Positions 1-64,000 of a DNA stretch of 64,000 bases are shown here, one piece after another. This DNA comes from an uncultured Clostridia bacterium. Lineage in GTDB: Bacteria; Bacillota; Clostridia; Oscillospirales; UBA644. The stretch is taken from NCBI GenBank assembly GCA_948443805.1, contig CAOJUB010000007.1:1-64000 (forward strand), read 5' to 3'. The notes under the pieces are model-generated. The model had not been told where the DNA came from. It searched no databases and was given only the letters and a program-made list of their open reading frames with translations. Position numbers and translations under genes: made by a program. Every line of letters begins with the position of its first letter. Position 1 is the first letter of the stretch.

Positions 1-1
1 T

Positions 2-760
2 TACCGATCCCGGATCAAATTGCAGGAAAATGATATTTTTATCGCGATGAGCGACGGCTGTATTCATGCTGGCGTAGGCATGGCGCTGAATTTCGGCTGG
101 GAGCGGAAGGATATCATTGAATATATGGAGACCTTTTATCAGGTCGGATTTACTGCCAAGACCCTTGCCACGATTCTTCTTGACGAATGCTATAAACTGT
201 ACGGCAACAAGCCCGGGGACGACACCACCGTATGCGTCGTCCGGATCCGCGGACGGGAACCGATGAATATGCTGTTCGGGCCGCCTTCCGACCGCAACGA
301 CTGCAATAAGATGATGTCGCTGTTTTTCTCCAAGGAGGGAAAGCATATCATCTGCGGCGGAACGACGTCTTCCATCGCCGCGAAATATCTCGGCAAGGAG
401 CTGAAACCGAGCCTGGAGTTTATCGATCCGGAAATTCCTCCCACGGCGTCTTTGGAAGGAGTTGATCTGGTAACGGAAGGGGTCATTACTGTCAATAAGG
501 TTTTGACCTATGCGAAGGATTATCTGCAGGATAACGAATCGTATACCAAATGGAGTTTTAAGAAAGACGGCGCTTCGCAGATTGCCCGGCTTTTGTTCGA
601 GGAATCGACCGATATTAATTTTTATGTGGGTAAAGCGATTAATCCCGCGCATCAGAACCCCGATCTGCCGATCAATTTCAATATTAAAATGCAGTTGGTC
701 AGCGAGCTTTCAGAATGCCTGAAAAAAATGGGGAAAAGGATTAAAGTCAGCTATTTTTGA
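2..760 (+). CDS. SpoIIE/PP2C-type protein phosphatase, C-terminal part
   Basis: The reading frame is open from the window edge, so the start lies upstream and only about 252 residues are visible. Residues near 70 (window numbering) carry GDDTTVCVV, the metal-binding GDD plus beta-strand that ends PP2C/SpoIIE Ser/Thr phosphatase domains, preceded by IAMSDG, another conserved PP2C strand. A further domain of about 150 residues follows, which I cannot name. It lies 63 bp upstream of an [FeFe]-hydrogenase on the same strand, so a shared transcript is likely. I infer a signalling role linked to hydrogenase or redox control; calling it the sporulation SpoIIE itself would be wrong on this evidence. 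Confidence 0.85.
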   Translation, partial: YRSRIKLQENDIFIAMSDGCIHAGVGMALNFGWERKDIIEYMETFYQVGFTAKTLATILLDECYKLYGNKPGDDTTVCVVRIRGREPMNMLFGPPSDRNDCNKMMSLFFSKEGKHIICGGTTSSIAAKYLGKELKPSLEFIDPEIPPTASLEGVDLVTEGVITVNKVLTYAKDYLQDNESYTKWSFKKDGASQIARLLFEESTDINFYVGKAINPAHQNPDLPINFNIKMQLVSELSECLKKMGKRIKVSYF

Positions 761-823
761 TTGTTTGTCCGCGCGTTTCCCGGAAAAGAAAAACCATGAA
801 AATAACGAAAGGTTCGGTATAAT

Positions 824-2257
824 ATGAGAAAATTCGATACCAAAGTTCAGCATTTGAAATATAAGGTTCTCCGGGAGGTTGCCAGACTTGCCTGGGACGA
901 TCTTTTATTGGAGCACGTGATGGACATCCCCAAGACGATCGTCCCCGGGAACACGCCCACCATGCGCTGCTGCGTGTATAAAGAGCGTGCGATTCTTTCC
1001 GAACGCGTCAAATTGGCGATGGGGGGAGATTCGAACAATCATAATGTGATTGAGGTTATTGAAATTGCCTGTGATGAATGCCCGATGGGCGGATATGAGG
1101 TAACCAACGCTTGCCGGGGCTGTCTGGCGCACCGGTGCGAGGACGTCTGTAAATTCGGCGCGATTTCGTTTGACCATGAACAGAAAGCCGTGATTGATAA
1201 ATCCAAATGCAAGGAATGCGGCGCCTGTTCACGTGTATGCCCTTACAGTGCGATTATCAATAATAAGCGTCCCTGCGAAAGGGCCTGCAAGATCAAGGCG
1301 ATTTCTATGAGCGAGACCAAGGCCGCCTCGATCGACAACGAGAAGTGTATCGCCTGCGGCGCCTGTGTTTACCAGTGTCCGTTCGGGGCGATTACCGACA
1401 AATCGTATATCCTGAATGTGATTGATATGATTAAGAAAAGCAGAGCCAACGGCGAAAAGGTTTACGCGGTTGTGGCGCCCTCCATTTCCAGCCAGTTTTC
1501 CTATGCGAAGCTGGGACAGGTGATTTCGGGAATCAAGGAACTCGGTTTTTATTCGGTGATCGAGGCAGCGCTCGGCGCCGATATGGTGGCGGCGGCGGAA
1601 TCCCGGGAACTTGCGGAAAAAGGATTTCTGACCAGTTCCTGCTGCCCGGCGTTTGTCGCGTATGTAGAAAAGGAATTCCCGGATCTGAAACCGTTTGTTT
1701 CGCATAACCTTTCTCCGGCGGCAACGATCGCTAAATATATCAAGGAAACCGAGAAGAACGCGCGGATTGTCTTTATCGGTCCGTGTACGGCAAAGAAACA
1801 GGAAGCAAAAAAGGAAGAGGTCCGCGATTATATCGACTGCGTGATTACCTTTGAGGAATTGCAGGCGTTATTTGACAGCCGGGATATCGAAATTCCGGAA
1901 CTGGAGGAAGATGTGCTGGACAACGCCTCTTATTTCGGCCGTATTTTTGCCCGCAGCGGTGGTCTTTCCGACGCGGTTGCGCAGGGGCTGAAAGAACAGA
2001 ATATAGAATTTGATCTGAAAGCCGTGCCCTGCGACGGTATTGAAGCCTGCCGGGTGGCGCTGCTGAAAAAAAGCAAAAATCTGCTGGACGCCAACTTTAT
2101 TGAGGGGATGGCCTGCATCGGCGGCTGTATCGGCGGCGCCGGATGTCTGACGCACGGCGAGAAGAATAAAGCCGAGGTTGATAAATATGGCCGGGAAGCG
2201 CTGGAAAAATCAATTGGCGATGCCATTGGTCAGTTGTATATTTTGCAGGATCAATAA
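824..2257 (+). CDS. [FeFe]-hydrogenase with N-terminal 4Fe-4S domains, group-B-like
   Basis: Monomeric 477-residue iron hydrogenase that would reduce protons with reduced ferredoxin, or take up H2, in the cytoplasm. Cys-rich stretches at about 85-120, 134-147 (CKECGACSRVCP) and 175-188 (CIACGACVYQCP) bind accessory 4Fe-4S clusters. The H-cluster motifs follow in order: TSSCCPAF near 269 (L1), IGPCTAKKQEA near 316 (L2) and EGMACIGGCIGG near 426 (L3). The L3 form, without the GGGQP of classical HydA, fits group B. GAAAGG lies about 10 nt before the ATG. No HydE, HydF or HydG maturase is in the window. The upstream gene is a PP2C-type phosphatase. Confidence 0.93.
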   Translation: MRKFDTKVQHLKYKVLREVARLAWDDLLLEHVMDIPKTIVPGNTPTMRCCVYKERAILSERVKLAMGGDSNNHNVIEVIEIACDECPMGGYEVTNACRGCLAHRCEDVCKFGAISFDHEQKAVIDKSKCKECGACSRVCPYSAIINNKRPCERACKIKAISMSETKAASIDNEKCIACGACVYQCPFGAITDKSYILNVIDMIKKSRANGEKVYAVVAPSISSQFSYAKLGQVISGIKELGFYSVIEAALGADMVAAAESRELAEKGFLTSSCCPAFVAYVEKEFPDLKPFVSHNLSPAATIAKYIKETEKNARIVFIGPCTAKKQEAKKEEVRDYIDCVITFEELQALFDSRDIEIPELEEDVLDNASYFGRIFARSGGLSDAVAQGLKEQNIEFDLKAVPCDGIEACRVALLKKSKNLLDANFIEGMACIGGCIGGAGCLTHGEKNKAEVDKYGREALEKSIGDAIGQLYILQDQ

Positions 2258-2298
2258 TCTTTTTGGTTGTTTGAAGAAATTGCATCCATGGATAGCAC

Positions 2299-2336
2299 GG
2301 CAGAAAAAAACGCGGGAAACCGCGTTTTTTTCTGCC
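2299..2336 (+). terminator. Long perfect hairpin after hydrogenase gene
   Basis: A 17-bp perfect stem (2299-2315 with 2320-2336) closes a GAAA tetraloop. The stem contains A7/T7 runs, so it could terminate in either direction. It sits 42 nt after the hydrogenase stop. Confidence 0.8.
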
Positions 2337-2436
2337 TGACGTAGGCGGTTTCAGCCGTTTTTTTTCAGAGAACAGGATTTTTTTTGAAATTGTATTTTTC
2401 GATTGTGACAAAAGGATGAATTGTTTGGCCGGTCTA

Positions 2437-2465
2437 TTGAAAAGAAGCGAAAAAAATGATATAAT
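2437..2465 (+). promoter_or_regulatory. Promoter of the dockerin gene
   Basis: TTGAAA (2437-2442) and TATAAT (2460-2465) are separated by exactly 17 bp. The predicted start site lies about 48 nt before the ATG at 2520, and a terminator lies just upstream. Confidence 0.8.
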
Positions 2466-2519
2466 TTTGATACAGAATGGGGGAATACTTCTCTCAAACA
2501 GAGGAAAGGAAATAAAAAG

Positions 2520-5336
2520 ATGAAAAAAACAATGTCATGGATACTCGCGGTAGCGATGTTCATTTCGCTGTTTTCTATGTGGTCTTTGATGGCGACGGCA
2601 GAAGAAGCTCCGGTTTCGAATCTGTACGGCGATGTCGACGCCTCGGGCAGCATAGAAGCTAAAGACGCCGTTTTGCTGAAACGGCATTTGGCGAAGTGGC
2701 AGGGGATCGCCATCGACCTGACGGCGGCCGATGTGGACGCTTCTGGCGATGTATCATCCAAAGACGCGGTTCTTTTGTCCAGATATCTTGCCAAATGGAT
2801 CTTTGAAAGCAAGATCGGTCAGCCGATAAATACCGAGATTACCGGCAGCGTAACGCTGGAACTGGCTTCTTCGGTTGATATGGGAAGCACGCTGGAACTG
2901 CAACCGATGTATGAGTTTTCCAAAACGCCGGTAAAAACAGAAATTACCTATACGTCCAATGATTCTACCGTTGCTGAAGTGGACGGAAACACGCTGAAAG
3001 CGAAAAAACCGGGCGAGGTTACCCTTACCGTTATGGTAACGGCAACGTTTGAAGACGGCAAAACCTTCGATGTTTTGGAAACCAAGACCCTGCGGGTTGT
3101 CAGCAGCGCGGAGAAACTGGTGATTGCGGAAAACGCAACGGCCAGCTACAGCGTTGTTTATGAAGATTCGCTGGCTCCCTATGCGGCGTATCTTTCCGAT
3201 GCCAGCATGTATTATACCGGCGCAGCGCTTTCCGCTACACAGCAGGCGGCGGACTCCGTTTCTGCAAGCGGCAAGACGATCGTTCTCGGAAAATCCGGAT
3301 TCGCTTCGGCGCTGTCGGTTTCTCTTGACGGCTTGAGAAACAACGGGTATATCATTCAGATAAACGGAGAAACGATTATCGTTTTGGCGAAAAACGACGA
3401 GGGAATCGACCGCGGCGTCAGATATCTGATGAATGTCTGCGCCGACAAGGAAGCCAAAAATATTAAGGTTCCTTCCGATCTTTCGATTACGGAAGGTATT
3501 GGTGTAAAGGTTAAAAACCTTACAATTGCAGGAAACCCGATTACCGATTATGTTGTATACTGCCCGGAACAGACGGCGGAAGGGATGCTTGACTTTAAAG
3601 CAGTTAAGGAATCCGCCCGCGTAATCAGCGATTACATCGAGCAGGCGACCGGTTATTATCCGGATGTTGTTACCGAACAGCCGCAGGATAAAAAGTATTT
3701 CAACATTGTTCTTGACCAGACCGGTGAGCTGGGAGACGAAGGCTATCGGATTGCGATTGAGGACGGTATTGTAACCATCACCGGCGGTGTGAAGAGAGGG
3801 AACCTCTACGGCGCTTATGCCTTTATTGAGAAATACCTTGGTTTCCGTATCTTCTCACAGCAGAAATTTGTTTATGAAAAAGACGCATTGGATATTCCGA
3901 ACGGCATTGAAACTGAGTTTGAACCGACGTTTGAGTACAGATGCACCTCCTGGGGCGCTTTCTCGCACGAAGGTTCCGGCCCTGATTATAAGCTTGCCAG
4001 AGGAAACAACAGCCATGACAGCGGCGCGTATGACATCCAGAATGCGTCGAAGGGATATACGATCGGCACAACCCTCTATCACGCCCATTCTTTTGAATAT
4101 CAGCTCGGGACTCCGTTTGCCGAGAATCCCTGTCTGACAAAGGAAGAAAACTTCGAAAAGTGCTGGGCTAGTATCTGCGATTTGCTGGATAAGCGGATTG
4201 CTTCCGGTCAGACGATCGGGAAAGAACTGACGCAGATTTCGGTAGCGATTAATGACAACAACCATTATTGTACCTGCCGTAATTGTTCGAAAGTTAATTA
4301 TGAAGAAGGCAATGTTGCCGGCGGAACGCTGGTTCGTTTTGTAAATCGGATTGCGGAAAAGGTAGAGGAAAACTATCCTGGCCTGGATGTGTATACGATC
4401 GCGTATACCTATGCGAAAAAAGCGCCGGTTACGCATTACAGAGACAGCGTAATCGTCTGCTACTGCTTCGATAACGCCTGCTACCGGCATCCGCTTTCCT
4501 ATGACGATTGCGATACCAAACCGACGACAAATAATGACAAAACAGTCTATCATAACAATACCGATACCCGCGAGCTTTTTGAAGGCTGGCCGGAAAAGGC
4601 AAACAAGCGGTATGCATGGTATTATTCCGTTAGCTTCTACTGGTATGTATGCCCGCTTCCGATTCTGGAGAAACTGCCGGAGGACTTCCGGTATATCGCC
4701 GATGAAGGAACGCTTGGTATTTATGCGGAAGGTTCCAGCCGGAAACCGAATGAAACGATTTATTTCGAAGACCTGACCGGATATCTGGAATCCCGTTTGA
4801 TCTGGGATCCATATATGAGCGATGCGGAATATGAACAGGCTCTCTGCGAATATCTGAAAGTTCATTACGGCAGCGGATGGCAGGCGATCAGAGAATATAT
4901 CCGTATGTACCACGAAGCGGCTTACAATGCAAAATGCTTTATCACGCATTTTGACTGGCCGAAGACGATGACCTATATTCCGTATTACGGAGAACATTAT
5001 GACGAGATGCGCGCCCTCTTTGATGAGGCGATTATCAAGGCGGATACGAAAGAGCAGGCGGAACGGATCAAACTTCTTTCCACCTCGATGGAATTCCTTG
5101 CTTTGTGCGCGCAGCATAAAGAGCAGTATGTGAACGGAACCGAAGAACAGAAAGCGGCTTATGAAGCGCATTACCGTGAATTCTGGCAGTATTCCCGCGA
5201 TAACAATATCGTTTACTGCGATACCGGTCCAACCTCATACACGGCTCCCGAAACATTTGACGTAACAAAAAATCCGATGTATTGGTTTGAGGGAACCTGG
5301 ATTCCGGCCTATGATCTGGAGAATTTTGAATATTAA
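2520..5336 (+). CDS. Secreted dockerin / Ig-like / DUF4838 protein
   Basis: A 938-residue secreted protein. Residues 1-27 are a Sec signal peptide (two Lys, hydrophobic core, ATA then EE). Residues about 35-95 hold two calcium-loop/helix repeats (GDVDASGSIEAKDAVLLKRH and DVDASGDVSSKDAVLLSRY), a type I dockerin placed at the N-terminus. A bacterial Ig-like (Big_2-type) domain covers about 105-195. The rest resembles DUF4838 proteins, which are related to carbohydrate-active alpha-glucuronidase-like enzymes, including a Cys-containing stretch CTCRNCSK near 583. The substrate is unknown, presumably a polysaccharide. Monocistronic, with its own promoter and terminator. No cohesin or scaffoldin is visible here. 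Confidence 0.85.
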   Translation: MKKTMSWILAVAMFISLFSMWSLMATAEEAPVSNLYGDVDASGSIEAKDAVLLKRHLAKWQGIAIDLTAADVDASGDVSSKDAVLLSRYLAKWIFESKIGQPINTEITGSVTLELASSVDMGSTLELQPMYEFSKTPVKTEITYTSNDSTVAEVDGNTLKAKKPGEVTLTVMVTATFEDGKTFDVLETKTLRVVSSAEKLVIAENATASYSVVYEDSLAPYAAYLSDASMYYTGAALSATQQAADSVSASGKTIVLGKSGFASALSVSLDGLRNNGYIIQINGETIIVLAKNDEGIDRGVRYLMNVCADKEAKNIKVPSDLSITEGIGVKVKNLTIAGNPITDYVVYCPEQTAEGMLDFKAVKESARVISDYIEQATGYYPDVVTEQPQDKKYFNIVLDQTGELGDEGYRIAIEDGIVTITGGVKRGNLYGAYAFIEKYLGFRIFSQQKFVYEKDALDIPNGIETEFEPTFEYRCTSWGAFSHEGSGPDYKLARGNNSHDSGAYDIQNASKGYTIGTTLYHAHSFEYQLGTPFAENPCLTKEENFEKCWASICDLLDKRIASGQTIGKELTQISVAINDNNHYCTCRNCSKVNYEEGNVAGGTLVRFVNRIAEKVEENYPGLDVYTIAYTYAKKAPVTHYRDSVIVCYCFDNACYRHPLSYDDCDTKPTTNNDKTVYHNNTDTRELFEGWPEKANKRYAWYYSVSFYWYVCPLPILEKLPEDFRYIADEGTLGIYAEGSSRKPNETIYFEDLTGYLESRLIWDPYMSDAEYEQALCEYLKVHYGSGWQAIREYIRMYHEAAYNAKCFITHFDWPKTMTYIPYYGEHYDEMRALFDEAIIKADTKEQAERIKLLSTSMEFLALCAQHKEQYVNGTEEQKAAYEAHYREFWQYSRDNNIVYCDTGPTSYTAPETFDVTKNPMYWFEGTWIPAYDLENFEY

Positions 5337-5358
5337 AAAGAATTTCGGATAAAATAAA

Positions 5359-5400
5359 GGGACGCTCCCGGCAAAAACTGCGGGGAGCGTCCCTGTTTTT
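5359..5400 (+). terminator. Rho-independent terminator after dockerin gene
   Basis: An 11-bp stem, gggacgctccc (5359-5369) pairing with gggagcgtccc (5383-5393), is followed by TGTTTTTTC. Confidence 0.92.
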
Positions 5401-5469
5401 TCTTTATTTTTCAATGGAAAAAAAGTTTATTTTCTTTGTGGCTTTTATTTGAACTGTTGATTAATTCTC

Positions 5470-5498
5470 TTGAAAAACAGAGGGGAGAATGGTATAAT
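5470..5498 (+). promoter_or_regulatory. Promoter of CmpB-type membrane protein gene
   Basis: TTGAAA (5470-5475) and TATAAT (5493-5498) with 17-bp spacing. It lies inside the longest possible reading frame of the next gene (which opens at 5436), so translation must start downstream, supporting the ATG at 5574. Confidence 0.8.
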
Positions 5499-5573
5499 TT
5501 GGGCAAGATATCCGGCGACGGGAGAGCCGGCGGCCGGAATGGGGCAGCGACGCCGAAAAGGGGGAAGGGAAGA

Positions 5574-6563
5574 ATGAAATCATCGGAAATCAAAGAATTC
5601 AGCGATCATTTTTCTGCATTTGAGACAGAAGCGGAAAATCATTTAAACACCTATAAGGAGATACTTTCCGATGAGGAGAATTGCAGCGAAGGGGAAAAGC
5701 TGACGCGCCGGGGAGAGATCCGGAAAGATTTGGCGCTGTTCAGAGAACTCCGGGGGAAAATGGCGCTGTTCATTACCCGGACAAGGGTTTCCTGCGATGA
5801 AGTGGAAACCCGGATCAAAGAAGCGGAGAAACAGGAGAAAAAAGGGAAAAGAAAATTCAGGCTTATCCCGCCGGCGCCGACAAATGCCGAGGTGGATTTG
5901 GCCGAGAAAAAGACAAGGCATTTTGCACAGGGGATCACGTTTTATAAATTATTTTGGATTTTCTTTATCGGCTGTTTTGTCGGCGTTCTTGTTGAACTTC
6001 TCTGGTGTTTTGCCACGCATGGCTATTTTGAAAGCCGGGCGGGGCTGGTCTACGGTCCGTTCAATCTGGTTTACGGCTTCGGGGCGCTGGCGCTGACGTT
6101 CGTTTTATACCGGCTGCGCAACCACAGCTGGTTTTATTCGTTTGTCGGCGGCGCGGTCATCGGCAGTGTGGTGGAATATCTCTGTTCGTGGATTCAGGAG
6201 TTGATTTTCGGTTCGACCTCCTGGGATTACAGCAATCTGCCGGGCAATCTCAACGGCCGGATCTGCCTGTTGTATTCGGCTTTCTGGGGGATTCTCGGCG
6301 TGATGTGGATCAAGGATCTGTATCCTCGTTTTGCAAAACTGATTCTGAAGATACCCAACCGGGTCGGCAAACCGGTAACATGGGTTCTGCTTGTGTTTAT
6401 GGTTGTCAACACTGCTGTTTCCGGACTGGCGGTTTTGCGCTGGAGCGAACGGATCGGCGGCAAGGAAGCAGCCAACGCCTATGAAGAATGGATGGACCGG
6501 CATTTTTCCGATGAACGGCTGAAAAAGATTTACGCGAATATGGATTTCTCGGCCGGGGATTGA
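5574..6563 (+). CDS. Membrane protein of the putative ABC transporter permease (CmpB, PF06541-like) family
   Basis: 329 residues from the ATG at 5574, chosen because GGGAAGGGAAG precedes it and a promoter overlaps any longer start. Residues 1-115 are charged, Lys/Glu-rich and probably helical. From about 121 onward come several hydrophobic segments with family signatures GLVYGPFNLVYGFGA and NLNGRICLLYSAFWGILG. The 'ABC permease' family name is historical: no ATPase is nearby and transport has not been shown. A shorter relative is encoded at 59560-59940. A bidirectional terminator follows. Confidence 0.75.
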   Translation: MKSSEIKEFSDHFSAFETEAENHLNTYKEILSDEENCSEGEKLTRRGEIRKDLALFRELRGKMALFITRTRVSCDEVETRIKEAEKQEKKGKRKFRLIPPAPTNAEVDLAEKKTRHFAQGITFYKLFWIFFIGCFVGVLVELLWCFATHGYFESRAGLVYGPFNLVYGFGALALTFVLYRLRNHSWFYSFVGGAVIGSVVEYLCSWIQELIFGSTSWDYSNLPGNLNGRICLLYSAFWGILGVMWIKDLYPRFAKLILKIPNRVGKPVTWVLLVFMVVNTAVSGLAVLRWSERIGGKEAANAYEEWMDRHFSDERLKKIYANMDFSAGD

Positions 6564-6600
6564 TTTTTATAGGGAATAATTTTTACAAATAAGTTAAATA

Positions 6601-6639
6601 AAACCGGTCTGTCGGGGGATCCTGACAGACCGGTTTTTT
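6601..6639. terminator. Bidirectional terminator between convergent genes
   Basis: A 13-bp perfect stem (6601-6613 with 6624-6636) has a T-run on the plus side and TTTATTTAACTT on the minus side. It separates the plus-strand CmpB-type gene from the minus-strand S1 gene, whose stop codon directly abuts it. Confidence 0.9.
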
Positions 6640-7552
6640 AGAAAACGGTTTCTATAATCCGTTCTGAAAGTTCCGGAGAATAGGTGAATTTGGAAATGTG
6701 GCCGCTTTCGGTAAAATAAACGGGGTCGGGCGGCTTTCGGTCGGAGTAGAATGTGTCGATGATATTGAGCTTGATTTTCATTTTTTCAGGAATGATATTT
6801 TTGATGTATACCGTTGCCTGCTGTCCTTCTTCGGCTTCCGGCGAGTATTCGGCCAGTCCGGAAAGGTTTGGCGCGAGTTCCACAAAAACGCCGTAGGGTT
6901 CCACCGAGCGGATATTGCCGCAGACGGTCATGCCGACTGAGAAAAGTTCGGCGTTCTGCTGCCAGGTTCCCAGCAGTTCTTTGTGGGAAAGGGTAAAGCG
7001 TTTGGCTTCGTAGTCAACCGATTTAATAACCGCTTTGATGTTCTGCCCGGTATAAAAACGGTCTTTCGGATGGTTGATCCGGGAGACGGAAATATTTTCG
7101 ATCGACAGCAGTCCGACAATGCCGCATCCGATATCGGCGAACGCGCCGAACGGCTCCAGATGCGTGATTTTTGCATCGATCACATCCCCCGGCGAATAAT
7201 GTTCCAGCATATAGGCCAGCGCCTCTTCCTGTGCTGACGCACGGTCGAGAATAATGGTGGGCTCTCCGGTTTCCGAGGGAAGAATGTCGGCTACTTTGCA
7301 GCTGATTTGCTTATTGACGCGGCTGATGACCGCGATTTCTTTGGTCTGTCCGCCGGAAATCCCGATGGCGGAAAGTTCACGGGGCACAATCCCTTTATAA
7401 TTCCCCAGCGATACGGTGAGGTTGCAGAAATTATCGCACATCAGCGCCTTTCCTTCGATAATCTGTCCGGTTGCCCTGATTTTTTCGAGGGCGTTCAGCG
7501 TATACTCCTGCGAGGCGGAGAATCCCTCCGGTTTGTATGGTGATCCGTTCAT
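6638..7552 (-). CDS. S1-domain RNA-binding protein (ribosomal protein S1-like)
   Basis: 304 residues. At least two S1 (OB-fold) repeats are visible, one around 130-195 (PGDVIDAKITHLEPFGAFAD, then a SHKELLGTW end) and one around 205-260 (VGMTVCGNIRSVEPYGVFVE). The N-terminal part (GKALMCDNFCNLTVSLGNYKG) matches the short S1-like proteins of Clostridia rather than the four- to six-repeat S1 of Gram-negatives. Likely binds mRNA or ribosomes. An in-frame TAA sits just upstream of the ATG, fixing the start, yet no good Shine-Dalgarno precedes it; AAAGGAG lies about 45 nt too far away. Confidence 0.8.
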   Translation of the reverse strand: MNGSPYKPEGFSASQEYTLNALEKIRATGQIIEGKALMCDNFCNLTVSLGNYKGIVPRELSAIGISGGQTKEIAVISRVNKQISCKVADILPSETGEPTIILDRASAQEEALAYMLEHYSPGDVIDAKITHLEPFGAFADIGCGIVGLLSIENISVSRINHPKDRFYTGQNIKAVIKSVDYEAKRFTLSHKELLGTWQQNAELFSVGMTVCGNIRSVEPYGVFVELAPNLSGLAEYSPEAEEGQQATVYIKNIIPEKMKIKLNIIDTFYSDRKPPDPVYFTESGHISKFTYSPELSERIIETVF

Positions 7553-7730
7553 ATGTTTCTGTTAAATCCGCAAGGAAATTTCCCCTGAATTTAAAGCTCC
7601 TTTCTTTTGTGCTTGTTCGGCGTTCCGCCGCTTGTCTTTGTTCTATATTTATGTGCATCCTCTGCCGTTTAGAACCGGTCGGCGGTCTGCCGGGCTTTTA
7701 TAACTTTTCTTTAAATTTACAGAGCGCCTC

Positions 7731-7759
7731 TTGAAATATGTCGAAAAATAATATATAAT
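7731..7759 (+). promoter_or_regulatory. Promoter of the PRPP synthetase-like gene
   Basis: TTGAAA (7731-7736), 17-bp spacer, TATAAT (7754-7759). The ATG at 7801 follows a GGGGAAGGAAAG ribosome-binding region. The 248-bp gap to the divergent S1 gene shows nothing else I can name. Confidence 0.85.
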
Positions 7760-7800
7760 GAAAAGGAAGATCTTATAATCAGGGGAAGGAAAGTGTATTT

Positions 7801-8973
7801 ATGGAAGAGCAGAGCATTTCAAAATTCAGCAGATCAGACGAATTTTTCCCGTTGGGGATAATTCCTCTGGAAAGCGCGACGGAATTGGGGCAGAAGATCG
7901 ATATGCACCTGATGAACTGGTATTACAGTGAAAATCCGGATAAAATGAAAACTTCGGAGAACAGTGAAAGCCGTCTTCTCCGGGCAAAATGTCCGCGTTT
8001 TTCTTCCGGCGACGGCAAGGGTCTTTTGCTGGATACCGTCAGAGGGTACGATTTGTATATCCTTGTGGACGTCGGCAATTACAGTTGTACATATAACATG
8101 TACGGCAAAACGGTTTATATGTCTCCCGACGATCATTTTGCCGATTTGAAGCGCGTAATCGGCGCTGTCAGCGGCAAGGCGGAGAGAATATCGGTGATTA
8201 TGCCGACCTTGTACGGCGGCCGGCAGCATAAGCGGAGCATGAGAGAATCGCTCGACTGCGCGCAGGCTCTTCAGGAACTTTCCAATATGGGCGTGAAAAA
8301 CGTCATTACGTTCGACGCGCACGATCCCCGGGTACAGAATGCCTGTCCGCTGATGGGTTTTGACAACGCCATGCCGACATATCAGGTCTTGAAAGCGCTC
8401 TTCCGTCATGTAAAAGACCTGAAAATTGATAAGGATCATTTGATGGTGGTCAGTCCCGATGAGGGCGCGATGTCCAGAAATATGTATTATTCCTCGGTTC
8501 TCGGACTGGATCTGGGAATGTTTTATAAGCGCAGGGATTATTCGGTTATTGTAAACGGGAAAAATCCGATTGTTGCGCACGAGTATCTCGGAAGTTCGGT
8601 AAAGGGAAAAGATATCTTTGTTGCCGATGATATTATCGCTTCGGGAGAATCCATGCTGGATCTGGCCAGGGATTTGAAGAAAGAGGGGGCGAACCGGATT
8701 TATATGTTCGCAACCTACGGTTTGTTTACCGAAGGGCTTGAAAAGTTCCAGAAAGCCTATGAAGAAGGGCTGTTTGCCGGAATTCTTTCGACGAATCTGA
8801 CCTACAGAAGTCCGGAACTTCTGGAACAGCCGTGGTATATGGAAGTGGATGTTTCCAAATATATCGCCTATTTTATTCTGGCAATTCATCAGAACCGGTC
8901 GATCACCAATCTGATGGATCCGCACAAGAAAATCAAAGCGCTGCTTGATAAATATCCCGGGGCTGCCCGTTAA
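7801..8973 (+). CDS. prs: Ribose-phosphate pyrophosphokinase, divergent clostridial type
   Basis: 390 residues, longer than classical Prs (about 315). It would make PRPP from ribose 5-phosphate and ATP for nucleotide, His and Trp synthesis. Visible Prs features are MPTLYGGRQHKRSMRE near 133 (flexible loop region), ITFDAHDPRVQNA near 165 (metal and ribose site, DxHxxxxQ-like) and IFVADDIIASGESM near 275 (PRPP-binding loop, usually DDxxxTGGT). The divergence means catalysis is inferred. It is first of a likely three-gene unit with the nucleotidase and Re-citrate synthase. Confidence 0.85.
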   Translation: MEEQSISKFSRSDEFFPLGIIPLESATELGQKIDMHLMNWYYSENPDKMKTSENSESRLLRAKCPRFSSGDGKGLLLDTVRGYDLYILVDVGNYSCTYNMYGKTVYMSPDDHFADLKRVIGAVSGKAERISVIMPTLYGGRQHKRSMRESLDCAQALQELSNMGVKNVITFDAHDPRVQNACPLMGFDNAMPTYQVLKALFRHVKDLKIDKDHLMVVSPDEGAMSRNMYYSSVLGLDLGMFYKRRDYSVIVNGKNPIVAHEYLGSSVKGKDIFVADDIIASGESMLDLARDLKKEGANRIYMFATYGLFTEGLEKFQKAYEEGLFAGILSTNLTYRSPELLEQPWYMEVDVSKYIAYFILAIHQNRSITNLMDPHKKIKALLDKYPGAAR

Positions 8974-9045
8974 AGGTTTTCCCGGAAAAGCCGCCCTGCC
9001 GGATTTCTGCACAAACGGCGGGAACGGCCGAAGAGGAGAAACGGA

Positions 9046-9624
9046 ATGAAGAACAGTTTTTTTGCCATTGTCGCCCGGATGAAAAATATCAATCGCTGGG
9101 GACTGATGCGGAATGTCAGGCCGGAGAATATTCAGGAGCATTCGCATCAGACGGCGGTGCTGGCGCACGCACTCTGCGTGATTGCCAAAGAAAAATTCGG
9201 CGAATCGGTTAGCGCCGAAAGAGCGTGCCTGTTTGCCGTTTATCATGACGTTTCTGAGATTTATACCGGGGATCTTCCTACGCCGATCAAGTATGCCAAC
9301 GGCCGGATCCGGGATTCGTACCAGGAAATTGAGACGGAAGCCGCGCAGAAGCTTCTCGCGAAACTCCCGGACTATATGCGCCCCTCCTTTTCCTTTCTTT
9401 CCGAGGCGGAAACCGAGCCGGAATGGCTGTATGTGAAAGCGGCGGACACGCTTTCCGCTTATCTGAAATGTCTGGATGAAGTCAGTCTGGGAAACGGCGA
9501 TTTTTCCGCTGCGAAAGAAACTGTCCGGGAAAAGCTGGATCTGCTTGCCGAAAAACTGCCGGCGCTCCGTTTGTTTCTGGATGACTTTATGGAACCGTTC
9601 GGCGCGCCGCTGGATTTACTCTGA
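9046..9624 (+). CDS. HD-domain 5'-deoxynucleotidase, YfbR-like
   Basis: 192 residues. Strongly YfbR-like: RWGLMRNVRPENIQEHSHQ near the start supplies the first metal-binding His, YHDVSEIYTGDLPTPIKY near 66-83 carries the HD pair, and KAADTLSAYLKC near 138 gives the last Asp. YfbR enzymes dephosphorylate deoxynucleoside 5'-monophosphates. AGGAGAAACGG precedes the ATG. It is 72 bp downstream of the PRPP synthetase-like gene, a sensible nucleotide-metabolism pairing. Confidence 0.88.
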   Translation: MKNSFFAIVARMKNINRWGLMRNVRPENIQEHSHQTAVLAHALCVIAKEKFGESVSAERACLFAVYHDVSEIYTGDLPTPIKYANGRIRDSYQEIETEAAQKLLAKLPDYMRPSFSFLSEAETEPEWLYVKAADTLSAYLKCLDEVSLGNGDFSAAKETVREKLDLLAEKLPALRLFLDDFMEPFGAPLDLL

Positions 9625-9662
9625 CAGGCAGGAATTTACCCCCGAATGAAAGGTGATGCTAT

Positions 9663-11039
9663 ATGCTGGAGCTGAATAAGAATACCAATGTCCTGGAAGA
9701 GGAAACCTATCGGTACACACTTCAGGACGTTGCCGAACCGAATTTATACCGGGAGATTTATCCGTACTCCGAGGTTCCGAAAATCCCGTTTAACCATCGG
9801 CGCGTTCCGATGAATATGCCTGCTGAAATCTGGATTACCGATACGTCTTTCCGTGACGGGCAGCAATCAAGAACCCCCTATACGGTGGATCAGATTGTTC
9901 ATGTTTATCAGCTACTCAGCCGGCTCGGCGGGCCGAAGGGAATTATCCGCCAGTCTGAATTTTTTGTTTACAGCAAAAAGGACCGCGACGCGCTTTCCCG
10001 CTGCCTTGATCTCGGTTTGAAATTTCCTGAGGTGACCACGTGGATCCGGGCAAACCGGGAGGATTTTAAGCTGGTAAAAGATATCGGAATCAAAGAAACG
10101 GGAATTCTGGTTTCCTGCTCGGATTATCATATTTTTCATAAATTGAAAATGACCCGCAAACAGGCGCTGGAACACTATCTGGCTTCGGTTTCCGAGGCAT
10201 TGGAGGCCGGTCTTCGTCCCCGGTGCCATTTTGAGGATATCACCCGGGCTGATTTTTACGGCTTTGTAGTTCCTTTTACCAATGCTTTGATGGATATGTC
10301 GCGCGATGCCGGGATTCCGATCAAGATTCGTGCCTGCGATACGATGGGGTACGGTGTACCGTATTCCGAAGTGGCGCCGCCGCGGAGTGTCCCCGGGATT
10401 ATTTACGGGTTGCAGCATTATTCGGAAGTTCCTTCCGAGATGCTGGAATGGCACGGCCATAACGATTTTTATAAAGGCGTCTGCAATGCTTCCACTGCGT
10501 GGATGTTCGGCGCTTCCGCTGTAAACTGCTCTCTTTTTGGGATTGGCGAGCGCACCGGCAACGTACCGCTGGAAGCGATGGTCATTGAATATGCTTCCCT
10601 GCGGGGGACGACCGACGGGATGGATACGACGGCGATTACGGCGATTGCCGATTATTTTAAAAATGAGATCGGTTATGAGATTCCGCCGATGACCCCCTTT
10701 GTCGGAGACGCGTTCAATGTGACGCGGGCGGGGATTCACGCCGACGGGCTTTTGAAGGATGAGGAAATCTATAATATTTTTGATACGGCGAAAATTCTTG
10801 ATAAGCCCGCTAACGTATCGGTTACAAATGCTTCGGGGCTTGCGGGAATCGCTTTCTGGATCAATAATCATTATAACCTGAAAGAGAACGCCAGAGTGGA
10901 TAAGCGGCATCCCGGTATTGCCGGAATCAAAGAGGAAATTGACCGGGAGTTTGCCGAAGGACGGCAGACAATTATCAGTGATGCAGAGCTGGAAGGCTGG
11001 GTTCGGCAGTATCTGCCGGATGTTTCGGGGAAAAAATAG
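9663..11039 (+). CDS. Re-citrate synthase-like (HMGL/isopropylmalate synthase superfamily)
   Basis: 458 residues with the HMGL TIM-barrel signature DTSFRDGQQSR near 59 and metal-binding HGHND near 264. The order DGQQSRTPYTVDQIVHVYQL, GPKGIIRQSEFF, HFEDITRADFYGF, CDTMGYGVPY and GERTGNVPLE agrees, as I recall it, with the Re-citrate synthase of Clostridium kluyveri rather than LeuA. Such enzymes condense acetyl-CoA and oxaloacetate and start glutamate synthesis in anaerobes lacking Si-citrate synthase. No leuB, leuC or leuD is nearby. Automated tools often call this family 2-isopropylmalate synthase, so that is the main alternative. Ends with TAG. Confidence 0.85.
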   Translation: MLELNKNTNVLEEETYRYTLQDVAEPNLYREIYPYSEVPKIPFNHRRVPMNMPAEIWITDTSFRDGQQSRTPYTVDQIVHVYQLLSRLGGPKGIIRQSEFFVYSKKDRDALSRCLDLGLKFPEVTTWIRANREDFKLVKDIGIKETGILVSCSDYHIFHKLKMTRKQALEHYLASVSEALEAGLRPRCHFEDITRADFYGFVVPFTNALMDMSRDAGIPIKIRACDTMGYGVPYSEVAPPRSVPGIIYGLQHYSEVPSEMLEWHGHNDFYKGVCNASTAWMFGASAVNCSLFGIGERTGNVPLEAMVIEYASLRGTTDGMDTTAITAIADYFKNEIGYEIPPMTPFVGDAFNVTRAGIHADGLLKDEEIYNIFDTAKILDKPANVSVTNASGLAGIAFWINNHYNLKENARVDKRHPGIAGIKEEIDREFAEGRQTIISDAELEGWVRQYLPDVSGKK

Positions 11040-11092
11040 CGAATGTGACGCTTTTGTTTGTTTCTTAAAATAGAAAAAAATACTGCTTTTGA

Positions 11093-11130
11093 AACAAGCC
11101 GTCTGTTAAAACAGGCGGCTTGTTCGTTTT
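11093..11130 (+). terminator. Terminator after Re-citrate synthase gene
   Basis: A 14-bp stem with one G-U pair (11093-11106 with 11111-11124) and a TAAA loop, followed by CGTTTTATC. Confidence 0.85.
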
Positions 11131-11272
11131 ATCGCCGTTTTTGCTGTGAAGCGGCTTTTGTATGCAACCCTTGTTTTTTGCTGCTTTTCCGGCCATTTTT
11201 TCCTTATATATCCGTTATTTCTGAAAATTGGAAAGAAAATTCGACTTTATTGTTAATTCTCTACCTTTTCTC

Positions 11273-11301
11273 TTGCACTGCCGCTTTTTTCTCGATATAA
11301 T
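11273..11301 (+). promoter_or_regulatory. Distal uvrB promoter (P1)
   Basis: TTGCAC (11273-11278), 17-bp spacer, TATAAT (11296-11301). It would give a leader of about 150 nt before uvrB. Confidence 0.6.
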
Positions 11302-11343
11302 AAAGAGAGATATGTTTTTTGAGAAAATGAAGATGTTTCAAAA

Positions 11344-11389
11344 ATATCACATATTCGCTATTGTATAATATTGCAAAATGTGATATACT
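11344..11389 (+). promoter_or_regulatory. Proximal uvrB promoter (P2) with flanking inverted repeat
   Basis: TTGTAT (11361-11366), 17-bp spacer, TATACT (11384-11389). Perfect 9-bp inverted arms atatcacat (11344-11352) and atgtgatat (11378-11386) flank the -35 and overlap the -10, so a dimeric repressor site is possible. I found no GAAC-N4-GTTC SOS box of the Bacillus LexA type here. Confidence 0.55.
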
Positions 11390-11460
11390 GAAAAGGAAAA
11401 ATGACGGCATCGGTTTGTTTTTGATGCATCGGGAAATAGAAGGGGAACGGAGGAGCAAAA

Positions 11461-13452
11461 ATGGACGGTTTTAAATTGGTTTCGGAATATCAGCCGACCG
11501 GCGATCAGCCGGCTGCCATTGATTCTTTGGTAAACGGTTTGAATGCCGGTATGCGGGAACAGACGCTGCTCGGCGTTACCGGGTCGGGAAAAACCTTTAC
11601 GATGGCGAACGTGATTGCCCGGGTAAATCGTCCAACGCTTGTTTTGGCGCACAATAAAACGCTTGCCGCACAGCTTTGTTCCGAATTGAAAGAGTTTTTT
11701 CCGGAAAATGCAGTGGAATATTTTGTGTCCTATTATGATTATTATCAGCCGGAGGCATATATTCCGCATACTGATTTATATATTGAAAAAGATATGAGTA
11801 TCAACGATGAGATCGACCGGCTGCGCCATTCAGCAACCTATTCTCTGTTTGAGCGGCGGGATGTGATTATCGTGGCCAGTGTTTCCTGCATCTATACGCT
11901 CGGCGATCCGGAATCGTATAAAAAGATGGTGGTTTCGGTTCGGGAAGGGCAGAAATGCGACCGCGACGAATTGATGCGGCGGTTGATACAGATCCGATAT
12001 AACCGGAATGATATTGATCTTGCCCGGGGAACCTTCCGTTCGCGCGGCGATGTGCTGGAAGTATTTCCAGTTGCGGAAAACGAGTCGGTTCTCCGTATTG
12101 AGTTTTTTGACGATGAAGTCGACCGTATCTGCGAACTGCATCCAGTTACCGGCGAGGTGAAAAGCCGTCTCCGCCATGCGGCAATCTATCCTGCGATGCA
12201 TTATGTCGCCGAGGAGGAACAGCTGCGGAAAGCCGTTGCCGATATCCTGGCCGAAATGGAAGAGCGGGAAAAATATTTTCTCGATCATAATCAGCTGCTT
12301 GAGGCGCAGCGGATTCGTTCCCGTACGCTTTATGATGTGGAGTTCCTGACGCATGTCGGTTATTGCAAAGGGGTTGAAAATTATTCCCGGATTCTTGCCG
12401 GCCGGCCGGCCGGATCAACGCCCTATACCCTGCTGGATTATTTCCCCGATGATTATCTGATGATTGTTGACGAGAGCCATGTGACACTTCCGCAGGTGCG
12501 CGGCATGAGCGGCGGAGACCGAGCCCGGAAAAAAAATCTGGTGGATTTCGGTTTTCGGCTGCCGTCTGCGTACGATAACCGTCCGCTGTTCTTTGATGAG
12601 TTCGACCGGCATATCAATCAGGTCATTTATGTTTCGGCAACCCCCGCCGCCTACGAAAAGGAAAGAAGCGGGCAGATTGTTGAACAGATTATCCGTCCGA
12701 CCGGGCTTGTTGATCCTGAAATTTCGGTTCGTCCGTCGGAAGGGCAGATCGATGATCTCCTCGGTGAGATTTATCAGCGCGTAGAGAAAAAAGAGCGTGT
12801 ATTGGTGGTTACCTTGACAAAGCGCATGGCCGAGTCTCTGACCGATTATATGAAAAATATGGATATTAACGTGCGGTATATGCATCATGATGTAGATACG
12901 CTTGACCGGATTCAGTTGCTTCGCGATCTGCGGATGGGAGAATTTGACGTCTTGGTCGGCATTAATCTGCTCCGGGAAGGGCTGGATCTTCCGGAGGTTT
13001 CGCTGATTGCGATTCTGGACGCGGATAAAGAGGGCTTTTTGCGGAATGAAACGTCTCTGGTCCAGATTATCGGCCGGGCGGCGCGGAACGCAAAGGGTAA
13101 GGTTATCATGTATGCAGACAGTGTCACCGAGGCGATGGAAAAGGCGATTCGTGAGACCGAAAGGCGGCGGAAGATTCAGACAGATTATAACACCGTGCAT
13201 GGTATCGTGCCGAAAACAATCATTAAATCCGTTAAAGATACGCTGGCGGTGACAACATCGGTTTCCGAAATGGAAAAGATCGATCAAAAGACCAAAGATG
13301 ACATTCGGAAAATGACGAAAAAAGAAAAAGATGCCTTGATCGAAAAATTGACTTCCGAGATGAGCAAGGCGGCCAAACAGCTGGATTTCGAATATGCCGC
13401 GCAGCTGCGCGACCGGCTGAAAAAATTAAAATCGGAGAGGAATTCCAAATGA
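11461..13452 (+). CDS. uvrB: Excinuclease ABC subunit B
   Basis: 663 residues, normal UvrB length. The damage-verifying helicase of nucleotide excision repair. Walker A GVTGSGKT lies near 38, the beta-hairpin segment [12 protein letters not shown] near 92, DESH Walker B near 337, helicase motif [16 protein letters not shown] near 532, and the UVR motif ([19 protein letters not shown]) at the C-terminus binds UvrA or UvrC. GGAACGGAGGAG precedes the ATG. Its end overlaps uvrA by 4 bp (ATGA), so the two are translationally coupled. Confidence 0.98.
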
Positions 13453-16226
13453 GAAATCATATTTTTGTAAAGGGCGCAAGGGAAAACAATTTAAAGAATG
13501 TGGACCTGGAGATCCCCCGTGACAAGCTGATTGTCTTTACAGGCCTTTCGGGGTCGGGAAAATCATCTTTGGCGTTCGATACGATTTATGCCGAAGGGCA
13601 GCGTCGGTATGTGGAATCGCTATCTTCTTATGCGCGCATGTTTCTTGGACAGATGGAAAAACCAGATATCGATTATATCGAGGGGCTTTCTCCCGCTATT
13701 TCCATCGATCAGAAAACAACTTCGAAAAATCCCCGGTCTACAGTCGGAACAATTACGGAAATCTATGATTATCTCCGTCTTTTGTATGCCCGGATCGGCG
13801 TGCCGCACTGTCCGGTCTGCGGGGTCGAAATCCGGCAGCAGACGATTGACCAGGTCGTTGACCGGATCATGGAATATCCGCAGGAAACAAGAATTCAGGT
13901 GCTGGCTCCGGTTGTTCGCGGCCGGAAGGGCGAATATCAGAAAACATTTGCCGATCTGAAAAAAAGCGGTTATGTCCGGGTACGTGCCGACGGGATTATT
14001 TATGATCTGCAGGAAGATATTCCGCTGGATAAAAATAAAAAACATTCGATCGAAGTCATTGTCGACCGGCTGGTTATCCGGGAGGGGATCGAAAAGCGGC
14101 TGGCTGATTCCTGTGAGACGGCGGCAAAACTGTCGAAAGGGCTGATTATGGTTCTAAACACCGGAAATGAGGAAGAGCAGACCTTTTCGCTGCGTTATTC
14201 CTGTCCGGAACACGACGTCGGTATCGAGGAACTGACCCCCCGGATGTTTTCGTTCAATAATCCGATGGGCGCCTGCAAAAATTGTTCCGGACTGGGTTTT
14301 ATTCATACCATTGATCCGGAGCTGGTCATTCCGAATAAAGATCTCAGCATTGCCAAGGGCGCGATCGTGGCTACCGGGTTTGGCAGCCCGATGACTTCGC
14401 CCTATGTCCACCGGGCGTTCGGCAATATTTTGAAAAAATACGGCGGATCGTTTTCCAAACCGGTAAAAACGCTTAATAAAGAAGCGATTCACGAAATTTT
14501 ATATGGAAACGAAGAATTTGAAGGCGTGATTCCGAATGTGGAGCGCCGGTATAAAGCAACCAACAGCATGGCGATTCGGATGGAGATCGAACGCCTCATG
14601 TCGGATAAGCTCTGCGAGGACTGTCACGGGGCGAGGCTGAATGAATTGGCCCGGGGCGTGACGGTCGGAAAATTGAATATTTTTGAATTGACCGAACTGT
14701 CGGTAACCGATGCGCTGGCGTATGTCAATGCCCTTCACTTGACGGGAAAAGACGCGATGATTGCCGACCAGATTCTGAAGGAAATCCGTTCCCGACTGGG
14801 CTTTTTGCAGAGCGTCGGGCTGGATTATTTAACGCTTTCCCGGTCTGCGGGCACGCTATCGGGCGGCGAAGCGCAGCGGATCCGGCTCGCCACGCAGATT
14901 GGCTCTTCCCTGATGGGCGTTTTGTATATTCTGGATGAACCGAGCATCGGGCTGCATCAGCGTGACAACCAGCGTCTGCTGGATACGCTGAAACACCTGC
15001 GGGATCTCGGCAATACCTTGATTGTTGTGGAACATGACGAGGATACCATGCGGCAGGCCGATTATATTGTTGACGTCGGTCCGGGCGCGGGGGTTCACGG
15101 CGGAGAGATTATCGCACAGGGAACTTTAGACGATATTGTCGCCTGTGAGAAATCTTTGACCGGACAATATCTTTCCGGCCGCCTGAAAATTGAAATTCCG
15201 GAAAAAACGCGGCCGCTCAGCGACCGGTTTCTTACAATAAAGGGCGCGCGGGAAAATAATCTGAAAAATATCGACGTGAAAATTCCCCTTTGCGTGTTTA
15301 CCTGTGTGACCGGGGTTTCCGGTTCCGGAAAATCGTCCTTGGTGAATGAAATCCTCTATAAGACGCTGATGATCCATGTCAATCAGTCGCATATGGTTCC
15401 CGGCGATCACGACTCTGTCGAAGGGTTGGAACAGGTGGATAAGGTTGTTGCGATCGATCAGAGCCCTATCGGCAGAACGCCGCGTTCGAATCCGGCGACC
15501 TATACCGGCATGTTTACGGAAATCCGCGAGCTGTTTGCAAAAACGGTTGACGCCAAGGCGCGGGGGTATACCAGCGGACGGTTTTCCTTCAACGTGGAAG
15601 GCGGTCGCTGCGAAGCCTGTTCGGGCGACGGTATTCTGAAAATTGAAATGCACTTTCTTCCTGATATTTATGTTCCCTGCGATGTCTGCGGCGGAAAACG
15701 GTATAACCGCGAAACATTGGATATCAAATTCAAGGATAAGAATATTTATGACGTTTTGGAGATGACGGTGGAAGAAGCGCTGAAATTCTTTGAAAATATT
15801 CCGTCTATTGCAAGAAAGCTGCAAACCCTTTATGATGTGGGGCTGGGCTATATCAAGATCGGCCAGTCCTCAACAACGCTGTCGGGCGGCGAGGCGCAGC
15901 GGGTCAAACTGGCTACCGAACTTTCCAAACGCTCTACCGGCAATACGGTTTATATCCTTGACGAACCGACCACCGGTCTGCATACCGCCGACGTCCATCG
16001 GCTGATTCAGGTACTGAACCGCCTTGTTGACGCGGGGAATACGGTGATTGTGATCGAGCATAATCTGGATATGATCAAAACTGCCGATTATATTATCGAT
16101 CTCGGCCCGGAAGGGGGAGATAAAGGCGGAACCATCGTGGCGCAGGGAACGCCTCGGGAGGTCATTCGGGAAGAGAAATCCTATACCGGGCAATTTTTGA
16201 AACCTTTGTTCGGTCAGGAAGCATAA
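13449..16226 (+). CDS. uvrA: Excinuclease ABC subunit A
   Basis: 925 residues. DNA-damage sensor ATPase of nucleotide excision repair. It has two ABC modules: Walker [10 protein letters not shown] near 32 and GVSGSGKSS near 625, and LSGGEAQR signatures near 472 and 813. Zinc-binding Cys pairs are visible (CPVCG near 121, CKNCSG near 277, CEACSGDG near 720 and [10 protein letters not shown] near 743). The gene starts inside the uvrB stop. A small membrane-protein gene follows 33 bp later and may be co-transcribed. Confidence 0.98.
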
Positions 16227-16259
16227 AGAGGATAAAGAAAGGGGAATGGAGGAAATCCT

Positions 16260-16499
16260 ATGTTTGATCTGAAAAAAGAAACAAGAAAGAAAAATTTGTT
16301 TCTGGTGTTATCGGTCATCTTTGCTTTTCTTTTTATTGCCGGTGTTTTTTGCACGGTGATGGGAGAGGCCAGTCCGGTTCAGTTTCTTGTCAACGGCAGT
16401 CCGGTAAAAGTGGTGGTGCCGCCGGCGCTTCTTTTCTTTCTTACCTTTGCTTTATACCGAAACAGCAAAAAAGCCATTCAGGAAAATACGGAGCAGTAA
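16260..16499 (+). CDS. Small two-TM membrane protein, unknown function
   Basis: 79 residues, not recognised. A basic N-terminus (KKETRKKN) leads into a hydrophobic segment at about 16-35 and a second one at about 56-70, with a short extracellular loop between them. GGGGAATGGAGG lies ahead of the ATG. It follows uvrA by 33 bp, but nothing ties it to DNA repair. Confidence 0.65.
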   Translation: MFDLKKETRKKNLFLVLSVIFAFLFIAGVFCTVMGEASPVQFLVNGSPVKVVVPPALLFFLTFALYRNSKKAIQENTEQ

Positions 16500-16704
16500 A
16501 CGGGAGGCTCTGTCTGTTGCCGTCAGCTCCTGTCAGACAGCAGCAGACAAAACAGAAGAGTTTATGTGTTTTTCGGAAGAGAAAGGCTGAAAATAAAGTT
16601 TCAGTCCGGATGGTTCATGCCTTAAAAACCGGGCGCTATCTATTTCCGGCAAGGCCGGAACCGCCAAAGTCTTCCATTTTTATATGAGGAAAGGAACAGT
16701 TATT

Positions 16705-18831
16705 ATGCAGCTGAAAAAAAATAAGTTTATTGCCGGTGAAGACCGCCGAAAAGCCGAAGCGCTTCTTGAAAAAATGACGTTTCAGGAAAAGCTTGGTCAG
16801 CTGGTTTTGGTCTGCGGTTACGGCGAAGCGCATCCCGATCAGATTCGGAAAGGCCTGATCGGCGGATTTTTGATGCTTTACGGTGTGGATAAAACGAATG
16901 AAATCCAGAAAATTGCATTGGAGGAATCCCGGCTGGGAATTCCGATGATTTTCGGTTTTGACGTCATTCACGGTTTCCGCACCATGTTTCCGATTCCGCT
17001 GGCTACGGCGGCCAGCTGGGATATGAAACGAATCCGTCAGGCGGAGAGTATTGCGGCCAGAGAAGCCTATGCCGCCGGGATTAACTGGATTTATGCTCCG
17101 ATGGTAGACCTTTGCCGGGAGCCGCGGTGGGGAAGAATCGCCGAATGTGCGGGAGAGGATCCGTTCCTCGGCTGCTGCGTGGCGCAGGCGCGGGTTGAAG
17201 GGTTTCAGACGGTGAATCCTGAAACGGGATATTTTTATACCGGCGCGTGCTTTAAGCATTATGCCGGATATGGCCTTTCCGAAGGCGGGCGTGATTATGA
17301 AACCACCGATATCAGCGAACGGACGCTGCACGGCGAGTATATGAAACCGTATCAGGCCGCAGTGAACGCCGGTGCGGTTTCGGCTATGAGTTCTTTTAAC
17401 TGCCTGAACGGAGAACCGGTTTCGGGAAGCCGCCGGTATCTGACCGATATTCTGCGCGGAGATTACGGCTTTGAAGGGTTTGTTGTTTCCGACTGGGATT
17501 CGGTGATGGAACTGATTCATCACCGTGTGGCCGCCGACCGCAAAGACGCGGCGAGGATCGGCATGCGGGCCGGCTGCGATATGGATATGAATTCCCGGGT
17601 TTACATCGAAAATCTGGAAGAACTCGTAAACGAAGATCCGTCGCTGCTTGATGCAATCAATGAGAGTGTTGTTCGGATTTTAACGGTAAAATATAAACTT
17701 GGTCTTTTTGACAATCCCTACCGTGCCGCCGATGGCGAAAAGATCTTTGTTAATCCGGAATTCCGCGCGGTTGCCCGCGATGTTTCGGCTCATTCCATGG
17801 TTCTTCTGAAAAATGAAAATCAGGCGCTTCCGCTCCGGAAAGAGAAAAAATATCTGGTGACCGGGCCGCTTGCCGATGCTGTCGGAGAAAATCTGGGGAT
17901 GTGGTCGTTTACCGGAGAGGAAAAAGACGTGGTTAATTTTCTTTCGGCGTTTCAGAAAGAAAAGGTTCGGTATGAATATATCAAGGGCTGTCATTTTGAC
18001 GGGGACGATCAGTCAGAATTTGAAAAGGCGAAACGTCTTGCCGGAGAATGCGACGGAATTCTTTATGTCTGCGGCGAGCCTCACGGTTGGTCGGGCGAAG
18101 CAAGAAGCCGTGTGGATATTGACCTTCCCCCGATTCAGAATCAGTATCTGGAATTGCTGGCTTCGGCCGGAAAACCGATTGTTTCGGTTGTGATGACCGG
18201 GCGGCCGCTGGCCTGCACAAAGTTGGACGCGCTCAGCGATGCGGTTCTTCTAGCCTGGCATGCGGGAATTGAGGCCGGCCCTGCGGTCTGCGACTGCTTG
18301 TTTGGCCGCCATAATCCCTGCGGAAAACTGCCCGCAACATTCCCGCGTGCAACCGGACAGATTCCGATTTTCTACAGCAAACTTTCCAGCGGACGGCCGG
18401 ACACCAATGTACATAACCGGTATGTTGACTGCCCTCCCACACCGCTGTATCCGTTCGGCCACGGTCTTTCCTATGCGGAATTTGTCTATTCCGATCTTCG
18501 GATCGAAAATGCGGTTCCGGCATCTAACGGCGTTCTTCATGTTTCGGTTCAGGTAAAAAATAATTCGGCTGTCGATGGCTATGAGGTTGTTCAGGTCTAT
18601 TTTAAAGATATTGTCAGCACCTATGCCACACCGGACAGAAAGCTCTGCGATTTTGAAAAGGTTTTTGTACCGGCAAACAGTTCGGTTTCTGTTTCGTTTG
18701 ATATTCCGTGCGAACGCTTTGCGCTGATGACGCCGGAACTGAAAGAAATTGTGGAACCCGGAGATTTTCTGCTTTATGTCGGCGGCAGCAGTCAGGCGGA
18801 AACGGTTGCGGAATTCCGGGTGGAAAAATAA
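16705..18831 (+). CDS. Glycoside hydrolase family 3 beta-glucosidase (BglX-like)
   Basis: 708 residues from the ATG at 16705; GAGGAAAGGA 8 nt upstream favours it over an ATG at 16684. No signal peptide, so cytosolic hydrolysis of imported beta-glucosides is likely. The N-terminal barrel has IYAPMVDLCREPRWGR and KHYAGYG, with the nucleophile Asp in VVSDWDSVME near 260. The alpha/beta sandwich has HGWSGEARSRVD near 460 (candidate acid/base Glu), and a fibronectin-III-like C-terminus follows YPFGHGLSY. A terminator follows. The 200 bp upstream contain only a 7-bp hairpin at 16644-16660 without a T-run. Confidence 0.92.
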   Translation: MQLKKNKFIAGEDRRKAEALLEKMTFQEKLGQLVLVCGYGEAHPDQIRKGLIGGFLMLYGVDKTNEIQKIALEESRLGIPMIFGFDVIHGFRTMFPIPLATAASWDMKRIRQAESIAAREAYAAGINWIYAPMVDLCREPRWGRIAECAGEDPFLGCCVAQARVEGFQTVNPETGYFYTGACFKHYAGYGLSEGGRDYETTDISERTLHGEYMKPYQAAVNAGAVSAMSSFNCLNGEPVSGSRRYLTDILRGDYGFEGFVVSDWDSVMELIHHRVAADRKDAARIGMRAGCDMDMNSRVYIENLEELVNEDPSLLDAINESVVRILTVKYKLGLFDNPYRAADGEKIFVNPEFRAVARDVSAHSMVLLKNENQALPLRKEKKYLVTGPLADAVGENLGMWSFTGEEKDVVNFLSAFQKEKVRYEYIKGCHFDGDDQSEFEKAKRLAGECDGILYVCGEPHGWSGEARSRVDIDLPPIQNQYLELLASAGKPIVSVVMTGRPLACTKLDALSDAVLLAWHAGIEAGPAVCDCLFGRHNPCGKLPATFPRATGQIPIFYSKLSSGRPDTNVHNRYVDCPPTPLYPFGHGLSYAEFVYSDLRIENAVPASNGVLHVSVQVKNNSAVDGYEVVQVYFKDIVSTYATPDRKLCDFEKVFVPANSSVSVSFDIPCERFALMTPELKEIVEPGDFLLYVGGSSQAETVAEFRVEK

Positions 18832-18871
18832 AAAACAGTCCCTTTGGGAGACCTATGATAAGGAAATAATG

Positions 18872-18916
18872 AATACCGGCAAAAAACAATTGTTTTTTAG
18901 CCGGTATTTTTTTCTT
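18872..18916 (+). terminator. Terminator after GH3 gene
   Basis: Stem aataccggc (18872-18880) pairs with gccggtatt (18900-18908), enclosing a second self-complementary A6/T6 hairpin, then a T-run. Confidence 0.88.
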
Positions 18917-19048
18917 TATAAACGGGGAGATAAATAGAAAACGATCAGGAAAGCGGAACGAAACAAACGGTTTCCCTTGCTAAACTACCGGTCGGTTGAT
19001 TTTGTCAGATATTTATAGTAGAATAAAATAAATAAAGGAGGGACCGGC

Positions 19049-19426
19049 ATGATAAATAAAAATATGGGAAAAATGATTTGTTTGTTAAGAAAAGAAAAGG
19101 GAATGACGCAAAGCGATTTAGCAGAAAAAATGAATGTAACGGATAAAGCGGTGTCAAAATGGGAGAGGAATTGTTCTTGCCCGGACATTTATTCGATTCC
19201 AAAATTAGCAGAAGTTTTAGATACTACGGTAGAAGAGTTGCTAAATGCACAGATTAAACGGGAAAACAACCAGGCTGATGAAATTATGAATTTCGTATTC
19301 ATCGGCGTTGGGCTTGCGATGGGAATTTGTATTACTGTTCTCTCTGTATTCAAAAAAATAGAGGTAGACCATGCGCTTACCATGTTGGGGATCGGAATAA
19401 GCTGTTTCGGTGTTTATTTTTATTAA
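19049..19426 (+). CDS. XRE-family regulator with two-TM C-terminus
   Basis: 125 residues. An XRE helix-turn-helix covers about 8-62 (LLRKEKGMTQSDLAEKMNVT, then KAVSKWER and the SIPKLAEVLDTTVEELL dimer end). Two short hydrophobic segments occupy about 78-97 and 106-125, so it is probably a membrane-tethered regulator or a truncated relative of longer ones. AAAGGAGGG gives a strong ribosome-binding site 7 nt from the ATG. The codons look more A/T-rich than the neighbours, which may hint at later acquisition. Target unknown. Confidence 0.8.
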   Translation: MINKNMGKMICLLRKEKGMTQSDLAEKMNVTDKAVSKWERNCSCPDIYSIPKLAEVLDTTVEELLNAQIKRENNQADEIMNFVFIGVGLAMGICITVLSVFKKIEVDHALTMLGIGISCFGVYFY

Positions 19427-19476
19427 GAAATAAAAAGGACAAACCATGAAAAAGTGATTTTCGTGGAATGAAACGC

Positions 19477-20793
19477 TCAGGATTTCTGCTTCAGATCGCC
19501 GGTTGCCGGTGTTTCCAATAATTTTCCCTCCTGGGAAAAACGGGAACCGTGGCATGGGCAGTCCCAGGAGTGTTCGGCTTTGTTCCAATGCAGCGCGCAT
19601 CCCATGTGGGGGCAGCGTTTCGCCGACGGTGTGAGCAGGCCGGCCGCTGAAGCGGCGATATTGACAAAAAGTTGCGGTTTAAAAAAATTTCGGGAAGGTG
19701 AGAATATCTCGGCATAAGGGTTTTGTTTTCCCTGAATTAAATCGGAGAGAATCTCTGCCGCCGCCATGGAAGAGGTCATGCCCCACTTATTGAATCCTGT
19801 GGCGACATAAAGCCCCGGCGTGTTTTTCGCGTAGGAGCCGATATATGGAATGTGATCCAGCGTCATGCAGTCCTGCGCCGCCCAGCAATATTTTTCTGAA
19901 AAATCCGGATAGTTCGTTTTGGCAAAATTCCGCAGTTCCCGCCATCCGCCGCCGGGTTTTCCTGTTTTGTGTCCGCCTCCGCCGATCAGAAGCAGATTCC
20001 GGTAATTCCGAAACGAAAGTCCGTTATCTTCGCAGTCGACATACATGCCGTTTACTTCCGGTGCGTTTTCTCCCGCGATGACGTAAGAACGGTGCTGATA
20101 CATTTTTATAAAATAGCTGCCGTGTTTGTTCAGGATCGGGAAATGGGTTGCGATGATGATTTTTTTCGCCCGGATCTGCCCCCGGTCGGTAACCGCCGTC
20201 ATGCCCCGGAATTCCCTGACGAAGGTATTTTCAAAAACAGGGAGATCTTTTGCCAGTGCAAATAGAAATTTCAGCGGATGAAACTGTGCCTGCCGGGGGA
20301 ACTTTACCGCGCCGCGAACGGCAAGAGGTAGCGGGACCGTTTCCTTGAATTCTGCGGGTATGCCGAGCTTTTGCAGCGCCGCCGCTTCCTCTTCTGCTTT
20401 TTTCCGATCGGCAAGGGTGTAGACAAAATTATCTTTTTCTTCAAAATCACCGTCGATTGCCGAACAGAGCGTCCGGTATCGTTCGATCGCCTGCTGATTA
20501 ATTTCCCAATAGGCTCTGGTCTTTTCCCGGCCTATTGTTTTCAGCAGTTCAGCATAGCAGAATCCGTGCTGTGCGGTGAGCTTTGCCGTTGTGTTGCCGG
20601 TTATGCCCGCACAGACGGCGTCTTTTTCAACAACGATGCAGGAGACGCCGGCCTGTTTCAGAAAATAGGCGCACAGCAATCCTGTAATCCCGCCGCCCAC
20701 GATAAGGACGTCGGTTTTTTTCTCTCCGGTCAGTTCTGGAAAAGAAGGCGGCGTTGTTTTGGCATGCCAGACAGAGATTTTATCGGTTTTCAT
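19477..20793 (-). CDS. FAD-dependent oxidoreductase with C-terminal Rieske domain
   Basis: 438 residues from the ATG at 20793 (a TTG at 20805 touches the ribosome-binding site and is less likely). A DAO-type FAD fold starts with VLIVGGGITGLLCAYFLKQ near 30. The last 60 residues form a compact Rieske [2Fe-2S] domain, CPHMGC then CPCHGS, supplying the Cys-His/Cys-His ligands. This matches the YhfW-like family of Bacillus; the substrate is unknown. A Rieske oxidoreductase is unexpected in a strict anaerobe and may serve peroxide or oxygen defence. It converges on the XRE gene. Confidence 0.85.
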   Translation of the reverse strand: MKTDKISVWHAKTTPPSFPELTGEKKTDVLIVGGGITGLLCAYFLKQAGVSCIVVEKDAVCAGITGNTTAKLTAQHGFCYAELLKTIGREKTRAYWEINQQAIERYRTLCSAIDGDFEEKDNFVYTLADRKKAEEEAAALQKLGIPAEFKETVPLPLAVRGAVKFPRQAQFHPLKFLFALAKDLPVFENTFVREFRGMTAVTDRGQIRAKKIIIATHFPILNKHGSYFIKMYQHRSYVIAGENAPEVNGMYVDCEDNGLSFRNYRNLLLIGGGGHKTGKPGGGWRELRNFAKTNYPDFSEKYCWAAQDCMTLDHIPYIGSYAKNTPGLYVATGFNKWGMTSSMAAAEILSDLIQGKQNPYAEIFSPSRNFFKPQLFVNIAASAAGLLTPSAKRCPHMGCALHWNKAEHSWDCPCHGSRFSQEGKLLETPATGDLKQKS

Positions 20794-20987
20794 GGGAAGG
20801 ATCAACCTTTCTTTTTTTTGGGGAATGTTACGTCAGTCTTTCGTTTTTAACTTTTGGTAGGACGGCTCTGATTCTTCGTCATGGACAGCGATTCTGTTCA
20901 AATATTCCCCGATTTTTTCTTTAGTGTTCCCCAAATATCGTGTTTCAACCGAAAATCGAAAAAAACTGAGTTTTTTCTGAAAAAAGC

Positions 20988-21016
20988 TTGATAATTTTAG
21001 CAGAATATGGTATAAT
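20988..21016 (+). promoter_or_regulatory. Promoter entering repeat copy A
   Basis: TTGATA (20988-20993), 17-bp spacer, TATAAT (21011-21016). The -10 box belongs to the 104-bp repeat; the -35 is unique sequence. It likely drives the lipoprotein-galM unit. Confidence 0.75.
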
Positions 21017-21143
21017 AAAAAACAGCAAGCTGTTCTTGGGAAAAAAGCGTTTCAATCATTCGGTTGAATATCCGTTCCGGATGCCCGCTTTTTTCCGGTG
21101 CGAAATTCACGTGGTATAATAAAAAAACAACAAGTTGTTTTTT
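21009..21143 (+). repeat. 104-bp structured leader repeat, copy A
   Basis: A full 104-bp unit (21009-21112) is followed by the first 31 bp of a second unit (21113-21143). The unit begins ggtataataaa, then has a short palindromic hairpin around aacagcaagctgtt, a second hairpin ttcaatc-attc-ggttgaa, and a block ttccggatgcccgcttttttccgg. The same unit occurs at 42259 and, in tandem, at 50303. It occupies the 5' leader of the lipoprotein gene. No recognised RNA family fits. Confidence 0.85.
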
Positions 21144-21232
21144 TGTAGGGACAGTTTGCTTGCAAAACCGTCTGTTTTTGAAAAATTCAGGTAATTCGCC
21201 GGATTCTTTCCGGCTTTAAGGGGGATAAAACC

Positions 21233-21919
21233 ATGAAATGTAAAAAAATCATCTGTGCGGCGCTGGTTGCCGCCGTTGTTCTTTGTTCCGGCTGTTCGCT
21301 TTTGCGAAAAGGGGGCGGGGATATGCTTTCGAAACGGTATGCCAATTATATCAAATCCACACTTGACTGCTCGTTTTTTGGCGAGACCGAGGAATATCTG
21401 AAATGGGTCGATGCGACCGAAGCGGAGGCGCAGAAGACCTATCAGGATACGGTGGAAGGCTATGCCAGCCTGATCATGTATCATTTCGAAGTGAAAGAAA
21501 GCACCATTTCGGAAGAGACGATCGCCGCTTTTCAGGAAAAGGCAAAAACCTATATGAAAGAGGCTTCTTATTCTGTTGCCGATGCGGTGAAAAACAGTGA
21601 TAATGATTATTCCGTTACCGTAACGGTAAAACCGATTGATCTGATGGCGTCGGTATCGTATCAGCCTATTGTTGACTGGTTCAACGAGACCTATTCGCAG
21701 GAAACGCTTGACGCAATGTCTGATGAAGAATATGCGGTTGTTGAGGAAGAGTATGCGAAAAAAATTCTCGCTTTGCTGGACGGCTATACCGTTTCCTATG
21801 CCGATGAAGTGAAATGCACGGTGACAATCCTTGTCAATGAATCGGATAATACCTATAGCGTCAGCGACGCCGATTGGTCGAGCCTGGACGAAAATGTTCT
21901 CGGAATCGAACTTGACTGA
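21233..21919 (+). CDS. Putative lipoprotein, unknown function
   Basis: 228 residues. A basic start (KCKK), a hydrophobic stretch and the lipobox-like LCSGC ending at Cys21 predict a lipoprotein exported and anchored outside the membrane; Cys at -3 is unusual. The mature part is acidic, without Cys, and has no domain I can name. AAGGGGG precedes the ATG. It ends 5 bp before galM, so the two are co-transcribed, and both lie behind repeat copy A. Confidence 0.75.
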   Translation: MKCKKIICAALVAAVVLCSGCSLLRKGGGDMLSKRYANYIKSTLDCSFFGETEEYLKWVDATEAEAQKTYQDTVEGYASLIMYHFEVKESTISEETIAAFQEKAKTYMKEASYSVADAVKNSDNDYSVTVTVKPIDLMASVSYQPIVDWFNETYSQETLDAMSDEEYAVVEEEYAKKILALLDGYTVSYADEVKCTVTILVNESDNTYSVSDADWSSLDENVLGIELD

Positions 21920-21924
21920 GCGGG

Positions 21925-22983
21925 ATGATTGAAACCAGAAAATTCGGCGTAACCAAAAATGGGGCGGAAGTCCTTTGTTTTACGCTGAAAAATGAAAAAA
22001 TAGCGGTTGAAATTCTGAATTACGGCGGCGTGATCCGCGCGTTGTATACGCCGGGAAAACAGGGGCTCTGCGATGTGGTTCTCGGATATGACACCCTTGC
22101 GGAATATGAAGAAAACGACGGGTATCTCGGCGCGGTGATCGGCCGGGTCGCCAACCGGATCCGGGACGGAAAAATGACGGTCGACGGAAAAGAATATCAG
22201 TTGGCGCAGAACGATAGGACCCGGACGCTTCACGGCGGAAAAGAAGGGTTCGACCGGAAAATCTGGTCGTATGCACTGGAAGACGATACTTTGATTCTGC
22301 GTTATTTCAGCCCGCATATGGAAGAAAACTTTCCCGGAAACCTGATGGCAGAAGCCCGGTATTCGCTAAATGACAATGCTTTGGTTCTGGAATACACGGC
22401 CTGTGCCGATGCAAAAACGCCAATCAATCTGACCAATCACAGTTATTTTAATCTTGGCGGGGAAGGCAGCGGTACGGTTTTGAATCACCGGCTTCGGCTT
22501 CTATCGGATCGCTATACCGCGATCGATGGCGATATGCTTCCGGTTTCTCTGGAACCGGTTGAGGGTACGCCTTTTGATTTCCGGCAGGGAAAACGGATTG
22601 GAGAAGATATCGATGCTGATTTCCCGCAGCTGCGGCTGGGTCACGGCTACGATCATAATTATTGCCTGGATTCGCAGGATAAGGTCTCATTGTTTGCTTC
22701 GGTATATTGTCCGGAAACCGGAATTTTGCTGGATGCCTATACCGATCTGCCGGGCGTGCAGTTTTACAGCGGAAATTTTCTTGACCAAAACGGAAAACGG
22801 TCGCATTATGGGAAGCGGAGCGGTTTCTGCCTGGAAACGCAGTTTTACCCCGACAGTGTGAATCATCCGGAATTTCCTTCGCCGTTTTTTAACGACGGCG
22901 AAGTTTATGAATCGACTACGATTTATCGGTTCTCGGTATCTTCCGGGTTTGCTGAAGATTCTCGGAAAGAAATAAAAGACTGA
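21925..22983 (+). CDS. galM: Aldose 1-epimerase (mutarotase)
   Basis: 352 residues, typical GalM length. Interconverts alpha and beta anomers of sugars such as galactose or glucose. Family landmarks are the catalytic-His segment LTNHSYFNLGG near 170, the early GKQGLCDVVLGYD and GRVANRIRDGK, and a late Glu in CLETQFYPDS near 305. The start codon lies only 5 bp after the lipoprotein stop with no strong ribosome-binding site, so translational coupling is likely. It ends at a bidirectional terminator facing cysE. Confidence 0.93.
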   Translation: MIETRKFGVTKNGAEVLCFTLKNEKIAVEILNYGGVIRALYTPGKQGLCDVVLGYDTLAEYEENDGYLGAVIGRVANRIRDGKMTVDGKEYQLAQNDRTRTLHGGKEGFDRKIWSYALEDDTLILRYFSPHMEENFPGNLMAEARYSLNDNALVLEYTACADAKTPINLTNHSYFNLGGEGSGTVLNHRLRLLSDRYTAIDGDMLPVSLEPVEGTPFDFRQGKRIGEDIDADFPQLRLGHGYDHNYCLDSQDKVSLFASVYCPETGILLDAYTDLPGVQFYSGNFLDQNGKRSHYGKRSGFCLETQFYPDSVNHPEFPSPFFNDGEVYESTTIYRFSVSSGFAEDSRKEIKD

Positions 22984-22986
22984 AAT

Positions 22987-23026
22987 AAAAAAGAACGGAA
23001 CGTCTTGTGTTCCGTTCTTTTTTTTG
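22987..23026. terminator. Bidirectional terminator between galM and cysE
   Basis: Stem aagaacggaac (22991-23001) pairs with gttccgttctt (23009-23019), flanked by A-rich and T9 runs, serving both convergent transcripts. Confidence 0.92.
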
Positions 23027-23953
23027 TCAGATGATATATTCGATGTCTTCCATTCCTTTGATTGCCGGCCCGCGAAGCGTCAGTTCCGGTTTTTTTATGC
23101 TGACCTTCGTATGCGGCGGGATGGATTCGGTGATGAATACATTTCCTCCGACGACCGATCCTTCGCCGATGACCGTTTCTCCGCCGAGAATGGTTGCGCC
23201 GGAATAGATGGTAACATCGTTTTCAATGGTCGGATGTCTTTTTTTGCCGGAAAGCTGCTGGCCGCTGCGGGTCGAAAGCGCGCCGAGGGTCACGCCCTGA
23301 TAGACCTTTACATTGTTTCCGATGACGGTTGTTTCCCCGATGACAACGCCGGTACCGTGGTCGATAAAGAAGTATTCTCCGATCACCGCGCCGGCATTGA
23401 TGTCAATTCCGGTCATGCTGTGGGCGTATTCAGTCATGATCCGCGGAATAAAGGGAACTTCCTGCTGATAAAGCTCATGGGCGATGCGGTAAACATAGGT
23501 GGCAAAAAAACCGGGATAGGAGAAAATGATTTCTTCTTTACTTTTTGCCGCGGGGTCTCCGTCAAAACCGGCCTGTACGTCTTTGAGAAGCAGCGATTGT
23601 ATGCAGGGCAGTTTCCGGAAAAAACGGACGCATATTTCTTCGGCTTTTTGTTCGGCTTCGTTTTTTATGGCGTCATTTTTATAAAGAAGTGCGGCGAGAA
23701 TCTGTTCGTGCAGTTTTTTGAACAGCAGGCTGATACTGTTTCCCGTATAATAATCGGAGGCGTATTCTTCGGCGCCTGTCTGGCTGAAATAGCCGGGAAA
23801 AACAACCTCGCGGAGACTGTTGATGATTTCGATAATTGCCGTGCGGTTCGGCAGGGTATAGGTTTGCTGTTGTGCAAACAGTTCTTCCTGCTGTTTGTTG
23901 GCGTCCAGCGCCGTCGCGGTTTTTTGTATCACTGTTTTTTCTGTACTGTTCAT
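23027..23953 (-). CDS. cysE: Serine O-acetyltransferase
   Basis: 308 residues. Makes O-acetylserine from serine and acetyl-CoA, the substrate of CysK. The N-terminal helical domain is followed by left-handed hexapeptide repeats: GIDINAGAVIGEYFFIDHGT, VVIGETTVIGNNVKVYQGVT, then ATILGGETVIGEGSVVGGN. The active-site His lies in FIDHGTGVVIGE. It is the last gene of a seven-gene minus-strand cluster that also holds cysK, so the cysteine pathway is split between its middle and end. Confidence 0.95.
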   Translation of the reverse strand: MNSTEKTVIQKTATALDANKQQEELFAQQQTYTLPNRTAIIEIINSLREVVFPGYFSQTGAEEYASDYYTGNSISLLFKKLHEQILAALLYKNDAIKNEAEQKAEEICVRFFRKLPCIQSLLLKDVQAGFDGDPAAKSKEEIIFSYPGFFATYVYRIAHELYQQEVPFIPRIMTEYAHSMTGIDINAGAVIGEYFFIDHGTGVVIGETTVIGNNVKVYQGVTLGALSTRSGQQLSGKKRHPTIENDVTIYSGATILGGETVIGEGSVVGGNVFITESIPPHTKVSIKKPELTLRGPAIKGMEDIEYII

Positions 23954-23972
23954 TGTGGTTTCTCCTGCTAAT

Positions 23973-24884
23973 TTATTGAATTATCTGCTGGCCGTCAAAA
24001 AAGAAAACGCCGAGCCCCTGTCCCGGAAGATTTCTCCGGTCGAACCATTGGAGATAGGCTTTTTGCAGTGAAGTCTCGCAGGGGAGTTCCTCTCTTTTGG
24101 CGTTGTGCGGTTTATAGAATATCCGCCAGAAATCATGATAGGAAGAATCTTCCCAGGAGGAAAAAATATCAAAGAATTTCATGAATTTCCGGATATTGGA
24201 ATGTTCCGGAAGGAATTCCTCATGTTTTTTATACAGAAGCCAGGAACTGCAGAAAAACGGAAGGATTTCCTTGTCTCCATAAATTTGCGGAAAGTATTTG
24301 CGGAAAAAATGGTAAGCCTTCCGGAACGAATCGACACAATCCTCCTGCTTGAGCGATCCGGAGGAAGGAATATGGACGCTGAGAACCGGATCGCCTTTTT
24401 TCAGCTGAAAAGAGGTCCCGTGATAATCGGCGGGCATATCGTAGATTTCGAATTCCAGCCGTCCCAGTGCAAAAATCTTCATCTGGAAAAAGCCCGGATA
24501 CCAGAACGCGACGAAAATTCCCCAGATTCCGTACATTTTGTAACATTCTTCGGTTTTCCATTTCAGGTCGGTAACCGAATCGTACCAAAACTCTTCCGGG
24601 ATTCCTTTCTGGCGGTAAAGTTCTTTGAGATGTTCCGCGCAGAAAATAAAGAACAGCAGATGGACGGTATATAGGTGGATTCCCGTTTTTTCCGCAACGG
24701 CGGCCAGCGGTTCCCAGATAACCTGAAAGTCTGTCAGCCGGTCGGTTTGGTATTGCCGGACAAGTTCCGTAAAAATCGTTTTTTCCGGCGCTTTTTCCAG
24801 CCGGTCGCCCGCTTCGGCAAGCGTTTCTGCGGCTTCTTTCGGATAGCCAAACTGTTCGCAGAATTGTTTGATTGTTTCTTTCAT
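23973..24884 (-). CDS. Acyltransferase-like protein (NAT_N/GNAT_C-type family)
   Basis: 303 residues from the ATG at 24884, preferred over 24890 because AAAGG then has 8-nt spacing. The layout, a helical N-terminal half ending in KWKTEECYKMYGIWG and a C-terminal half with RLEFEIYDMP and VHIPSSGSL, resembles the clostridial 'acyltransferase domain-containing' proteins of the DUF5596/GNAT-like group. Substrate unknown. It sits between mscS and cysE with almost no intergenic space. The family assignment rests on recalled similarity. Confidence 0.65.
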   Translation of the reverse strand: MKETIKQFCEQFGYPKEAAETLAEAGDRLEKAPEKTIFTELVRQYQTDRLTDFQVIWEPLAAVAEKTGIHLYTVHLLFFIFCAEHLKELYRQKGIPEEFWYDSVTDLKWKTEECYKMYGIWGIFVAFWYPGFFQMKIFALGRLEFEIYDMPADYHGTSFQLKKGDPVLSVHIPSSGSLKQEDCVDSFRKAYHFFRKYFPQIYGDKEILPFFCSSWLLYKKHEEFLPEHSNIRKFMKFFDIFSSWEDSSYHDFWRIFYKPHNAKREELPCETSLQKAYLQWFDRRNLPGQGLGVFFFDGQQIIQ

Positions 24885-24896
24885 CGTCATAACCTT

Positions 24897-25724
24897 TCAA
24901 ACTTCTTTTTCGGTTTTTTGTTCCTGTTTTACATGTACGTCAAGCTGCGGAAAGGGGATTTCAATTCCGTTTCTGATAAAAGCGGCGTTGACCCGTTCTG
25001 TCAGAGAATAATAAACCGTCCAGTAATCAGAAGACGCGCACCAGACCTTCAGTGAGAATTGAAGCGCGCTGTCCTGCTGTTCCTGAAGCCCGGCAAAAAC
25101 CGGCGGTTCTTGCTTGATCCGCGGTTCATTTTTTGCTGTTTGAAGCAGGATTTTTTTTACTTGTTCAATGTCGGAGCCGTAGGCTGCCGAAAAGGTAAGA
25201 TCAACCCGGCGAAGCTCTTCGGCGGTATAGTTGATAATGGGTTGATTGGCTAAAATTCCATTGGGGACGGTGATTTGTTTGTTATCATAGGTATTGAGCG
25301 TCGTATAAAGCACCGACAGGTTTTTGACCGTGCCGGCATAGGCGCTGCTTTCAATATAATCCCCTTCGCGGAACGGTTTGTGCAGAAGCAACAGTACGCC
25401 CCCGGCAAAATTGGAAAGCGAACCCTGAAACGCCATGCCGATCGCCAGCCCCGCCGAAGCAAGAAGGGTGATAAACGAGGTTGTGGGAATGCCCAGAATA
25501 ACGGCGGCGGTGATAACGACGGCAGTATTAAGCATGATTTTCAGCGCGCTGGTTAAAAAGCTTTGCAGGGTTTTGTCTATTTTTTGAAACCGTTTGTTTT
25601 TCGCCAGAAACCGGACGGCGATCTTGACGGCCTTCAGCCCGATAAAAAGGACGAGCAATCCGCAGAGAAGATGGATTCCCGTCTGGGTCATCCATTGGAG
25701 CAGCTGGTCCATGATTTTTTCCAT
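24897..25724 (-). CDS. Small-conductance mechanosensitive channel (MscS family)
   Basis: 275 residues, standard MscS size. Opens on membrane tension to release solutes. A first TM is at about 14-32, and the pore helix region SAGLAIGMAFQGSLSNFAGGVLLL near 90-113 has the Gly/Ala-rich packing of TM3. KPFREGDYIES and TVKNLSVLYTTLNTYDNKQITVPNG mark the beta domain. It lies between the CDF exporter (19 bp) and the acyltransferase-like gene (12 bp) in the same operon. Confidence 0.93.
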   Translation of the reverse strand: MEKIMDQLLQWMTQTGIHLLCGLLVLFIGLKAVKIAVRFLAKNKRFQKIDKTLQSFLTSALKIMLNTAVVITAAVILGIPTTSFITLLASAGLAIGMAFQGSLSNFAGGVLLLLHKPFREGDYIESSAYAGTVKNLSVLYTTLNTYDNKQITVPNGILANQPIINYTAEELRRVDLTFSAAYGSDIEQVKKILLQTAKNEPRIKQEPPVFAGLQEQQDSALQFSLKVWCASSDYWTVYYSLTERVNAAFIRNGIEIPFPQLDVHVKQEQKTEKEV

Positions 25725-25743
25725 CGGATTTCTCCTTCCGGTT

Positions 25744-26913
25744 TTATGTATAGATCCGGTCTACAGAAATAACGGCATACCAATTTTTATTTTCTCTTTG
25801 AATGGCCTTTTCTGCTGTTTTTTTTATTTCTTCATCCGTCATTTTCAGCGAAAACGGCGCAGCCAGATCGAAGATCAGGTTCGTATGGGTCGGTCCGTTT
25901 ACAATGCGGAAATCATGAAGGGTAATCTGCGGATCAATTTCCTGCTGTAAAACCTTTGCCGCTTTTGTTTTTGCCTGTTCGGTCTGCTCGTCGTGCGCGG
26001 CGATCGGATCCATATGGATAACGGCGGAGCAGCCAAGTTTTTCGGTCAGCGTTTTTTCAATATTGTCAATCGTGTCATGCGTCCGGAGCAGATCCCCGTC
26101 CTCCGGCACTTCGGCGTGCAGAGAAATCATCCGCCGTCCCGGGCCGTAATCGTGCACGACCAGATCGTGCATGCCGACAATATCTTCCGAAGCGGTAACA
26201 ATTTCTTTGATCTGGCTGACAAATTCTTCGGAGGGCGGCTGACCGAGCAGCGGATTGATCGTTTCTTTTGCCGCTTTGATTCCTGCCGCAATGACAAATA
26301 ACGATACTGCGGCGCCGCAGATTCCGTCAATTTGAATCTGCCATGCTTCGGAAACGATCATCGAGGCGAAAACAACGGTAGTTGCAATACAGTCGCTGAT
26401 ACTGTCCGAAGCCGTTGCTTTCATGGCGGCCGAACCGATCTTTTTTGCTGTTTTGGCATTGTAGAACGCCATATACAGTTTGACGGCGATAGAAAACGCA
26501 AGGATAACGGCGATAATCGGCTGAAATTCGGTTTTTTCCGGCGTTAAAATTTTTTCAATTGATGATTTCAGCAGTTCGCTGCCCATCATCAGGATAATGA
26601 AGGAAACGATCAGCCCGGAGATATATTCGATTCTGCCGTGCCCGAACGGATGTCCCGGATCGGGTTTCTGTTCGGCCAGTTTAAAACCGAGCAGCGAGAC
26701 CAGCGACGAGCCAGAATCGGACAGATTGTTCATCGCATCGGCGGTGATGGCGACGGAATTCCCGAGAATTCCGGCAGTCAGTTTCAGCGCGCAGAGAAGA
26801 AAATTGAGCGCAATCCCGAGTCCGCCGCAAAGCATGCCGTAAGCGGTTCTGACTTTCGGGTCCGAGACGTTGTCCCGGTTTTTAATAAAAATCTGGGCAA
26901 GAAGGTTCAGCAT
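25744..26913 (-). CDS. Cation diffusion facilitator (CDF) metal exporter
   Basis: 389 residues. Proton-coupled efflux of divalent metal (Zn, Fe or Mn; not predictable here). TM2 carries AITADAMNNLSDSGSSLVSL with the paired Asp metal site, followed by HPFGHGRIEYISGL; TM5 has KATASDSISDCIAT with the second Asp pair. After about residue 220 come two ferredoxin-like cytosolic domains, so it has a longer tail than minimal CDF proteins. It is fourth in the fumA-to-cysE operon. Confidence 0.93.
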   Translation of the reverse strand: MLNLLAQIFIKNRDNVSDPKVRTAYGMLCGGLGIALNFLLCALKLTAGILGNSVAITADAMNNLSDSGSSLVSLLGFKLAEQKPDPGHPFGHGRIEYISGLIVSFIILMMGSELLKSSIEKILTPEKTEFQPIIAVILAFSIAVKLYMAFYNAKTAKKIGSAAMKATASDSISDCIATTVVFASMIVSEAWQIQIDGICGAAVSLFVIAAGIKAAKETINPLLGQPPSEEFVSQIKEIVTASEDIVGMHDLVVHDYGPGRRMISLHAEVPEDGDLLRTHDTIDNIEKTLTEKLGCSAVIHMDPIAAHDEQTEQAKTKAAKVLQQEIDPQITLHDFRIVNGPTHTNLIFDLAAPFSLKMTDEEIKKTAEKAIQRENKNWYAVISVDRIYT

Positions 26914-26996
26914 GGCTTCTCCGTTCCGCCGCTTGCCGCGGCCTCAAAACAATTGATATCGGGGTTGGTATGGGGAACGCATCTTTTACCAGTATA

Positions 26997-27890
26997 TTAT
27001 TGACCAAACAATGCGGTGCTTAAATATTTTTCTCCCCGGTCAGGGAAAATCACAACGATTTTTCCTTTTTCGATTGTTTTTGCCACTTTAATGGCGGCAA
27101 GCATGGCGGCGCCGCTTGACATACCGCAGAAAATGCCTTCTTTGCGAACGATTTCTCTCGCCGTTTCGAAAGCTTCTTCGGTATCGATCATGATATGCCG
27201 GTCAATTTCTTCCGGCCGGTAGATTGCCGGAACAATGGCTTCCTCCATATTTTTCAGACCCTGAATATAATGCCCTTTTACCGGCTGCGCTTCAACAATT
27301 TCAATTTTCGGATTGTTTTCTTTCAGCCCCATGCCGATTCCCATAATGGTGCCGGAGGTTCCGAGCGCACAGACGATATGGGTCAGCTCGCCGTTGGTCT
27401 GCTGCCAGATTTCTTCGGCTGTGGTTTTGTAATGCGCCAGTTTGTTGTAAATATTGCTGAACTGGTCGGGCGTAAAATATTTGTCCGGGTTTTCCGTCAC
27501 TCTTCTTTTGCATTCGCGGATTGCGCCGTCGGTGCCCTGCGTGGGATCGGTCAGAACAATTTCAGCGCCGAATGCCCGGATCATTTTCTGCCGTTCAACC
27601 GAAACGGCGGAACTCATGACGATTTCCACGCGGTATCCTTTGATGGAGCCGATCATGGCAAGGGAAATTCCCGTATTGCCGGAAGTGGCTTCGATAATGG
27701 TTTTTTCTTTTGTTAACGCGCCTTCGTTTTCCGCCTGGGTAATCATTTTCAGCGCGATCCGGTCTTTGATGCTGCCGGAGGGGTTGGTACCCTCCAGTTT
27801 GGCAAAAATTTCAACGTTCGGGTTCGGCGACATGTGGTTCAATTGAACCATCGGCGTTTTTCCGATCGTTTGCAGAATGTTGTTATGCAT
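26997..27890 (-). CDS. cysK: Cysteine synthase A (O-acetylserine sulfhydrylase)
   Basis: 297 residues from the ATG at 27890, favoured over 27899, which touches the AAAGG site. PLP enzyme converting O-acetylserine and sulfide to cysteine. The PLP Lys is in NPSGSIKDRIAL near 42 and the substrate loop is EATSGNTGISLA near 68. ALGTSGTIMGIGMGLKE binds the cofactor phosphate. The usual NPGGS is NPSGS here. Its acetyl donor partner cysE is in the same operon, separated by three genes. Confidence 0.95.
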   Translation of the reverse strand: MHNNILQTIGKTPMVQLNHMSPNPNVEIFAKLEGTNPSGSIKDRIALKMITQAENEGALTKEKTIIEATSGNTGISLAMIGSIKGYRVEIVMSSAVSVERQKMIRAFGAEIVLTDPTQGTDGAIRECKRRVTENPDKYFTPDQFSNIYNKLAHYKTTAEEIWQQTNGELTHIVCALGTSGTIMGIGMGLKENNPKIEIVEAQPVKGHYIQGLKNMEEAIVPAIYRPEEIDRHIMIDTEEAFETAREIVRKEGIFCGMSSGAAMLAAIKVAKTIEKGKIVVIFPDRGEKYLSTALFGQ

Positions 27891-27929
27891 AAAATCCATC
27901 CTTTGTTATTGTGCTCAGAAAAGAACGGG

Positions 27930-29207
27930 TTAGATTTTTCTGGCTTCGAGATAGAACCGTTTGTCTTCCGCGTGCCCCATCGAGAATGTCTTTCTCGGCA
28001 GAACACCGTCTTTGACCACCGTTTCAAACAGTTCGTCTTTTGTCATTGTCGGCAGTAAAAAGCCGATCGCGGTTTCCGATACGTTTTCCCGGACGGCGTC
28101 TTCTCCGTGAATGTAATCGATTTTTCCGGCGTTTTCTTCCAGAAATGCGTCAAGAAATTTCTGCAGACTGCCGACCGAAAGGTTGCAGGGGGGATTTTTC
28201 AGCAGCGCATAAAGGTCGCCCGTTGGGGTTACGATTGTAAAATGGTGTTCTTTTTCCGCCGGATTCTGCGGCCGGTCGGAGATTTCAATTTCAGGATAAT
28301 AGGTTTTCAGCGCTTCCACTACGCTTTGCGGATTGATGTCGAAGACGACCCGGTGAATGGCTTCAAATTCCAGAGACGGATCGTGCAGGTTGACCAGTTC
28401 AACAAGCGCATAGCGGGCAGGGTGGTCGGCGGGAAGCGTGTCTTTTTTCTCTTCCCAGCAGGTTTTTGCCGTTGCCAGTGAATGGTTGCCGTCTCCCACG
28501 GCAAATTGCAGCACCGGCATGTCTGAAACGTTATATTTTTTTTCGAAAATTTCTTTTTGTGCGAGTTTGGCGAGGCCGTTCTGGATTTTTTCCGCCGTTT
28601 CGGAATCTCCGTCGATCCGGTATCCGGCGCAGTGGCCGCTTTGCTGCATAAGGTCGAAATCATAGATTTTTTCAAGCTTGTTTTTTTCCGCCGCAACCGG
28701 TTCGATTACCGTGCCGTCGGCGTCGTCGATCAGAATCATAATATGCGGCAGTTCCAGCGGCGCGTTTTCACGGATTCTGACTCTGGGCGGAATCCGCGAC
28801 AGAACCGTTCCTTCGGTGGCTCGGATCAGCGAACCGGACCCTTTGTTATAATCGTATTCTTCCAAATCCAGAACGCCGATAACGCCATGGCGGATCCGTC
28901 CGTCCTTCATGGTTCGTTCCAGATATACATAGGAATTTTTCAAAGTCTGAAAAACCCCGTTGTTTTCATAATCCCTCATGGTTTGGTTGATTTTTTCAAT
29001 CCGTTTGTCTACGCCGTCTTCCTCCAAATAGATTTCAGGAAGCGTGATCCGCAGCGTCGAGGGCGCATCGCCGACGGTTTGTTCTACCTGCTGCCAGTAT
29101 TTTTTATCCGAGGTATACTGGTCGCAGGCTACAACGCTCCATTTCTGCATGTCGGCGCTTTTTTGGGGGATTAAAATATCGGCTGCTTGAAATACTTCTT
29201 TCATCAT
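27930..29207 (-). CDS. DUF1015 family protein
   Basis: 425 residues, normal for DUF1015 (SerK-like) proteins, some archaeal members of which are ADP-dependent serine kinases. Recognisable parts are WSVVACDQYTSDKKYWQQVE near the start, GVIGVLDLEEYDY near 117, and the putative active-site stretch FAVGDGNHSLATAKTCWE near 237. Its position between fumA and cysK in a cysteine operon would suit serine metabolism, but that is inference. AAAGGA lies 6 nt before the ATG. Confidence 0.88.
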   Translation of the reverse strand: MMKEVFQAADILIPQKSADMQKWSVVACDQYTSDKKYWQQVEQTVGDAPSTLRITLPEIYLEEDGVDKRIEKINQTMRDYENNGVFQTLKNSYVYLERTMKDGRIRHGVIGVLDLEEYDYNKGSGSLIRATEGTVLSRIPPRVRIRENAPLELPHIMILIDDADGTVIEPVAAEKNKLEKIYDFDLMQQSGHCAGYRIDGDSETAEKIQNGLAKLAQKEIFEKKYNVSDMPVLQFAVGDGNHSLATAKTCWEEKKDTLPADHPARYALVELVNLHDPSLEFEAIHRVVFDINPQSVVEALKTYYPEIEISDRPQNPAEKEHHFTIVTPTGDLYALLKNPPCNLSVGSLQKFLDAFLEENAGKIDYIHGEDAVRENVSETAIGFLLPTMTKDELFETVVKDGVLPRKTFSMGHAEDKRFYLEARKI

Positions 29208-29245
29208 TGCTTGTCCTTTCGTTTCTGTTTGCTGTTAGAATTTTT

Positions 29246-30091
29246 TTAAATGATAATAGTGCTGTGTCTGGTTACATGGCATCCCATGTTGACCGCTACG
29301 GGAAGCCCTGCGATATGGGTGGCAAAGGTCTCTATGTTTACGCCCAGCGCCGTCACGCAGCCGCCGAAACCCTGCGCGCCGATTCCTGTCTGGTTGACGG
29401 CGGTCAGCATATCTTCTTCCAGCTGCGCGTAAAAAGGGTCTTTGTTTTTTATGTCAAGGTCTCTTGTCAGCGCTTTTTTGGAAAGCAGCGCCGCTTTTTC
29501 AAACGTTCCGCCGATTCCTACGCCTACAATCACCGGCGGACAGGGGTTGCTTGCCGCAGTTTTTACCGTTTCGGCAACGAACCGGATAATTTCCTGCCGT
29601 TCTGCCGTGGGGTTAAACATTCGGATCCGGCTCATGTTTTCGCTTCCGAAGCCTTTCGGCGCGGCGGTCAGGGTAACAGTGTTCCCTTCGGTGATTGTTG
29701 TATGGATGACCGCGGGGGTATTATCGTTGGTGTTGACCCGATTCATCGGGTCTTTAACGACTGAACACCGCATGTAACCTTCCAGATAAGCGGCGCGCAC
29801 GCCCCGGTTGACGGCTTCTTCAAACGGCCCGTCAAAATGAACGTCCCTGCCGATTTCGGCGAACAGCACGGCCATGCCTGTGTCCTGACAGATGGGAATG
29901 TTCAGTTCTTCTGCGGCGGAGAGGTTGTCCCGGATTGCGGTCAGCGCCATTTTGCAGGGCGCGCTGATTTCTGTTTGCAGAGCCTGCTCAATTTTCTTTT
30001 CTGTTGCGCAGGGGAGACGGTAGTTTGCTTCGATAAAAAGTTTTTTTACCGCCTGTTCTATTTCTTCCGTTCTGATTTCACGTACGGGCAT
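29246..30091 (-). CDS. fumA: Class I fumarate hydratase, alpha subunit
   Basis: 281 residues, the size of the separate alpha chain of two-subunit iron-sulfur fumarases (or L(+)-tartrate dehydratases). The three Cys likely to hold the [4Fe-4S] cluster are in PICQDTG near 68, NPCPPVIVG near 183 and NMGCHVTRHS near the end. The usual partner beta subunit is not next to it: the next gene is DUF1015, 38 bp away. First gene of the operon, with its own promoter. Fumarase is the better guess since Re-citrate synthase is also present. Confidence 0.88.
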   Translation of the reverse strand: MPVREIRTEEIEQAVKKLFIEANYRLPCATEKKIEQALQTEISAPCKMALTAIRDNLSAAEELNIPICQDTGMAVLFAEIGRDVHFDGPFEEAVNRGVRAAYLEGYMRCSVVKDPMNRVNTNDNTPAVIHTTITEGNTVTLTAAPKGFGSENMSRIRMFNPTAERQEIIRFVAETVKTAASNPCPPVIVGVGIGGTFEKAALLSKKALTRDLDIKNKDPFYAQLEEDMLTAVNQTGIGAQGFGGCVTALGVNIETFATHIAGLPVAVNMGCHVTRHSTIII

Positions 30092-30180
30092 AGGTTTCTG
30101 TTCGTTCCTTTCTTCGGCTTTTGTTTTGCCTGTTACCGGCGGCCTATCGGATCGGAGGGAAAATTCCGTATTTCAGAACC

Positions 30181-30209
30181 ATTATACTACTTCTTTTTTC
30201 GTAATGCAA
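30181..30209 (-). promoter_or_regulatory. Promoter of the fumA-cysE operon
   Basis: On the minus strand TTGCAT (30209-30204), 17-bp spacer, TATAAT (30186-30181). The leader to fumA is about 83 nt. Confidence 0.75.
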
Positions 30210-30272
30210 GCGTTTTTTTGAAAGTTTACTGTTTTTTGCTAAAATCAGAAACGGCTTTCCGGTGCGGGAATG

Positions 30273-30301
30273 TTGACAAAAAAGATTTTCCATGCTATAC
30301 T
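30273..30301 (+). promoter_or_regulatory. Promoter of mtnN
   Basis: Consensus TTGACA (30273-30278), 17-bp spacer, TATACT (30296-30301). It overlaps an ATG-initiated in-frame extension beginning at 30292, which excludes that as the start. Confidence 0.88.
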
Positions 30302-30345
30302 ATATGGTAAATTTTGAAAATATAATGAAGATGGGGGACATATCG

Positions 30346-31047
30346 ATGAAGCGCTTTGCCGTTATTTGTGCGATGTGGGAAGAAGCGGAACTTCTGGTAA
30401 AGGAATTCGCTCTTACCGAAAAACAAAGTTTTTGGCCGCAGTTCCCGGTGTATGAGGGGGAATATAAAGGAAAAACTATCCTTGTTACCGTCTGCGGCAT
30501 CGGAAAAGTATATGCGGCCATGACCTGTCAGAAAGTGATTGACGATTTTTCTCCTGATGTGGTTCTTAATCTCGGCATTGCCGGCGGCGTGGCGAAGGGA
30601 ATTTTCCCCGGCGATATTTGCATTTCGTCTGATTTTGTGCAGTATGATTACGATTTGTCGGCCGTCGGAAGGTCTGTCGGACAGATTGATGATTTCCCGT
30701 TTCTGAAATTACCGGCGGACGAAACCGTTGCTTCGCTGCTGCATACCCTTGCGCTGGAAAAGGCTTCGGGAAATGTATTCCTCGGTACGGTGGGAACCGG
30801 CGACCGGTTTGTTTCCTCTTCGGAACTCGCTTCGCACCTGAATGAGACTTTCGGAGCGGTTTGCTGTGAGATGGAGGGCGCGGCGATGGCGCAGGTTTGT
30901 GTGTTGAACCGCGTTCGTTTCTGCGCGCTGCGCGCAATATCGGACAATGCAAATGAAGATGCGCATACCGATGTGGAAGCGTTCAGCCAAAAAGCGGAAC
31001 GGGAAGCGACCGACGTAATCAAAGTTTTTTTTGATTCCGATTTTTAA
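30346..31047 (+). CDS. mtnN: 5'-methylthioadenosine/S-adenosylhomocysteine nucleosidase
   Basis: 233 residues from the ATG at 30346, fixed by the promoter just upstream and a GGGGGA site. Cleaves adenine from MTA and SAH, recycling methionine. Active-site landmarks: Glu in CAMWEEAELL near 12, LGIAGGV near 77, VGTGDRF near 148, MEGAAMAQV near 175 and Asp in RAISDNANE near 199. Divergent from the cysteine/fumarase operon; the SpoVB-like gene follows after 73 bp. Confidence 0.94.
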   Translation: MKRFAVICAMWEEAELLVKEFALTEKQSFWPQFPVYEGEYKGKTILVTVCGIGKVYAAMTCQKVIDDFSPDVVLNLGIAGGVAKGIFPGDICISSDFVQYDYDLSAVGRSVGQIDDFPFLKLPADETVASLLHTLALEKASGNVFLGTVGTGDRFVSSSELASHLNETFGAVCCEMEGAAMAQVCVLNRVRFCALRAISDNANEDAHTDVEAFSQKAEREATDVIKVFFDSDF

Positions 31048-31120
31048 ACCGTTTTCTTTTCCTTACTAAAAATCAAATTTGTTTTGAAGCGTTTTCGGCG
31101 CTTCAGAAAGGGAAGCAAAT

Positions 31121-32710
31121 ATGTCTGAAAAACAAAAAAAAGGGTTTGTTTACGGCGCGCTGGTTCTTTCGCTCTCCGGTTTTGTCTGTAAACTGATCGG
31201 CGCGGTATTCAGAATCCCGCTGACCAATCTGGTCGGTTCGGCGGCTATGAGTTATTATTCTTCTGCCTACAGCGTTTACAATGTGTTGCTTTCCCTTGCT
31301 ACTTCGGGAATTCCTACCGGAATTGCGGCCATGATTTCCCGGTCGGTCGCGCTCAATAAATTGAAAGACACCAAGGCGATTGTCCGCCTTTCGTTTCAGA
31401 TTTTTGTTTCTTTCGGCGCGTTGCTGACGGTCGTCGGCATGCTGTTCGCCGATAATATTGCGGTTTTGATGAACAGCGAAGAGGCTTCTCCCGCGGTTTT
31501 CTGGATCATGCCTGCGGTTTTCTGCATTGCTGTTGTCTCGGTGTTTAAGGGCTTTTTCCAGGGTTACAACAATATGGTTCCGACAGCGCTTTCCAATATC
31601 ATTGAAGCGGTGGTAAAGCTGTTTCTTGGTTACGGAATCGCGTCCTGGATGCATCAGAACGGCTTTTCGGACAGTGAGGTTGTCGGCGGCGCCATTTTAG
31701 GGGTTACCATCGGTACGCTGCTGGCCATGATTTATCTGATGATCCGTTATCTTTTCCGCGGGCGGGCTTATCGGGTTCCTGTCAGAAGCAGAATGCGGGA
31801 TCCGGATCCGGACCGGAAAAAGCTTTTGCGGGATTTGATGATGATTTCTTTCCCGATCATGATTTCTTCGATCACTTCGAACCTGATGAGCGCGGTAGAC
31901 GCTTTTGTTGTAATGAATCGCCTGAAGACCTTTACGACCCTGGAGTCGGCCAAACTTCTCTGGGGCGCTTACGGAAATATGTCGCTGACGGTCTTTAATC
32001 TTCCGTCATTTTTGATTATCAATATCGGAATCAGCCTGGTCCCCTCCATTTCCGCGGCTTTTGCCCTGAAAGATTCCCGGCGGATCAAGGCTACGACCGG
32101 AAAAGCACTGAAATATTCTTCAATTCTTGCGTTCGGATGTGCGTTCGGACTGAGCGCCGTTTCCCGCAGTACGTTGCTGCTGCTTTTCTCCCGCGATCCG
32201 GAGGGGGTTGAGGTTGCCGTTCCGTTGCTGGAAGTGATATCTTTTGCGCTGATCGCCGTGGGGCTGACCAATGTGACTGCGTCGATTTTGCAGGCGGTGG
32301 GGAAATCGTATCTGCCGGTTCTTTCGGTCGGTATCGGCACCCTGGTGAAAACCGTTGTGACCTTCGTTCTTGTCGGAATTCCGGAAATCGGCGTTATGGG
32401 GGCTCCGATCGCAACCAATATCGCCTATCCGATCATGATGATATTTAACTTATATTTCATTAAAAAATATTTGCATATGCTGCCGAAATTTTCGAAGACT
32501 TTTGTCAAACCTTTTGCCGCCGGATTGGCATGTTATGCCGCGGCAAGGGCAAGTTTAGTCCTTTTTGAACGGTGGCTTTCGCCGAAAATCGCGGTTTTTC
32601 CCGCAGTTTTGGCCGCGATGGTTGTATATCTTGCACTAATCGTTCTTCTCCGGGTAGTTTCTGTTCGTGAAATCTCACAAACTTTTTTCCGGAAAAGAAA
32701 AAAAACTTGA
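31121..32710 (+). CDS. SpoVB/MurJ-like polysaccharide flippase
   Basis: 529 residues with about 14 hydrophobic segments, belonging to the MOP/MATE-type flippases. The opening GFVYGALVLSLSGFVCKLIG and VFRIPLTNLVGSAAM is typical of SpoVB-like proteins, which move lipid-linked peptidoglycan or cortex precursors across the membrane. The residues do not distinguish SpoVB from MurJ. A small hairpin (31086-31104) precedes the AGAAAGGGA site. It lies just upstream of mazG, as spoVB-like genes often do. Confidence 0.88.
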   Translation: MSEKQKKGFVYGALVLSLSGFVCKLIGAVFRIPLTNLVGSAAMSYYSSAYSVYNVLLSLATSGIPTGIAAMISRSVALNKLKDTKAIVRLSFQIFVSFGALLTVVGMLFADNIAVLMNSEEASPAVFWIMPAVFCIAVVSVFKGFFQGYNNMVPTALSNIIEAVVKLFLGYGIASWMHQNGFSDSEVVGGAILGVTIGTLLAMIYLMIRYLFRGRAYRVPVRSRMRDPDPDRKKLLRDLMMISFPIMISSITSNLMSAVDAFVVMNRLKTFTTLESAKLLWGAYGNMSLTVFNLPSFLIINIGISLVPSISAAFALKDSRRIKATTGKALKYSSILAFGCAFGLSAVSRSTLLLLFSRDPEGVEVAVPLLEVISFALIAVGLTNVTASILQAVGKSYLPVLSVGIGTLVKTVVTFVLVGIPEIGVMGAPIATNIAYPIMMIFNLYFIKKYLHMLPKFSKTFVKPFAAGLACYAAARASLVLFERWLSPKIAVFPAVLAAMVVYLALIVLLRVVSVREISQTFFRKRKKT

Positions 32711-32735
32711 AAAACCACAGAAAATGGTGTAAAAT
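32707..32735 (+). promoter_or_regulatory. Promoter of mazG cluster
   Basis: TTGAAA (32707-32712), 17-bp spacer, TAAAAT (32730-32735). It begins inside the flippase stop region, and the predicted start site falls at or next to the mazG ATG at 32742. Confidence 0.7.
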
Positions 32736-32741
32736 AGTAAT

Positions 32742-33437
32742 ATGAACAAGAATTTTTGCTTTAAATCTTCCTATGATTTTAACGATCTTGTTTCGATCAT
32801 GTCGATTCTTCGCGGCGAAGGCGGGTGTCCCTGGGATCGGGAACAGGATCACAAAACCATCAGAAATAATTTTATTGAAGAAGTTTATGAGGCTGTGGAA
32901 GCGATTGATACGGAAAACCGGGAGCTTTTGCAGGAAGAACTCGGCGATGTGCTTCTGCAGGTTGTTTTTCATGCCAGAATCGAGGAAGAAGCGGGCGGGT
33001 TCGATGTGCATGCCGTCTGCGACGGGATCTGCAAAAAGCTGATTCATCGTCACCCGCATATTTTTTCCGATACCGAGGTGGCCGATTCCGGTGAAGTGCT
33101 GACGAATTGGAACGCGATTAAGCGAATTGAGAAAAACCAGACGACGGTAAAGAAAGAAATGGCAGACGTCGCCCGGTCTCTTCCGGCGCTGATGCGGACA
33201 CAGAAAGTGATTAAACGGGCCGGCAGCGCTGGTGTTTTGCCCTGTGATTCCGCTGTCGTTCTTTCCGATTTGAAAGAGGCTGCCGCCGCACTGGGCGACG
33301 TCCCCTCAAAAAAAGAACTCGGACGGCTTCTTTTTGACGTATGTCGGCTTTGCCAGAATGCCGGCGTGGAAGGCGAAGAGGCTTTGTATGAAGCCTGCGA
33401 TGCTTTTATTGAAGCGGACGGACGCTTATCAAACTGA
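32742..33437 (+). CDS. mazG: Nucleoside triphosphate pyrophosphohydrolase MazG
   Basis: 231 residues. Hydrolyses (d)NTPs to monophosphate and pyrophosphate, a housecleaning role. LRGEGGCPWDREQDHKTI, then FIEEVYEAVEAI and LQEELGDVLLQVVFHA give the EExxE...ExxD metal site of the N-terminal MazG domain; HRHPHIF and NWNAIKRIEK complete the family pattern. There is no ribosome-binding site upstream, and the -10 box ends 6 nt before the ATG, so the promoter-derived mRNA would be leaderless. First gene of the yab-type cluster. Confidence 0.94.
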   Translation: MNKNFCFKSSYDFNDLVSIMSILRGEGGCPWDREQDHKTIRNNFIEEVYEAVEAIDTENRELLQEELGDVLLQVVFHARIEEEAGGFDVHAVCDGICKKLIHRHPHIFSDTEVADSGEVLTNWNAIKRIEKNQTTVKKEMADVARSLPALMRTQKVIKRAGSAGVLPCDSAVVLSDLKEAAAALGDVPSKKELGRLLFDVCRLCQNAGVEGEEALYEACDAFIEADGRLSN

Positions 33438-33481
33438 TTGTATACTTCCGTATTTGCGGAAGATGAAAGGAAAGATGTTAA

Positions 33482-33757
33482 ATGAATAAATACGGTCTTG
33501 CTTGCGATGTAGCCGACAGAGTCGGTATCTCAAAAAAAGACGCTTCGATTATTGTCGACGCGGTTCTGGATTCGATTTCCGATGCATTGCAGTCCGGCGA
33601 ACGGGTACAGTTGGTCGGGTTCGGCAGTTTTGAAGTTCGCAGCCGTGCTTCCCGCGAGGGCAGAAACCCCCGGAAACCGGAAGAAAAAATTAAAATTCCG
33701 CCGTCTACGGTTCCTGTTTTCAAAGCGGGAAAAGCGTTGAAAGACGCCGTAAAATAA
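33482..33757 (+). CDS. hup: HU-type nucleoid DNA-binding protein
   Basis: 91 residues, full-length HU. Bends and compacts DNA as a dimer. The C-terminal signature GFGSFEVRSRASREGRNPR followed by IPPSTVPVFKAGKALKDAV is diagnostic, including the Pro of the DNA-intercalating arm (RNPRKPEE). The N-terminal helices (VADRVGISKKDASIIVDAVL) form the dimer body. GAAAGGAAAG precedes the ATG. It sits between mazG and rqcP, 3 bp before the latter, as in several Firmicutes. Confidence 0.96.
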   Translation: MNKYGLACDVADRVGISKKDASIIVDAVLDSISDALQSGERVQLVGFGSFEVRSRASREGRNPRKPEEKIKIPPSTVPVFKAGKALKDAVK

Positions 33758-33760
33758 TAG

Positions 33761-34003
33761 ATGCGGCTGGATAAATTCCTGAAAGTTTCCCGGATTATCA
33801 AACGGCGTTCGGTGGCAAGCGAAGCCTGCTCTTCTTCGCATGTTGCGGTAAACGGGAAAGCGGCGAAACCGTCTTATGCTCTGAAGGTGGGGGACATTGT
33901 GGAAATCACCTTCGGGGATCGGGTTTTAAAATTTGAGGTTTTGGTTCTTTCCGAGCATATGCCGAAAGATAAAACCGGAGAAATGTACCGGATTTTGTCC
34001 TGA
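33761..34003 (+). CDS. rqcP: S4-domain RNA-binding protein RqcP (YabO)
   Basis: 80 residues, a single S4 domain. MRLDKFLKVSRIIKRRSVAS is the typical start, followed by HVAVNGKAAKPSYALKVGDI. RqcP assists RqcH in C-terminal alanine tailing on stalled 50S subunits in Bacillus; Hsp15 is the Gram-negative relative. Position between hup and yabP supports the orthology. The ATG comes 3 bp after the hup stop. Confidence 0.93.
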   Translation: MRLDKFLKVSRIIKRRSVASEACSSSHVAVNGKAAKPSYALKVGDIVEITFGDRVLKFEVLVLSEHMPKDKTGEMYRILS

Positions 34004-34070
34004 CGGCGGTTCTAAAACCTGTTTTCTTCACATATACTTTGTAGTAGAACTGCAAGGGGGTATATGTGTT

Positions 34071-34346
34071 TTGGAACAGAATTTTAATCCGGTCGGCAAT
34101 CTGATTCTTGAAAACCGGAAAAGCCTTTCTGTTTCCGGCGTATCGGAAACAGAAAGTTTTGATGAGTCGTGCGTGGTTTTGTTTACTTCCTGCGGGCGGC
34201 TGATTATCCGCGGAGAAGGACTGCATATACAGAATCTTTCCGTTTCTACCGGAGATGCTTCGGTGACGGGGCGGATTGATTCGGTCTGCTATACCGAAAA
34301 TACGAAAAAGAAAAAAGAAAAACTTTCCTCCCGCCTTTTTAAATAG
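34071..34346 (+). CDS. yabP: Sporulation protein YabP, TTG start
   Basis: 91 residues if started at TTG 34071, which has AAGGGGG 10 nt upstream; the only in-frame ATG lies at 33933 inside rqcP and is unlikely. The core LENRKSLSVSGVSETESFDE, then GRLIIRGEGLHIQNLSVSTG and GRIDSVCYTE, matches YabP, a small mother-cell protein needed for spore assembly in Bacillus and Clostridium. Followed 10 bp later by yabQ, its usual partner. The basic tail (KKKKEKLSSRLFK) is extra. Confidence 0.85.
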   Translation: MEQNFNPVGNLILENRKSLSVSGVSETESFDESCVVLFTSCGRLIIRGEGLHIQNLSVSTGDASVTGRIDSVCYTENTKKKKEKLSSRLFK

Positions 34347-34356
34347 GGGTTCGGCT

Positions 34357-34722
34357 ATGGAAATGATTCTTTTTTCCGATCTTTCTACGGTTTTTTACGG
34401 TTTTCTTTTTGGCTGTATAATCGGGCTGGTATATGATTTTTTCCGCGTGTTCCGGTTGGTTTTTCATACGGGAACAGGCTTGCTTTTTTTTGAAGATTTT
34501 ATTTTTTCTGTTTTTCTTGCCGGTTCGGTTTTTGCTTTTTGTTTTCTTTTTAACAGCGGGAAAATTCGGTTTTTTTATCTGACCGCTATTCTTTTCGGCT
34601 GGATTTTGTATTATTTTACCGTCGGCCGGCTGGCTTACCGTGGGATGAAAGCTCTCTTCCGGACAGGACGCCGGTTTTTGCACCGGGAAACACGAAAGCA
34701 GAAAAAGACGAAAACAAATTGA
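34357..34722 (+). CDS. yabQ: Sporulation membrane protein YabQ
   Basis: 121 residues from the ATG at 34357 (AGGGGT upstream; an in-frame ATG at 34276 lies within yabP). Three to four hydrophobic helices, with FLFGCIIGLVYDFFRVFRLV near 17-36 as the recognisable YabQ feature, and a basic tail. YabQ is a spore-cortex membrane protein. The sequence is very Phe-rich and T-rich. The yabP-yabQ-divIC order matches Bacillus. Confidence 0.85.
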   Translation: MEMILFSDLSTVFYGFLFGCIIGLVYDFFRVFRLVFHTGTGLLFFEDFIFSVFLAGSVFAFCFLFNSGKIRFFYLTAILFGWILYYFTVGRLAYRGMKALFRTGRRFLHRETRKQKKTKTN

Positions 34723-34820
34723 TTCTGTTTCCCATTTTCTGAATAAGGGTATGCAGCGGAGATTCCGCCTGTACATAAAAAACACAAACAACACAACAAC
34801 AAAAATAAGGAAAAAAAGAC

Positions 34821-35090
34821 GTGAAAAACAAGATTTTAAAACTCATTTGTTTCGCGGTTTTTGTTTTTTCTCTGTTCCAGATCGTTTCTATGCGCATTAA
34901 CATTATTAAAAAAGATCAGGAGCTTGCGCGCATTGAAGAGGAGATCCATGAGCAGAAGCTCAAAAACAACGAGTATGACGCACTTCTCAGCGAAGAAAAT
35001 AAAGAGGATTTTTATAAAAATATCGCTGAGAATGAGTTGAATTATGCCGAAAGTGACGAGATACTCTACTTTGATATTACCGGCTATTGA
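34821..35090 (+). CDS. divIC: Septum formation initiator DivIC/FtsB-like
   Basis: 89 residues from GTG 34821. One N-terminal TM (KLICFAVFVFSLFQIVSM, 7-24), then a coiled coil rich in Glu/Lys heptads to about 65 and a short NELNYAESDEILYFDI end. This is the bitopic DivIC/FtsB layout that pairs with FtsL at the divisome. Gene order yabQ-divIC-yabR supports DivIC. Confidence 0.88.
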   Translation: MKNKILKLICFAVFVFSLFQIVSMRINIIKKDQELARIEEEIHEQKLKNNEYDALLSEENKEDFYKNIAENELNYAESDEILYFDITGY

Positions 35091-35123
35091 TAACTGTATT
35101 GACATGAGGAGGATTTTTATTCT

Positions 35124-35585
35124 ATGGCGGTAGAGAAATCTGCTATACTGAAGGGAAAGGTCACAGGCATTACAAAATTCGGTGCGTTTGTTGCGCTGGA
35201 AACCGGCGATTCCGGCATGGTTCATATTTCGGAAATTTCCACTTCCTATATTTCTGAAATCAAGGATCATCTGACGGAAGGCCAGGAAGTTACCGTGAAG
35301 GTTCTGAACATTGATGATAAGGGGCGGATTAATCTTTCCATCAAGCAAGCCATGCCGTCACCTGCACCGCAGCGGCCTCGTCCGCAGAAATCTTTTTCTC
35401 AGCCGCGTCCGCAGAATAACAGCCGGCCGGCGTTTAAAAATTCTGCTTCTTCAGAGGAAAAAGGAAAAGATTCCTTTGAAGACATGCTTTCCCGGTTTAA
35501 GCAGGAAAGCGATTCCCGGCTTGCCGATATCCGCGCTTCCGCAGACGGAAAACGTTCCGGTGGACGCGGCCGGTCAAGAAAATAA
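35124..35585 (+). CDS. yabR: S1-domain RNA-binding protein YabR
   Basis: 153 residues. A single S1 domain at about 5-72 (LKGKVTGITKFGAFVALETGD through VLNIDDKGRINLSIKQA), then a disordered Pro/Arg/Ser-rich linker, a short conserved helix DSFEDMLSRFKQES and a basic RSGGRGRSRK tail. This is the YabR layout. GAGGAGG precedes the ATG. Last gene of the mazG cluster, closed by a terminator. Confidence 0.92.
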   Translation: MAVEKSAILKGKVTGITKFGAFVALETGDSGMVHISEISTSYISEIKDHLTEGQEVTVKVLNIDDKGRINLSIKQAMPSPAPQRPRPQKSFSQPRPQNNSRPAFKNSASSEEKGKDSFEDMLSRFKQESDSRLADIRASADGKRSGGRGRSRK

Positions 35586-35590
35586 AAATG

Positions 35591-35625
35591 ATACCGAAGA
35601 ATGGATGATTCTTCGGTATTTTTGT
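35591..35625 (+). terminator. Terminator after yabR
   Basis: 12-bp stem (35591-35602 with 35608-35619), GGATG loop, then TTTTTG. Confidence 0.92.
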
Positions 35626-35684
35626 TTTGATGAAAAAATGAAAGAAACAAATTTTTAAATTTTGAGCGGGAGGACTTGTTGAAA

Positions 35685-36596
35685 ATGCGGACGATTTTGA
35701 TTACCGGCGGTACAAGCTTTGTCAGCGGTCAGGCGGCGTTGTATTTTTCGCAGCGGGGCGATCATGTTTATGTCCTGAATCGCGGAAGCAAAGCGCAGCC
35801 CCCGGGAACAAAGCTGATTCAGGCGGACCGGCATGATCTGCACGATCAATTGCGCGGCCTTTATTTTGACGCGGTTCTTGATATCACCGCCTATACGGCT
35901 GACGATGTAGATCAGCTTCTTGACGCGGTCGGCGGTTACGGCAGTTATCTCCTGATTAGTTCAAGTGCGGTGTATCCGGATTCTGCTTTGCAGCCGTTTT
36001 TGGAAAGTTCACCGGTGGGGGGAAACCGTTTCTGGGGAGAATACGGTTTGAATAAAATCCAGGCGGAGAGAGCCTTGATGGCGCGGGACTCTGAGGCTTA
36101 TATTCTTCGTCCGCCGTATTTATACGGCCCCGGAAATAATCTGTATCGGGAGGCTTTTGTTTTTGACTGCGCGCGAAAGAAACGGCCCTTTTATCTGCCG
36201 AAAAACGGAGAGATGAAACTGCAGTTTTTCCACGTGCACGATCTGTGCCGATTGATGGATATTCTTCTGGAAAAAAAACCGGAGCAGCATATTTTCAATG
36301 TCGGCAATCAAGAAGCCGTTTCGGTTGCTGATTGGGTGCACCTGTGTTATCAGGCAGCGGGGGAAAACCTGGAAGTGATTCCTGTTTTTGATGCAGCCGA
36401 ACAACGGAATTATTTCCCTTTTTACAATTATGAATATTTTCTGGATGTGCAGGCACAGAAAAAATGGCTGCCCGAAACAAACTCTCTTCAGGAGGGAATT
36501 GCTGCCTCTTATCAGTGGTATCTGGCGCATCCGGATGATGTAAAGAAAAAGCCCTTGACAGAATATATTGATCAAAATTTAAGAAAAATGAAGTAG
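35685..36596 (+). CDS. NAD-dependent epimerase/dehydratase (SDR family)
   Basis: 303 residues from the ATG at 35685, with GCGGGAGGA about 10 nt upstream; TTG codons at 35676 and 35679 sit too close. An extended SDR with Rossmann motif ILITGGTSFVSGQAALYFS at the start, LISSSAVYP near 92 and the catalytic Tyr in EYGLNKIQAER near 118-128. The substrate is presumably a nucleotide sugar, but the family also includes reductases acting on other substrates. Transcribed alone between two terminators; no glycosyltransferase nearby. Stop is TAG. Confidence 0.88.
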   Translation: MRTILITGGTSFVSGQAALYFSQRGDHVYVLNRGSKAQPPGTKLIQADRHDLHDQLRGLYFDAVLDITAYTADDVDQLLDAVGGYGSYLLISSSAVYPDSALQPFLESSPVGGNRFWGEYGLNKIQAERALMARDSEAYILRPPYLYGPGNNLYREAFVFDCARKKRPFYLPKNGEMKLQFFHVHDLCRLMDILLEKKPEQHIFNVGNQEAVSVADWVHLCYQAAGENLEVIPVFDAAEQRNYFPFYNYEYFLDVQAQKKWLPETNSLQEGIAASYQWYLAHPDDVKKKPLTEYIDQNLRKMK

Positions 36597-36633
36597 CGTT
36601 TCAAGTGGATGGGGCCGATTCCTGGCGGCCACT

Positions 36634-36679
36634 CAAAAAAATTTCAAGCGGTCTGCCATTTTTTGGTGACAGGCCGCTT
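36634..36679 (-). terminator. Terminator of the small minus-strand gene
   Basis: On the minus strand a 13-bp stem with one mismatch and one G-U (arms 36679-36667 and 36658-36646) is followed by AAATTTTTTT (36643-36634). There is no T-run on the plus side, so it serves the 57-residue gene. Confidence 0.75.
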
Positions 36680-36764
36680 GTTATAGAAAAAAACACAAGA
36701 GAGGGGGCATATTTTTTCCGATTCGTTATGGTTATTTTGCTTGACGTTTCGTTGAAATGATCAA

Positions 36765-36938
36765 TTATTTTTCTTTTCTGCTGATGATAAGCAATAGAAA
36801 ATTTATATCTATACAGATTAATCCAACGGTAAGAAAAAAAGTATTTCCTTCCTGACAAATCGAGAGGATAATACAAAGGAAAGACAGGATAGCCAGTATC
36901 AGACCCAGGACGGTTTTTATGCTCCATTTTCTGCGCAT
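36765..36938 (-). CDS. 57-residue two-TM membrane protein
   Basis: Short ORF, not recognised. A basic N-terminus (MRRKWSIK) precedes TM1 at about 9-27 (TVLGLILAILSFLCIILSI), a short loop QEGN, and TM2 at about 33-51, then a basic end SRKEK, predicting both ends inside. GCGGGGGAA lies 6 nt before the ATG, and a factor-independent terminator lies 86 nt past the stop on the same strand. These support a real gene. Hydrophobic two-TM peptides of this kind can be toxins or small regulators; neither is shown. Confidence 0.6.
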   Translation of the reverse strand: MRRKWSIKTVLGLILAILSFLCIILSICQEGNTFFLTVGLICIDINFLLLIISRKEK

Positions 36939-37265
36939 TATGTTCCCCCGCTTTCGATAGATGCTTTATTTCTGATGATTGATTATTTTTTTGTTCGGAG
37001 TTCCTGTTTTTTTTGCATGTCAAAATTTTCTCTGACCATGAAAGGTTTGAAGTCCGCAGCCAGGAGGCAAGCCCGCGCTGGCTGAACCGTTAGATTCGAA
37101 CAGGATTACTTCCATTCCACACATAACAATATAAACTCTCGCGGAAAAATAGGTGTTTTCCTTTTAGGGGTTCGTGCAGCGATAATTTAGGCGGAAGTTT
37201 TTCTTTTCATCTTTTTTCATGATATTTTTATCAGAGGGAAAAGGAAAGAGACAAACCCGTTAAGG
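36939..37265. other. Gene-free stretch
   Basis: 327 bp between two minus-strand genes. A 7-bp stem, cagccag (37057-37063) with ctggctg (37078-37084), is visible, and a short gattcgaac string resembles a tRNA T-arm, but no cloverleaf forms. I see no gene here. Confidence 0.5.
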
Positions 37266-38015
37266 CTATGACAGGATATATTTTTCAAGGTACCGGGCTA
37301 CGCCGTCGCCGTCATTTTTTTCCGTAATATAATCTGCAGCGTCAAGAGCCGCGGGGATGGCATTGGAAACCGCAACCCCTGTACCGCATTTCTTGATTGC
37401 TTCAATATCATCGTTATCGTCTCCGAAATAAACGGCCTCGCTCTGTTTGACGCCAAAGGCCCCAAGCATTGTTTTGATGCCCTTCCATTTGGTCGACCCG
37501 GTATGCATGATCTGTATGAGTTTGCCTTCTGCTACCGTCATATAGGTGTCCGGGGTCAGCGCCTTTTTGACTTCCTACCGGATATCTTTTTCGCTGCTAA
37601 GGAGTATTTTGTAGAGAATGCTTTCTGTCGGCAAAGCCGGAAATCGGTTAAAAACGATGGAATTCCATTCGGGAATCGGAAGATTGGAAAAAATACCGGC
37701 CCCGGTTTCTATGGATATTACGATGCCGGGGATTCGTATAATCTTTTTCAAAATCATTTCGGCGTTGGAAGGGGGAATCCCATTTTCAACGGTTTTATTC
37801 GGCAAAATAACCCTTGCTCCATTGCATGTCGTTACCGCTTCGAAACCGATCTGCTTTTGATAGGGTATGACCGCCCTTTGGGGACGGGCGGTTGCCGCCA
37901 TGAGAAGGATTCCCCGGTTATGGCATTCGTGCAGTACGGCAGCTGTATATTGCGATATTGTTTTGTCTGTGCGGAGCAATGTTCTGTCCAAATCGGTTAT
38001 TACTGCTTTTATCAT
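37266..38015 (-). pseudogene. HAD-IIB (Cof-type) hydrolase interrupted by in-frame TAG
   Basis: The 146-residue N-terminal half (TDLDRTLLRTD nucleophile motif at 8) ends at a TAG at 37577-37575. The same frame then continues for 11 sense codons (EVKKALTPDTY) into a 91-residue C-terminal half with YFGDDNDDIEAI, HAD motif IV. Read through, the product would be 249 residues with one unknown residue, a normal Cof-type phosphatase length. So a single point change created the stop, or it is a sequencing error. Other genes here end in TAG, which argues against recoding. Confidence 0.85.
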
Positions 38016-38108
38016 GTCTTATCCCTTCTTTCCGGCAGAATTATTGCTGGATTTTTTCCGTTTTTCTACAATTTTTTTCGGTTTTATAAGCTACTTCTGT
38101 TTTTCTGG

Positions 38109-38666
38109 TTAGGACAGCAAGGGTTGAAGTTCCCGTTTCAGCCGTGCTACAGGGAGGCCGACGACATTGAAATAGTCGCCGGAAATGGCCCTGACAAGAA
38201 GCGCACCGTGTCCCTGTATGCCGTATCCTCCGGCCTTATCAAACGGTTCGCCGGTCTGGATATAGGCTGTGATCTCTTCTTGGGTCAACGGATAAAATTC
38301 AACCTCGGTCTGCTGGGAAAAGACGATGGATTTTCCCTTCCGAAGGGCGCAGCAGCCGGTGATGACCCGGTGCTTTTTTCCGGAAAGCTGCCGCAGCATT
38401 TTTTCTGCGTCGGTTTTGTCTTTGGGCTTTCCGAGAATACGGCCTTCTGCCAGAACGACGGTGTCGCAGCCGACAACGAGTGCATCGGGATAATTTTTTG
38501 CAATATCGCCGGCTTTGGCAGCGGCAAGAAATTCCGGGATTTTTTCAGTCTCCCAGTTTTCGGGATAGATTTCCTCTGCAGAGGAGGGGATCACTTTGAA
38601 ATCACTGAATACATATTGCAGAAGTTCTTTCCTTCGGGGGGAACCCGATGCCAGTATGATTTCCAT
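38109..38666 (-). CDS. maf: Maf family nucleotide pyrophosphatase
   Basis: 185 residues. Hydrolyses non-canonical nucleoside triphosphates; linked to septum inhibition in Bacillus. Opening IILASGSPRRKELL, then VVGCDTVV near 65 with the catalytic Asp, GKPKDKTDAEKML near 79, HRVITGCCAL near 98 and DKAGGYGIQG near 143 cover the family motifs. GPG-type substitutions are absent, so it should be active. It lies in a minus-strand set with the broken HAD gene. Confidence 0.95.
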   Translation of the reverse strand: MEIILASGSPRRKELLQYVFSDFKVIPSSAEEIYPENWETEKIPEFLAAAKAGDIAKNYPDALVVGCDTVVLAEGRILGKPKDKTDAEKMLRQLSGKKHRVITGCCALRKGKSIVFSQQTEVEFYPLTQEEITAYIQTGEPFDKAGGYGIQGHGALLVRAISGDYFNVVGLPVARLKRELQPLLS

Positions 38667-38712
38667 AGAATAAACCGTCCTTTACTGATGCTGGATTTTT
38701 TTGTATCACATC

Positions 38713-39606
38713 TTACAATTCTGCTTTATTGTTGAATTCGTCGTATATCTCAATTTCGCTTTCATAATACTGTTCCTGAAAACAGACGGCTTTCGCCATT
38801 TGCTGCTGATCAAAATAAAATCCTTCCGGCGCGGCAATCAGTTTGTCCTCCACATCGTTACGGCGGTGGACGATTCCGATAATACGGGCCGTATATTCTT
38901 CGACCGGAACGTCTACGCCAAGCAGATATACATCGAGTTCTTCTCCGTCACCGCCAAATACATTCGGTATATAGCCGTAATTGATAGGATAGACAAGATC
39001 CGGGTGTTTCGGATGGATGCTGCCAATGGGGCGGTCCATTTTGATGGTTACTGTTTTCCCGAGGTAGGATGTTACCAGCGCTTTTCTCAAAATATAGGCG
39101 ATAAAATCGTGTTTCCCTTTGGTATACTTTTCTCGGCCGCTGTCGGCAGGCGTTTGCCGGGCAAGGGATATCTTTAGGTCTTCATACTTTTTTGCGGCCG
39201 AAGGTGTCTTGTTCAGATAATCCCGGAAGTTGATATAGTTGATCCAATCCATACTGTTTGTTCGGACAATATGGATGAAATGCGTTTGCCGATTTCCGGT
39301 ACCTTCATAAAAGCTGCCGCAGGCGAATAACAGCTGATTCCCGAGCGCATTGGGGCGATAGTAAAAACCGCTGTCTTTTAATTCCTTTTCAAGACGGAGG
39401 ACCGCATCGAAATCATCAACGGCCACGGCAATATCGATGATTGGTTTTGCTTTTATGGAAAGGATGGCGGTGCTTCCCACATGCTGAATATCTTTGATGA
39501 GATCCCCCAGTATTCGTTTCAGACGGGAAATTGTGTTCTTCGCTTCTATTTCCCATTCCTTTTCATGTTCGCACAGTTTTACCGTTCCCCGCGTACATCC
39601 AATCAT
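38713..39606 (-). CDS. GrpB (UPF0157) nucleotidyltransferase-like domain fused to inorganic pyrophosphatase-like domain
   Basis: 297 residues from the ATG at 39606, which has GGAGG 7 nt upstream. Residues about 5-170 are a GrpB domain (IQHVGSTAILSIKAKPIIDIAV near 40, THFIHIV near 108), a fold related to nucleotidyltransferases. Residues about 180-297 resemble family I soluble pyrophosphatase: VYPINYGYIPNVFGGDGEELDVYLLG then DKLIAAP. Of the catalytic DGDPVD Asp set of E. coli, the middle Asp is Glu here. Function unknown; the fusion suggests a pyrophosphate-releasing reaction paired with its hydrolysis. Confidence 0.82.
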   Translation of the reverse strand: MIGCTRGTVKLCEHEKEWEIEAKNTISRLKRILGDLIKDIQHVGSTAILSIKAKPIIDIAVAVDDFDAVLRLEKELKDSGFYYRPNALGNQLLFACGSFYEGTGNRQTHFIHIVRTNSMDWINYINFRDYLNKTPSAAKKYEDLKISLARQTPADSGREKYTKGKHDFIAYILRKALVTSYLGKTVTIKMDRPIGSIHPKHPDLVYPINYGYIPNVFGGDGEELDVYLLGVDVPVEEYTARIIGIVHRRNDVEDKLIAAPEGFYFDQQQMAKAVCFQEQYYESEIEIYDEFNNKAEL

Positions 39607-39702
39607 TGTGTAACCTCCAAACAACAAATGTATCATATAAAGAATTTTTATACGGCTGTTTCCGGCTGTCGATGGGTTTGTTTTACAGTTGATTCGGAAT
39701 GA

Positions 39703-39746
39703 TTATAAAAAACGAAGGAAGACAATTTTTTTACGGATTGTCTTCC
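39703..39746 (-). terminator. Terminator of nfnA-nfnB
   Basis: Perfect 10-bp stem ggaagacaat (39717-39726) with attgtcttcc (39737-39746). On the minus strand it is followed by TTCGTTTTTTAT. It lies just past the nfnB stop. Confidence 0.88.
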
Positions 39747-39755
39747 TTTCTCTCT

Positions 39756-41159
39756 TTATTTCAGATAGTCGTCGATCGCCTTTGCGGCTTTTTTGCCCGC
39801 GCCCATTGCGAGAATGACGGTGGCTGCTCCGGTAACGGCGTCTCCGCCGGCAAACACGCCCTCTCTGGTGGTGGTGACCCCGTCGTCTTCCTTTACGATC
39901 AGACAGCCTCTTTTATTGGTTTGAAGGCCCTCAGTCGTGGTTCGGATCAGCGGATTCGGCGAGGTGCCGATTGACATAATCACCGCGTCGGCGTCAATAA
40001 CGAAGTTTGAGCCTTTGATTTCTGTCGGGCTGCGTCTGCCGGAAGCGTCGGGTTCGCCGAGTTCCATCCGGACGCATTCCACACCGGTTACCTTTCCGTT
40101 TTCGTCGCCCAGAATTTTAACGGGATTGGTCAGCAGACGGAAATCGATCTGCTCTTCTTTGGCATGATGGATTTCTTCTTTTCTTGCGGGCAGTTCTTCT
40201 TCTCCGCGGCGGTATACAATATAAACGTTGTCCGCGCCGAGACGCATGGCGCTTCTCGCAGCGTCCATGGCGACGTTTCCGCCGCCGACGACCACAACGT
40301 TTTTATGGCGGATGATCGGCGTTTCGTAGTCGCGCAGATAGGCTTTCATTAAATTGACCCTTGTCAGGAATTCGTTGGCGGAATAAACGCCGTTGAGCGT
40401 TTCGCCTTCAATTCCCATAAAGGAGGGAAGACCGGCGCCTGAACCGACAAAAACGGCTTTATACCCTTCTTCAAAAAGACCGTCGATCGTAATTGTCCGT
40501 CCGATGATCGTATTGAGTTCAAACGTGACGCCTTTGGCCTTCAGCGCGTCGATTTCTTCGGCAACAATGGCTTTCGGCAGACGGAATTCCGGGATTCCGT
40601 AAGAGAGAACGCCGCCTGCTGTATGTAAGGCCTCAAACACGGTGACCTGATAGCCGTTTGCCGCCAGATCTCCGGCGCAGGCAAGCCCGGAAGGGCCGGA
40701 ACCGATAACGGCCACTTTCCCTTTTACGTTTTGCGCCGCTGCCGTTTCGGCTTTTTTGCCGTTAGCTCTGTGCCAGTCTGCGGCGAAGCGTTCCAGCCGC
40801 CCGATCGCTACCGGTTCGCCTTTGATTCCCCGGACGCATTTGCTTTCGCACTGCCGTTCCTGCGGGCAGACCCGTCCGCATACGGCGGGGAGCGCGTTGG
40901 TTTCGGTGATTTTCTGATAAGCGGCTTCAAAATCGCCTTTGGCGATCAAAGCGATAAATTCCGGAATTTTTACATTCACCGGGCAGCCTTCGGTGCAGGG
41001 ATGGTTCTTGCAGTTCAGGCACCGGGCGGCTTCTGCTTTCGCTTCTTCTTCGGTATAGCCGAGGCAGACCTCTTCGAAATTTCGGTTGCGGACGAGCGGG
41101 GGCTGCTCGGCAACCGGCGTTTTTTGCAGTGCGGGGTTTATTTTGATTTTTTCTTCCAT
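39756..41159 (-). CDS. nfnB: NfnB / glutamate synthase small-subunit-like FAD oxidoreductase
   Basis: 467 residues from the ATG at 41159 (AAAAGGA with 8-nt spacing; the ATG at 41168 touches that site). Two 4Fe-4S clusters are set by CLNCKNHPCTEGCP near 46 and CGRVCPQERQCESKC near 95. The FAD site is VIGSGPSGLACAGDLA near 150 and the NAD(P)H site VVVGGGNVAMDAARSA near 290. It directly follows an NfnA-type gene, so the pair is best read as the electron-bifurcating NADH-dependent ferredoxin:NADP oxidoreductase. A lone homotetrameric glutamate synthase is the alternative. Confidence 0.9.
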   Translation of the reverse strand: MEEKIKINPALQKTPVAEQPPLVRNRNFEEVCLGYTEEEAKAEAARCLNCKNHPCTEGCPVNVKIPEFIALIAKGDFEAAYQKITETNALPAVCGRVCPQERQCESKCVRGIKGEPVAIGRLERFAADWHRANGKKAETAAAQNVKGKVAVIGSGPSGLACAGDLAANGYQVTVFEALHTAGGVLSYGIPEFRLPKAIVAEEIDALKAKGVTFELNTIIGRTITIDGLFEEGYKAVFVGSGAGLPSFMGIEGETLNGVYSANEFLTRVNLMKAYLRDYETPIIRHKNVVVVGGGNVAMDAARSAMRLGADNVYIVYRRGEEELPARKEEIHHAKEEQIDFRLLTNPVKILGDENGKVTGVECVRMELGEPDASGRRSPTEIKGSNFVIDADAVIMSIGTSPNPLIRTTTEGLQTNKRGCLIVKEDDGVTTTREGVFAGGDAVTGAATVILAMGAGKKAAKAIDDYLK

Positions 41160-41195
41160 ATCATACATCCTTTTCCGTTCGGGTTGCGTTTTCTT

Positions 41196-42050
41196 TTATT
41201 TTTCGGCAAGCAGACGGCAATGCTCTTCCCGGCGGCGCATGGCGGCTTTTTCATTATCGGTATAGTTTCTGTTTCGGCGGATGACTTCGTCGAAGTCTAC
41301 CAGATGGCCGTCGAAATCCGGGCCGTCGACGCAGGCGAATTTGGTTTGTCCGCCGACGGTTAAGCGGCAGCCGCCGCACATGCCTGTTCCGTCAATCATA
41401 ATGGTATTCATGCTGACGATGGTTTTGATTCCGTATTGTTTTGTCAGCGCGCTTACCGCCTTCATCATCGGAACGGGGCCGATTGCGATAACCAGCGCAT
41501 AGTCCGCGCCGTTTTTGATATTTTCTTCGAGCGCCTGCGTTACAAAACCGTTAAAACCGTAAGAGCCGTCGTCGGTTGTTATCATCAGATTTTCGCAGAC
41601 GTTTTTCATCCGGTCTTCCCAGAAAATAATCTCTTTGGTTCGGAAACCGGCAATCAGATCAACCGAAACGCCGCGCTGATTCAGCGCTTTGGCCTGCGGA
41701 TAGGCAATCGCACAGCCCAATCCGCCGCCGATGACAGCGACCCGGCCCGCTTCCGGCAATTCGGAAGGTACGCCCAGAGGTCCGGCAAAATCGAGGAGAC
41801 AGTCTCCTTCGTTCAGATCTCCGAGCGCCATGGTTCCGGCGCCGATCTTCTGGAAAACAATGGTGACCGATCCGGTATTCGGGTCGGTATCGGCAATCGT
41901 TAACGGAATCCGTTCGCCTTTTTCATTGGTTCGAAAAATAATAAACTGCCCCGGTTTGGCGGCTTTCGCGATCGCCGGCGCGTATATATCCATCTGATCC
42001 ACCTGCGGGGTCAGCGGCGTTTTTTTCAAAATCTGGTTTTTATTATACAA
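41196..42050 (-). CDS. nfnA: NfnA / sulfide dehydrogenase-type FAD/NAD-binding subunit
   Basis: 284 residues if begun at TTG 42050, which has AGGGG about 7 nt upstream and gives the usual MYxxxxILKK-like start; the GTG at 42059 (287 residues) overlaps that site. A FAD-binding barrel (RIPLTIADTD) is followed by the NAD site VAVIGGGLGCAIAYPQAK near 102. The [2Fe-2S] site is DGTGMCGGCRLTVGGQTKFAC near 215-236, giving three Cys, as expected where Asp is the fourth ligand in NfnA. Couples NADH, NADPH and ferredoxin with NfnB, relevant to the hydrogenase at 0.8 kb. Confidence 0.92.
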   Translation of the reverse strand: MYNKNQILKKTPLTPQVDQMDIYAPAIAKAAKPGQFIIFRTNEKGERIPLTIADTDPNTGSVTIVFQKIGAGTMALGDLNEGDCLLDFAGPLGVPSELPEAGRVAVIGGGLGCAIAYPQAKALNQRGVSVDLIAGFRTKEIIFWEDRMKNVCENLMITTDDGSYGFNGFVTQALEENIKNGADYALVIAIGPVPMMKAVSALTKQYGIKTIVSMNTIMIDGTGMCGGCRLTVGGQTKFACVDGPDFDGHLVDFDEVIRRNRNYTDNEKAAMRRREEHCRLLAEK

Positions 42051-42094
42051 ATCATTCACCCCTGCAATTATTCCGAAAATTAAAATTATATATT

Positions 42095-42124
42095 ATTATA
42101 CAATAAAATAGGGGTAAAAAACAA
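42095..42124 (-). promoter_or_regulatory. Promoter of nfnA-nfnB
   Basis: Minus strand TTGTTT (42124-42119), 18-bp spacer, TATAAT (42100-42095). Confidence 0.6.
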
Positions 42125-42237
42125 GCAACACTTCGGCACAAAAAATCGACAACTTTGTGTAGCAGAGTCATTTTTTTGTCAATTATGTTTTTTGCGCGAA
42201 TTAAAATCAAAGATATTTTAAACACCTGCTAACGAAC

Positions 42238-42266
42238 TTGAAAATGTTACAATTACACGGTATAAT
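42238..42266 (+). promoter_or_regulatory. Promoter entering repeat copy B
   Basis: TTGAAA (42238-42243), 17-bp spacer, TATAAT (42261-42266). As at 21 kb, the -10 is the first part of the repeat. The nearest gene downstream is coaW at 42547. Confidence 0.75.
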
Positions 42267-42366
42267 AAAAAACAACAAGTTGTTCTCTTGAAAAACGTTT
42301 TTCAGCCATCGGTTGAATATCTGTTCCGGATAACAGCTTTTTTTCGGTGTAAAATCAGGTTATTAT
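42259..42366 (+). repeat. Structured leader repeat, copy B (diverged)
   Basis: Begins ggtataataaaaaacaacaagttgttct, continues through ttcagcc-atc-ggttgaa and ttccggataacagctttttttcgg, and ends near a degenerate second -10 (ggttattata at 42358). Unit length is about 99 bp. Hairpin 1 keeps its pairing despite base changes. The rest of the leader to coaW (42367-42546) has nothing I recognise. Confidence 0.8.
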
Positions 42367-42546
42367 AAAAATGGTTTCGTGCCTGAGCTTTTACGGTACA
42401 CGGCGCTGCGGCATCTAACGGCTTTACAAAAGTTTTTGCGGACAGCTGGTTTTGAAGCAGAATAAACCGGAATTTTATTTGCTTTGTTTTCCCGGTATGC
42501 CGGGAATCAGGTATAAATATTGCGATATCGGAAGGGAGGGCGTACT

Positions 42547-43356
42547 ATGCCCGTTGTGGGAATTGACATCGGCGGATCAACGACGAAAATTATCGGCGTC
42601 GATCAGGGTGTTCCCATGCCCCCCATGCAGGTCAGCGCGGAAGACCCGCTGACTTCTGTTTACGGCGCGTTCGGCAAGTATATCAGTGAGAACCGGCTGG
42701 AGATCCGGGATATTTCAAAAATTACCGTTACCGGAGTGGGCGCGAGTTTTATTAAGGAAGATATTTACGGGATTCCCACCTGTCATGTGTCGGAATTCAA
42801 TGCGATCGGGTTCGGCGGCCTGTATCTGTCGGGGCTCGACAACGCGATCATTGTCAGTATGGGAACGGGTACGGCTTTTGTCCGTGCTTCCCGGGAGAAG
42901 ATTTTTCATATGGGAGGAACCGGGATCGGCGGCGGAACGCTGATCGGGCTGTCGTCCAAGCTTCTTGATCTTTCGAAATTCGACAGCTTGGTTACGCTTG
43001 CCGAAAACGGAAATGTCAATAATGTCGATCTGTTGATCGGAGATATTTCAAAACAGAATATTTCTTCGATGACGGCGGAGATCACCGCTTCCAATTTCGG
43101 GAAAATTTCGGATTACGCCACGAAGGGTGATATCGCCAAAGGCCTGATTAATATGGTATTTCAGACGATCGGGATGATGGCGGTTTTTGCCTGCCGGATC
43201 GATGATACGAAGGATGTTGTTCTCTGCGGCAATCTTTCTACTATTCCTTCTGCCGAAGAGATTTTTGACGGGATACGAAAGCTTCACGGCATCCGTTTTC
43301 ATTTGCCGAAAAACGCCGAATATGCAACGGCGATCGGTTCGGCATTATACGGATGA
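42547..43356 (+). CDS. coaW: Type II pantothenate kinase
   Basis: 269 residues from the ATG at 42547 (GGAAGGGAGGG upstream; the in-frame ATG at 42520 lacks one). Phosphorylates pantothenate in CoA synthesis. ASKHA-fold features: VVGIDIGGSTTKIIGVD at the start (phosphate 1), IIVSMGTGTAFVRA near 105 (phosphate 2) and GGTGIGGGTLIGLSSKLL near 127, typical of the eukaryote/Staphylococcus-like type II enzymes. VVLCGNLSTIP near 224 supplies the adenosine loop. Repeat copy B sits in its leader. Confidence 0.92.
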   Translation: MPVVGIDIGGSTTKIIGVDQGVPMPPMQVSAEDPLTSVYGAFGKYISENRLEIRDISKITVTGVGASFIKEDIYGIPTCHVSEFNAIGFGGLYLSGLDNAIIVSMGTGTAFVRASREKIFHMGGTGIGGGTLIGLSSKLLDLSKFDSLVTLAENGNVNNVDLLIGDISKQNISSMTAEITASNFGKISDYATKGDIAKGLINMVFQTIGMMAVFACRIDDTKDVVLCGNLSTIPSAEEIFDGIRKLHGIRFHLPKNAEYATAIGSALYG

Positions 43357-43453
43357 GTGAGCCGGAATATCCGGCTATAAGCAGTCAGCCGCCCCCGTTT
43401 TTCCGGAAAGGCTGAGGAATTGAACCTATGAAACGCAGAACAGGAGAAAGAAA

Positions 43454-43972
43454 ATGAGTTTTAAAGTCAGAAGGGCAATACCGTCCGATTCTGTGGAACT
43501 TGCCTACACGAAAATGAATGCCTGGAGAGAGGCTTTCCCGGAACTTCTTCCGCAGGAGTTTCTGGAAAAACAAACCAATTTTGAACAGTTGTATTTTTCT
43601 TACCAGAAGGCTACGCTGCAGTCCGGCCACGCTATTTTTGTGGTTCTTTACAATAATATTCTGGTCGGCATGTTTGAGATCCGGAAGGGTTCGGCGCCGG
43701 ATATCGAGGGCAACCCCTGCGAACTTCTGGATATGAATTATCTGCCGATGTATTGGAATAAAGGGTATGGAAAAAGAACTTACCGCTATATCAAAAAAAT
43801 TGTGAAAGCGCGCAAATACGATAAAATTTATCTGTGGGTGCTCTCTACCAATACCCGCGCGAAATATTTTTTCGGCGTCTGCGGGTTTAAGCCGGACGGT
43901 GCTGTCCGAAAGGTGAAGACTGGGGAAAATACGGAAGCGGAAGAAATCCGTATGGTGATCGATGTCCTGTAA
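43454..43972 (+). CDS. GNAT-family N-acetyltransferase
   Basis: 172 residues. Acetyl-CoA-binding motif A is present as YWNKGYGKRTYRYIKKIVKA near 98-117, with a preceding LDMNYLPM strand and the later LSTNTRAKYFFGVCGFKPDG motif B. Acceptor unknown. AGGAGAAAG precedes the ATG. Its last 11 bp overlap the following YkgJ-type gene, so the two are translationally coupled. Confidence 0.88.
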   Translation: MSFKVRRAIPSDSVELAYTKMNAWREAFPELLPQEFLEKQTNFEQLYFSYQKATLQSGHAIFVVLYNNILVGMFEIRKGSAPDIEGNPCELLDMNYLPMYWNKGYGKRTYRYIKKIVKARKYDKIYLWVLSTNTRAKYFFGVCGFKPDGAVRKVKTGENTEAEEIRMVIDVL

Positions 43973-44330
43973 AAAATGCCTGTCGGCCGGCTCTGAAAAA
44001 ACGGCAATCCAGCGTTTGTATGACAAAATTCCTTCTTTTCACTGCAGGGAAGGCTGCGTTGCCTGCTGTGATAACCAGATTCAGTTCGCGCCGGAAGAGG
44101 AAAAGCGCGCCGGCGGTTTTCCTTATACGGAAAGAATGTGTCCGCATATCAAAAACGGCGGCTGTTCGGTTTATGAAAACCGCGCGTTTATCTGCCGTAT
44201 TTACGGCGCTTCTGAGATCATGCCCTGCCCGTACGGCTGTAAGCCGGAAAAGCCGCTGACCGAGGCCGAAACCAAAGCGCTTCTCCGGGAATATCTGGCT
44301 CTGAAAAAAGAGCAGGAGACTTCTCTTTAA
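43962..44330 (+). CDS. YkgJ-family cysteine-cluster protein
   Basis: 122 residues with nine or more Cys, including CREGCVACCDNQ near 28-37, CPHIKNGGCSVYENRAFICRIYG near 60-82 and CPYGC near 88. This is the zinc- or iron-binding YkgJ/UPF0153 pattern. Biochemical role unknown. It starts inside the GNAT gene and lies 60 bp before the NifU-like gene, so a metal-cluster context is possible. Confidence 0.88.
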   Translation: MSCKKCLSAGSEKTAIQRLYDKIPSFHCREGCVACCDNQIQFAPEEEKRAGGFPYTERMCPHIKNGGCSVYENRAFICRIYGASEIMPCPYGCKPEKPLTEAETKALLREYLALKKEQETSL

Positions 44331-44390
44331 TTTGTTTTCCGCAAATTTATATATTTATATTATGGGTTTGTCCCATGGAAGGAGATTACT

Positions 44391-45101
44391 ATGGAAAATA
44401 CTTGTTCTCATGCCCTTTCCCACGAAGTGGAAAGGATGTGCGTTGTTGCCAAAGGTCCGAAGCATGGTCCCGCTCCTATTCCTGAAGAAGGAAGATGGGT
44501 GAAGGCGTACGAAATCAAAGATATTTCGGGTCTTTCTCACGGGGTCGGCTGGTGCGCACCTCAGCAGGGCGCCTGCAAGCTGACGCTGAATGTCAAAAAC
44601 GGAATTATCGAGGAGGCTCTTGTTGAAACGCTCGGCTGTTCGGGTATGACCCATTCCGCCGCGATGGCCGCTGAAATTCTGCAGGGAAAAACCATTCTTG
44701 AAGCTCTGAATACCGACCTTGTCTGCGACGCGATCAACGTGGCGATGAGAGAAATTTTCAAACAGCTTGTTTACGGCCGCACCCAAACGGCGTTTTCGGA
44801 GAACGGCCTTCCGGTCGGCGCTTCGCTGGAAGATCTCGGAAAAGGTCTCCGGTCGCAGGTCGGAACGATGTTCGGAACCAAAGCCAAAGGCGTTCGTTAT
44901 CTGGAAATGGCCGAGGGATATGTTCTGAATATTGCGATGGATGAGAACAATGAAGTGACCGGTTATAAATTCGTTCATCTTGGAAAAATGATGGCGATGA
45001 TCCGGAAGGGCGCTGATCCCAAAGAAGCTTTTGAGAAAAACGTGGGGACTTACGGCCGGTATGACAATGCCGCGAAGTATATTGATCCCCGTGAGGAATA
45101 A
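44391..45101 (+). CDS. NifU/IscU-like scaffold protein paired with GGGtGRT protein
   Basis: 236 residues. The middle resembles the IscU/NifU N-terminal fold, with VETLGCSGMTHSAAMAAEIL near 82-101 as the Cys-containing scaffold loop, and CKLTLNVKNGIIEEAL before it. Another Cys is at GWCAPQQGACK near 54-62, and DAINVAMREIFKQL near 114 follows. It lacks the full classical three-Cys set in the usual spacing, so actual Fe-S assembly is uncertain. GGAAGGAG precedes the ATG. It is immediately followed (18 bp) by the GGGtGRT gene, a pairing repeated in many Clostridia. Confidence 0.85.
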   Translation: MENTCSHALSHEVERMCVVAKGPKHGPAPIPEEGRWVKAYEIKDISGLSHGVGWCAPQQGACKLTLNVKNGIIEEALVETLGCSGMTHSAAMAAEILQGKTILEALNTDLVCDAINVAMREIFKQLVYGRTQTAFSENGLPVGASLEDLGKGLRSQVGTMFGTKAKGVRYLEMAEGYVLNIAMDENNEVTGYKFVHLGKMMAMIRKGADPKEAFEKNVGTYGRYDNAAKYIDPREE

Positions 45102-45119
45102 GGAAGGGAGGAACTGATA

Positions 45120-46121
45120 ATGGCTTTATTTGAAAGTTATGAAAGAAGAATCGGAAAAATTACTCCGGTATTGGAGGAATACGGTTTTTCTAAAATAGAA
45201 GATACCCGTGATTTCTGCCTGGAAAAAGGAATCAATGTCGATGAGATTGTAAAAGGCGTTCAGCCGATCGCTTTTGAAAACGCTGTCTGGGCCTATACGC
45301 TTGGCTGTGCCATTGCGATAAAAAAAGGCTGCAAAACCGCAGCGGACGCTGCTGAGGCAATCGGTATCGGGTTGCAGGCATTTTGCGTTCCCGGTTCGGT
45401 TGCTGAAAACAGAAAAGTCGGTCTTGGCCACGGAAACCTTGCGGCTATGCTGCTTCGCGAAGAAACCGACTGTTTCTGCTTCCTTGCCGGACATGAATCG
45501 TTTGCCGCTGCCGAAGGGGCGATCGGTATTGCGAGAAAAGCGGACAGAGTTCGTACCAAACCGCTTCGTATTATCTTGAACGGCCTGGGCAAGGACGCCG
45601 CCTATATCATTTCGAGAATCAACGGCTTTACCTATGTGGAAACCGATTATGATTTTGCCACCGAGGAACTGAAAGTCGTCCGGGAAGTCAAATTCTCCGA
45701 CGGGGAAAGAGCGAAGGTAAAATGCTACGGCGCCAACGATGTTCTGGAAGGCGTTGCCATTATGAAACACGAAAAGGTGGACGTTTCGATCACCGGTAAC
45801 TCTACTAACCCCACCCGTTTCCAGCACCTGGTTGCCGGAACCTACAAGAAGTGGGCAATCGAAAACGGAAAGAAATATTTCTCCGTTGCTTCGGGCGGCG
45901 GTACCGGAAGAACCCTGCATCCCGATAATATGGCGGCGGGCCCGGCTTCTTACGGCCTGACCGACTCGATGGGAAGAATGCATGGCGACGCGCAGTTTGC
46001 AGGTTCTTCTTCCGTTCCCGCGCACGTTGAAATGATGGGTCTTATCGGCGCCGGCAACAATCCGATGGTTGGTATGACGGTGGCTTGTGCGGTTGCTGTA
46101 GAAGAAGCTGCCAAAGCGTAA
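45120..46121 (+). CDS. GGGtGRT protein, unknown function
   Basis: 333 residues named for the C-terminal motif SVASGGGTGRTLHPDN near 259. Other conserved-looking parts are LGHGNLAAMLLREETDCFCF near 101-120, AGHESFAAAEGAIGIARK near 122, ILNGLGKDAAYIISRINGF near 152 and VDVSITGNSTNPTRFQHL near 220. No transmembrane segment. The family is conserved in anaerobic Firmicutes beside the NifU-like gene, but as far as I know its reaction is uncharacterised. AAGGGAGGAAC gives a strong ribosome-binding site. Confidence 0.88.
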   Translation: MALFESYERRIGKITPVLEEYGFSKIEDTRDFCLEKGINVDEIVKGVQPIAFENAVWAYTLGCAIAIKKGCKTAADAAEAIGIGLQAFCVPGSVAENRKVGLGHGNLAAMLLREETDCFCFLAGHESFAAAEGAIGIARKADRVRTKPLRIILNGLGKDAAYIISRINGFTYVETDYDFATEELKVVREVKFSDGERAKVKCYGANDVLEGVAIMKHEKVDVSITGNSTNPTRFQHLVAGTYKKWAIENGKKYFSVASGGGTGRTLHPDNMAAGPASYGLTDSMGRMHGDAQFAGSSSVPAHVEMMGLIGAGNNPMVGMTVACAVAVEEAAKA

Positions 46122-46290
46122 GGAATATTGAAAATTCAGTAACGGTAAGGATTTGCAAAAGTCGTTTAGCGGGGTAAAAAGCAGGGAATGTATGTGGTTT
46201 ATACCTGATTTCCACACCGCTTCTACACTTTTTCAAAGGGCAAATGTTTTTCTCTTTGAATGAGATGCTTTTCCTTATATTGGAAATGAG

Positions 46291-46324
46291 AAAAAGAGCA
46301 GAAATGAATTTCTGCTCTTTTTTA
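46291..46324. terminator. Terminator after GGGtGRT gene (bidirectional)
   Basis: Stem aaaaagagcagaaa (46291-46304) pairs with tttctgctctttttt (46309-46323) around a TGAA loop. It also ends the convergent minus-strand gene. Confidence 0.9.
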
Positions 46325-47184
46325 TTTTAGGATATTTACTGTTGCATTGCATTGTATTTTTCCGTTTTCGATCCGGAAGGAAGAAACCTCCATATAGGCG
46401 GGCACCGACTGCGTCAGCTTTTCCCGGATGACGGATTCAATATAGGAATCGAAGCCCAAACCTTTGATAAATTCATCGGATTTTTCCATATTCAGAATGG
46501 AAAGGGTTTTTACTTTCGGTTCGGTCGGATTTTCCTGATCGATTCCAAAATCAGCTTTCAGATTCAGGGTGTCCGGTAAAAAAAGATAGAGCATTTCCGG
46601 AACATTTTCTCCGATCAGCGGTTTGATATCGGCGGTTGCGATCTGACCGGAAAAGGTGCAGACATCGTTCTGTATGGAAACATTCATGTTTTTCATCGGT
46701 GAAAATTCGTCTTTCGCTTGCAGGATCGCGTCGTTAATCTGCTGTTCGGTGATAGTGAGCGTCAGGGGAACTGCCGATACCTGGTCGATTGCGTTTTTCA
46801 GGGTGTCGATAAAGGGAATTTGCGTCACATCGACTTTTTTGCTGGAAATTCCGTATTCTCCTCCGATTAAGAGTCCGGCCACGAAGAAGACCGCTGTGAC
46901 GGGCATCATCAGCAGTATGGTTGCCAGTATGGCCGGGAAACGGCTCTTTTTTTTCGGCGGTTTGGTCTTGTCCGGTTTTAGCGGGTTGATCGGATATTCT
47001 TTGATGTCAGAATCCTGGATTTCCGGCACAACCACCGGTTCTGCCGGTGCAGAAGGAACGATTTCCGGTTGAGAAAGATCGTTTTCTGCTGTCTGTGTTT
47101 CGGCGGGAATCGGCGGATTTTTTCACCGGTGTCGGAGGGATTTTCGGGCGGTGCGCTTGGTCTGTCTTTTACTTCTTCTGTCAT
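46322..47184 (-). pseudogene. Single-TM protein gene with a one-base frameshift in an A6 run
   Basis: An ATG at 47184 with GGAG upstream begins MTEEVKDRPSAPPENPSDTG. At A6 (plus T6, 47118-47123) that frame turns into low-complexity nonsense ending within the next frame. Adding one A restores a continuous Pro/Glu-rich linker (NPPIPAETQTAEND) leading into the main frame: SRFPAILATILL TM at about residue 95, then an extracytoplasmic domain (TLTITEQQINDAILQAKDEF) to the end. As written, only a 237-residue product from GTG 47035 is possible. Sequencing error, pseudogene or slippage all remain open. No known family recognised. Confidence 0.7.
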
Positions 47185-47368
47185 TGGTTTCTCCGTTCTG
47201 CCGCCGGAGGGTGAAAAACTGCGGGCGGCGGTAAGTTTTTTTGTTCCATTCTATGAGACGGTTTGTCTCTTTTTCTTTTATTACATTTTATGCCTGTCCG
47301 GGAAAATTTATACATGGTTTTCTGGCTTCTGGTTTTGTGAAGAAATTGTTAAAAGACGGAGGGAGGCC

Positions 47369-47397
47369 TTGACAAGAGGAAGAGAAGCGTGTATACT
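47369..47397 (+). promoter_or_regulatory. Promoter of T-box/trpB transcript
   Basis: TTGACA (47369-47374), 17-bp spacer, TATACT (47392-47397). Transcription should begin about 47404, just before the T-box leader. Confidence 0.9.
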
Positions 47398-47404
47398 GTA
47401 GAAA

Positions 47405-47690
47405 AAGAATAAAAGAAACCGATGATTGAGAGTAGTAGCCGAAGAAGGTTGTGAAGAGAGAGCCGCAGATGGTGTGATTGCGGAGATAAACGTTTTGGTG
47501 AATGGACTCATGAGGGCGAACCGAGCCGGGTAAAAAGGACTCGTTTAGGGGAGACGGAAGCCGACCGTAACAGCGGCAGACGTATAGAGGTACGTCGCAG
47601 AGTGCATCCCGGAAGGGATGAATCAGGGTGGTATCGCAGGAGATAACAGGCTCTTGTCCCTATGGTTTTAGGGGCAAGAGTTTTTTATTT
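47405..47690 (+). ncRNA. T-box leader (tRNA-Trp sensing) upstream of trpB
   Basis: Contains gaagagagagccgc (Stem I, AG-rich conserved loop) near 47452, a candidate UGG tryptophan specifier in gaatggactc (47503-47505), gggcgaaccgag near 47514, and the T-box core agggtggtatcgcagg (47625-47640). The terminator stem ctcttgtccct (47651-47661) with aggggcaagag (47670-47680) precedes TTTTTTATTTT. Uncharged tRNA-Trp should bind and favour the antiterminator. The Trp specificity rests on the trpB context and the UGG; exact Stem I pairing was not computed. Confidence 0.93.
47651..47690 (+). terminator. T-box-controlled terminator
   Basis: 11-bp stem including G-U pairs, with T6ATTTT. Its 5' side competes with the agggtggtatcgcagg antiterminator element. 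Confidence 0.9.
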
Positions 47691-47737
47691 TAGAAAAAGA
47701 ACCCGGTAATCCGGGAAAATGAAAGGAAGGATTTGCA

Positions 47738-49105
47738 GTGAACAAGATCCCTTACAAAATTTATCTGGAAGAATCGGAAATGCCCCGGAAATGGTATAAT
47801 CTCCGTGCCGATATGAAAAATAAACCCGCGCCGCTTTTGAATCCGGCAACCATGCAGCCGATGACAAAAGCCGATCTTGCACCGGTTTTCTGTAATGATC
47901 TGATCGATCAGGAACTGGACGAAACAACGCCGTTTTTCGATATCCCGGAGGAAATTCTTGATTTTTACAAAATGTATCGTCCCTCGCCGGTTGTCCGGGC
48001 GTATTTTCTCGAAAAGGCATTGGGAACGCCGGCAAAAATTTATTATAAATTTGAAGGAAACAACACGTCCGGCAGCCATAAACTCAATTCGGCGATTGCG
48101 CAGGCTTATTATGCGAAAAAACAGGGGCTGAAAGGTGTTACCACTGAAACCGGTGCCGGACAATGGGGTACGGCGCTTTCGATGGCGTGTGCCTTTTTTG
48201 GGTTGGATTGCCGGGTTTATATGGTAAAAGTATCGTATGAACAGAAACCCTTCCGCCGTGAAGTGATGCGTACCTACGGCGCGTCTATCACGCCGTCTCC
48301 TTCCGATACCACGAAGGTCGGCCGTAAGATTCTGGAAGAATTTCCGGGAACAACGGGCAGCCTTGGCTGTGCGATTTCCGAAGCTGTTGAATCCGCCGTT
48401 TCCAGTGAAGGATACCGGTATGTTCTTGGTTCGGTTCTTTCTCAGGTTTTGCTACATCAGTCGGTGATCGGGCTGGAAGCGAAGGCGGCGCTTGACAAAT
48501 ATCAGATTGCGCCGGATATTATCATTGGCTGTGCCGGCGGCGGAAGCAATCTCGGCGGTCTGATCGCTCCGTTTATGGGGGAAAAGCTTCGCGGTGAGAA
48601 AGATTATCGATTTATTGCGGTAGAACCTGCGTCCTGCCCAAGTCTGACGCGGGGAAAATATGCATATGATTTTTGTGATACGGGGATGGTTTGTCCGCTT
48701 GCGAAAATGTATACGCTCGGCAGCAGTTTTATGCCGTCGGCGAATCATGCCGGAGGGCTGCGTTATCACGGCATGAGTTCGGTTCTTTCGCAGCTTTATG
48801 CCGATGGTTTGATGGAGGCGGTTTCGGTAGAGCAGACTTCGGTATTTGCCGCCGCACAGCTTTTTGCCCGGACCGAAGGCACGCTTCCCGCACCGGAAAG
48901 CAGCCATGCGATCCGCGCGGCGATTGACGAGGCGCTGAAGTGCAAAGAGACCGGCGAGGAAAAAACCATTTTGTTCGGCCTGACGGGCACGGGCTATTTT
49001 GACATGACAGCCTATCAGAAATTTAACGACGGTGAAATGAGCGATGTGATCCCCAGTGACGAGGATATTGCCAAGAGTTTGGCGAAACTTCCGAAAGTGG
49101 ATTGA
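47738..49105 (+). CDS. trpB: Tryptophan synthase beta chain, TrpB2-like
   Basis: 455 residues from GTG 47738 (GAAAGGAAGGA upstream). PLP enzyme joining indole and serine into tryptophan. The PLP Lys is in NNTSGSHKLNSAIAQAYY near 114, TETGAGQWGTALSMA near 137 binds substrate, and CAGGGSNLGGL near 267 holds the PLP phosphate. The long N-terminal region and about 455-residue length fit the stand-alone TrpB2 class rather than the TrpA-partnered TrpB1 (about 400). No trpA, trpC or trpE lies nearby, so it may salvage indole or another donor. T-box controlled. Confidence 0.92.
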   Translation: MNKIPYKIYLEESEMPRKWYNLRADMKNKPAPLLNPATMQPMTKADLAPVFCNDLIDQELDETTPFFDIPEEILDFYKMYRPSPVVRAYFLEKALGTPAKIYYKFEGNNTSGSHKLNSAIAQAYYAKKQGLKGVTTETGAGQWGTALSMACAFFGLDCRVYMVKVSYEQKPFRREVMRTYGASITPSPSDTTKVGRKILEEFPGTTGSLGCAISEAVESAVSSEGYRYVLGSVLSQVLLHQSVIGLEAKAALDKYQIAPDIIIGCAGGGSNLGGLIAPFMGEKLRGEKDYRFIAVEPASCPSLTRGKYAYDFCDTGMVCPLAKMYTLGSSFMPSANHAGGLRYHGMSSVLSQLYADGLMEAVSVEQTSVFAAAQLFARTEGTLPAPESSHAIRAAIDEALKCKETGEEKTILFGLTGTGYFDMTAYQKFNDGEMSDVIPSDEDIAKSLAKLPKVD

Positions 49106-49114
49106 TTGCATTGT

Positions 49115-49160
49115 AAGCCCCCTGCGGTTTCGGATTCCGAAACCGCAGGGGGCTTTATTT
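49115..49160. terminator. Terminator after trpB (bidirectional potential)
   Basis: Perfect 19-bp stem (49115-49133 with 49137-49155), three-base loop, then TTTATTTTGC. Confidence 0.95.
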
Positions 49161-49179
49161 TGCTTTCCCGGCGCAGAAC

Positions 49180-50016
49180 TTATAGCTGGAGCTCAGATTT
49201 CTTGACGGCATAAAGCGTGTCCATGCAGTGCTGGTGAGGAATTCCTCCGCTCCGGCAGTCGAAGATCGTTTCGCCGCAGGACGGAATCAGCCAGTCGGCA
49301 TAATAGGTGAAAAGTTCTCCGGAAATCCATTTGTACCGGAATTTTTTTTGATCGGAGGGATTTTTGATAAACGGTTTCCGGACAAATACATTGAAGGCAT
49401 GAAGCCCGCCGCAAGTAGTATGTTTCTGATAATTTTCAAGAATTTCTTTTCGGAGGTGCGGGGGAATATAATGCAGGGCACCGGAACAGAAAATAATGTC
49501 AAATTCATTGTCAAGTCTGAAATCCAGCATATCCGCCTGAAAGAAATGCACCTCTGTTTTTGCCTGATCGGCGAAGCGTTTTGCTTTTTCAAGCGCGATA
49601 GGAACGGCGTCAAAAGCGGTTACATGATATCCGTTTCTGGCAAAAAATACTGCGTTTTTTCCTTCGCCGCAGGCAATATCAAGCAGCCGGCGCGGTTTTG
49701 TCGGCGGGCAGAGTTTCATGATTTCATAACACATACCGGACGGCTGGAGCCCCCAATAATATCCCTCGGTTGTTTTATAACGTTCTTCATAATCGGTGAT
49801 TTTTCTCTGTTCGGCGGCGTATCCTAAAAGCGAATCGATATTGCAGTGCAGGGCGTTTGCCAGAAGCGGCAGTGTGGAAATATCCGGAAGCGAGTTTCCT
49901 GTTTCCCATTTTGAAACGGCCTGAAAAGAAACGTTTATCTGTTCGGCTAGCTGTTCCTGGGTGAGTCCGTGTTTTTTCCGCAGGATGTAAATATTGTTTC
50001 CGATAAGATGATTCAT
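49180..50016 (-). CDS. XRE helix-turn-helix fused to SAM-dependent methyltransferase
   Basis: 278 residues from the ATG at 50016 (AAAGGGGT about 10 nt upstream; the longer frame to 50226 lacks a site). An XRE domain covers about 3-58 (ILRKKHGLTQEQLAEQINVS, FQAVSKWE). From about 95 comes a class I methyltransferase: motif I RLLDIACGEGKNAVFFARNG near 115, AFDAVPIALEKAKRF, and FDIIFCSGALHYIPPHL near 177, resembling TehB/UbiE-type small-molecule methyltransferases. Such XRE-methyltransferase fusions may sense and modify a toxic metabolite; target unknown. Divergent from the repeat region. Confidence 0.85.
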   Translation of the reverse strand: MNHLIGNNIYILRKKHGLTQEQLAEQINVSFQAVSKWETGNSLPDISTLPLLANALHCNIDSLLGYAAEQRKITDYEERYKTTEGYYWGLQPSGMCYEIMKLCPPTKPRRLLDIACGEGKNAVFFARNGYHVTAFDAVPIALEKAKRFADQAKTEVHFFQADMLDFRLDNEFDIIFCSGALHYIPPHLRKEILENYQKHTTCGGLHAFNVFVRKPFIKNPSDQKKFRYKWISGELFTYYADWLIPSCGETIFDCRSGGIPHQHCMDTLYAVKKSELQL

Positions 50017-50139
50017 AGGAAAATACCCCTTTCTTTTTTCTTTTTTTATTTTATCATAACGGCCGGCAGATGGAAATAACTTATTTTTTGAAAGACAGCA
50101 GGATTTCAACTTCCGGTAGAGTCGGTTCGGCGGTTTTTG

Positions 50140-50168
50140 TTGACAGAAGGGTTTATCTGTGGTATAAT
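50140..50168 (+). promoter_or_regulatory. Consensus promoter of hairpin-chain transcript
   Basis: TTGACA (50140-50145), 17-bp spacer, TATAAT (50163-50168), a perfect consensus pair. The downstream sequence up to the NIF3-like start at 50762 is non-coding. Confidence 0.88.
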
Positions 50169-50176
50169 ATACGCAG

Positions 50177-50300
50177 AAAGCCTTGCATAGCAAGACTTTG
50201 TGGCTTTGCCACTCCGTGCGGAGCACGGCTGCGATATTGAATCACGTCGCAAAGAATGCCAATGCAAATACTATTTGCATGAAGCAAACATTTTTGCTTC
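50177..50300 (+). ncRNA. Chain of consecutive short hairpins (candidate structured RNA or leader)
   Basis: Five back-to-back hairpins: 50177-50199 (10-bp arms, one mismatch), 50200-50212 (gtggc-ttt-gccac), 50214-50228 (ccgtgc-gga-gcacgg), 50262-50280 (atgcaaat-act-atttgcat) and 50281-50300 (gaagcaaa-catt-tttgcttc). None has a strong T-run, so they need not terminate. They start 9 nt after a consensus -10, so they would open the transcript. No known RNA family recognised. Confidence 0.55.
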
Positions 50301-50302
50301 AT

Positions 50303-50562
50303 GGTATAATAAAGAACAGCAAGCTGTTCTTATGAAAAAAACGTTTCAACCATTCGGTTGAATATCCGTTCCGGATGCCCGCTTTTTTCCGGTGCGAAAT
50401 TCATGTGGTATAATAAAGAACAGCAAGCTGTTCTTATGAAAAAAACGTTTCAACCATTCGGTTGAATATCCGTTCCGGATGCCCGCTTTTTTCCGGTGCG
50501 AAATTCATGTGGTATAATAAAGAACAGCAAGTTTGTTCTAAAGAACAGTAAGCTGTTCTTTT
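50303..50562 (+). repeat. Two identical tandem 104-bp leader repeats plus a partial third
   Basis: Units 50303-50406 and 50407-50510 are identical by eye; a third (50511-50562) is truncated and rearranged after its first hairpin (agaacagcaagtttgttct, then agaacagtaagctgttct). Each unit has a TATAAT, hairpin 1 (aagaacag-caag-ctgttctt), hairpin 2 (ttcaacc-attc-ggttgaa) and a ccgga-to-ccgg block. Same family as 21009 and 42259. No spacers, so not CRISPR. From 50563 to 50761 there is only unstructured leader. Confidence 0.93.
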
Positions 50563-50761
50563 GATTGGGAATAAAACTGGGAAACTTGACAGTATGTAAA
50601 GATGAAAAACTTTACAGGTGCGCTGTGGGATAGGAAGAACAGAACGACCGGCGGATTTTTTGCAAACAATGCCTGAACAGGCAAAAATATTGAGGAAACG
50701 GCGGTTGATCCCGGATTGTTTTTTTAGTTGGCCGCCGTAAAAAAGGAGTCAGGAAAATAGA

Positions 50762-51544
50762 ATGAAAATCAAACAGCTGATTGACGAATTAAAATCGTAT
50801 TCTGCCGAGCCTCTTGACGATCGGTATACCTGCGATACCGTAAAGGTCGGCGATCCGGAAAAGGAATTGAGCAAGGTCGCCGTTTCGATGTTTGCCACGC
50901 CCGATGTGGTTCGGGAGGCCGTTGCCTGGGGCGCGGAATTGCTGATTGTGCATGAGCCGACATATTATAATCATATGGATACCGAGCTTCCGTATCCGCT
51001 TGCTCATGAAAAGAAAGCGTTTCTGGAGAAATCCGGTATTACCGTATTCCGGTTTCATGATTATGCGCACCGGATGGATCCGGATCTGATCTGCCGGGGA
51101 GAACTGCATTATATGGAGCTGAAGGGAGAATATCAAAAAGGAGAACACTTTGCTGTAAACCGTTTTATTCTTGAGGAAGAGATGACGGCAAAGGAACTGG
51201 CCTGCCACCTGGAGAAAAAACTGAATCTCCGGCATATCCGGATTGCCGGCTGCTCAGACCGAAAGGGCAGAAGCATTGCCTGCTGTTTCGGAACGCCGGG
51301 GCATGTGGCCGAGGAACTGGAAAAAAACGATTTTGTCCTGACCGGAGAAATCTGCGAATGGAACGAGGGCGAGCTTGCCAGGGATTATGCACAGTTCGGG
51401 TATAATAAAGCGATTCTTGTGATGGGGCATATCGGTTCGGAACGGGACGGCATGGCTCTTCTGCGGGAGATTCTTTGCAAAAAACATCCGGAACTGCAAA
51501 CCCGCTATTTCGAATGCGGGGAGTTATATACATATACGGATTGA
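50762..51544 (+). CDS. NIF3/DUF34-like dinuclear metal protein
   Basis: 260 residues. The NIF3 (YqfO-like) fold has a two-metal site. Ligand regions are LIVHEPTYYNHMD near 61 (first His), FRFHDYAHRMDPD near 96-107 and VMGHIGSERDGM near 221 (GHxxSE motif). Often mislabelled GTP cyclohydrolase 1 type 2; the true activity is unsettled. This copy is the shorter form, without the inserted PII-like domain, and AAAGGAG precedes the ATG. Its transcript probably begins about 590 nt upstream at 50175 and carries the hairpin chain and repeats. Confidence 0.85.
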   Translation: MKIKQLIDELKSYSAEPLDDRYTCDTVKVGDPEKELSKVAVSMFATPDVVREAVAWGAELLIVHEPTYYNHMDTELPYPLAHEKKAFLEKSGITVFRFHDYAHRMDPDLICRGELHYMELKGEYQKGEHFAVNRFILEEEMTAKELACHLEKKLNLRHIRIAGCSDRKGRSIACCFGTPGHVAEELEKNDFVLTGEICEWNEGELARDYAQFGYNKAILVMGHIGSERDGMALLREILCKKHPELQTRYFECGELYTYTD

Positions 51545-51577
51545 AGATTCAAAAAATCTGTTTTATAAAGAAACGGG

Positions 51578-51615
51578 GGCAGGACAGACCGTCTGGTTTG
51601 TCCTGCCTTTTTTTC
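51578..51615 (+). terminator. Terminator after NIF3-like gene
   Basis: 13-bp stem with one G-U (51578-51590 with 51595-51607), then TTTTTTTTC. Confidence 0.92.
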
Positions 51616-51682
51616 TGCTGTATAACCAATGGTGATAAACGGGATTTTGGAAGGCGGAATGGTATGTTGAAGCAATGCGGCT

Positions 51683-52192
51683 TTATCTCTTTTTTCTCGT
51701 TAGGATAACCCCAACGGCTGCTCCCGTAAAGAGAACCGGCGCCGCCCTGACAAACAGCCATTCAAAGGCGTGAAAAACCACTCCGAAAACGGCTGTTTCC
51801 GGGTCGTTGTAGTCCCAGTTGGCGTAAGGGCTGTTTAATACGATGATAACCGAAAAAATGGTTATTATCATTATACAGAATAAAATCAATAGCCAATGCC
51901 ATATTTTTCTTCTTGTCTCCGTTCTTTGTGCCAGCTGGAGATTAATGATTTCCAGCTTTTCGGAAATTGCTTTTAAATCGTCTGCTTTTGCTTCGCTAAC
52001 CGTTTCTCCAAGTAAAACGCTTACCGGCGTTTCTAATGCTTCCGACAGGGAGATGAGCAGATCGGAATCGGGTACCGACAACCCCTGTTCCCATTTGGAG
52101 ACGGTTTGCCGTACGACATTCAGCTTGACGGCCAGTTCTTCCTGCGACAGGCCTTTTGATTTTCGGATTGCCTTTATGTTTTCGTTTAACAT
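51683..52192 (-). CDS. XRE-family regulator with membrane C-terminus
   Basis: 169 residues. XRE domain at about 4-60 (IRKSKGLSQEELAVKLNVVR, QTVSKWEQGLSVPDSD). A linker helix (DDLKAISEKLEIINLQLAQR) follows, then two hydrophobic segments at about 98-117 and 143-163 and a basic KKR end. Membrane-anchored XRE proteins of this layout are common and mostly uncharacterised in Firmicutes. Its own promoter and a palindrome lie upstream. The related 19049 gene is shorter. Confidence 0.85.
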   Translation of the reverse strand: MLNENIKAIRKSKGLSQEELAVKLNVVRQTVSKWEQGLSVPDSDLLISLSEALETPVSVLLGETVSEAKADDLKAISEKLEIINLQLAQRTETRRKIWHWLLILFCIMIITIFSVIIVLNSPYANWDYNDPETAVFGVVFHAFEWLFVRAAPVLFTGAAVGVILTRKKR

Positions 52193-52227
52193 TCGGGATA
52201 ACCTCTTTTCTTTTTGTTGTTATCACC

Positions 52228-52274
52228 ATTATAAGAAAAAATGTCCGTTGCCGCAAGCAACGTATGTTAACATA
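52228..52274 (-). promoter_or_regulatory. Promoter and 12-bp palindrome upstream of XRE gene
   Basis: Minus strand TTGCGG (52256-52251), 17-bp spacer, TATAAT (52233-52228). The perfect palindrome TATGTTAACATA (52263-52274) lies 6 bp upstream of the -35, a plausible operator for the XRE protein itself. Confidence 0.55.
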
Positions 52275-52360
52275 TGGGGCGAATCGATAACATCGGCCGC
52301 CGCGAAAGAGAACAAAAGCCTGTGAAAGCCTACTTTCAAATTGTATTTTTCAGTGATAAA

Positions 52361-52402
52361 AGACGCCCCGCTGAAAATCAATGAATTTCCAACGGGGGTG
52401 TT
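52361..52402 (-). terminator. Possible terminator of the 703-residue protein gene
   Basis: Imperfect GC-rich stem (52393-52401 with 52363-52370) with a long loop and TCTTTTATC on the minus side, 28 bp past the gene end. Weak. Confidence 0.4.
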
Positions 52403-52429
52403 TTCTGTTCCCCCAGAGAGGGGTATTTT

Positions 52430-54541
52430 TTAAAGTCTTTTTCTGGAAGCGGTAATTTGCAGCCCGCCGGTCCGGCCTTCAATTGGGAATACAACGGTTT
52501 TACCGGTAACATCGTCTCGCTGAAACTCTGTCGGTTCGCCGTTCACCGTTATATCGCAGGCATAGGGAATATAGAGCCGGCAGAGAGAACGGGAGTTTTC
52601 CGGCAGACGCGCGGTAAAGCAAATGCTGTTGACGTCGGATGTCAGGTCTTCTACTTTTGCGCCGATGGCAATAATCCCGATATCATCGTCTTTTTTCGCG
52701 TCCAGATCATAAAAAACGCCGCATTCTCCGCTTTGGAGAGAGATTTCTTTCCGGATTTCCAGCGCGCTTCCGAACAGCGGGACAAACAGACCGGGTTTGG
52801 TGTAGGGAAGGCCGCTTTCACTTACCGCAATGATTTTATAGGGGCCGCGGTTGAGTTCATAGAAATGGTTTTTCCGGAACGGCACGCCTTTTCGTTCGGC
52901 GGCGGTAAACAGAAGTTTTTTATAAAAATCGGCGTAAGCCGGTTCATTGTTCAGATGTGCCGGATGGATATCCAGAACCGCTACGATTCCTTTTCCGATT
53001 TCAAAAATGGAATCGGAAATATTTTTTTGATGGATGGAAAGTTTGCTGTTTTTCTTTTTCAGCTTTTTTACTTTTTCTATGATACCGAGCACCTCAAAGA
53101 GATGGCTTTCCGGTGTTTCATAGGGCGGCGTGTCTTCCTGCCACCATTCTTCGGCGGTGTTATAGATGTCGTTCCCGCTTCCGATATACAGCAGAATGCC
53201 TCCGGATTTTACCCAGGCTTTCAGCGTATAGTGAAAATCGGGCGAGGAATTTTTCATAAAATCATAGCTGAGGACAAGAAGATTGTAGTCGTTAAGAATT
53301 TTACCTTCGCCGCGAACCTTTTCCAGAACGAGAAAATCAGTGCTGACGCCGTTGGCAAACAGCGGTTTGGTCATTCCGAACAAAGAAGTCAGCGCGTCGG
53401 AATCATTTCCGAAGTTTTTTTGGTACAGGTTTTCTCCGGGGTATTCCGGCTGGAACATCATGCTTTCCGAAACAAAAATGCCGGCGGTGTTGTCATCGGT
53501 TTTTTTCCAGCGTATTTTTTCTTCCTTCATTGCGGTCAGTGCATGCGCGCAGACGAGGATTTCAGAGAAAAGTTTTTCCGGGATTTTTTTTGTTTCCCGA
53601 AGAATCGTATTCCCTGGCTTGGAAAAGACCTGATAGCCTGAAACCGTTGGGTTAAGAAGTGCTGCTGTCAGCATGCTTTCATAGCAGGTTTTGTATTCGT
53701 CCCATGATATCAGCGCTTTGTCCCCGTTGGGACTGACCGCCAGATGAACTTCCTGCCGGGTAAAACGGACGAGTCCTTTTAAAATATTGTATTCGGCGTA
53801 TGCCGCCCACAGGTAGTCCGGTTTTCCGGAAATTTTTTCTTTCGGTGAAATATTGGCGAAAAAACCGTCGATCGGCGCGTTTTCTTTTTCAATAAAGGGA
53901 GATATAATGCCGGAGATTGCGTTGTGAATCAGCCCCCGGGTTTTGATATAGATTTTAAAATTTTTGCGGTGTTTGCCCCGCGCATAGTCTTTGAGGTCAG
54001 AAGCGAGGATGAAAATGGCCCGCGCGAAGAGGAACCGTTTTAGTTTGGACGCTTTGTAGGAAGCCGCAGGGGAGGAGAGCGGCGGTTCCCAGGGAGTTTT
54101 ATAATAAATTCCCCACTCTCGTTTAAAAGCTTCGCTGTATCCTCCGTGAAACCAGAAATCCGGTTCCTGGAATTGAACAGCAGAAAGACCGGCGTCAATG
54201 AGCGGTTTGAGTTTATCGGAAAGATACCGGATATAACTCATGGTCGGAACAAAATACGGAACGTTCGGACCGTGGAGAATCTGATTTCCGTTCCGGTCTG
54301 TCTGGATATCTTTTATATGTTGTTTGTCGTCCCATTTCCCGTTGAGATAATCGCTGTAGTTTCCCCAGGACAGACTGACGCAGAAATGAACGCTGTAGCC
54401 TTTTTCTTTCCATTGGCGGATTTTTTGTTCCGAGACATCGTTGAGCTCGTCGATAATGACGGCGTCGCAGCGAAAATCAATTTTTTCATCATATTCGGTT
54501 TTGGTAGAAAAACTGGTAAAACAGTTGTTTAAATCACGCAT
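52430..54541 (-). CDS. Putative glycoside hydrolase (TIM-barrel plus beta-galactosidase-like domains)
   Basis: 703 residues, no signal peptide, no family I can name with certainty. Residues 1-300 look like a TIM barrel: VIIDELNDVSEQKI, FCVSLSWGNYSDYL, SAVQFQEPDFWFHGGY near 139-154 (Glu candidate), and AVSPNGDKALISWDEY. Residues about 400-560 resemble a beta-galactosidase-trimerisation/glutamine-amidotransferase-like fold (LLVLSYDFMKN, LKAWVKSGGILLYIGSG near 446). A C-terminal beta-sandwich follows (CGVFYDLDAKKDDDIGIIA). Monocistronic. A GH42-like enzyme is the best guess; catalytic pairing is unproven. Confidence 0.55.
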   Translation of the reverse strand: MRDLNNCFTSFSTKTEYDEKIDFRCDAVIIDELNDVSEQKIRQWKEKGYSVHFCVSLSWGNYSDYLNGKWDDKQHIKDIQTDRNGNQILHGPNVPYFVPTMSYIRYLSDKLKPLIDAGLSAVQFQEPDFWFHGGYSEAFKREWGIYYKTPWEPPLSSPAASYKASKLKRFLFARAIFILASDLKDYARGKHRKNFKIYIKTRGLIHNAISGIISPFIEKENAPIDGFFANISPKEKISGKPDYLWAAYAEYNILKGLVRFTRQEVHLAVSPNGDKALISWDEYKTCYESMLTAALLNPTVSGYQVFSKPGNTILRETKKIPEKLFSEILVCAHALTAMKEEKIRWKKTDDNTAGIFVSESMMFQPEYPGENLYQKNFGNDSDALTSLFGMTKPLFANGVSTDFLVLEKVRGEGKILNDYNLLVLSYDFMKNSSPDFHYTLKAWVKSGGILLYIGSGNDIYNTAEEWWQEDTPPYETPESHLFEVLGIIEKVKKLKKKNSKLSIHQKNISDSIFEIGKGIVAVLDIHPAHLNNEPAYADFYKKLLFTAAERKGVPFRKNHFYELNRGPYKIIAVSESGLPYTKPGLFVPLFGSALEIRKEISLQSGECGVFYDLDAKKDDDIGIIAIGAKVEDLTSDVNSICFTARLPENSRSLCRLYIPYACDITVNGEPTEFQRDDVTGKTVVFPIEGRTGGLQITASRKRL

Positions 54542-54784
54542 CTTGTTCCTCTTATTTGTCTGTTATGAGAAGTAGGCGGGGGCAGATTACCCGGATTTTT
54601 CCGGCGGAGGGGTAAGGCTGATAGATACTGTCAGTATAGCATAAAGAGGATAGTCTTTCAAGAGGGTTCTCTTTTTTATCAGGATTTTGTTGAAAAATAG
54701 ACTTTTTTTCTTTCATTTTGTAATGCTTCTTTCAAATTCTTCTTTCAAATATGGTAAAATATTTTGAAGCCGTTTGCGCTTCTC

Positions 54785-54813
54785 TTGACAAGGCGGCGGT
54801 TTTATGTTAATAT
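54785..54813 (+). promoter_or_regulatory. Promoter of HAD phosphatase gene
   Basis: TTGACA (54785-54790), 17-bp spacer, TAATAT (54808-54813). Confidence 0.7.
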
Positions 54814-55035
54814 TTTTTCAGGAAAACCGGAATCTTGGGAATGGCCTCTGCCGCTTGCCAGTTTCGGTTATGAATGGAGAGCTGCGTGAACGTTTACCCG
54901 AAAAGAACTTTCGCCGCAAAGGTTTCACGCTTAAATTCTCTTTAAAAATGGGATTTGGCCTATTTTTGTTTCCAAAGGAAACACAGCCGAATGTCAACCC
55001 TATTTGTGCCGCCGTTACGCGGCGGAATGGAGATT
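54814..55035 (+). other. Long 5' leader of the HAD phosphatase gene
   Basis: About 215 nt between promoter and start codon. A gtttcc-aaa-ggaaac hairpin (near 54968-54982) is the only structure I notice. A possible reading frame crosses the leader but looks like no protein I know. Confidence 0.4.
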
Positions 55036-55701
55036 ATGATGAAACTGCGCGCTGTCATCTTTGATCTGGACGGAACCTTAATGGATACGCTCGGCGATAT
55101 TGCCGCCGGGGTCAGTTTTGCTTTGCGGCAGGCGGGTCGGAAGGTTCCAACGCTGGCCGAATATCGCACCTTTATCGGCGATGGGCCGAAAGTGCTGATT
55201 CAGCGGGCGCTGGGCGAAAAAATTCCGGAAGCGGAATTCGAAGCCCTGTATCGTTGTTATTTTGATTATTATTGCCGGCATCCTTCGGAAAATACCACGG
55301 TTTATCCAGAAATTATTCCGGTTTTGGAATGCTGTGCCGCAGCCGGCCTGAAAATGGCGGTGAATACCAACAAGCAGGAAGTCCTCGCCCGGTTGCTGAT
55401 CCGTGAAAAACTTCCGGATTATCCGTTTTCTCTGATTTTGGGGCAGACCGAAAACCGTCCCCTGAAACCGGATCCTTCGGCTGCATTGCTGATTGCGGAT
55501 GCGTTTCATGCCGACCCGGAAGAGATTCTTTTTATCGGCGACTCTTTTCAGGATGTGCAGACGGCAAAAAATGCGGGGATGATTCCGTACAGTGTTCTCT
55601 GGGGGTATCAGAGTGAAGCGATGATCCGTGAGAACGGCGGAGAACATTTTTTTCAGCATGGAGAAAAATTAGCCGAAGCTATAACCAGAATTTTATGCTG
55701 A
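55036..55701 (+). CDS. HAD-superfamily phosphatase, phosphoglycolate phosphatase-like
   Basis: 221 residues from the ATG at 55036 (GGAATGGAG upstream; an ATG at 54955 lacks a site). HAD motif I AVIFDLDGTLMDTLGDIA at 7-24, cap domain next, motif II/III TNKQEV near 113 and KPDPSAALL near 147, and motif IV LFIGDSFQDVQTAKNAGM near 167. Class I cap fits Gph/PpaX-like enzymes; pyrophosphatase PpaX is an alternative. Alone behind its own promoter. Confidence 0.9.
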   Translation: MMKLRAVIFDLDGTLMDTLGDIAAGVSFALRQAGRKVPTLAEYRTFIGDGPKVLIQRALGEKIPEAEFEALYRCYFDYYCRHPSENTTVYPEIIPVLECCAAAGLKMAVNTNKQEVLARLLIREKLPDYPFSLILGQTENRPLKPDPSAALLIADAFHADPEEILFIGDSFQDVQTAKNAGMIPYSVLWGYQSEAMIRENGGEHFFQHGEKLAEAITRILC

Positions 55702-55743
55702 ACCCTGCATTTTTTCATTATCTGTGTGTCAGGAGAAGCAAAA

Positions 55744-55845
55744 ATGGCTGCTTTTATAAAAGGATTGGAACTTTGTAAAGGTCTTCCCCTTGAAATGGTA
55801 AAAGCAATTTCTAATCGGCGCTTTCTGTCAGATTGGCGGTTTTAG
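55744..55845 (+). pseudogene. 33-residue ORF, possible remnant of a DUF4037-type gene
   Basis: CAGGAG lies 8 nt before an ATG giving FIKGLELCKGLPLEMVKAIS, then a short unrelated end at TAG. The KGLELC start and a following Glu-x-x-Lys recall the first 20 residues of DUF4037-like proteins, as I remember them. The rest of such a gene (about 300 residues) is missing. It may be only a decayed fragment or chance. Confidence 0.3.
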
Positions 55846-55947
55846 TTCTGTTTCAGACGATTGTTTTTACCGCGAACAGATAAAAAATTTATATGGTTTC
55901 AATAACGAAAAAAAGAAGCCGTAAAATACGGCGGAAAGGAGCGGCTT

Positions 55948-57309
55948 ATGCCGATAGAAAATGGAAAACCGGCTGTCTCTCCGGCAGAAAAAACATTTGC
56001 GATTCATAACCTTGGCTGTAAGGTTAACGAATATGAAGCCAATATTATTGCCGGCGCGTTCCGGGAGCGGGGATATCGGCAACTGGCTTTTGACGATTAC
56101 TGCGATGTGTATATTGTCAATACCTGCGCCGTTACGGAAGAGAGCGGAAAAAAGAGCATGAAATATATCCGGCGCGCGCGGCGGAAAAATCCTCTTGGTG
56201 TTGTGGTTGCCGCAGGGTGTTATGCGCAGTCGAAAAAAGGCGACGGCATTGCTGAAGCCGATATTGTTGTAGGAACCAAAGACAAGACGGAAATTGTCGA
56301 TTTTGTCGAACAGTTTTTGGCCGATTCGGTCCCCGTTACGCATGTTTTCGACCTTTCCAAAGAAAAAGCCTTTGAACCGATGACGCTTTTGGAAAGCGGC
56401 AGAACCCGCGCGACGGTAAAGATTCAGGACGGCTGCGATAATTTTTGTTCCTATTGTCTGATTCCGTATCTGCGGGGGCGAATCCGTAGCAAGGCGCCGG
56501 ACGATATTGTTGCCGAGGTTGAGAACCTGGTGGAAAAAGGATATAAAGAAATTGTCCTTACAGGGATACACCTTGACAGTTACGGAAAGGATCTGGATGG
56601 GCTTTCTCTCTGCGATGTTCTGGAGCGTCTGGATCAAATCGACGGACTTTGCCGAATACGTCTCGGTTCGCTGGAGCCGTGCTTTATTACCGATGAGACG
56701 GTGGCGAGAATGAAAAATCTGCGCTGCCTGTGCCATCAGTTCCATCTTTCACTGCAAAGCGGGTCGGCGAAAATTCTGAAACTGATGCGCCGGCGGTATA
56801 CGCCGGCGGAATATGAAGTGGCGGTATGGAAACTGCGGGAAGCTTTTTGCGATGTAGCGGTTACAACCGATATTATTGTGGGTTTTCCGGGTGAAGATCC
56901 GGCGGATTTTAACGATTCGTTTTCCTTTGCCGAATCGATGGAATTGGCGAAAATCCATGTTTTCCCGTATTCTGTCCGGGAAGGCACCGCGGCGGCCGGT
57001 TTTCCGAACCGGGTTTCTCCGAAAGAAATTGCGGAGCGGGCGGAAAAGATGAATGAGCTGGCAAAATATCTGGAATACCGTTTTCTTCAGCGGCAGTTGG
57101 GAAAACGGCGCCGTGTTTTGGTGGAAAAGTCCGATGGTTTTATTTTTGAGGGACATACGGAGAATTATGTTCCGGTACGGGGAATCCGGCAGCAAAACGA
57201 AAAGAATGCTGTTCTGCCGGAAATCCGAGAAAACGATATTGTAGAGGTGGAAATCATTGGGGAGAAAACCTTTTTTTGTTTGGGACAGGTTGTCGATCAG
57301 CCTCAGTAA
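55948..57309 (+). CDS. mtaB: tRNA t6A37 methylthiotransferase MtaB
   Basis: 453 residues. Radical-SAM enzyme adding a methylthio group to t6A37 of tRNAs reading ANN codons. The N-terminal UPF0004 domain has LGCKVNEYEA, VNTCAVTEESGKKS and AGCYAQSKKG (cluster Cys), the radical-SAM site is DGCDNFCSYCLIP near 162-170, and a TRAM-like end follows (EGHTENYVPVRG). The LGCKVNEYE form marks MtaB rather than MiaB or RimO. GGAAAGGAG precedes the ATG. Confidence 0.95.
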   Translation: MPIENGKPAVSPAEKTFAIHNLGCKVNEYEANIIAGAFRERGYRQLAFDDYCDVYIVNTCAVTEESGKKSMKYIRRARRKNPLGVVVAAGCYAQSKKGDGIAEADIVVGTKDKTEIVDFVEQFLADSVPVTHVFDLSKEKAFEPMTLLESGRTRATVKIQDGCDNFCSYCLIPYLRGRIRSKAPDDIVAEVENLVEKGYKEIVLTGIHLDSYGKDLDGLSLCDVLERLDQIDGLCRIRLGSLEPCFITDETVARMKNLRCLCHQFHLSLQSGSAKILKLMRRRYTPAEYEVAVWKLREAFCDVAVTTDIIVGFPGEDPADFNDSFSFAESMELAKIHVFPYSVREGTAAAGFPNRVSPKEIAERAEKMNELAKYLEYRFLQRQLGKRRRVLVEKSDGFIFEGHTENYVPVRGIRQQNEKNAVLPEIRENDIVEVEIIGEKTFFCLGQVVDQPQ

Positions 57310-57343
57310 TATTTTTTGTTTTGGATATTTCTTTTGAGAAAGA

Positions 57344-57381
57344 AAAAGGGCAGGACGCAAAAAATTGCATCCTGCCTTTTT
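57344..57381. terminator. Bidirectional terminator between mtaB and methyltransferase gene
   Basis: Stem of about 12 bp with one C-A mismatch (57349-57360 with 57365-57376), flanked by A5 and T5 runs. Confidence 0.85.
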
Positions 57382-57385
57382 GTAT

Positions 57386-58543
57386 TTATTCGTGGCAAAA
57401 GCGGCTGTTGCTGTACAGTTCGATGGCGGGGAAAACCTGGAATTTTTTCAGGGTTTCCCGGTATTCCTCTTCGGCTTCTTTGTTATAGTCTGCGGTTTTC
57501 TGCGCTTTAATCAGCAGATTTTTCGGCGTGTCGAGCGGGGAACAGTATTCCACGCAGGATACTTTGTAGCCGCAGGCCTCCAGTTTCAGAACCCGCAGGC
57601 TATCGGTCAGAAGATCGTTGAACCGCGCCCGGAAAAGCCCGTGTTTGACAAGCGGCGCGATGTCGGGATTCTGATATTTTTCAAGCAGCTCTTTGTGGCA
57701 GCAGGGCACGCAGATAATTGCTTTCGCCCGGTTTCGGATTCCGTATCCCATCGCCATGTCGGTCGCAGTGTCGCAGGCGTGAAGAGAGATGACGGCATCG
57801 GGCGCTTTGAATTCTCCGTCATCGATTTGGGAAAGGTCTTTTTGGATAAACCGCATATTGGAATAACCGAGGTTTTTCGCTTTTTTCCTGCTTTCGGCAA
57901 TGGTGTGTTCCGAAATATCAATGCCGGTAAATTCGGTCCGGATTCGTTTTTCCTGCCACAGCCAGTAGTTCAGAACAAAGGAAAGGTAGCTTTTTCCACA
58001 GGCACAGTCGACAATCCGAAGTTTTTCCTTTCCTTCAAACAGGTCTTCAATTAGATCAATAAAACGGTCGGTTTGGTTGTATTTGCGGATCATATCGTTG
58101 CGGAGCTTTCCTTCCGCTGTTGTGTATCCCAGTTCAAAAAGAAGGTCTTTTGCCTTGTGCAGACTGATATGATATTCTTTTTCTTTCAGATTTTTTTCCT
58201 TGACGGGAACCGATTCGGTTTCTTTTTTGTTGACCCGGACGTTTCTGTCATCGGCTTCAATTTCATTGCGGATTCCCCGTTCTTCATAAAAAATCACGGC
58301 GCGGTCATAAGCGATTACGATATCGCAAACCTGATCGGCGGCAGCGTCTTCGTTGTCTAAAAAAATATCGCCGGCAAAAGAAACGGTAAACCCGTTGTTT
58401 TCCGGTTTGATGGTTCCCCGGAATTCTTTCGTCCCGGAGAAAACCGAAAAGCCGAACGCAACAAAATAATCGGGGTTCTGTTTATATTTTTCGAAAAATC
58501 CTCCCAGGAACAGATTGATTTTTCCCTTCTGGCTGTTTTTCAT
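57386..58543 (-). CDS. SAM-dependent methyltransferase (Methyltransf_32-like)
   Basis: 385 residues. An N-terminal part of about 130 residues of unknown type leads to a Rossmann methyltransferase: RIVDCACGKSYLSFVLNYWL near 176 (motif I), FTGIDISEHTIAESRKKA near 204, DAVISLHACDTATDMAMGYG near 247 and AIICVPCCHKELLEKY near 274. The HACDTATD and PCCHKEL segments match the family that includes yeast/animal GSTCD-like proteins. The substrate, possibly RNA, is unknown. It is followed downstream by the tRNA-gene region on the same strand. Confidence 0.85.
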   Translation of the reverse strand: MKNSQKGKINLFLGGFFEKYKQNPDYFVAFGFSVFSGTKEFRGTIKPENNGFTVSFAGDIFLDNEDAAADQVCDIVIAYDRAVIFYEERGIRNEIEADDRNVRVNKKETESVPVKEKNLKEKEYHISLHKAKDLLFELGYTTAEGKLRNDMIRKYNQTDRFIDLIEDLFEGKEKLRIVDCACGKSYLSFVLNYWLWQEKRIRTEFTGIDISEHTIAESRKKAKNLGYSNMRFIQKDLSQIDDGEFKAPDAVISLHACDTATDMAMGYGIRNRAKAIICVPCCHKELLEKYQNPDIAPLVKHGLFRARFNDLLTDSLRVLKLEACGYKVSCVEYCSPLDTPKNLLIKAQKTADYNKEAEEEYRETLKKFQVFPAIELYSNSRFCHE

Positions 58544-58584
58544 GGCGGTCGCCCTGCTTTCTTTGGGTTCTGGAAAAAGTTTTT

Positions 58585-58621
58585 TGATAAAAGAAAAAGA
58601 GTATAGATTGCTCTATACTCT
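58585..58621 (-). terminator. Terminator of tRNA-Lys
   Basis: Perfect 10-bp stem (58598-58607 with 58612-58621) around TTGC; on the minus strand TTTTTCTTTTATC follows. It ends 8 nt from the tRNA 3' end. Confidence 0.88.
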
Positions 58622-58628
58622 CCGTTGG

Positions 58629-58704
58629 TGGTGATCCATCGGAGAGTCGAACTCCGGACACCATGATTAAAAGTCATGTGCTCTACCTACTGAGCTAATG
58701 GATC
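58629..58704 (-). tRNA. trnK: tRNA-Lys (anticodon UUU)
   Basis: 76-nt cloverleaf on the minus strand: acceptor GATCCAT/ATGGATC, D-arm GCTC-agtaggta-GAGC, anticodon stem CATGA/TCATG with loop CTTTTAA giving UUU, 5-nt variable loop, T-arm CGGAG-ttcgact-CTCCG, discriminator A and encoded CCA. A second CCA follows directly (ACCACCA), beyond the mature end. Confidence 0.97.
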
Positions 58705-58832
58705 GTTTTTTGAACGCCTGTCTATTATAGCAAAAAGGACTTGCTTTGTCAAGCCCTTTTTTTCAAAAAAATTAATTTGTACCAATTTTGTAATAATTTC
58801 CGGTTTTCTTAGCCGTTTCCTGAAAGATTTGG

Positions 58833-59504
58833 TCAGGGAAGAAGCCCCCAGTTGATTTCTTCTCTTCCGTTTTCTTTTAAAAAGGCGTTGCATTTTGAAA
58901 AATGGCGGCAGCCGAAAAAACCGTTGTGCGCCGAAAGTGGGGAGGGGTGCGCCGCGGTGAGTATTTTATGAACGGGGTTGGTGATCAGCGCGGTTTTTGC
59001 GCGGGCGTTCGCCCCCCAGAGCAGAAAAACGATCGGCTGGCTTTGCCGGTTGAGTTTGCGGATGACTTCATCGGTATAGATTTCCCAGCCTTTTCCTTTG
59101 TGGCTGTTCGGGGAGGCTTCTCTTACAGTCAGCACGGTATTGAGCAGCAGAACGCCCTGCTGCGCCCATCCGGTCAGGTTTCCGTGCGGCGGCGGCTCGA
59201 TACCGAGGTCGTTATGTATTTCTTTGAAAATATTGACAAGAGAAGGCGGCGGTACAATCCCTTTCTGCACCGAAAAGCAAAGCCCGTGTGCCTGTCCCGC
59301 TCCGTGATAGGGGTCCTGTCCGAGAATCACAGCTTTGGTCTGGCTGCAGGCGGTCAGCTTCTGCGCGTTGAAAATATCGTGCATATCCGGATAAACCGTA
59401 CGCTGCGCATATTCGCTTTTCAGAAACATCCGCAGTTTCAGGTAGTATTCTTTTTGAAATTCGTCTTTCATGATTTCGTCCCAGTCGTTATTGAATTGAA
59501 CCAT
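58833..59504 (-). CDS. ung: Uracil-DNA glycosylase (family 1)
   Basis: 223 residues from the ATG at 59504 (CGGAG 6 nt upstream). Removes uracil from DNA. The water-activating motif GQDPYHGAGQAHGLCFSV near 62-79 has the catalytic Asp, LLLNTVLTVR near 117 follows, and the Leu intercalation loop HPSPLSAHNGFFGC near 184 has the catalytic His. 55 bp downstream of the small CmpB-like gene on the same strand. Confidence 0.97.
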   Translation of the reverse strand: MVQFNNDWDEIMKDEFQKEYYLKLRMFLKSEYAQRTVYPDMHDIFNAQKLTACSQTKAVILGQDPYHGAGQAHGLCFSVQKGIVPPPSLVNIFKEIHNDLGIEPPPHGNLTGWAQQGVLLLNTVLTVREASPNSHKGKGWEIYTDEVIRKLNRQSQPIVFLLWGANARAKTALITNPVHKILTAAHPSPLSAHNGFFGCRHFSKCNAFLKENGREEINWGLLP

Positions 59505-59559
59505 GATAAACTCCGTTCCGCCGCAAAGGGCATTGTATTGAAAGTGATTTTGCCGAAAT

Positions 59560-59940
59560 TCAGAAAATAAGATCGCAGAGGCGGCAGAGAAAAACCGCCG
59601 GTAGGGAAAGCGCCATCCAGAAAAATGTATAAAGTGGGCATACCTGCCCCATAATATTGAATTTCCGGTCGGAATAGTTCCAGACATTGAGCCCGAGTTT
59701 CAGGTTGACGACATAGCCGATAGCGAATTCAATCAGCGTAATCATTAGGCCGCAGAAAACAAGCGTTAAAAGCCAGGAGCGTTCCCAGAAGAGGTCGGCG
59801 ATCAGGTTGATTCCCGCCAGCGAAAGGCCGCCGGCGAAAAACATCGAACGGTGGGTCCGTTTCCGCCAGAGCATTTCAATGCCGCAGTAGAGCAGACCGC
59901 CCCACCAGAAGAGAAAAATAGTTTCAAATACTGCCGCCAT
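59560..59940 (-). CDS. Small membrane protein, CmpB/PF06541-related
   Basis: 126 residues from the ATG at 59940, with GGAGG 8 nt upstream. Four hydrophobic helices; the end GLNVWNYSDRKFNIMGQVCPLY then FFWMALSLPAVF echoes the WDYS...NGRICLLYSAFW pattern of the larger protein at 5574. A short member of the putative ABC permease (CmpB) family. No transport partner is visible. Probably co-transcribed with ung. Confidence 0.75.
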   Translation of the reverse strand: MAAVFETIFLFWWGGLLYCGIEMLWRKRTHRSMFFAGGLSLAGINLIADLFWERSWLLTLVFCGLMITLIEFAIGYVVNLKLGLNVWNYSDRKFNIMGQVCPLYTFFWMALSLPAVFLCRLCDLIF

Positions 59941-60104
59941 TCTGCCGCCTCCGAAATGAATTTCAAAGACAGTATCCGTAGCAGCCGATATGATTATACT
60001 GTAGATGTATGGTAAAATACAAAACAAAAAGCAAAGAAAATGAAATATTTTTGTGAATTGCTCAAAAAAACCGGAAAACAACGGAAGTTTTTCATAAAAA
60101 ACCC

Positions 60105-60133
60105 TTGACAAACCGTATATTGTCTGTTATAAT
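60105..60133 (+). promoter_or_regulatory. Promoter of rimP-nusA-infB operon
   Basis: TTGACA (60105-60110), 17-bp spacer, TATAAT (60128-60133), perfect consensus. Confidence 0.92.
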
Positions 60134-60142
60134 AGTTGACGA

Positions 60143-60164
60143 AGAGCGGGAGACCGCTCTTTTC
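60143..60164 (+). promoter_or_regulatory. Leader hairpin at the 5' end of the rimP transcript
   Basis: agagcgg-gaga-ccgctct (60143-60160) then TTTTC. It begins within 10 nt of the -10 box, so it forms the very 5' end of the mRNA, possibly stabilising it; the T-run is too short to be a clear attenuator. Confidence 0.55.
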
Positions 60165-60243
60165 ATAGTATAGGCAGCGTTGTCTGCCGATGGAATGTTT
60201 GTTTGATACTGATGCCGCTTTCGGGCGGCGGATTGGAGAACTT

Positions 60244-60693
60244 ATGCGTATCGTAAGCGAGACCGAGAAAATCGCGCTTCCCATTGCCGAACAGCTGGGC
60301 CTTGAACTGTGGGATATTGAATTCAAAAAAGAAGGCCCCGATCATGTGCTGCGTTTGTATATCGATAAAGAAGGCGGCGTCGGAATCGACGATTGCGAAG
60401 CCTTTTCCCGCAGACTGGATCCGGTGCTGGATGAAAAGGATTTTATCGATTGTTCCTATTTGCTGGAGGTTTCTTCGGCGGGGCTGATCCGGGAACTGAA
60501 AAAAGACGAACATTTCCGGCGTTTTACCGGATATAATATATCCATGAAACTGTTTCGGCCGGTAGACGGCGAAAAATCGCTTTACGGCCGTCTGGTTGCG
60601 TTTGACGATGCGTTTTTTACGGTGGAAACCGAGGGACGGGAGTGCCGGATTTCCCGCGGCGACGTTTCAAAAGTTACGGTAGACCTGATCTGA
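60244..60693 (+). CDS. rimP: Ribosome maturation factor RimP
   Basis: 149 residues from the ATG at 60244 (GGAG just upstream; an ATG at 60190 lacks a site). Needed for 30S maturation. GLELWDIEFKKEGPDHVLRL near 19-38, then YIDKEGGVGIDDCEAFSRRL and SYLLEVSSAGLIREL near 76 match RimP (usual form LEVSSPGLDRPL, here altered to SSAGLIREL). First gene of rimP-nusA-ylxR-ylxQ-infB. Confidence 0.95.
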   Translation: MRIVSETEKIALPIAEQLGLELWDIEFKKEGPDHVLRLYIDKEGGVGIDDCEAFSRRLDPVLDEKDFIDCSYLLEVSSAGLIRELKKDEHFRRFTGYNISMKLFRPVDGEKSLYGRLVAFDDAFFTVETEGRECRISRGDVSKVTVDLI

Positions 60694-60762
60694 CGTTTTA
60701 AAAATTTATACACGCTTGAAATACGGAAACATTTCGCTACATAGGAGAAAGGATTGGAAGCA

Positions 60763-61791
60763 ATGAACGCAGAGTTTTACGAGGCGCTTGCGCTTCTTGA
60801 AGAAGAAAAAGGAATTCCCAAGGAATATATGTTCGATAAGATCAAGGCGGCGATTGCCGCGGCGGTCAAGCGGGACAAGGGAGTAAATCCGGAAATGGTC
60901 GATGTTGTTTTCGACGAGAAAAAACAGACAATCCGGGTTTTTGCCAAGAAACTGGTGGTTGAGGAAGTCGAAAATGAAAGCGATGAAATCTCGCTGGAAG
61001 ACGCGCAGCAGATCAGCAAGCGGTATGCCGTGGGGGATTTTGTCGAATTTGACTATGATCCTTCGGCGGTCGGCAGAATTGCCGCGAAGGTTGGGAAAAA
61101 CGTAATTGTGCAGGCCATTAACGAGGCTGTGAACGGATCGTTGATCCAGGAATTTGAAGAGCGCAAGGGAAAACTGGTTACCGGCGTTGTTAAAAGAATT
61201 GAAACCAACCGTAACGTGTATCTTGAAATCGGAAAATATGAACTTCCGCTGAATGTCAGGGGGCAGATTCCCGGCGAGGAATTTGAAGAGGGCGACCGGG
61301 TTCGGGTCTGCGTTTCCGATATCCGGAAGGGAACCAAAAGCCAGGAAATTGTTCTCTCAAGAAGCAACAGCGAGTTTGTGAAATGCCTTTTTGAACTGGA
61401 AGTTCCGGAAATCGCCGATGAAACGGTGAAAATTTACTCCATTTCCCGGGAAGCCGGTTCCCGCACGAAAGTCGCCGTTTATTCCGATGATCCGAATGTG
61501 GACGCCGTAGGCGCTTGTATCGGGTCTTCCCAGACGAGAATCAAAGCGATTCTCAGCAATCTGAACGGGGAACGGATCGATTTGATTAAATATCATGAAA
61601 ATCCTGCGGAATTCATCGCTGCGTCTCTTTCTCCCGCGGAGGTGGAAGTGTTGGAAATTTCAGTCGATGAACGGACCTGCCGGGTTCTTGTCGATGCGGA
61701 TAAACTTTCGCTTGCAATCGGAAAAACCGGACAGAACGTTCGTCTTGCCGCGCGTCTGACAGGGTATAAAATCGATATTGTAAGCAAATAA
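60763..61791 (+). CDS. nusA: Transcription termination/antitermination factor NusA
   Basis: 342 residues from the ATG at 60763 (GGAGAAAGGA about 10 nt upstream; a TTG at 60754 touches the site). N-terminal RNA-polymerase-binding domain, S1 domain at about 130-200 (LVTGVVKRIETNRNVYLEIG), then KH1 (GSRTKVAVYSDDPNVDAVGACIG run) and KH2 (VDADKLSLAIGKTGQNVRLA). It lacks the acidic repeats of E. coli NusA, as in other Firmicutes. Confidence 0.97.
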   Translation: MNAEFYEALALLEEEKGIPKEYMFDKIKAAIAAAVKRDKGVNPEMVDVVFDEKKQTIRVFAKKLVVEEVENESDEISLEDAQQISKRYAVGDFVEFDYDPSAVGRIAAKVGKNVIVQAINEAVNGSLIQEFEERKGKLVTGVVKRIETNRNVYLEIGKYELPLNVRGQIPGEEFEEGDRVRVCVSDIRKGTKSQEIVLSRSNSEFVKCLFELEVPEIADETVKIYSISREAGSRTKVAVYSDDPNVDAVGACIGSSQTRIKAILSNLNGERIDLIKYHENPAEFIAASLSPAEVEVLEISVDERTCRVLVDADKLSLAIGKTGQNVRLAARLTGYKIDIVSK

Positions 61792-61820
61792 AACGCCGGT
61801 GACGGCGGAACGGAGACGGT

Positions 61821-62120
61821 ATGCCGAAAAAAGAGAAACAACGGGGAAAGGGAAGTTTTGTCCGCATGTGCGCCGGCTGCAACGGCCGGAAACATAAGGA
61901 CGGTCTGATCCGCGTTGTCCGGACGGCTGAAGGTCTGGCGGCGGTTGATCCCTCAGGAAAACTGCCGGGACGGGGCGCCTATGTGTGCCGGGATGTAAAA
62001 TGCATTGGCATTTTGAAAAAAAGCGGACGGCTTGCCCGGTTATTGCGGACCGAGATTCCGCCGGCTCTTTATGATATGCTGTCGGCGGTGGCGGAAAGCG
62101 GGGAATCGGATGGATCATAA
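61821..62120 (+). CDS. ylxR: YlxR (RnpM) RNA-binding protein
   Basis: 99 residues. RMCAGCNGRKHKDGLIRVVR near 16-35 and PGRGAYVCRDVKCI near 53-66 are the YlxR signature, with Lys-rich ends. In Bacillus the protein binds RNase P RNA and modulates it. Its last 11 bp overlap ylxQ. Confidence 0.93.
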   Translation: MPKKEKQRGKGSFVRMCAGCNGRKHKDGLIRVVRTAEGLAAVDPSGKLPGRGAYVCRDVKCIGILKKSGRLARLLRTEIPPALYDMLSAVAESGESDGS

Positions 62121-62406
62121 AATCGTTTCGCTGCTTGGGCTTGCCCGGCGTGCGGGGAAAGCGGTTCTCGGCTATGATCAGATTCAGAAGAGGCCGCGTA
62201 TTTTCCGGGTTCTTGTCGCCGCATCGGATGTTTCCGACCGGACGAAAAAAAATATTGAAGCGCTATCGGTTCCAACGGTGTGGATTTCGTATACAAAAAA
62301 AGAACTCGGCGCTAAGATGGGGGCGGCCGAGGTAGCGGTCACAGGCGTGACCGACGGCCATTTTGCAGATCAAATAATTCTATATGCTAAAAGGAGAAGT
62401 CTATGA
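62110..62406 (+). CDS. ylxQ: L7Ae-family RNA-binding protein YlxQ
   Basis: 98 residues from the ATG at 62110, overlapping ylxR by 11 bp. An L7Ae/L30e-type fold that would bind kink-turn [22 protein letters not shown] at 7-25, [15 protein letters not shown] near 36 and [20 protein letters not shown] near 60-79. Its stop overlaps infB by 4 bp (ATGA). Standard place in the nusA operon. Confidence 0.92.
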
Positions 62407-64000
62407 GTTCAAATTCGAAGTACAGGGTCCATGAAATAGGCAAGGATTTTAATTTAAAGAGTACGGAGGTACTCGGGATCGTTGCCGATTATTTCGGCGA
62501 GAATCCGAAATACAATCACATGACCGCCCTTACAGACGCTGAACTGGATCTGGTATTTGATTATTATACCCAGAAAAATCAGATTACAGATATGAAGGAG
62601 TATTTCGACGACTGTATTGAAACGGCGAAAAAACAGGCGGAGGAGAAGGCGAAGGCCGAAGCGAAAAAGGCGGCCGAGGCGAAAAAAGCCGAGTCTCTGA
62701 AAAAAGAGGCCGAGCAGAAAGCTGCGCAGGCTCCGGTTTCTGAACGTCAGGACCGATCTTCTTCTGATAAAAAACAGCAGAAAAAACCGGCGGTCAAACA
62801 GCAACTGCAAAAGGTGGAACCAGTCCGGAAAGCCGAGCATATAGAAAACGGAAAGGCCGTTACCGTTGTGGAGAAGAACGACGATTCCTATTCGGCCGGG
62901 AATAAATTTGTGAAGGTCGTTGACACCCGCACGCCCATTAATGTGAATTTGTCCAAATACGATGAGCGACTGGTTGAGATTGCCGGAACCAAAGGGCAGA
63001 AGGATTACGGCAAGAGCAAACAGAAAATCCGGAAAAATCATAACCGGAAGCCCGTGATGTCCAGAAAAGAGGATGAGCAGGCTAAGCTTCGCCGGATTGA
63101 ACAGTATGAAAAGGATAAAAAGAAACATCTGAGCAATGTTGTTTTGCCGGAACAGCTTTCTGTCAGCGAACTGGCGGCAAAACTCCGGATGACCAACGCC
63201 GAAGTCGTTAAAAAGTTAATGATTCTCGGTATAATGGCCTCGGCTTCTCAGATAATAGATTATGATACCGCCGCGCTTGTTGCCGAAGAACTGGGCGCGA
63301 AGGTCTCCAAAGAAGTAATCGTGACGATCGAAGACCGTCTGATTGACGATACGCAGGACGCCGAACAGGATCTGCAGTCCAGAAGCCCGGTTGTCGTTGT
63401 GATGGGACACGTTGACCACGGAAAGACGTCGCTGCTTGACGCAATCCGGGATACCAACGTTGTTTCGGGCGAAGCCGGCGGCATTACCCAGCATATCGGC
63501 GCTTACACGGTGTCGATCAACGATCGGGATATCACCTTCCTGGATACGCCGGGTCACGCTGCCTTTACTTCTATGCGGGCCAGAGGCGCGCAGGTTACGG
63601 ATATTGCGATTCTGGTTGTCGCCGCCGATGACGGCATTATGCCGCAGACAGTCGAGGCGATCAACCATGCAAAAGTTGCAGGCGTTCCGATTATTGTTGC
63701 GGTAAACAAGATGGATAAACCCGGCGCCAATTACGATAAAGTTCTGCAGGCGCTGACAGAATATGAACTGGTTCCCGAGGCCTGGGGCGGAGACGTGATC
63801 TGCGTTCCGGTTTCTGCCGTCAAACGCGAGGGGATCGAAAATCTGCTGGAGATGGTGCTTCTTGTTTCGGATATGCAGGAACTGAAGGCGAATCCCGACA
63901 GAGAAGCGAAAGGTACGGTCATCGAAGCCAAACTGGATAAGGGAAGAGGCCCTGTTGCGACGGTTCTGGTTCAGAACGGCACGCTTCATTCAAGCGATAT
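62403..64000 (+). CDS. infB: Translation initiation factor IF-2 (3' end outside window)
   Basis: Frame open from the ATG at 62403 to the edge, 532 residues visible. IF-2 brings fMet-tRNA to the 30S subunit. An N-terminal IF2_N-like helix ([19 protein letters not shown]) starts it, followed by an Ala/Lys/Glu-rich linker at about 77-170. The second IF2_N domain is near 245 ([14 protein letters not shown]), and the GTPase has [10 protein letters not shown] (G1) near 336, DTPGHAAF (G3) near 381 and NKMDKPGAN (G4) near 436. AGGAGAAGT supplies the ribosome-binding site within ylxQ. Confidence 0.97.

Follow-up and report, generated by a model that had tools for sequence, protein, structure and literature searches.

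Hairpin modules inserted behind -10 boxes: a candidate promoter-targeting mobile element in an uncultured Clostridia bacterium

The window analysed here, a stretch of 64,000 nucleotides from an uncultured Clostridia bacterium, carries a gene of the DUF34/NIF3 family (PF01784) that is preceded by a long array of hairpins and repeats (Table 1). A sequence-only reading of this array had reported a perfect TTGACA-17-TATAAT promoter at 50140-50168, which is present as claimed and can be extended by the TGG of an extended -10 box. The chain of adjacent hairpins that was described directly 3' of this promoter was also recovered, but with six predicted members over 50175-50301 rather than five. Both 104-bp repeats, 100% identical between 50302-50405 and 50406-50509, and the roughly 30 nt of a third copy are likewise found, and the second copy of module B is evidently the product of a recent tandem duplication. 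Each repeat does bring its own TATAAT, since each starts with TGGTATAATA, and these boxes are real extended -10 sequences. This string is seen six times in the window, against 0.02 expected, with four occurrences in the array upstream of the NIF3-family gene and the others at 21008 and 21112. The order of modules over 50140-50561 is A-B-B, followed by a truncated further module. The thermodynamic folding that had been proposed as a check bears out a structured leader, with -185.1 kcal/mol for the 586-nt leader as compared to -148.4 kcal/mol for shuffled sequences (z = -5.8, 0/100 shuffles).

Table 1. Features of the three arrays in the window (positions are those of the window)
Feature	Positions	Strand	Description
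Host promoter	50140-50168	+	TTGACA 50140-50145, 17-nt spacer, TATAAT 50163-50168; extended -10 TGG
Box 1	50160-50169	+	TGGTATAATA; 5' junction of the array
Module A	50170-50301	+	Multi-hairpin; near-identical copy in the same genome at G000:C9:16692-16821
Box 2	50302-50311	+	TGGTATAATA, without -35
Module B, copy 1	50312-50405	+	Hairpin AAGAACAG-CTGTTCTT and three-way junction; closing stem is an A-tract/T-tract
Box 3	50406-50415	+	TGGTATAATA
Module B, copy 2	50416-50509	+	Identical to copy 1
Box 4	50510-50519	+	TGGTATAATA
Third module, truncated	50520-50561	+	Two short hairpin units
DUF34/NIF3 family gene	50762-51544	+	PF01784; 3' of the array
Second array, promoter	20988-21017	+	TTGATA, 17 nt, then box TGGTATAATA
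Second array, module B	21018-21121	+	Regenerated box at 21112-21121
Third array, promoter	42238-42267	+	TTGAAA, 17 nt, then box CGGTATAATA
Third array, module B	42268-42355	+	Diverged

With regard to the surroundings of the array, the divergent gene on the minus strand (49180-50006) reads, by inspection only, as an HTH-methyltransferase fusion, and a strong terminator-like hairpin of 16 pairs followed by a T run lies directly 3' of the NIF3-family gene (51575-51610). Further upstream, an ORF at 45120-46121 contains a conspicuous SGGGTGRT motif and by inspection resembles the family named for this motif.

What is not visible from the window is that the stretch belongs to a repeat dispersed throughout its own genome, where it matches 56 places at E<=1e-3. 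In this genome of 1.81 Mb on 35 contigs, iterated profile searches of the matching loci yielded 62 modules, grouped into 41 arrays; since copies were located by searching, 62 is probably an undercount from which some diverged copies are missing. Two kinds of module can be told apart, A of about 130 bp (50170-50301 in the window) and B/C of about 94 bp (50312-50405), and the arrays combine them in orders that include B, A, AB, BA, ABB, BABB and BABA. A crude ORF test placed a co-directional ORF downstream of 33 of 40 arrays. The genes behind the arrays share no functional theme, encompassing NIF3, amino-acid kinase, DegV, PGA_cap, Fe-ADH, LysR, GGDEF, MgtE, IspD, hydrolase, MatE, amidohydrolase, beta-lactamase-like and alpha-galactosidase genes. 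The suggestion of an unusually long leader survives in part, as a structured and probably transcribed leader is likely at this locus, but a leader specific to NIF3 is not, given that the same modules precede unrelated genes; their presence in front of LysR, MgtE, IspD, DegV, MatE, GGDEF, amino-acid kinase and other genes does not indicate a stand-alone RNA either.

With the source genome as the sole one of its genus, 19 genomes of the same family gave no convincing match to these elements, and the NIF3 relatives in the family genomes reach about 30% identity at best. No match to the stretch was found in phage and plasmid collections. A scan with the motif at the start of module B returned four matches; a match in Pedobacter, the only one looked at, lies in apparent coding sequence and is not the element.

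The position of the modules relative to promoters follows a fixed geometry. Leading modules start 1 nt 3' of a -10 box, while the -35 box is supplied by unrelated flanking DNA; in the source genome the similarity between copies starts at the box and the flanks are unrelated. In a fixed-geometry test, a box matching at least 5/6 positions stood directly in front of 28 of the 39 leading modules, and 20 of these 28 also had a -35 of at least 5/6 at exactly 17 nt, as compared to none of seven internal boxes and 0.5% of random positions. The idea of a promoter array is retained only for the extended -10 boxes themselves: among the seven well-preserved internal boxes tested in this genome, no -35 scored better than 3/6. 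The 3' end of a module reads ...TTCA(TG), after which comes a further box, and at the far end of an array this box has often decayed. The repeated boxes have the appearance of insertion junctions that were regenerated. The 3' box shares variant letters with the 5' box in 4 of 13 cases in this genome (shuffled mean 0.9; 33/5000) and in 11 of 28 in another genus, g13 (shuffled mean 5.6; 7/5000), figures that are indicative since related arrays are not independent. Such sharing fits target duplication or an exchange from box to box. Five of the 41 arrays are devoid of a convincing upstream promoter. Two of these consist of modules directly behind stop codons (G000:C1:197716-197809 and G000:C12:26031-26119), which might serve as terminators.

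The modules also share a conserved fold. The 35 distinct B/C modules have in common a hairpin and a three-way junction whose closing stem is formed by an A-tract and a T-tract. Across them, 93.7% of cells are paired and changes on both sides of a pair number 110, against 40.3 in shuffles (0/500), a signal that disappears when partners are shifted by one column. The B and C sub-types differ in sequence and keep the fold, and module A presents compensatory changes in two hairpins of its automatic consensus. Judged from these alignments, the module structure is under selection, although covariation alone cannot separate RNA from single-stranded DNA as the folded form.

Direct comparison of filled and empty promoters was possible in genus g13, where G025, G048, G066 and G108 carry elements and G082 is almost free of them; copies number 16-23 per genome when counted by search rows that include short fragments. 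One orthologous promoter holds 3, 2, 2 and 1 units in related species. Two pairs of loci offer an empty site. In the first, TTGAAC-17-TATAATA is common to G066 (L186, empty) and G108 (L170, two units), and the L170 element begins right after TATAATA and ends in ATGGTATAATA. In the second, G048 reads ...TTATTGTGGTATACTGTTTTCCGGCAATG (L364), whereas G025 reads ...TTATTGTGATATAATA, one unit and then ATATGCTATGATATTTCCGTTTCCGGCAATG (L194). Both pairs break exactly at the -10 box, with a box on both sides after insertion, and the two boxes of the filled alleles differ from each other (TTGTATAAT/TGGTATAAT in L170, TGATATAAT/TGCTATGAT in L194). Two units also separate the alleles of a third pair, L172/L168, the shorter of which keeps one end hairpin and a box. 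The elements thus appear to move, at least in genus g13, with a presence/absence pattern that is compatible with gain or loss. The end hairpin and box that stand alone at the L168 promoter (G048:C6, around position 15703) are either left over from an element or represent its ancestor in minimal form. At each end of a g13 unit, the box pairs with an opposing arm to form a hairpin, and where the box reads TACAATA (L192) the opposing arms match this variant. This suggests that the substrate is single-stranded DNA in folded form.

The same design extends to other members of the order. Two boxes spaced by 75-105 nt were detected in 15 of 197 genomes of the order, in 10 genera and often in multiple copies, with no match in the reversed control. 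In a sample of 399 genomes of the phylum, seven matched the pattern, namely the source genome, one genome of the order already counted and five others; only the first two had more than one match, and as the five single matches compare with three single matches in the reversed control, the pattern appears to be at chance outside the order. Several of the sequences matched by the pattern are unrelated to those of the window and nevertheless follow the same plan of box, hairpin, larger structure and box, sometimes with a further unit. Of 23 leading boxes from other genera, 15 have a -35 of at least 4/6, against approximately 11% expected at random positions with the best of three spacings taken, and the -35 boxes at these arrays are weaker than those in the source genome. 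The occurrence of several unrelated sequence families with one design suggests repeated origin or rapid turnover, and elements of the same design across the order point to mobile elements that target promoters and belong to a kind not yet described.

Taken as a whole, the stretch is probably an array of small non-autonomous mobile elements lodged in the -10 box of a sigma-A-type promoter, the box being their site of insertion or recombination. The ends of modules A and B/C and of the g13 unit are by inspection not mutual reverse complements, and terminal inverted repeats are hence lacking; together with the single orientation, the box at both ends and the joining of modules through boxes, this argues for the box as the recombining sequence. 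Insertion would split the host DNA at the -10 box and leave a box on both sides, so that an extended -10 box would close each hairpin module of 90-130 bp and the host -35 would still have a -10 at a distance of 17 nt. With the box itself as target, only one orientation would arise, and the spare box could accept further modules, building mosaic tandem arrays. The gene presumably stays expressed, its mRNA gaining a stable structured 5' leader whose first nucleotide would lie some 6 nt inside the module; there may also be weak firing from the spare extended -10 boxes. If elements transpose in this species, our best guess for the mechanism is that matching -10 boxes exchange strands, the module being present as single-stranded DNA in folded form.

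Other explanations account for some of these observations. The modules could be attenuator-like cis-regulatory RNA leaders, spread by duplication and kept for regulating the genes behind them, with the box carried along in a promoter-leader cassette. The strong covariation in B/C modules, the terminator-like pattern of the A-tract/T-tract stem in module B and the location at the start of transcription units agree with such a role, which is nonetheless quite improbable: the genes behind the modules are functionally unrelated, the upstream promoter DNA including the -35 is not common to the copies, and copy number varies freely at one promoter. Moreover, an Rfam search of the stretch gave nothing above the gathering score and only sub-threshold noise, and the -10 that forms a hairpin arm in g13 would be absent from an RNA starting downstream.

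Within the mobile-element explanation, a specific mechanism to be considered is single-strand transposition by a Y1 transposase of the IS200/IS605 or REP type, with the -10 box as cleavage site or target. The elements do have subterminal hairpins, insert in a given orientation on the 3' side of a fixed target and lack terminal inverted repeats, and in g13 the hairpin arms that are complementary to the box have a likeness to guide sequences. However, no Y1_Tnp domain (PF01797) was found in the source genome or in the five g13 genomes, while control genomes were positive, which makes this mechanism unlikely. An ordinary MITE mobilised by a DDE transposase, with an AT-rich target duplication of 8-10 bp and promoters over-represented through selection, would explain why box variants are common to both ends above chance; it is very improbable, as neither family presents terminal inverted repeats on inspection and insertion in random orientation would not yield one orientation and a -35 at exactly 17 nt at most arrays. 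Going beyond the window, a tentative proposal, which could well hold, is that of a class of selfish elements in at least 10 genera of one order, comprising several unrelated sequences, which use the extended -10 box as an integration site and regenerate it, and which are mobilised neither by Y1 nor by a classical inverted-repeat transposase, but by a new recombinase or through strand exchange between the boxes of folded single-stranded DNA.

Several known repeats resemble these elements in part. REP sequences and BIMEs with their RAYT (Y1) transposases are short palindromic extragenic repeats that occur in composites and follow a single-strand hairpin logic. BIMEs have REPs in alternating orientation (PMC2817692), whereas the modules of one array here all run one way, in genomes of the source organism and g13 that are devoid of Y1_Tnp. 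Correia repeat enclosed elements (CREE) of Neisseria are also small, dispersed, hairpin-forming elements upstream of genes that can enter the mRNA; they have inverted-repeat ends and often insert at TA, and only 15 potential Snyder promoters were counted in a strain with 113 CREE (PMC2649163). Inspection against this description found neither the inverted-repeat ends nor the TA target in the present elements, which instead have a box at both ends, an orientation that follows the promoter and, at most arrays, the -10 as insertion point. The BOX elements of Streptococcus offer an architectural likeness only, with mosaic repeats built of modules, internal copies that vary in number and a predicted secondary structure; the accessible part of their description relates their TIRs to an IS and reports no modules joined at -10 boxes (PMC3049150). 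Prokaryotic MITEs with sigma70-like promoters are non-autonomous and can bring promoter sequence along (reviewed in PMC10969869), as do the elements described here, which differ from them in lacking terminal inverted repeats and in having a promoter box as target. In the literature searched, which was essentially open-access, repeats that target the -10 box were not described.

A promoter with an insertion close by is in most cases damaged or rewired. An element that splits the -10 box and restores it could enter a large number of promoters with their -35/-10 pairs preserved, and each insertion would add a structured leader, which would amount to both a safe-site strategy and a source of variable 5' leaders, as well as to a natural system for promoter-specific DNA insertion.

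Two further arrays of the source genome have an unusual layout. At G000:C27:3801-4308 (L063), two divergent arrays stand head-to-head at a distance of about 110 bp, and both have a -35/-10 of their own. At G000:C10:51225-51320 (L080), a short hairpin of about 21 bp (AAAGCACAGTAAACTTGTTCT-like) is present in five tandem copies between the box and the B module, and this small hairpin multiplies on its own.
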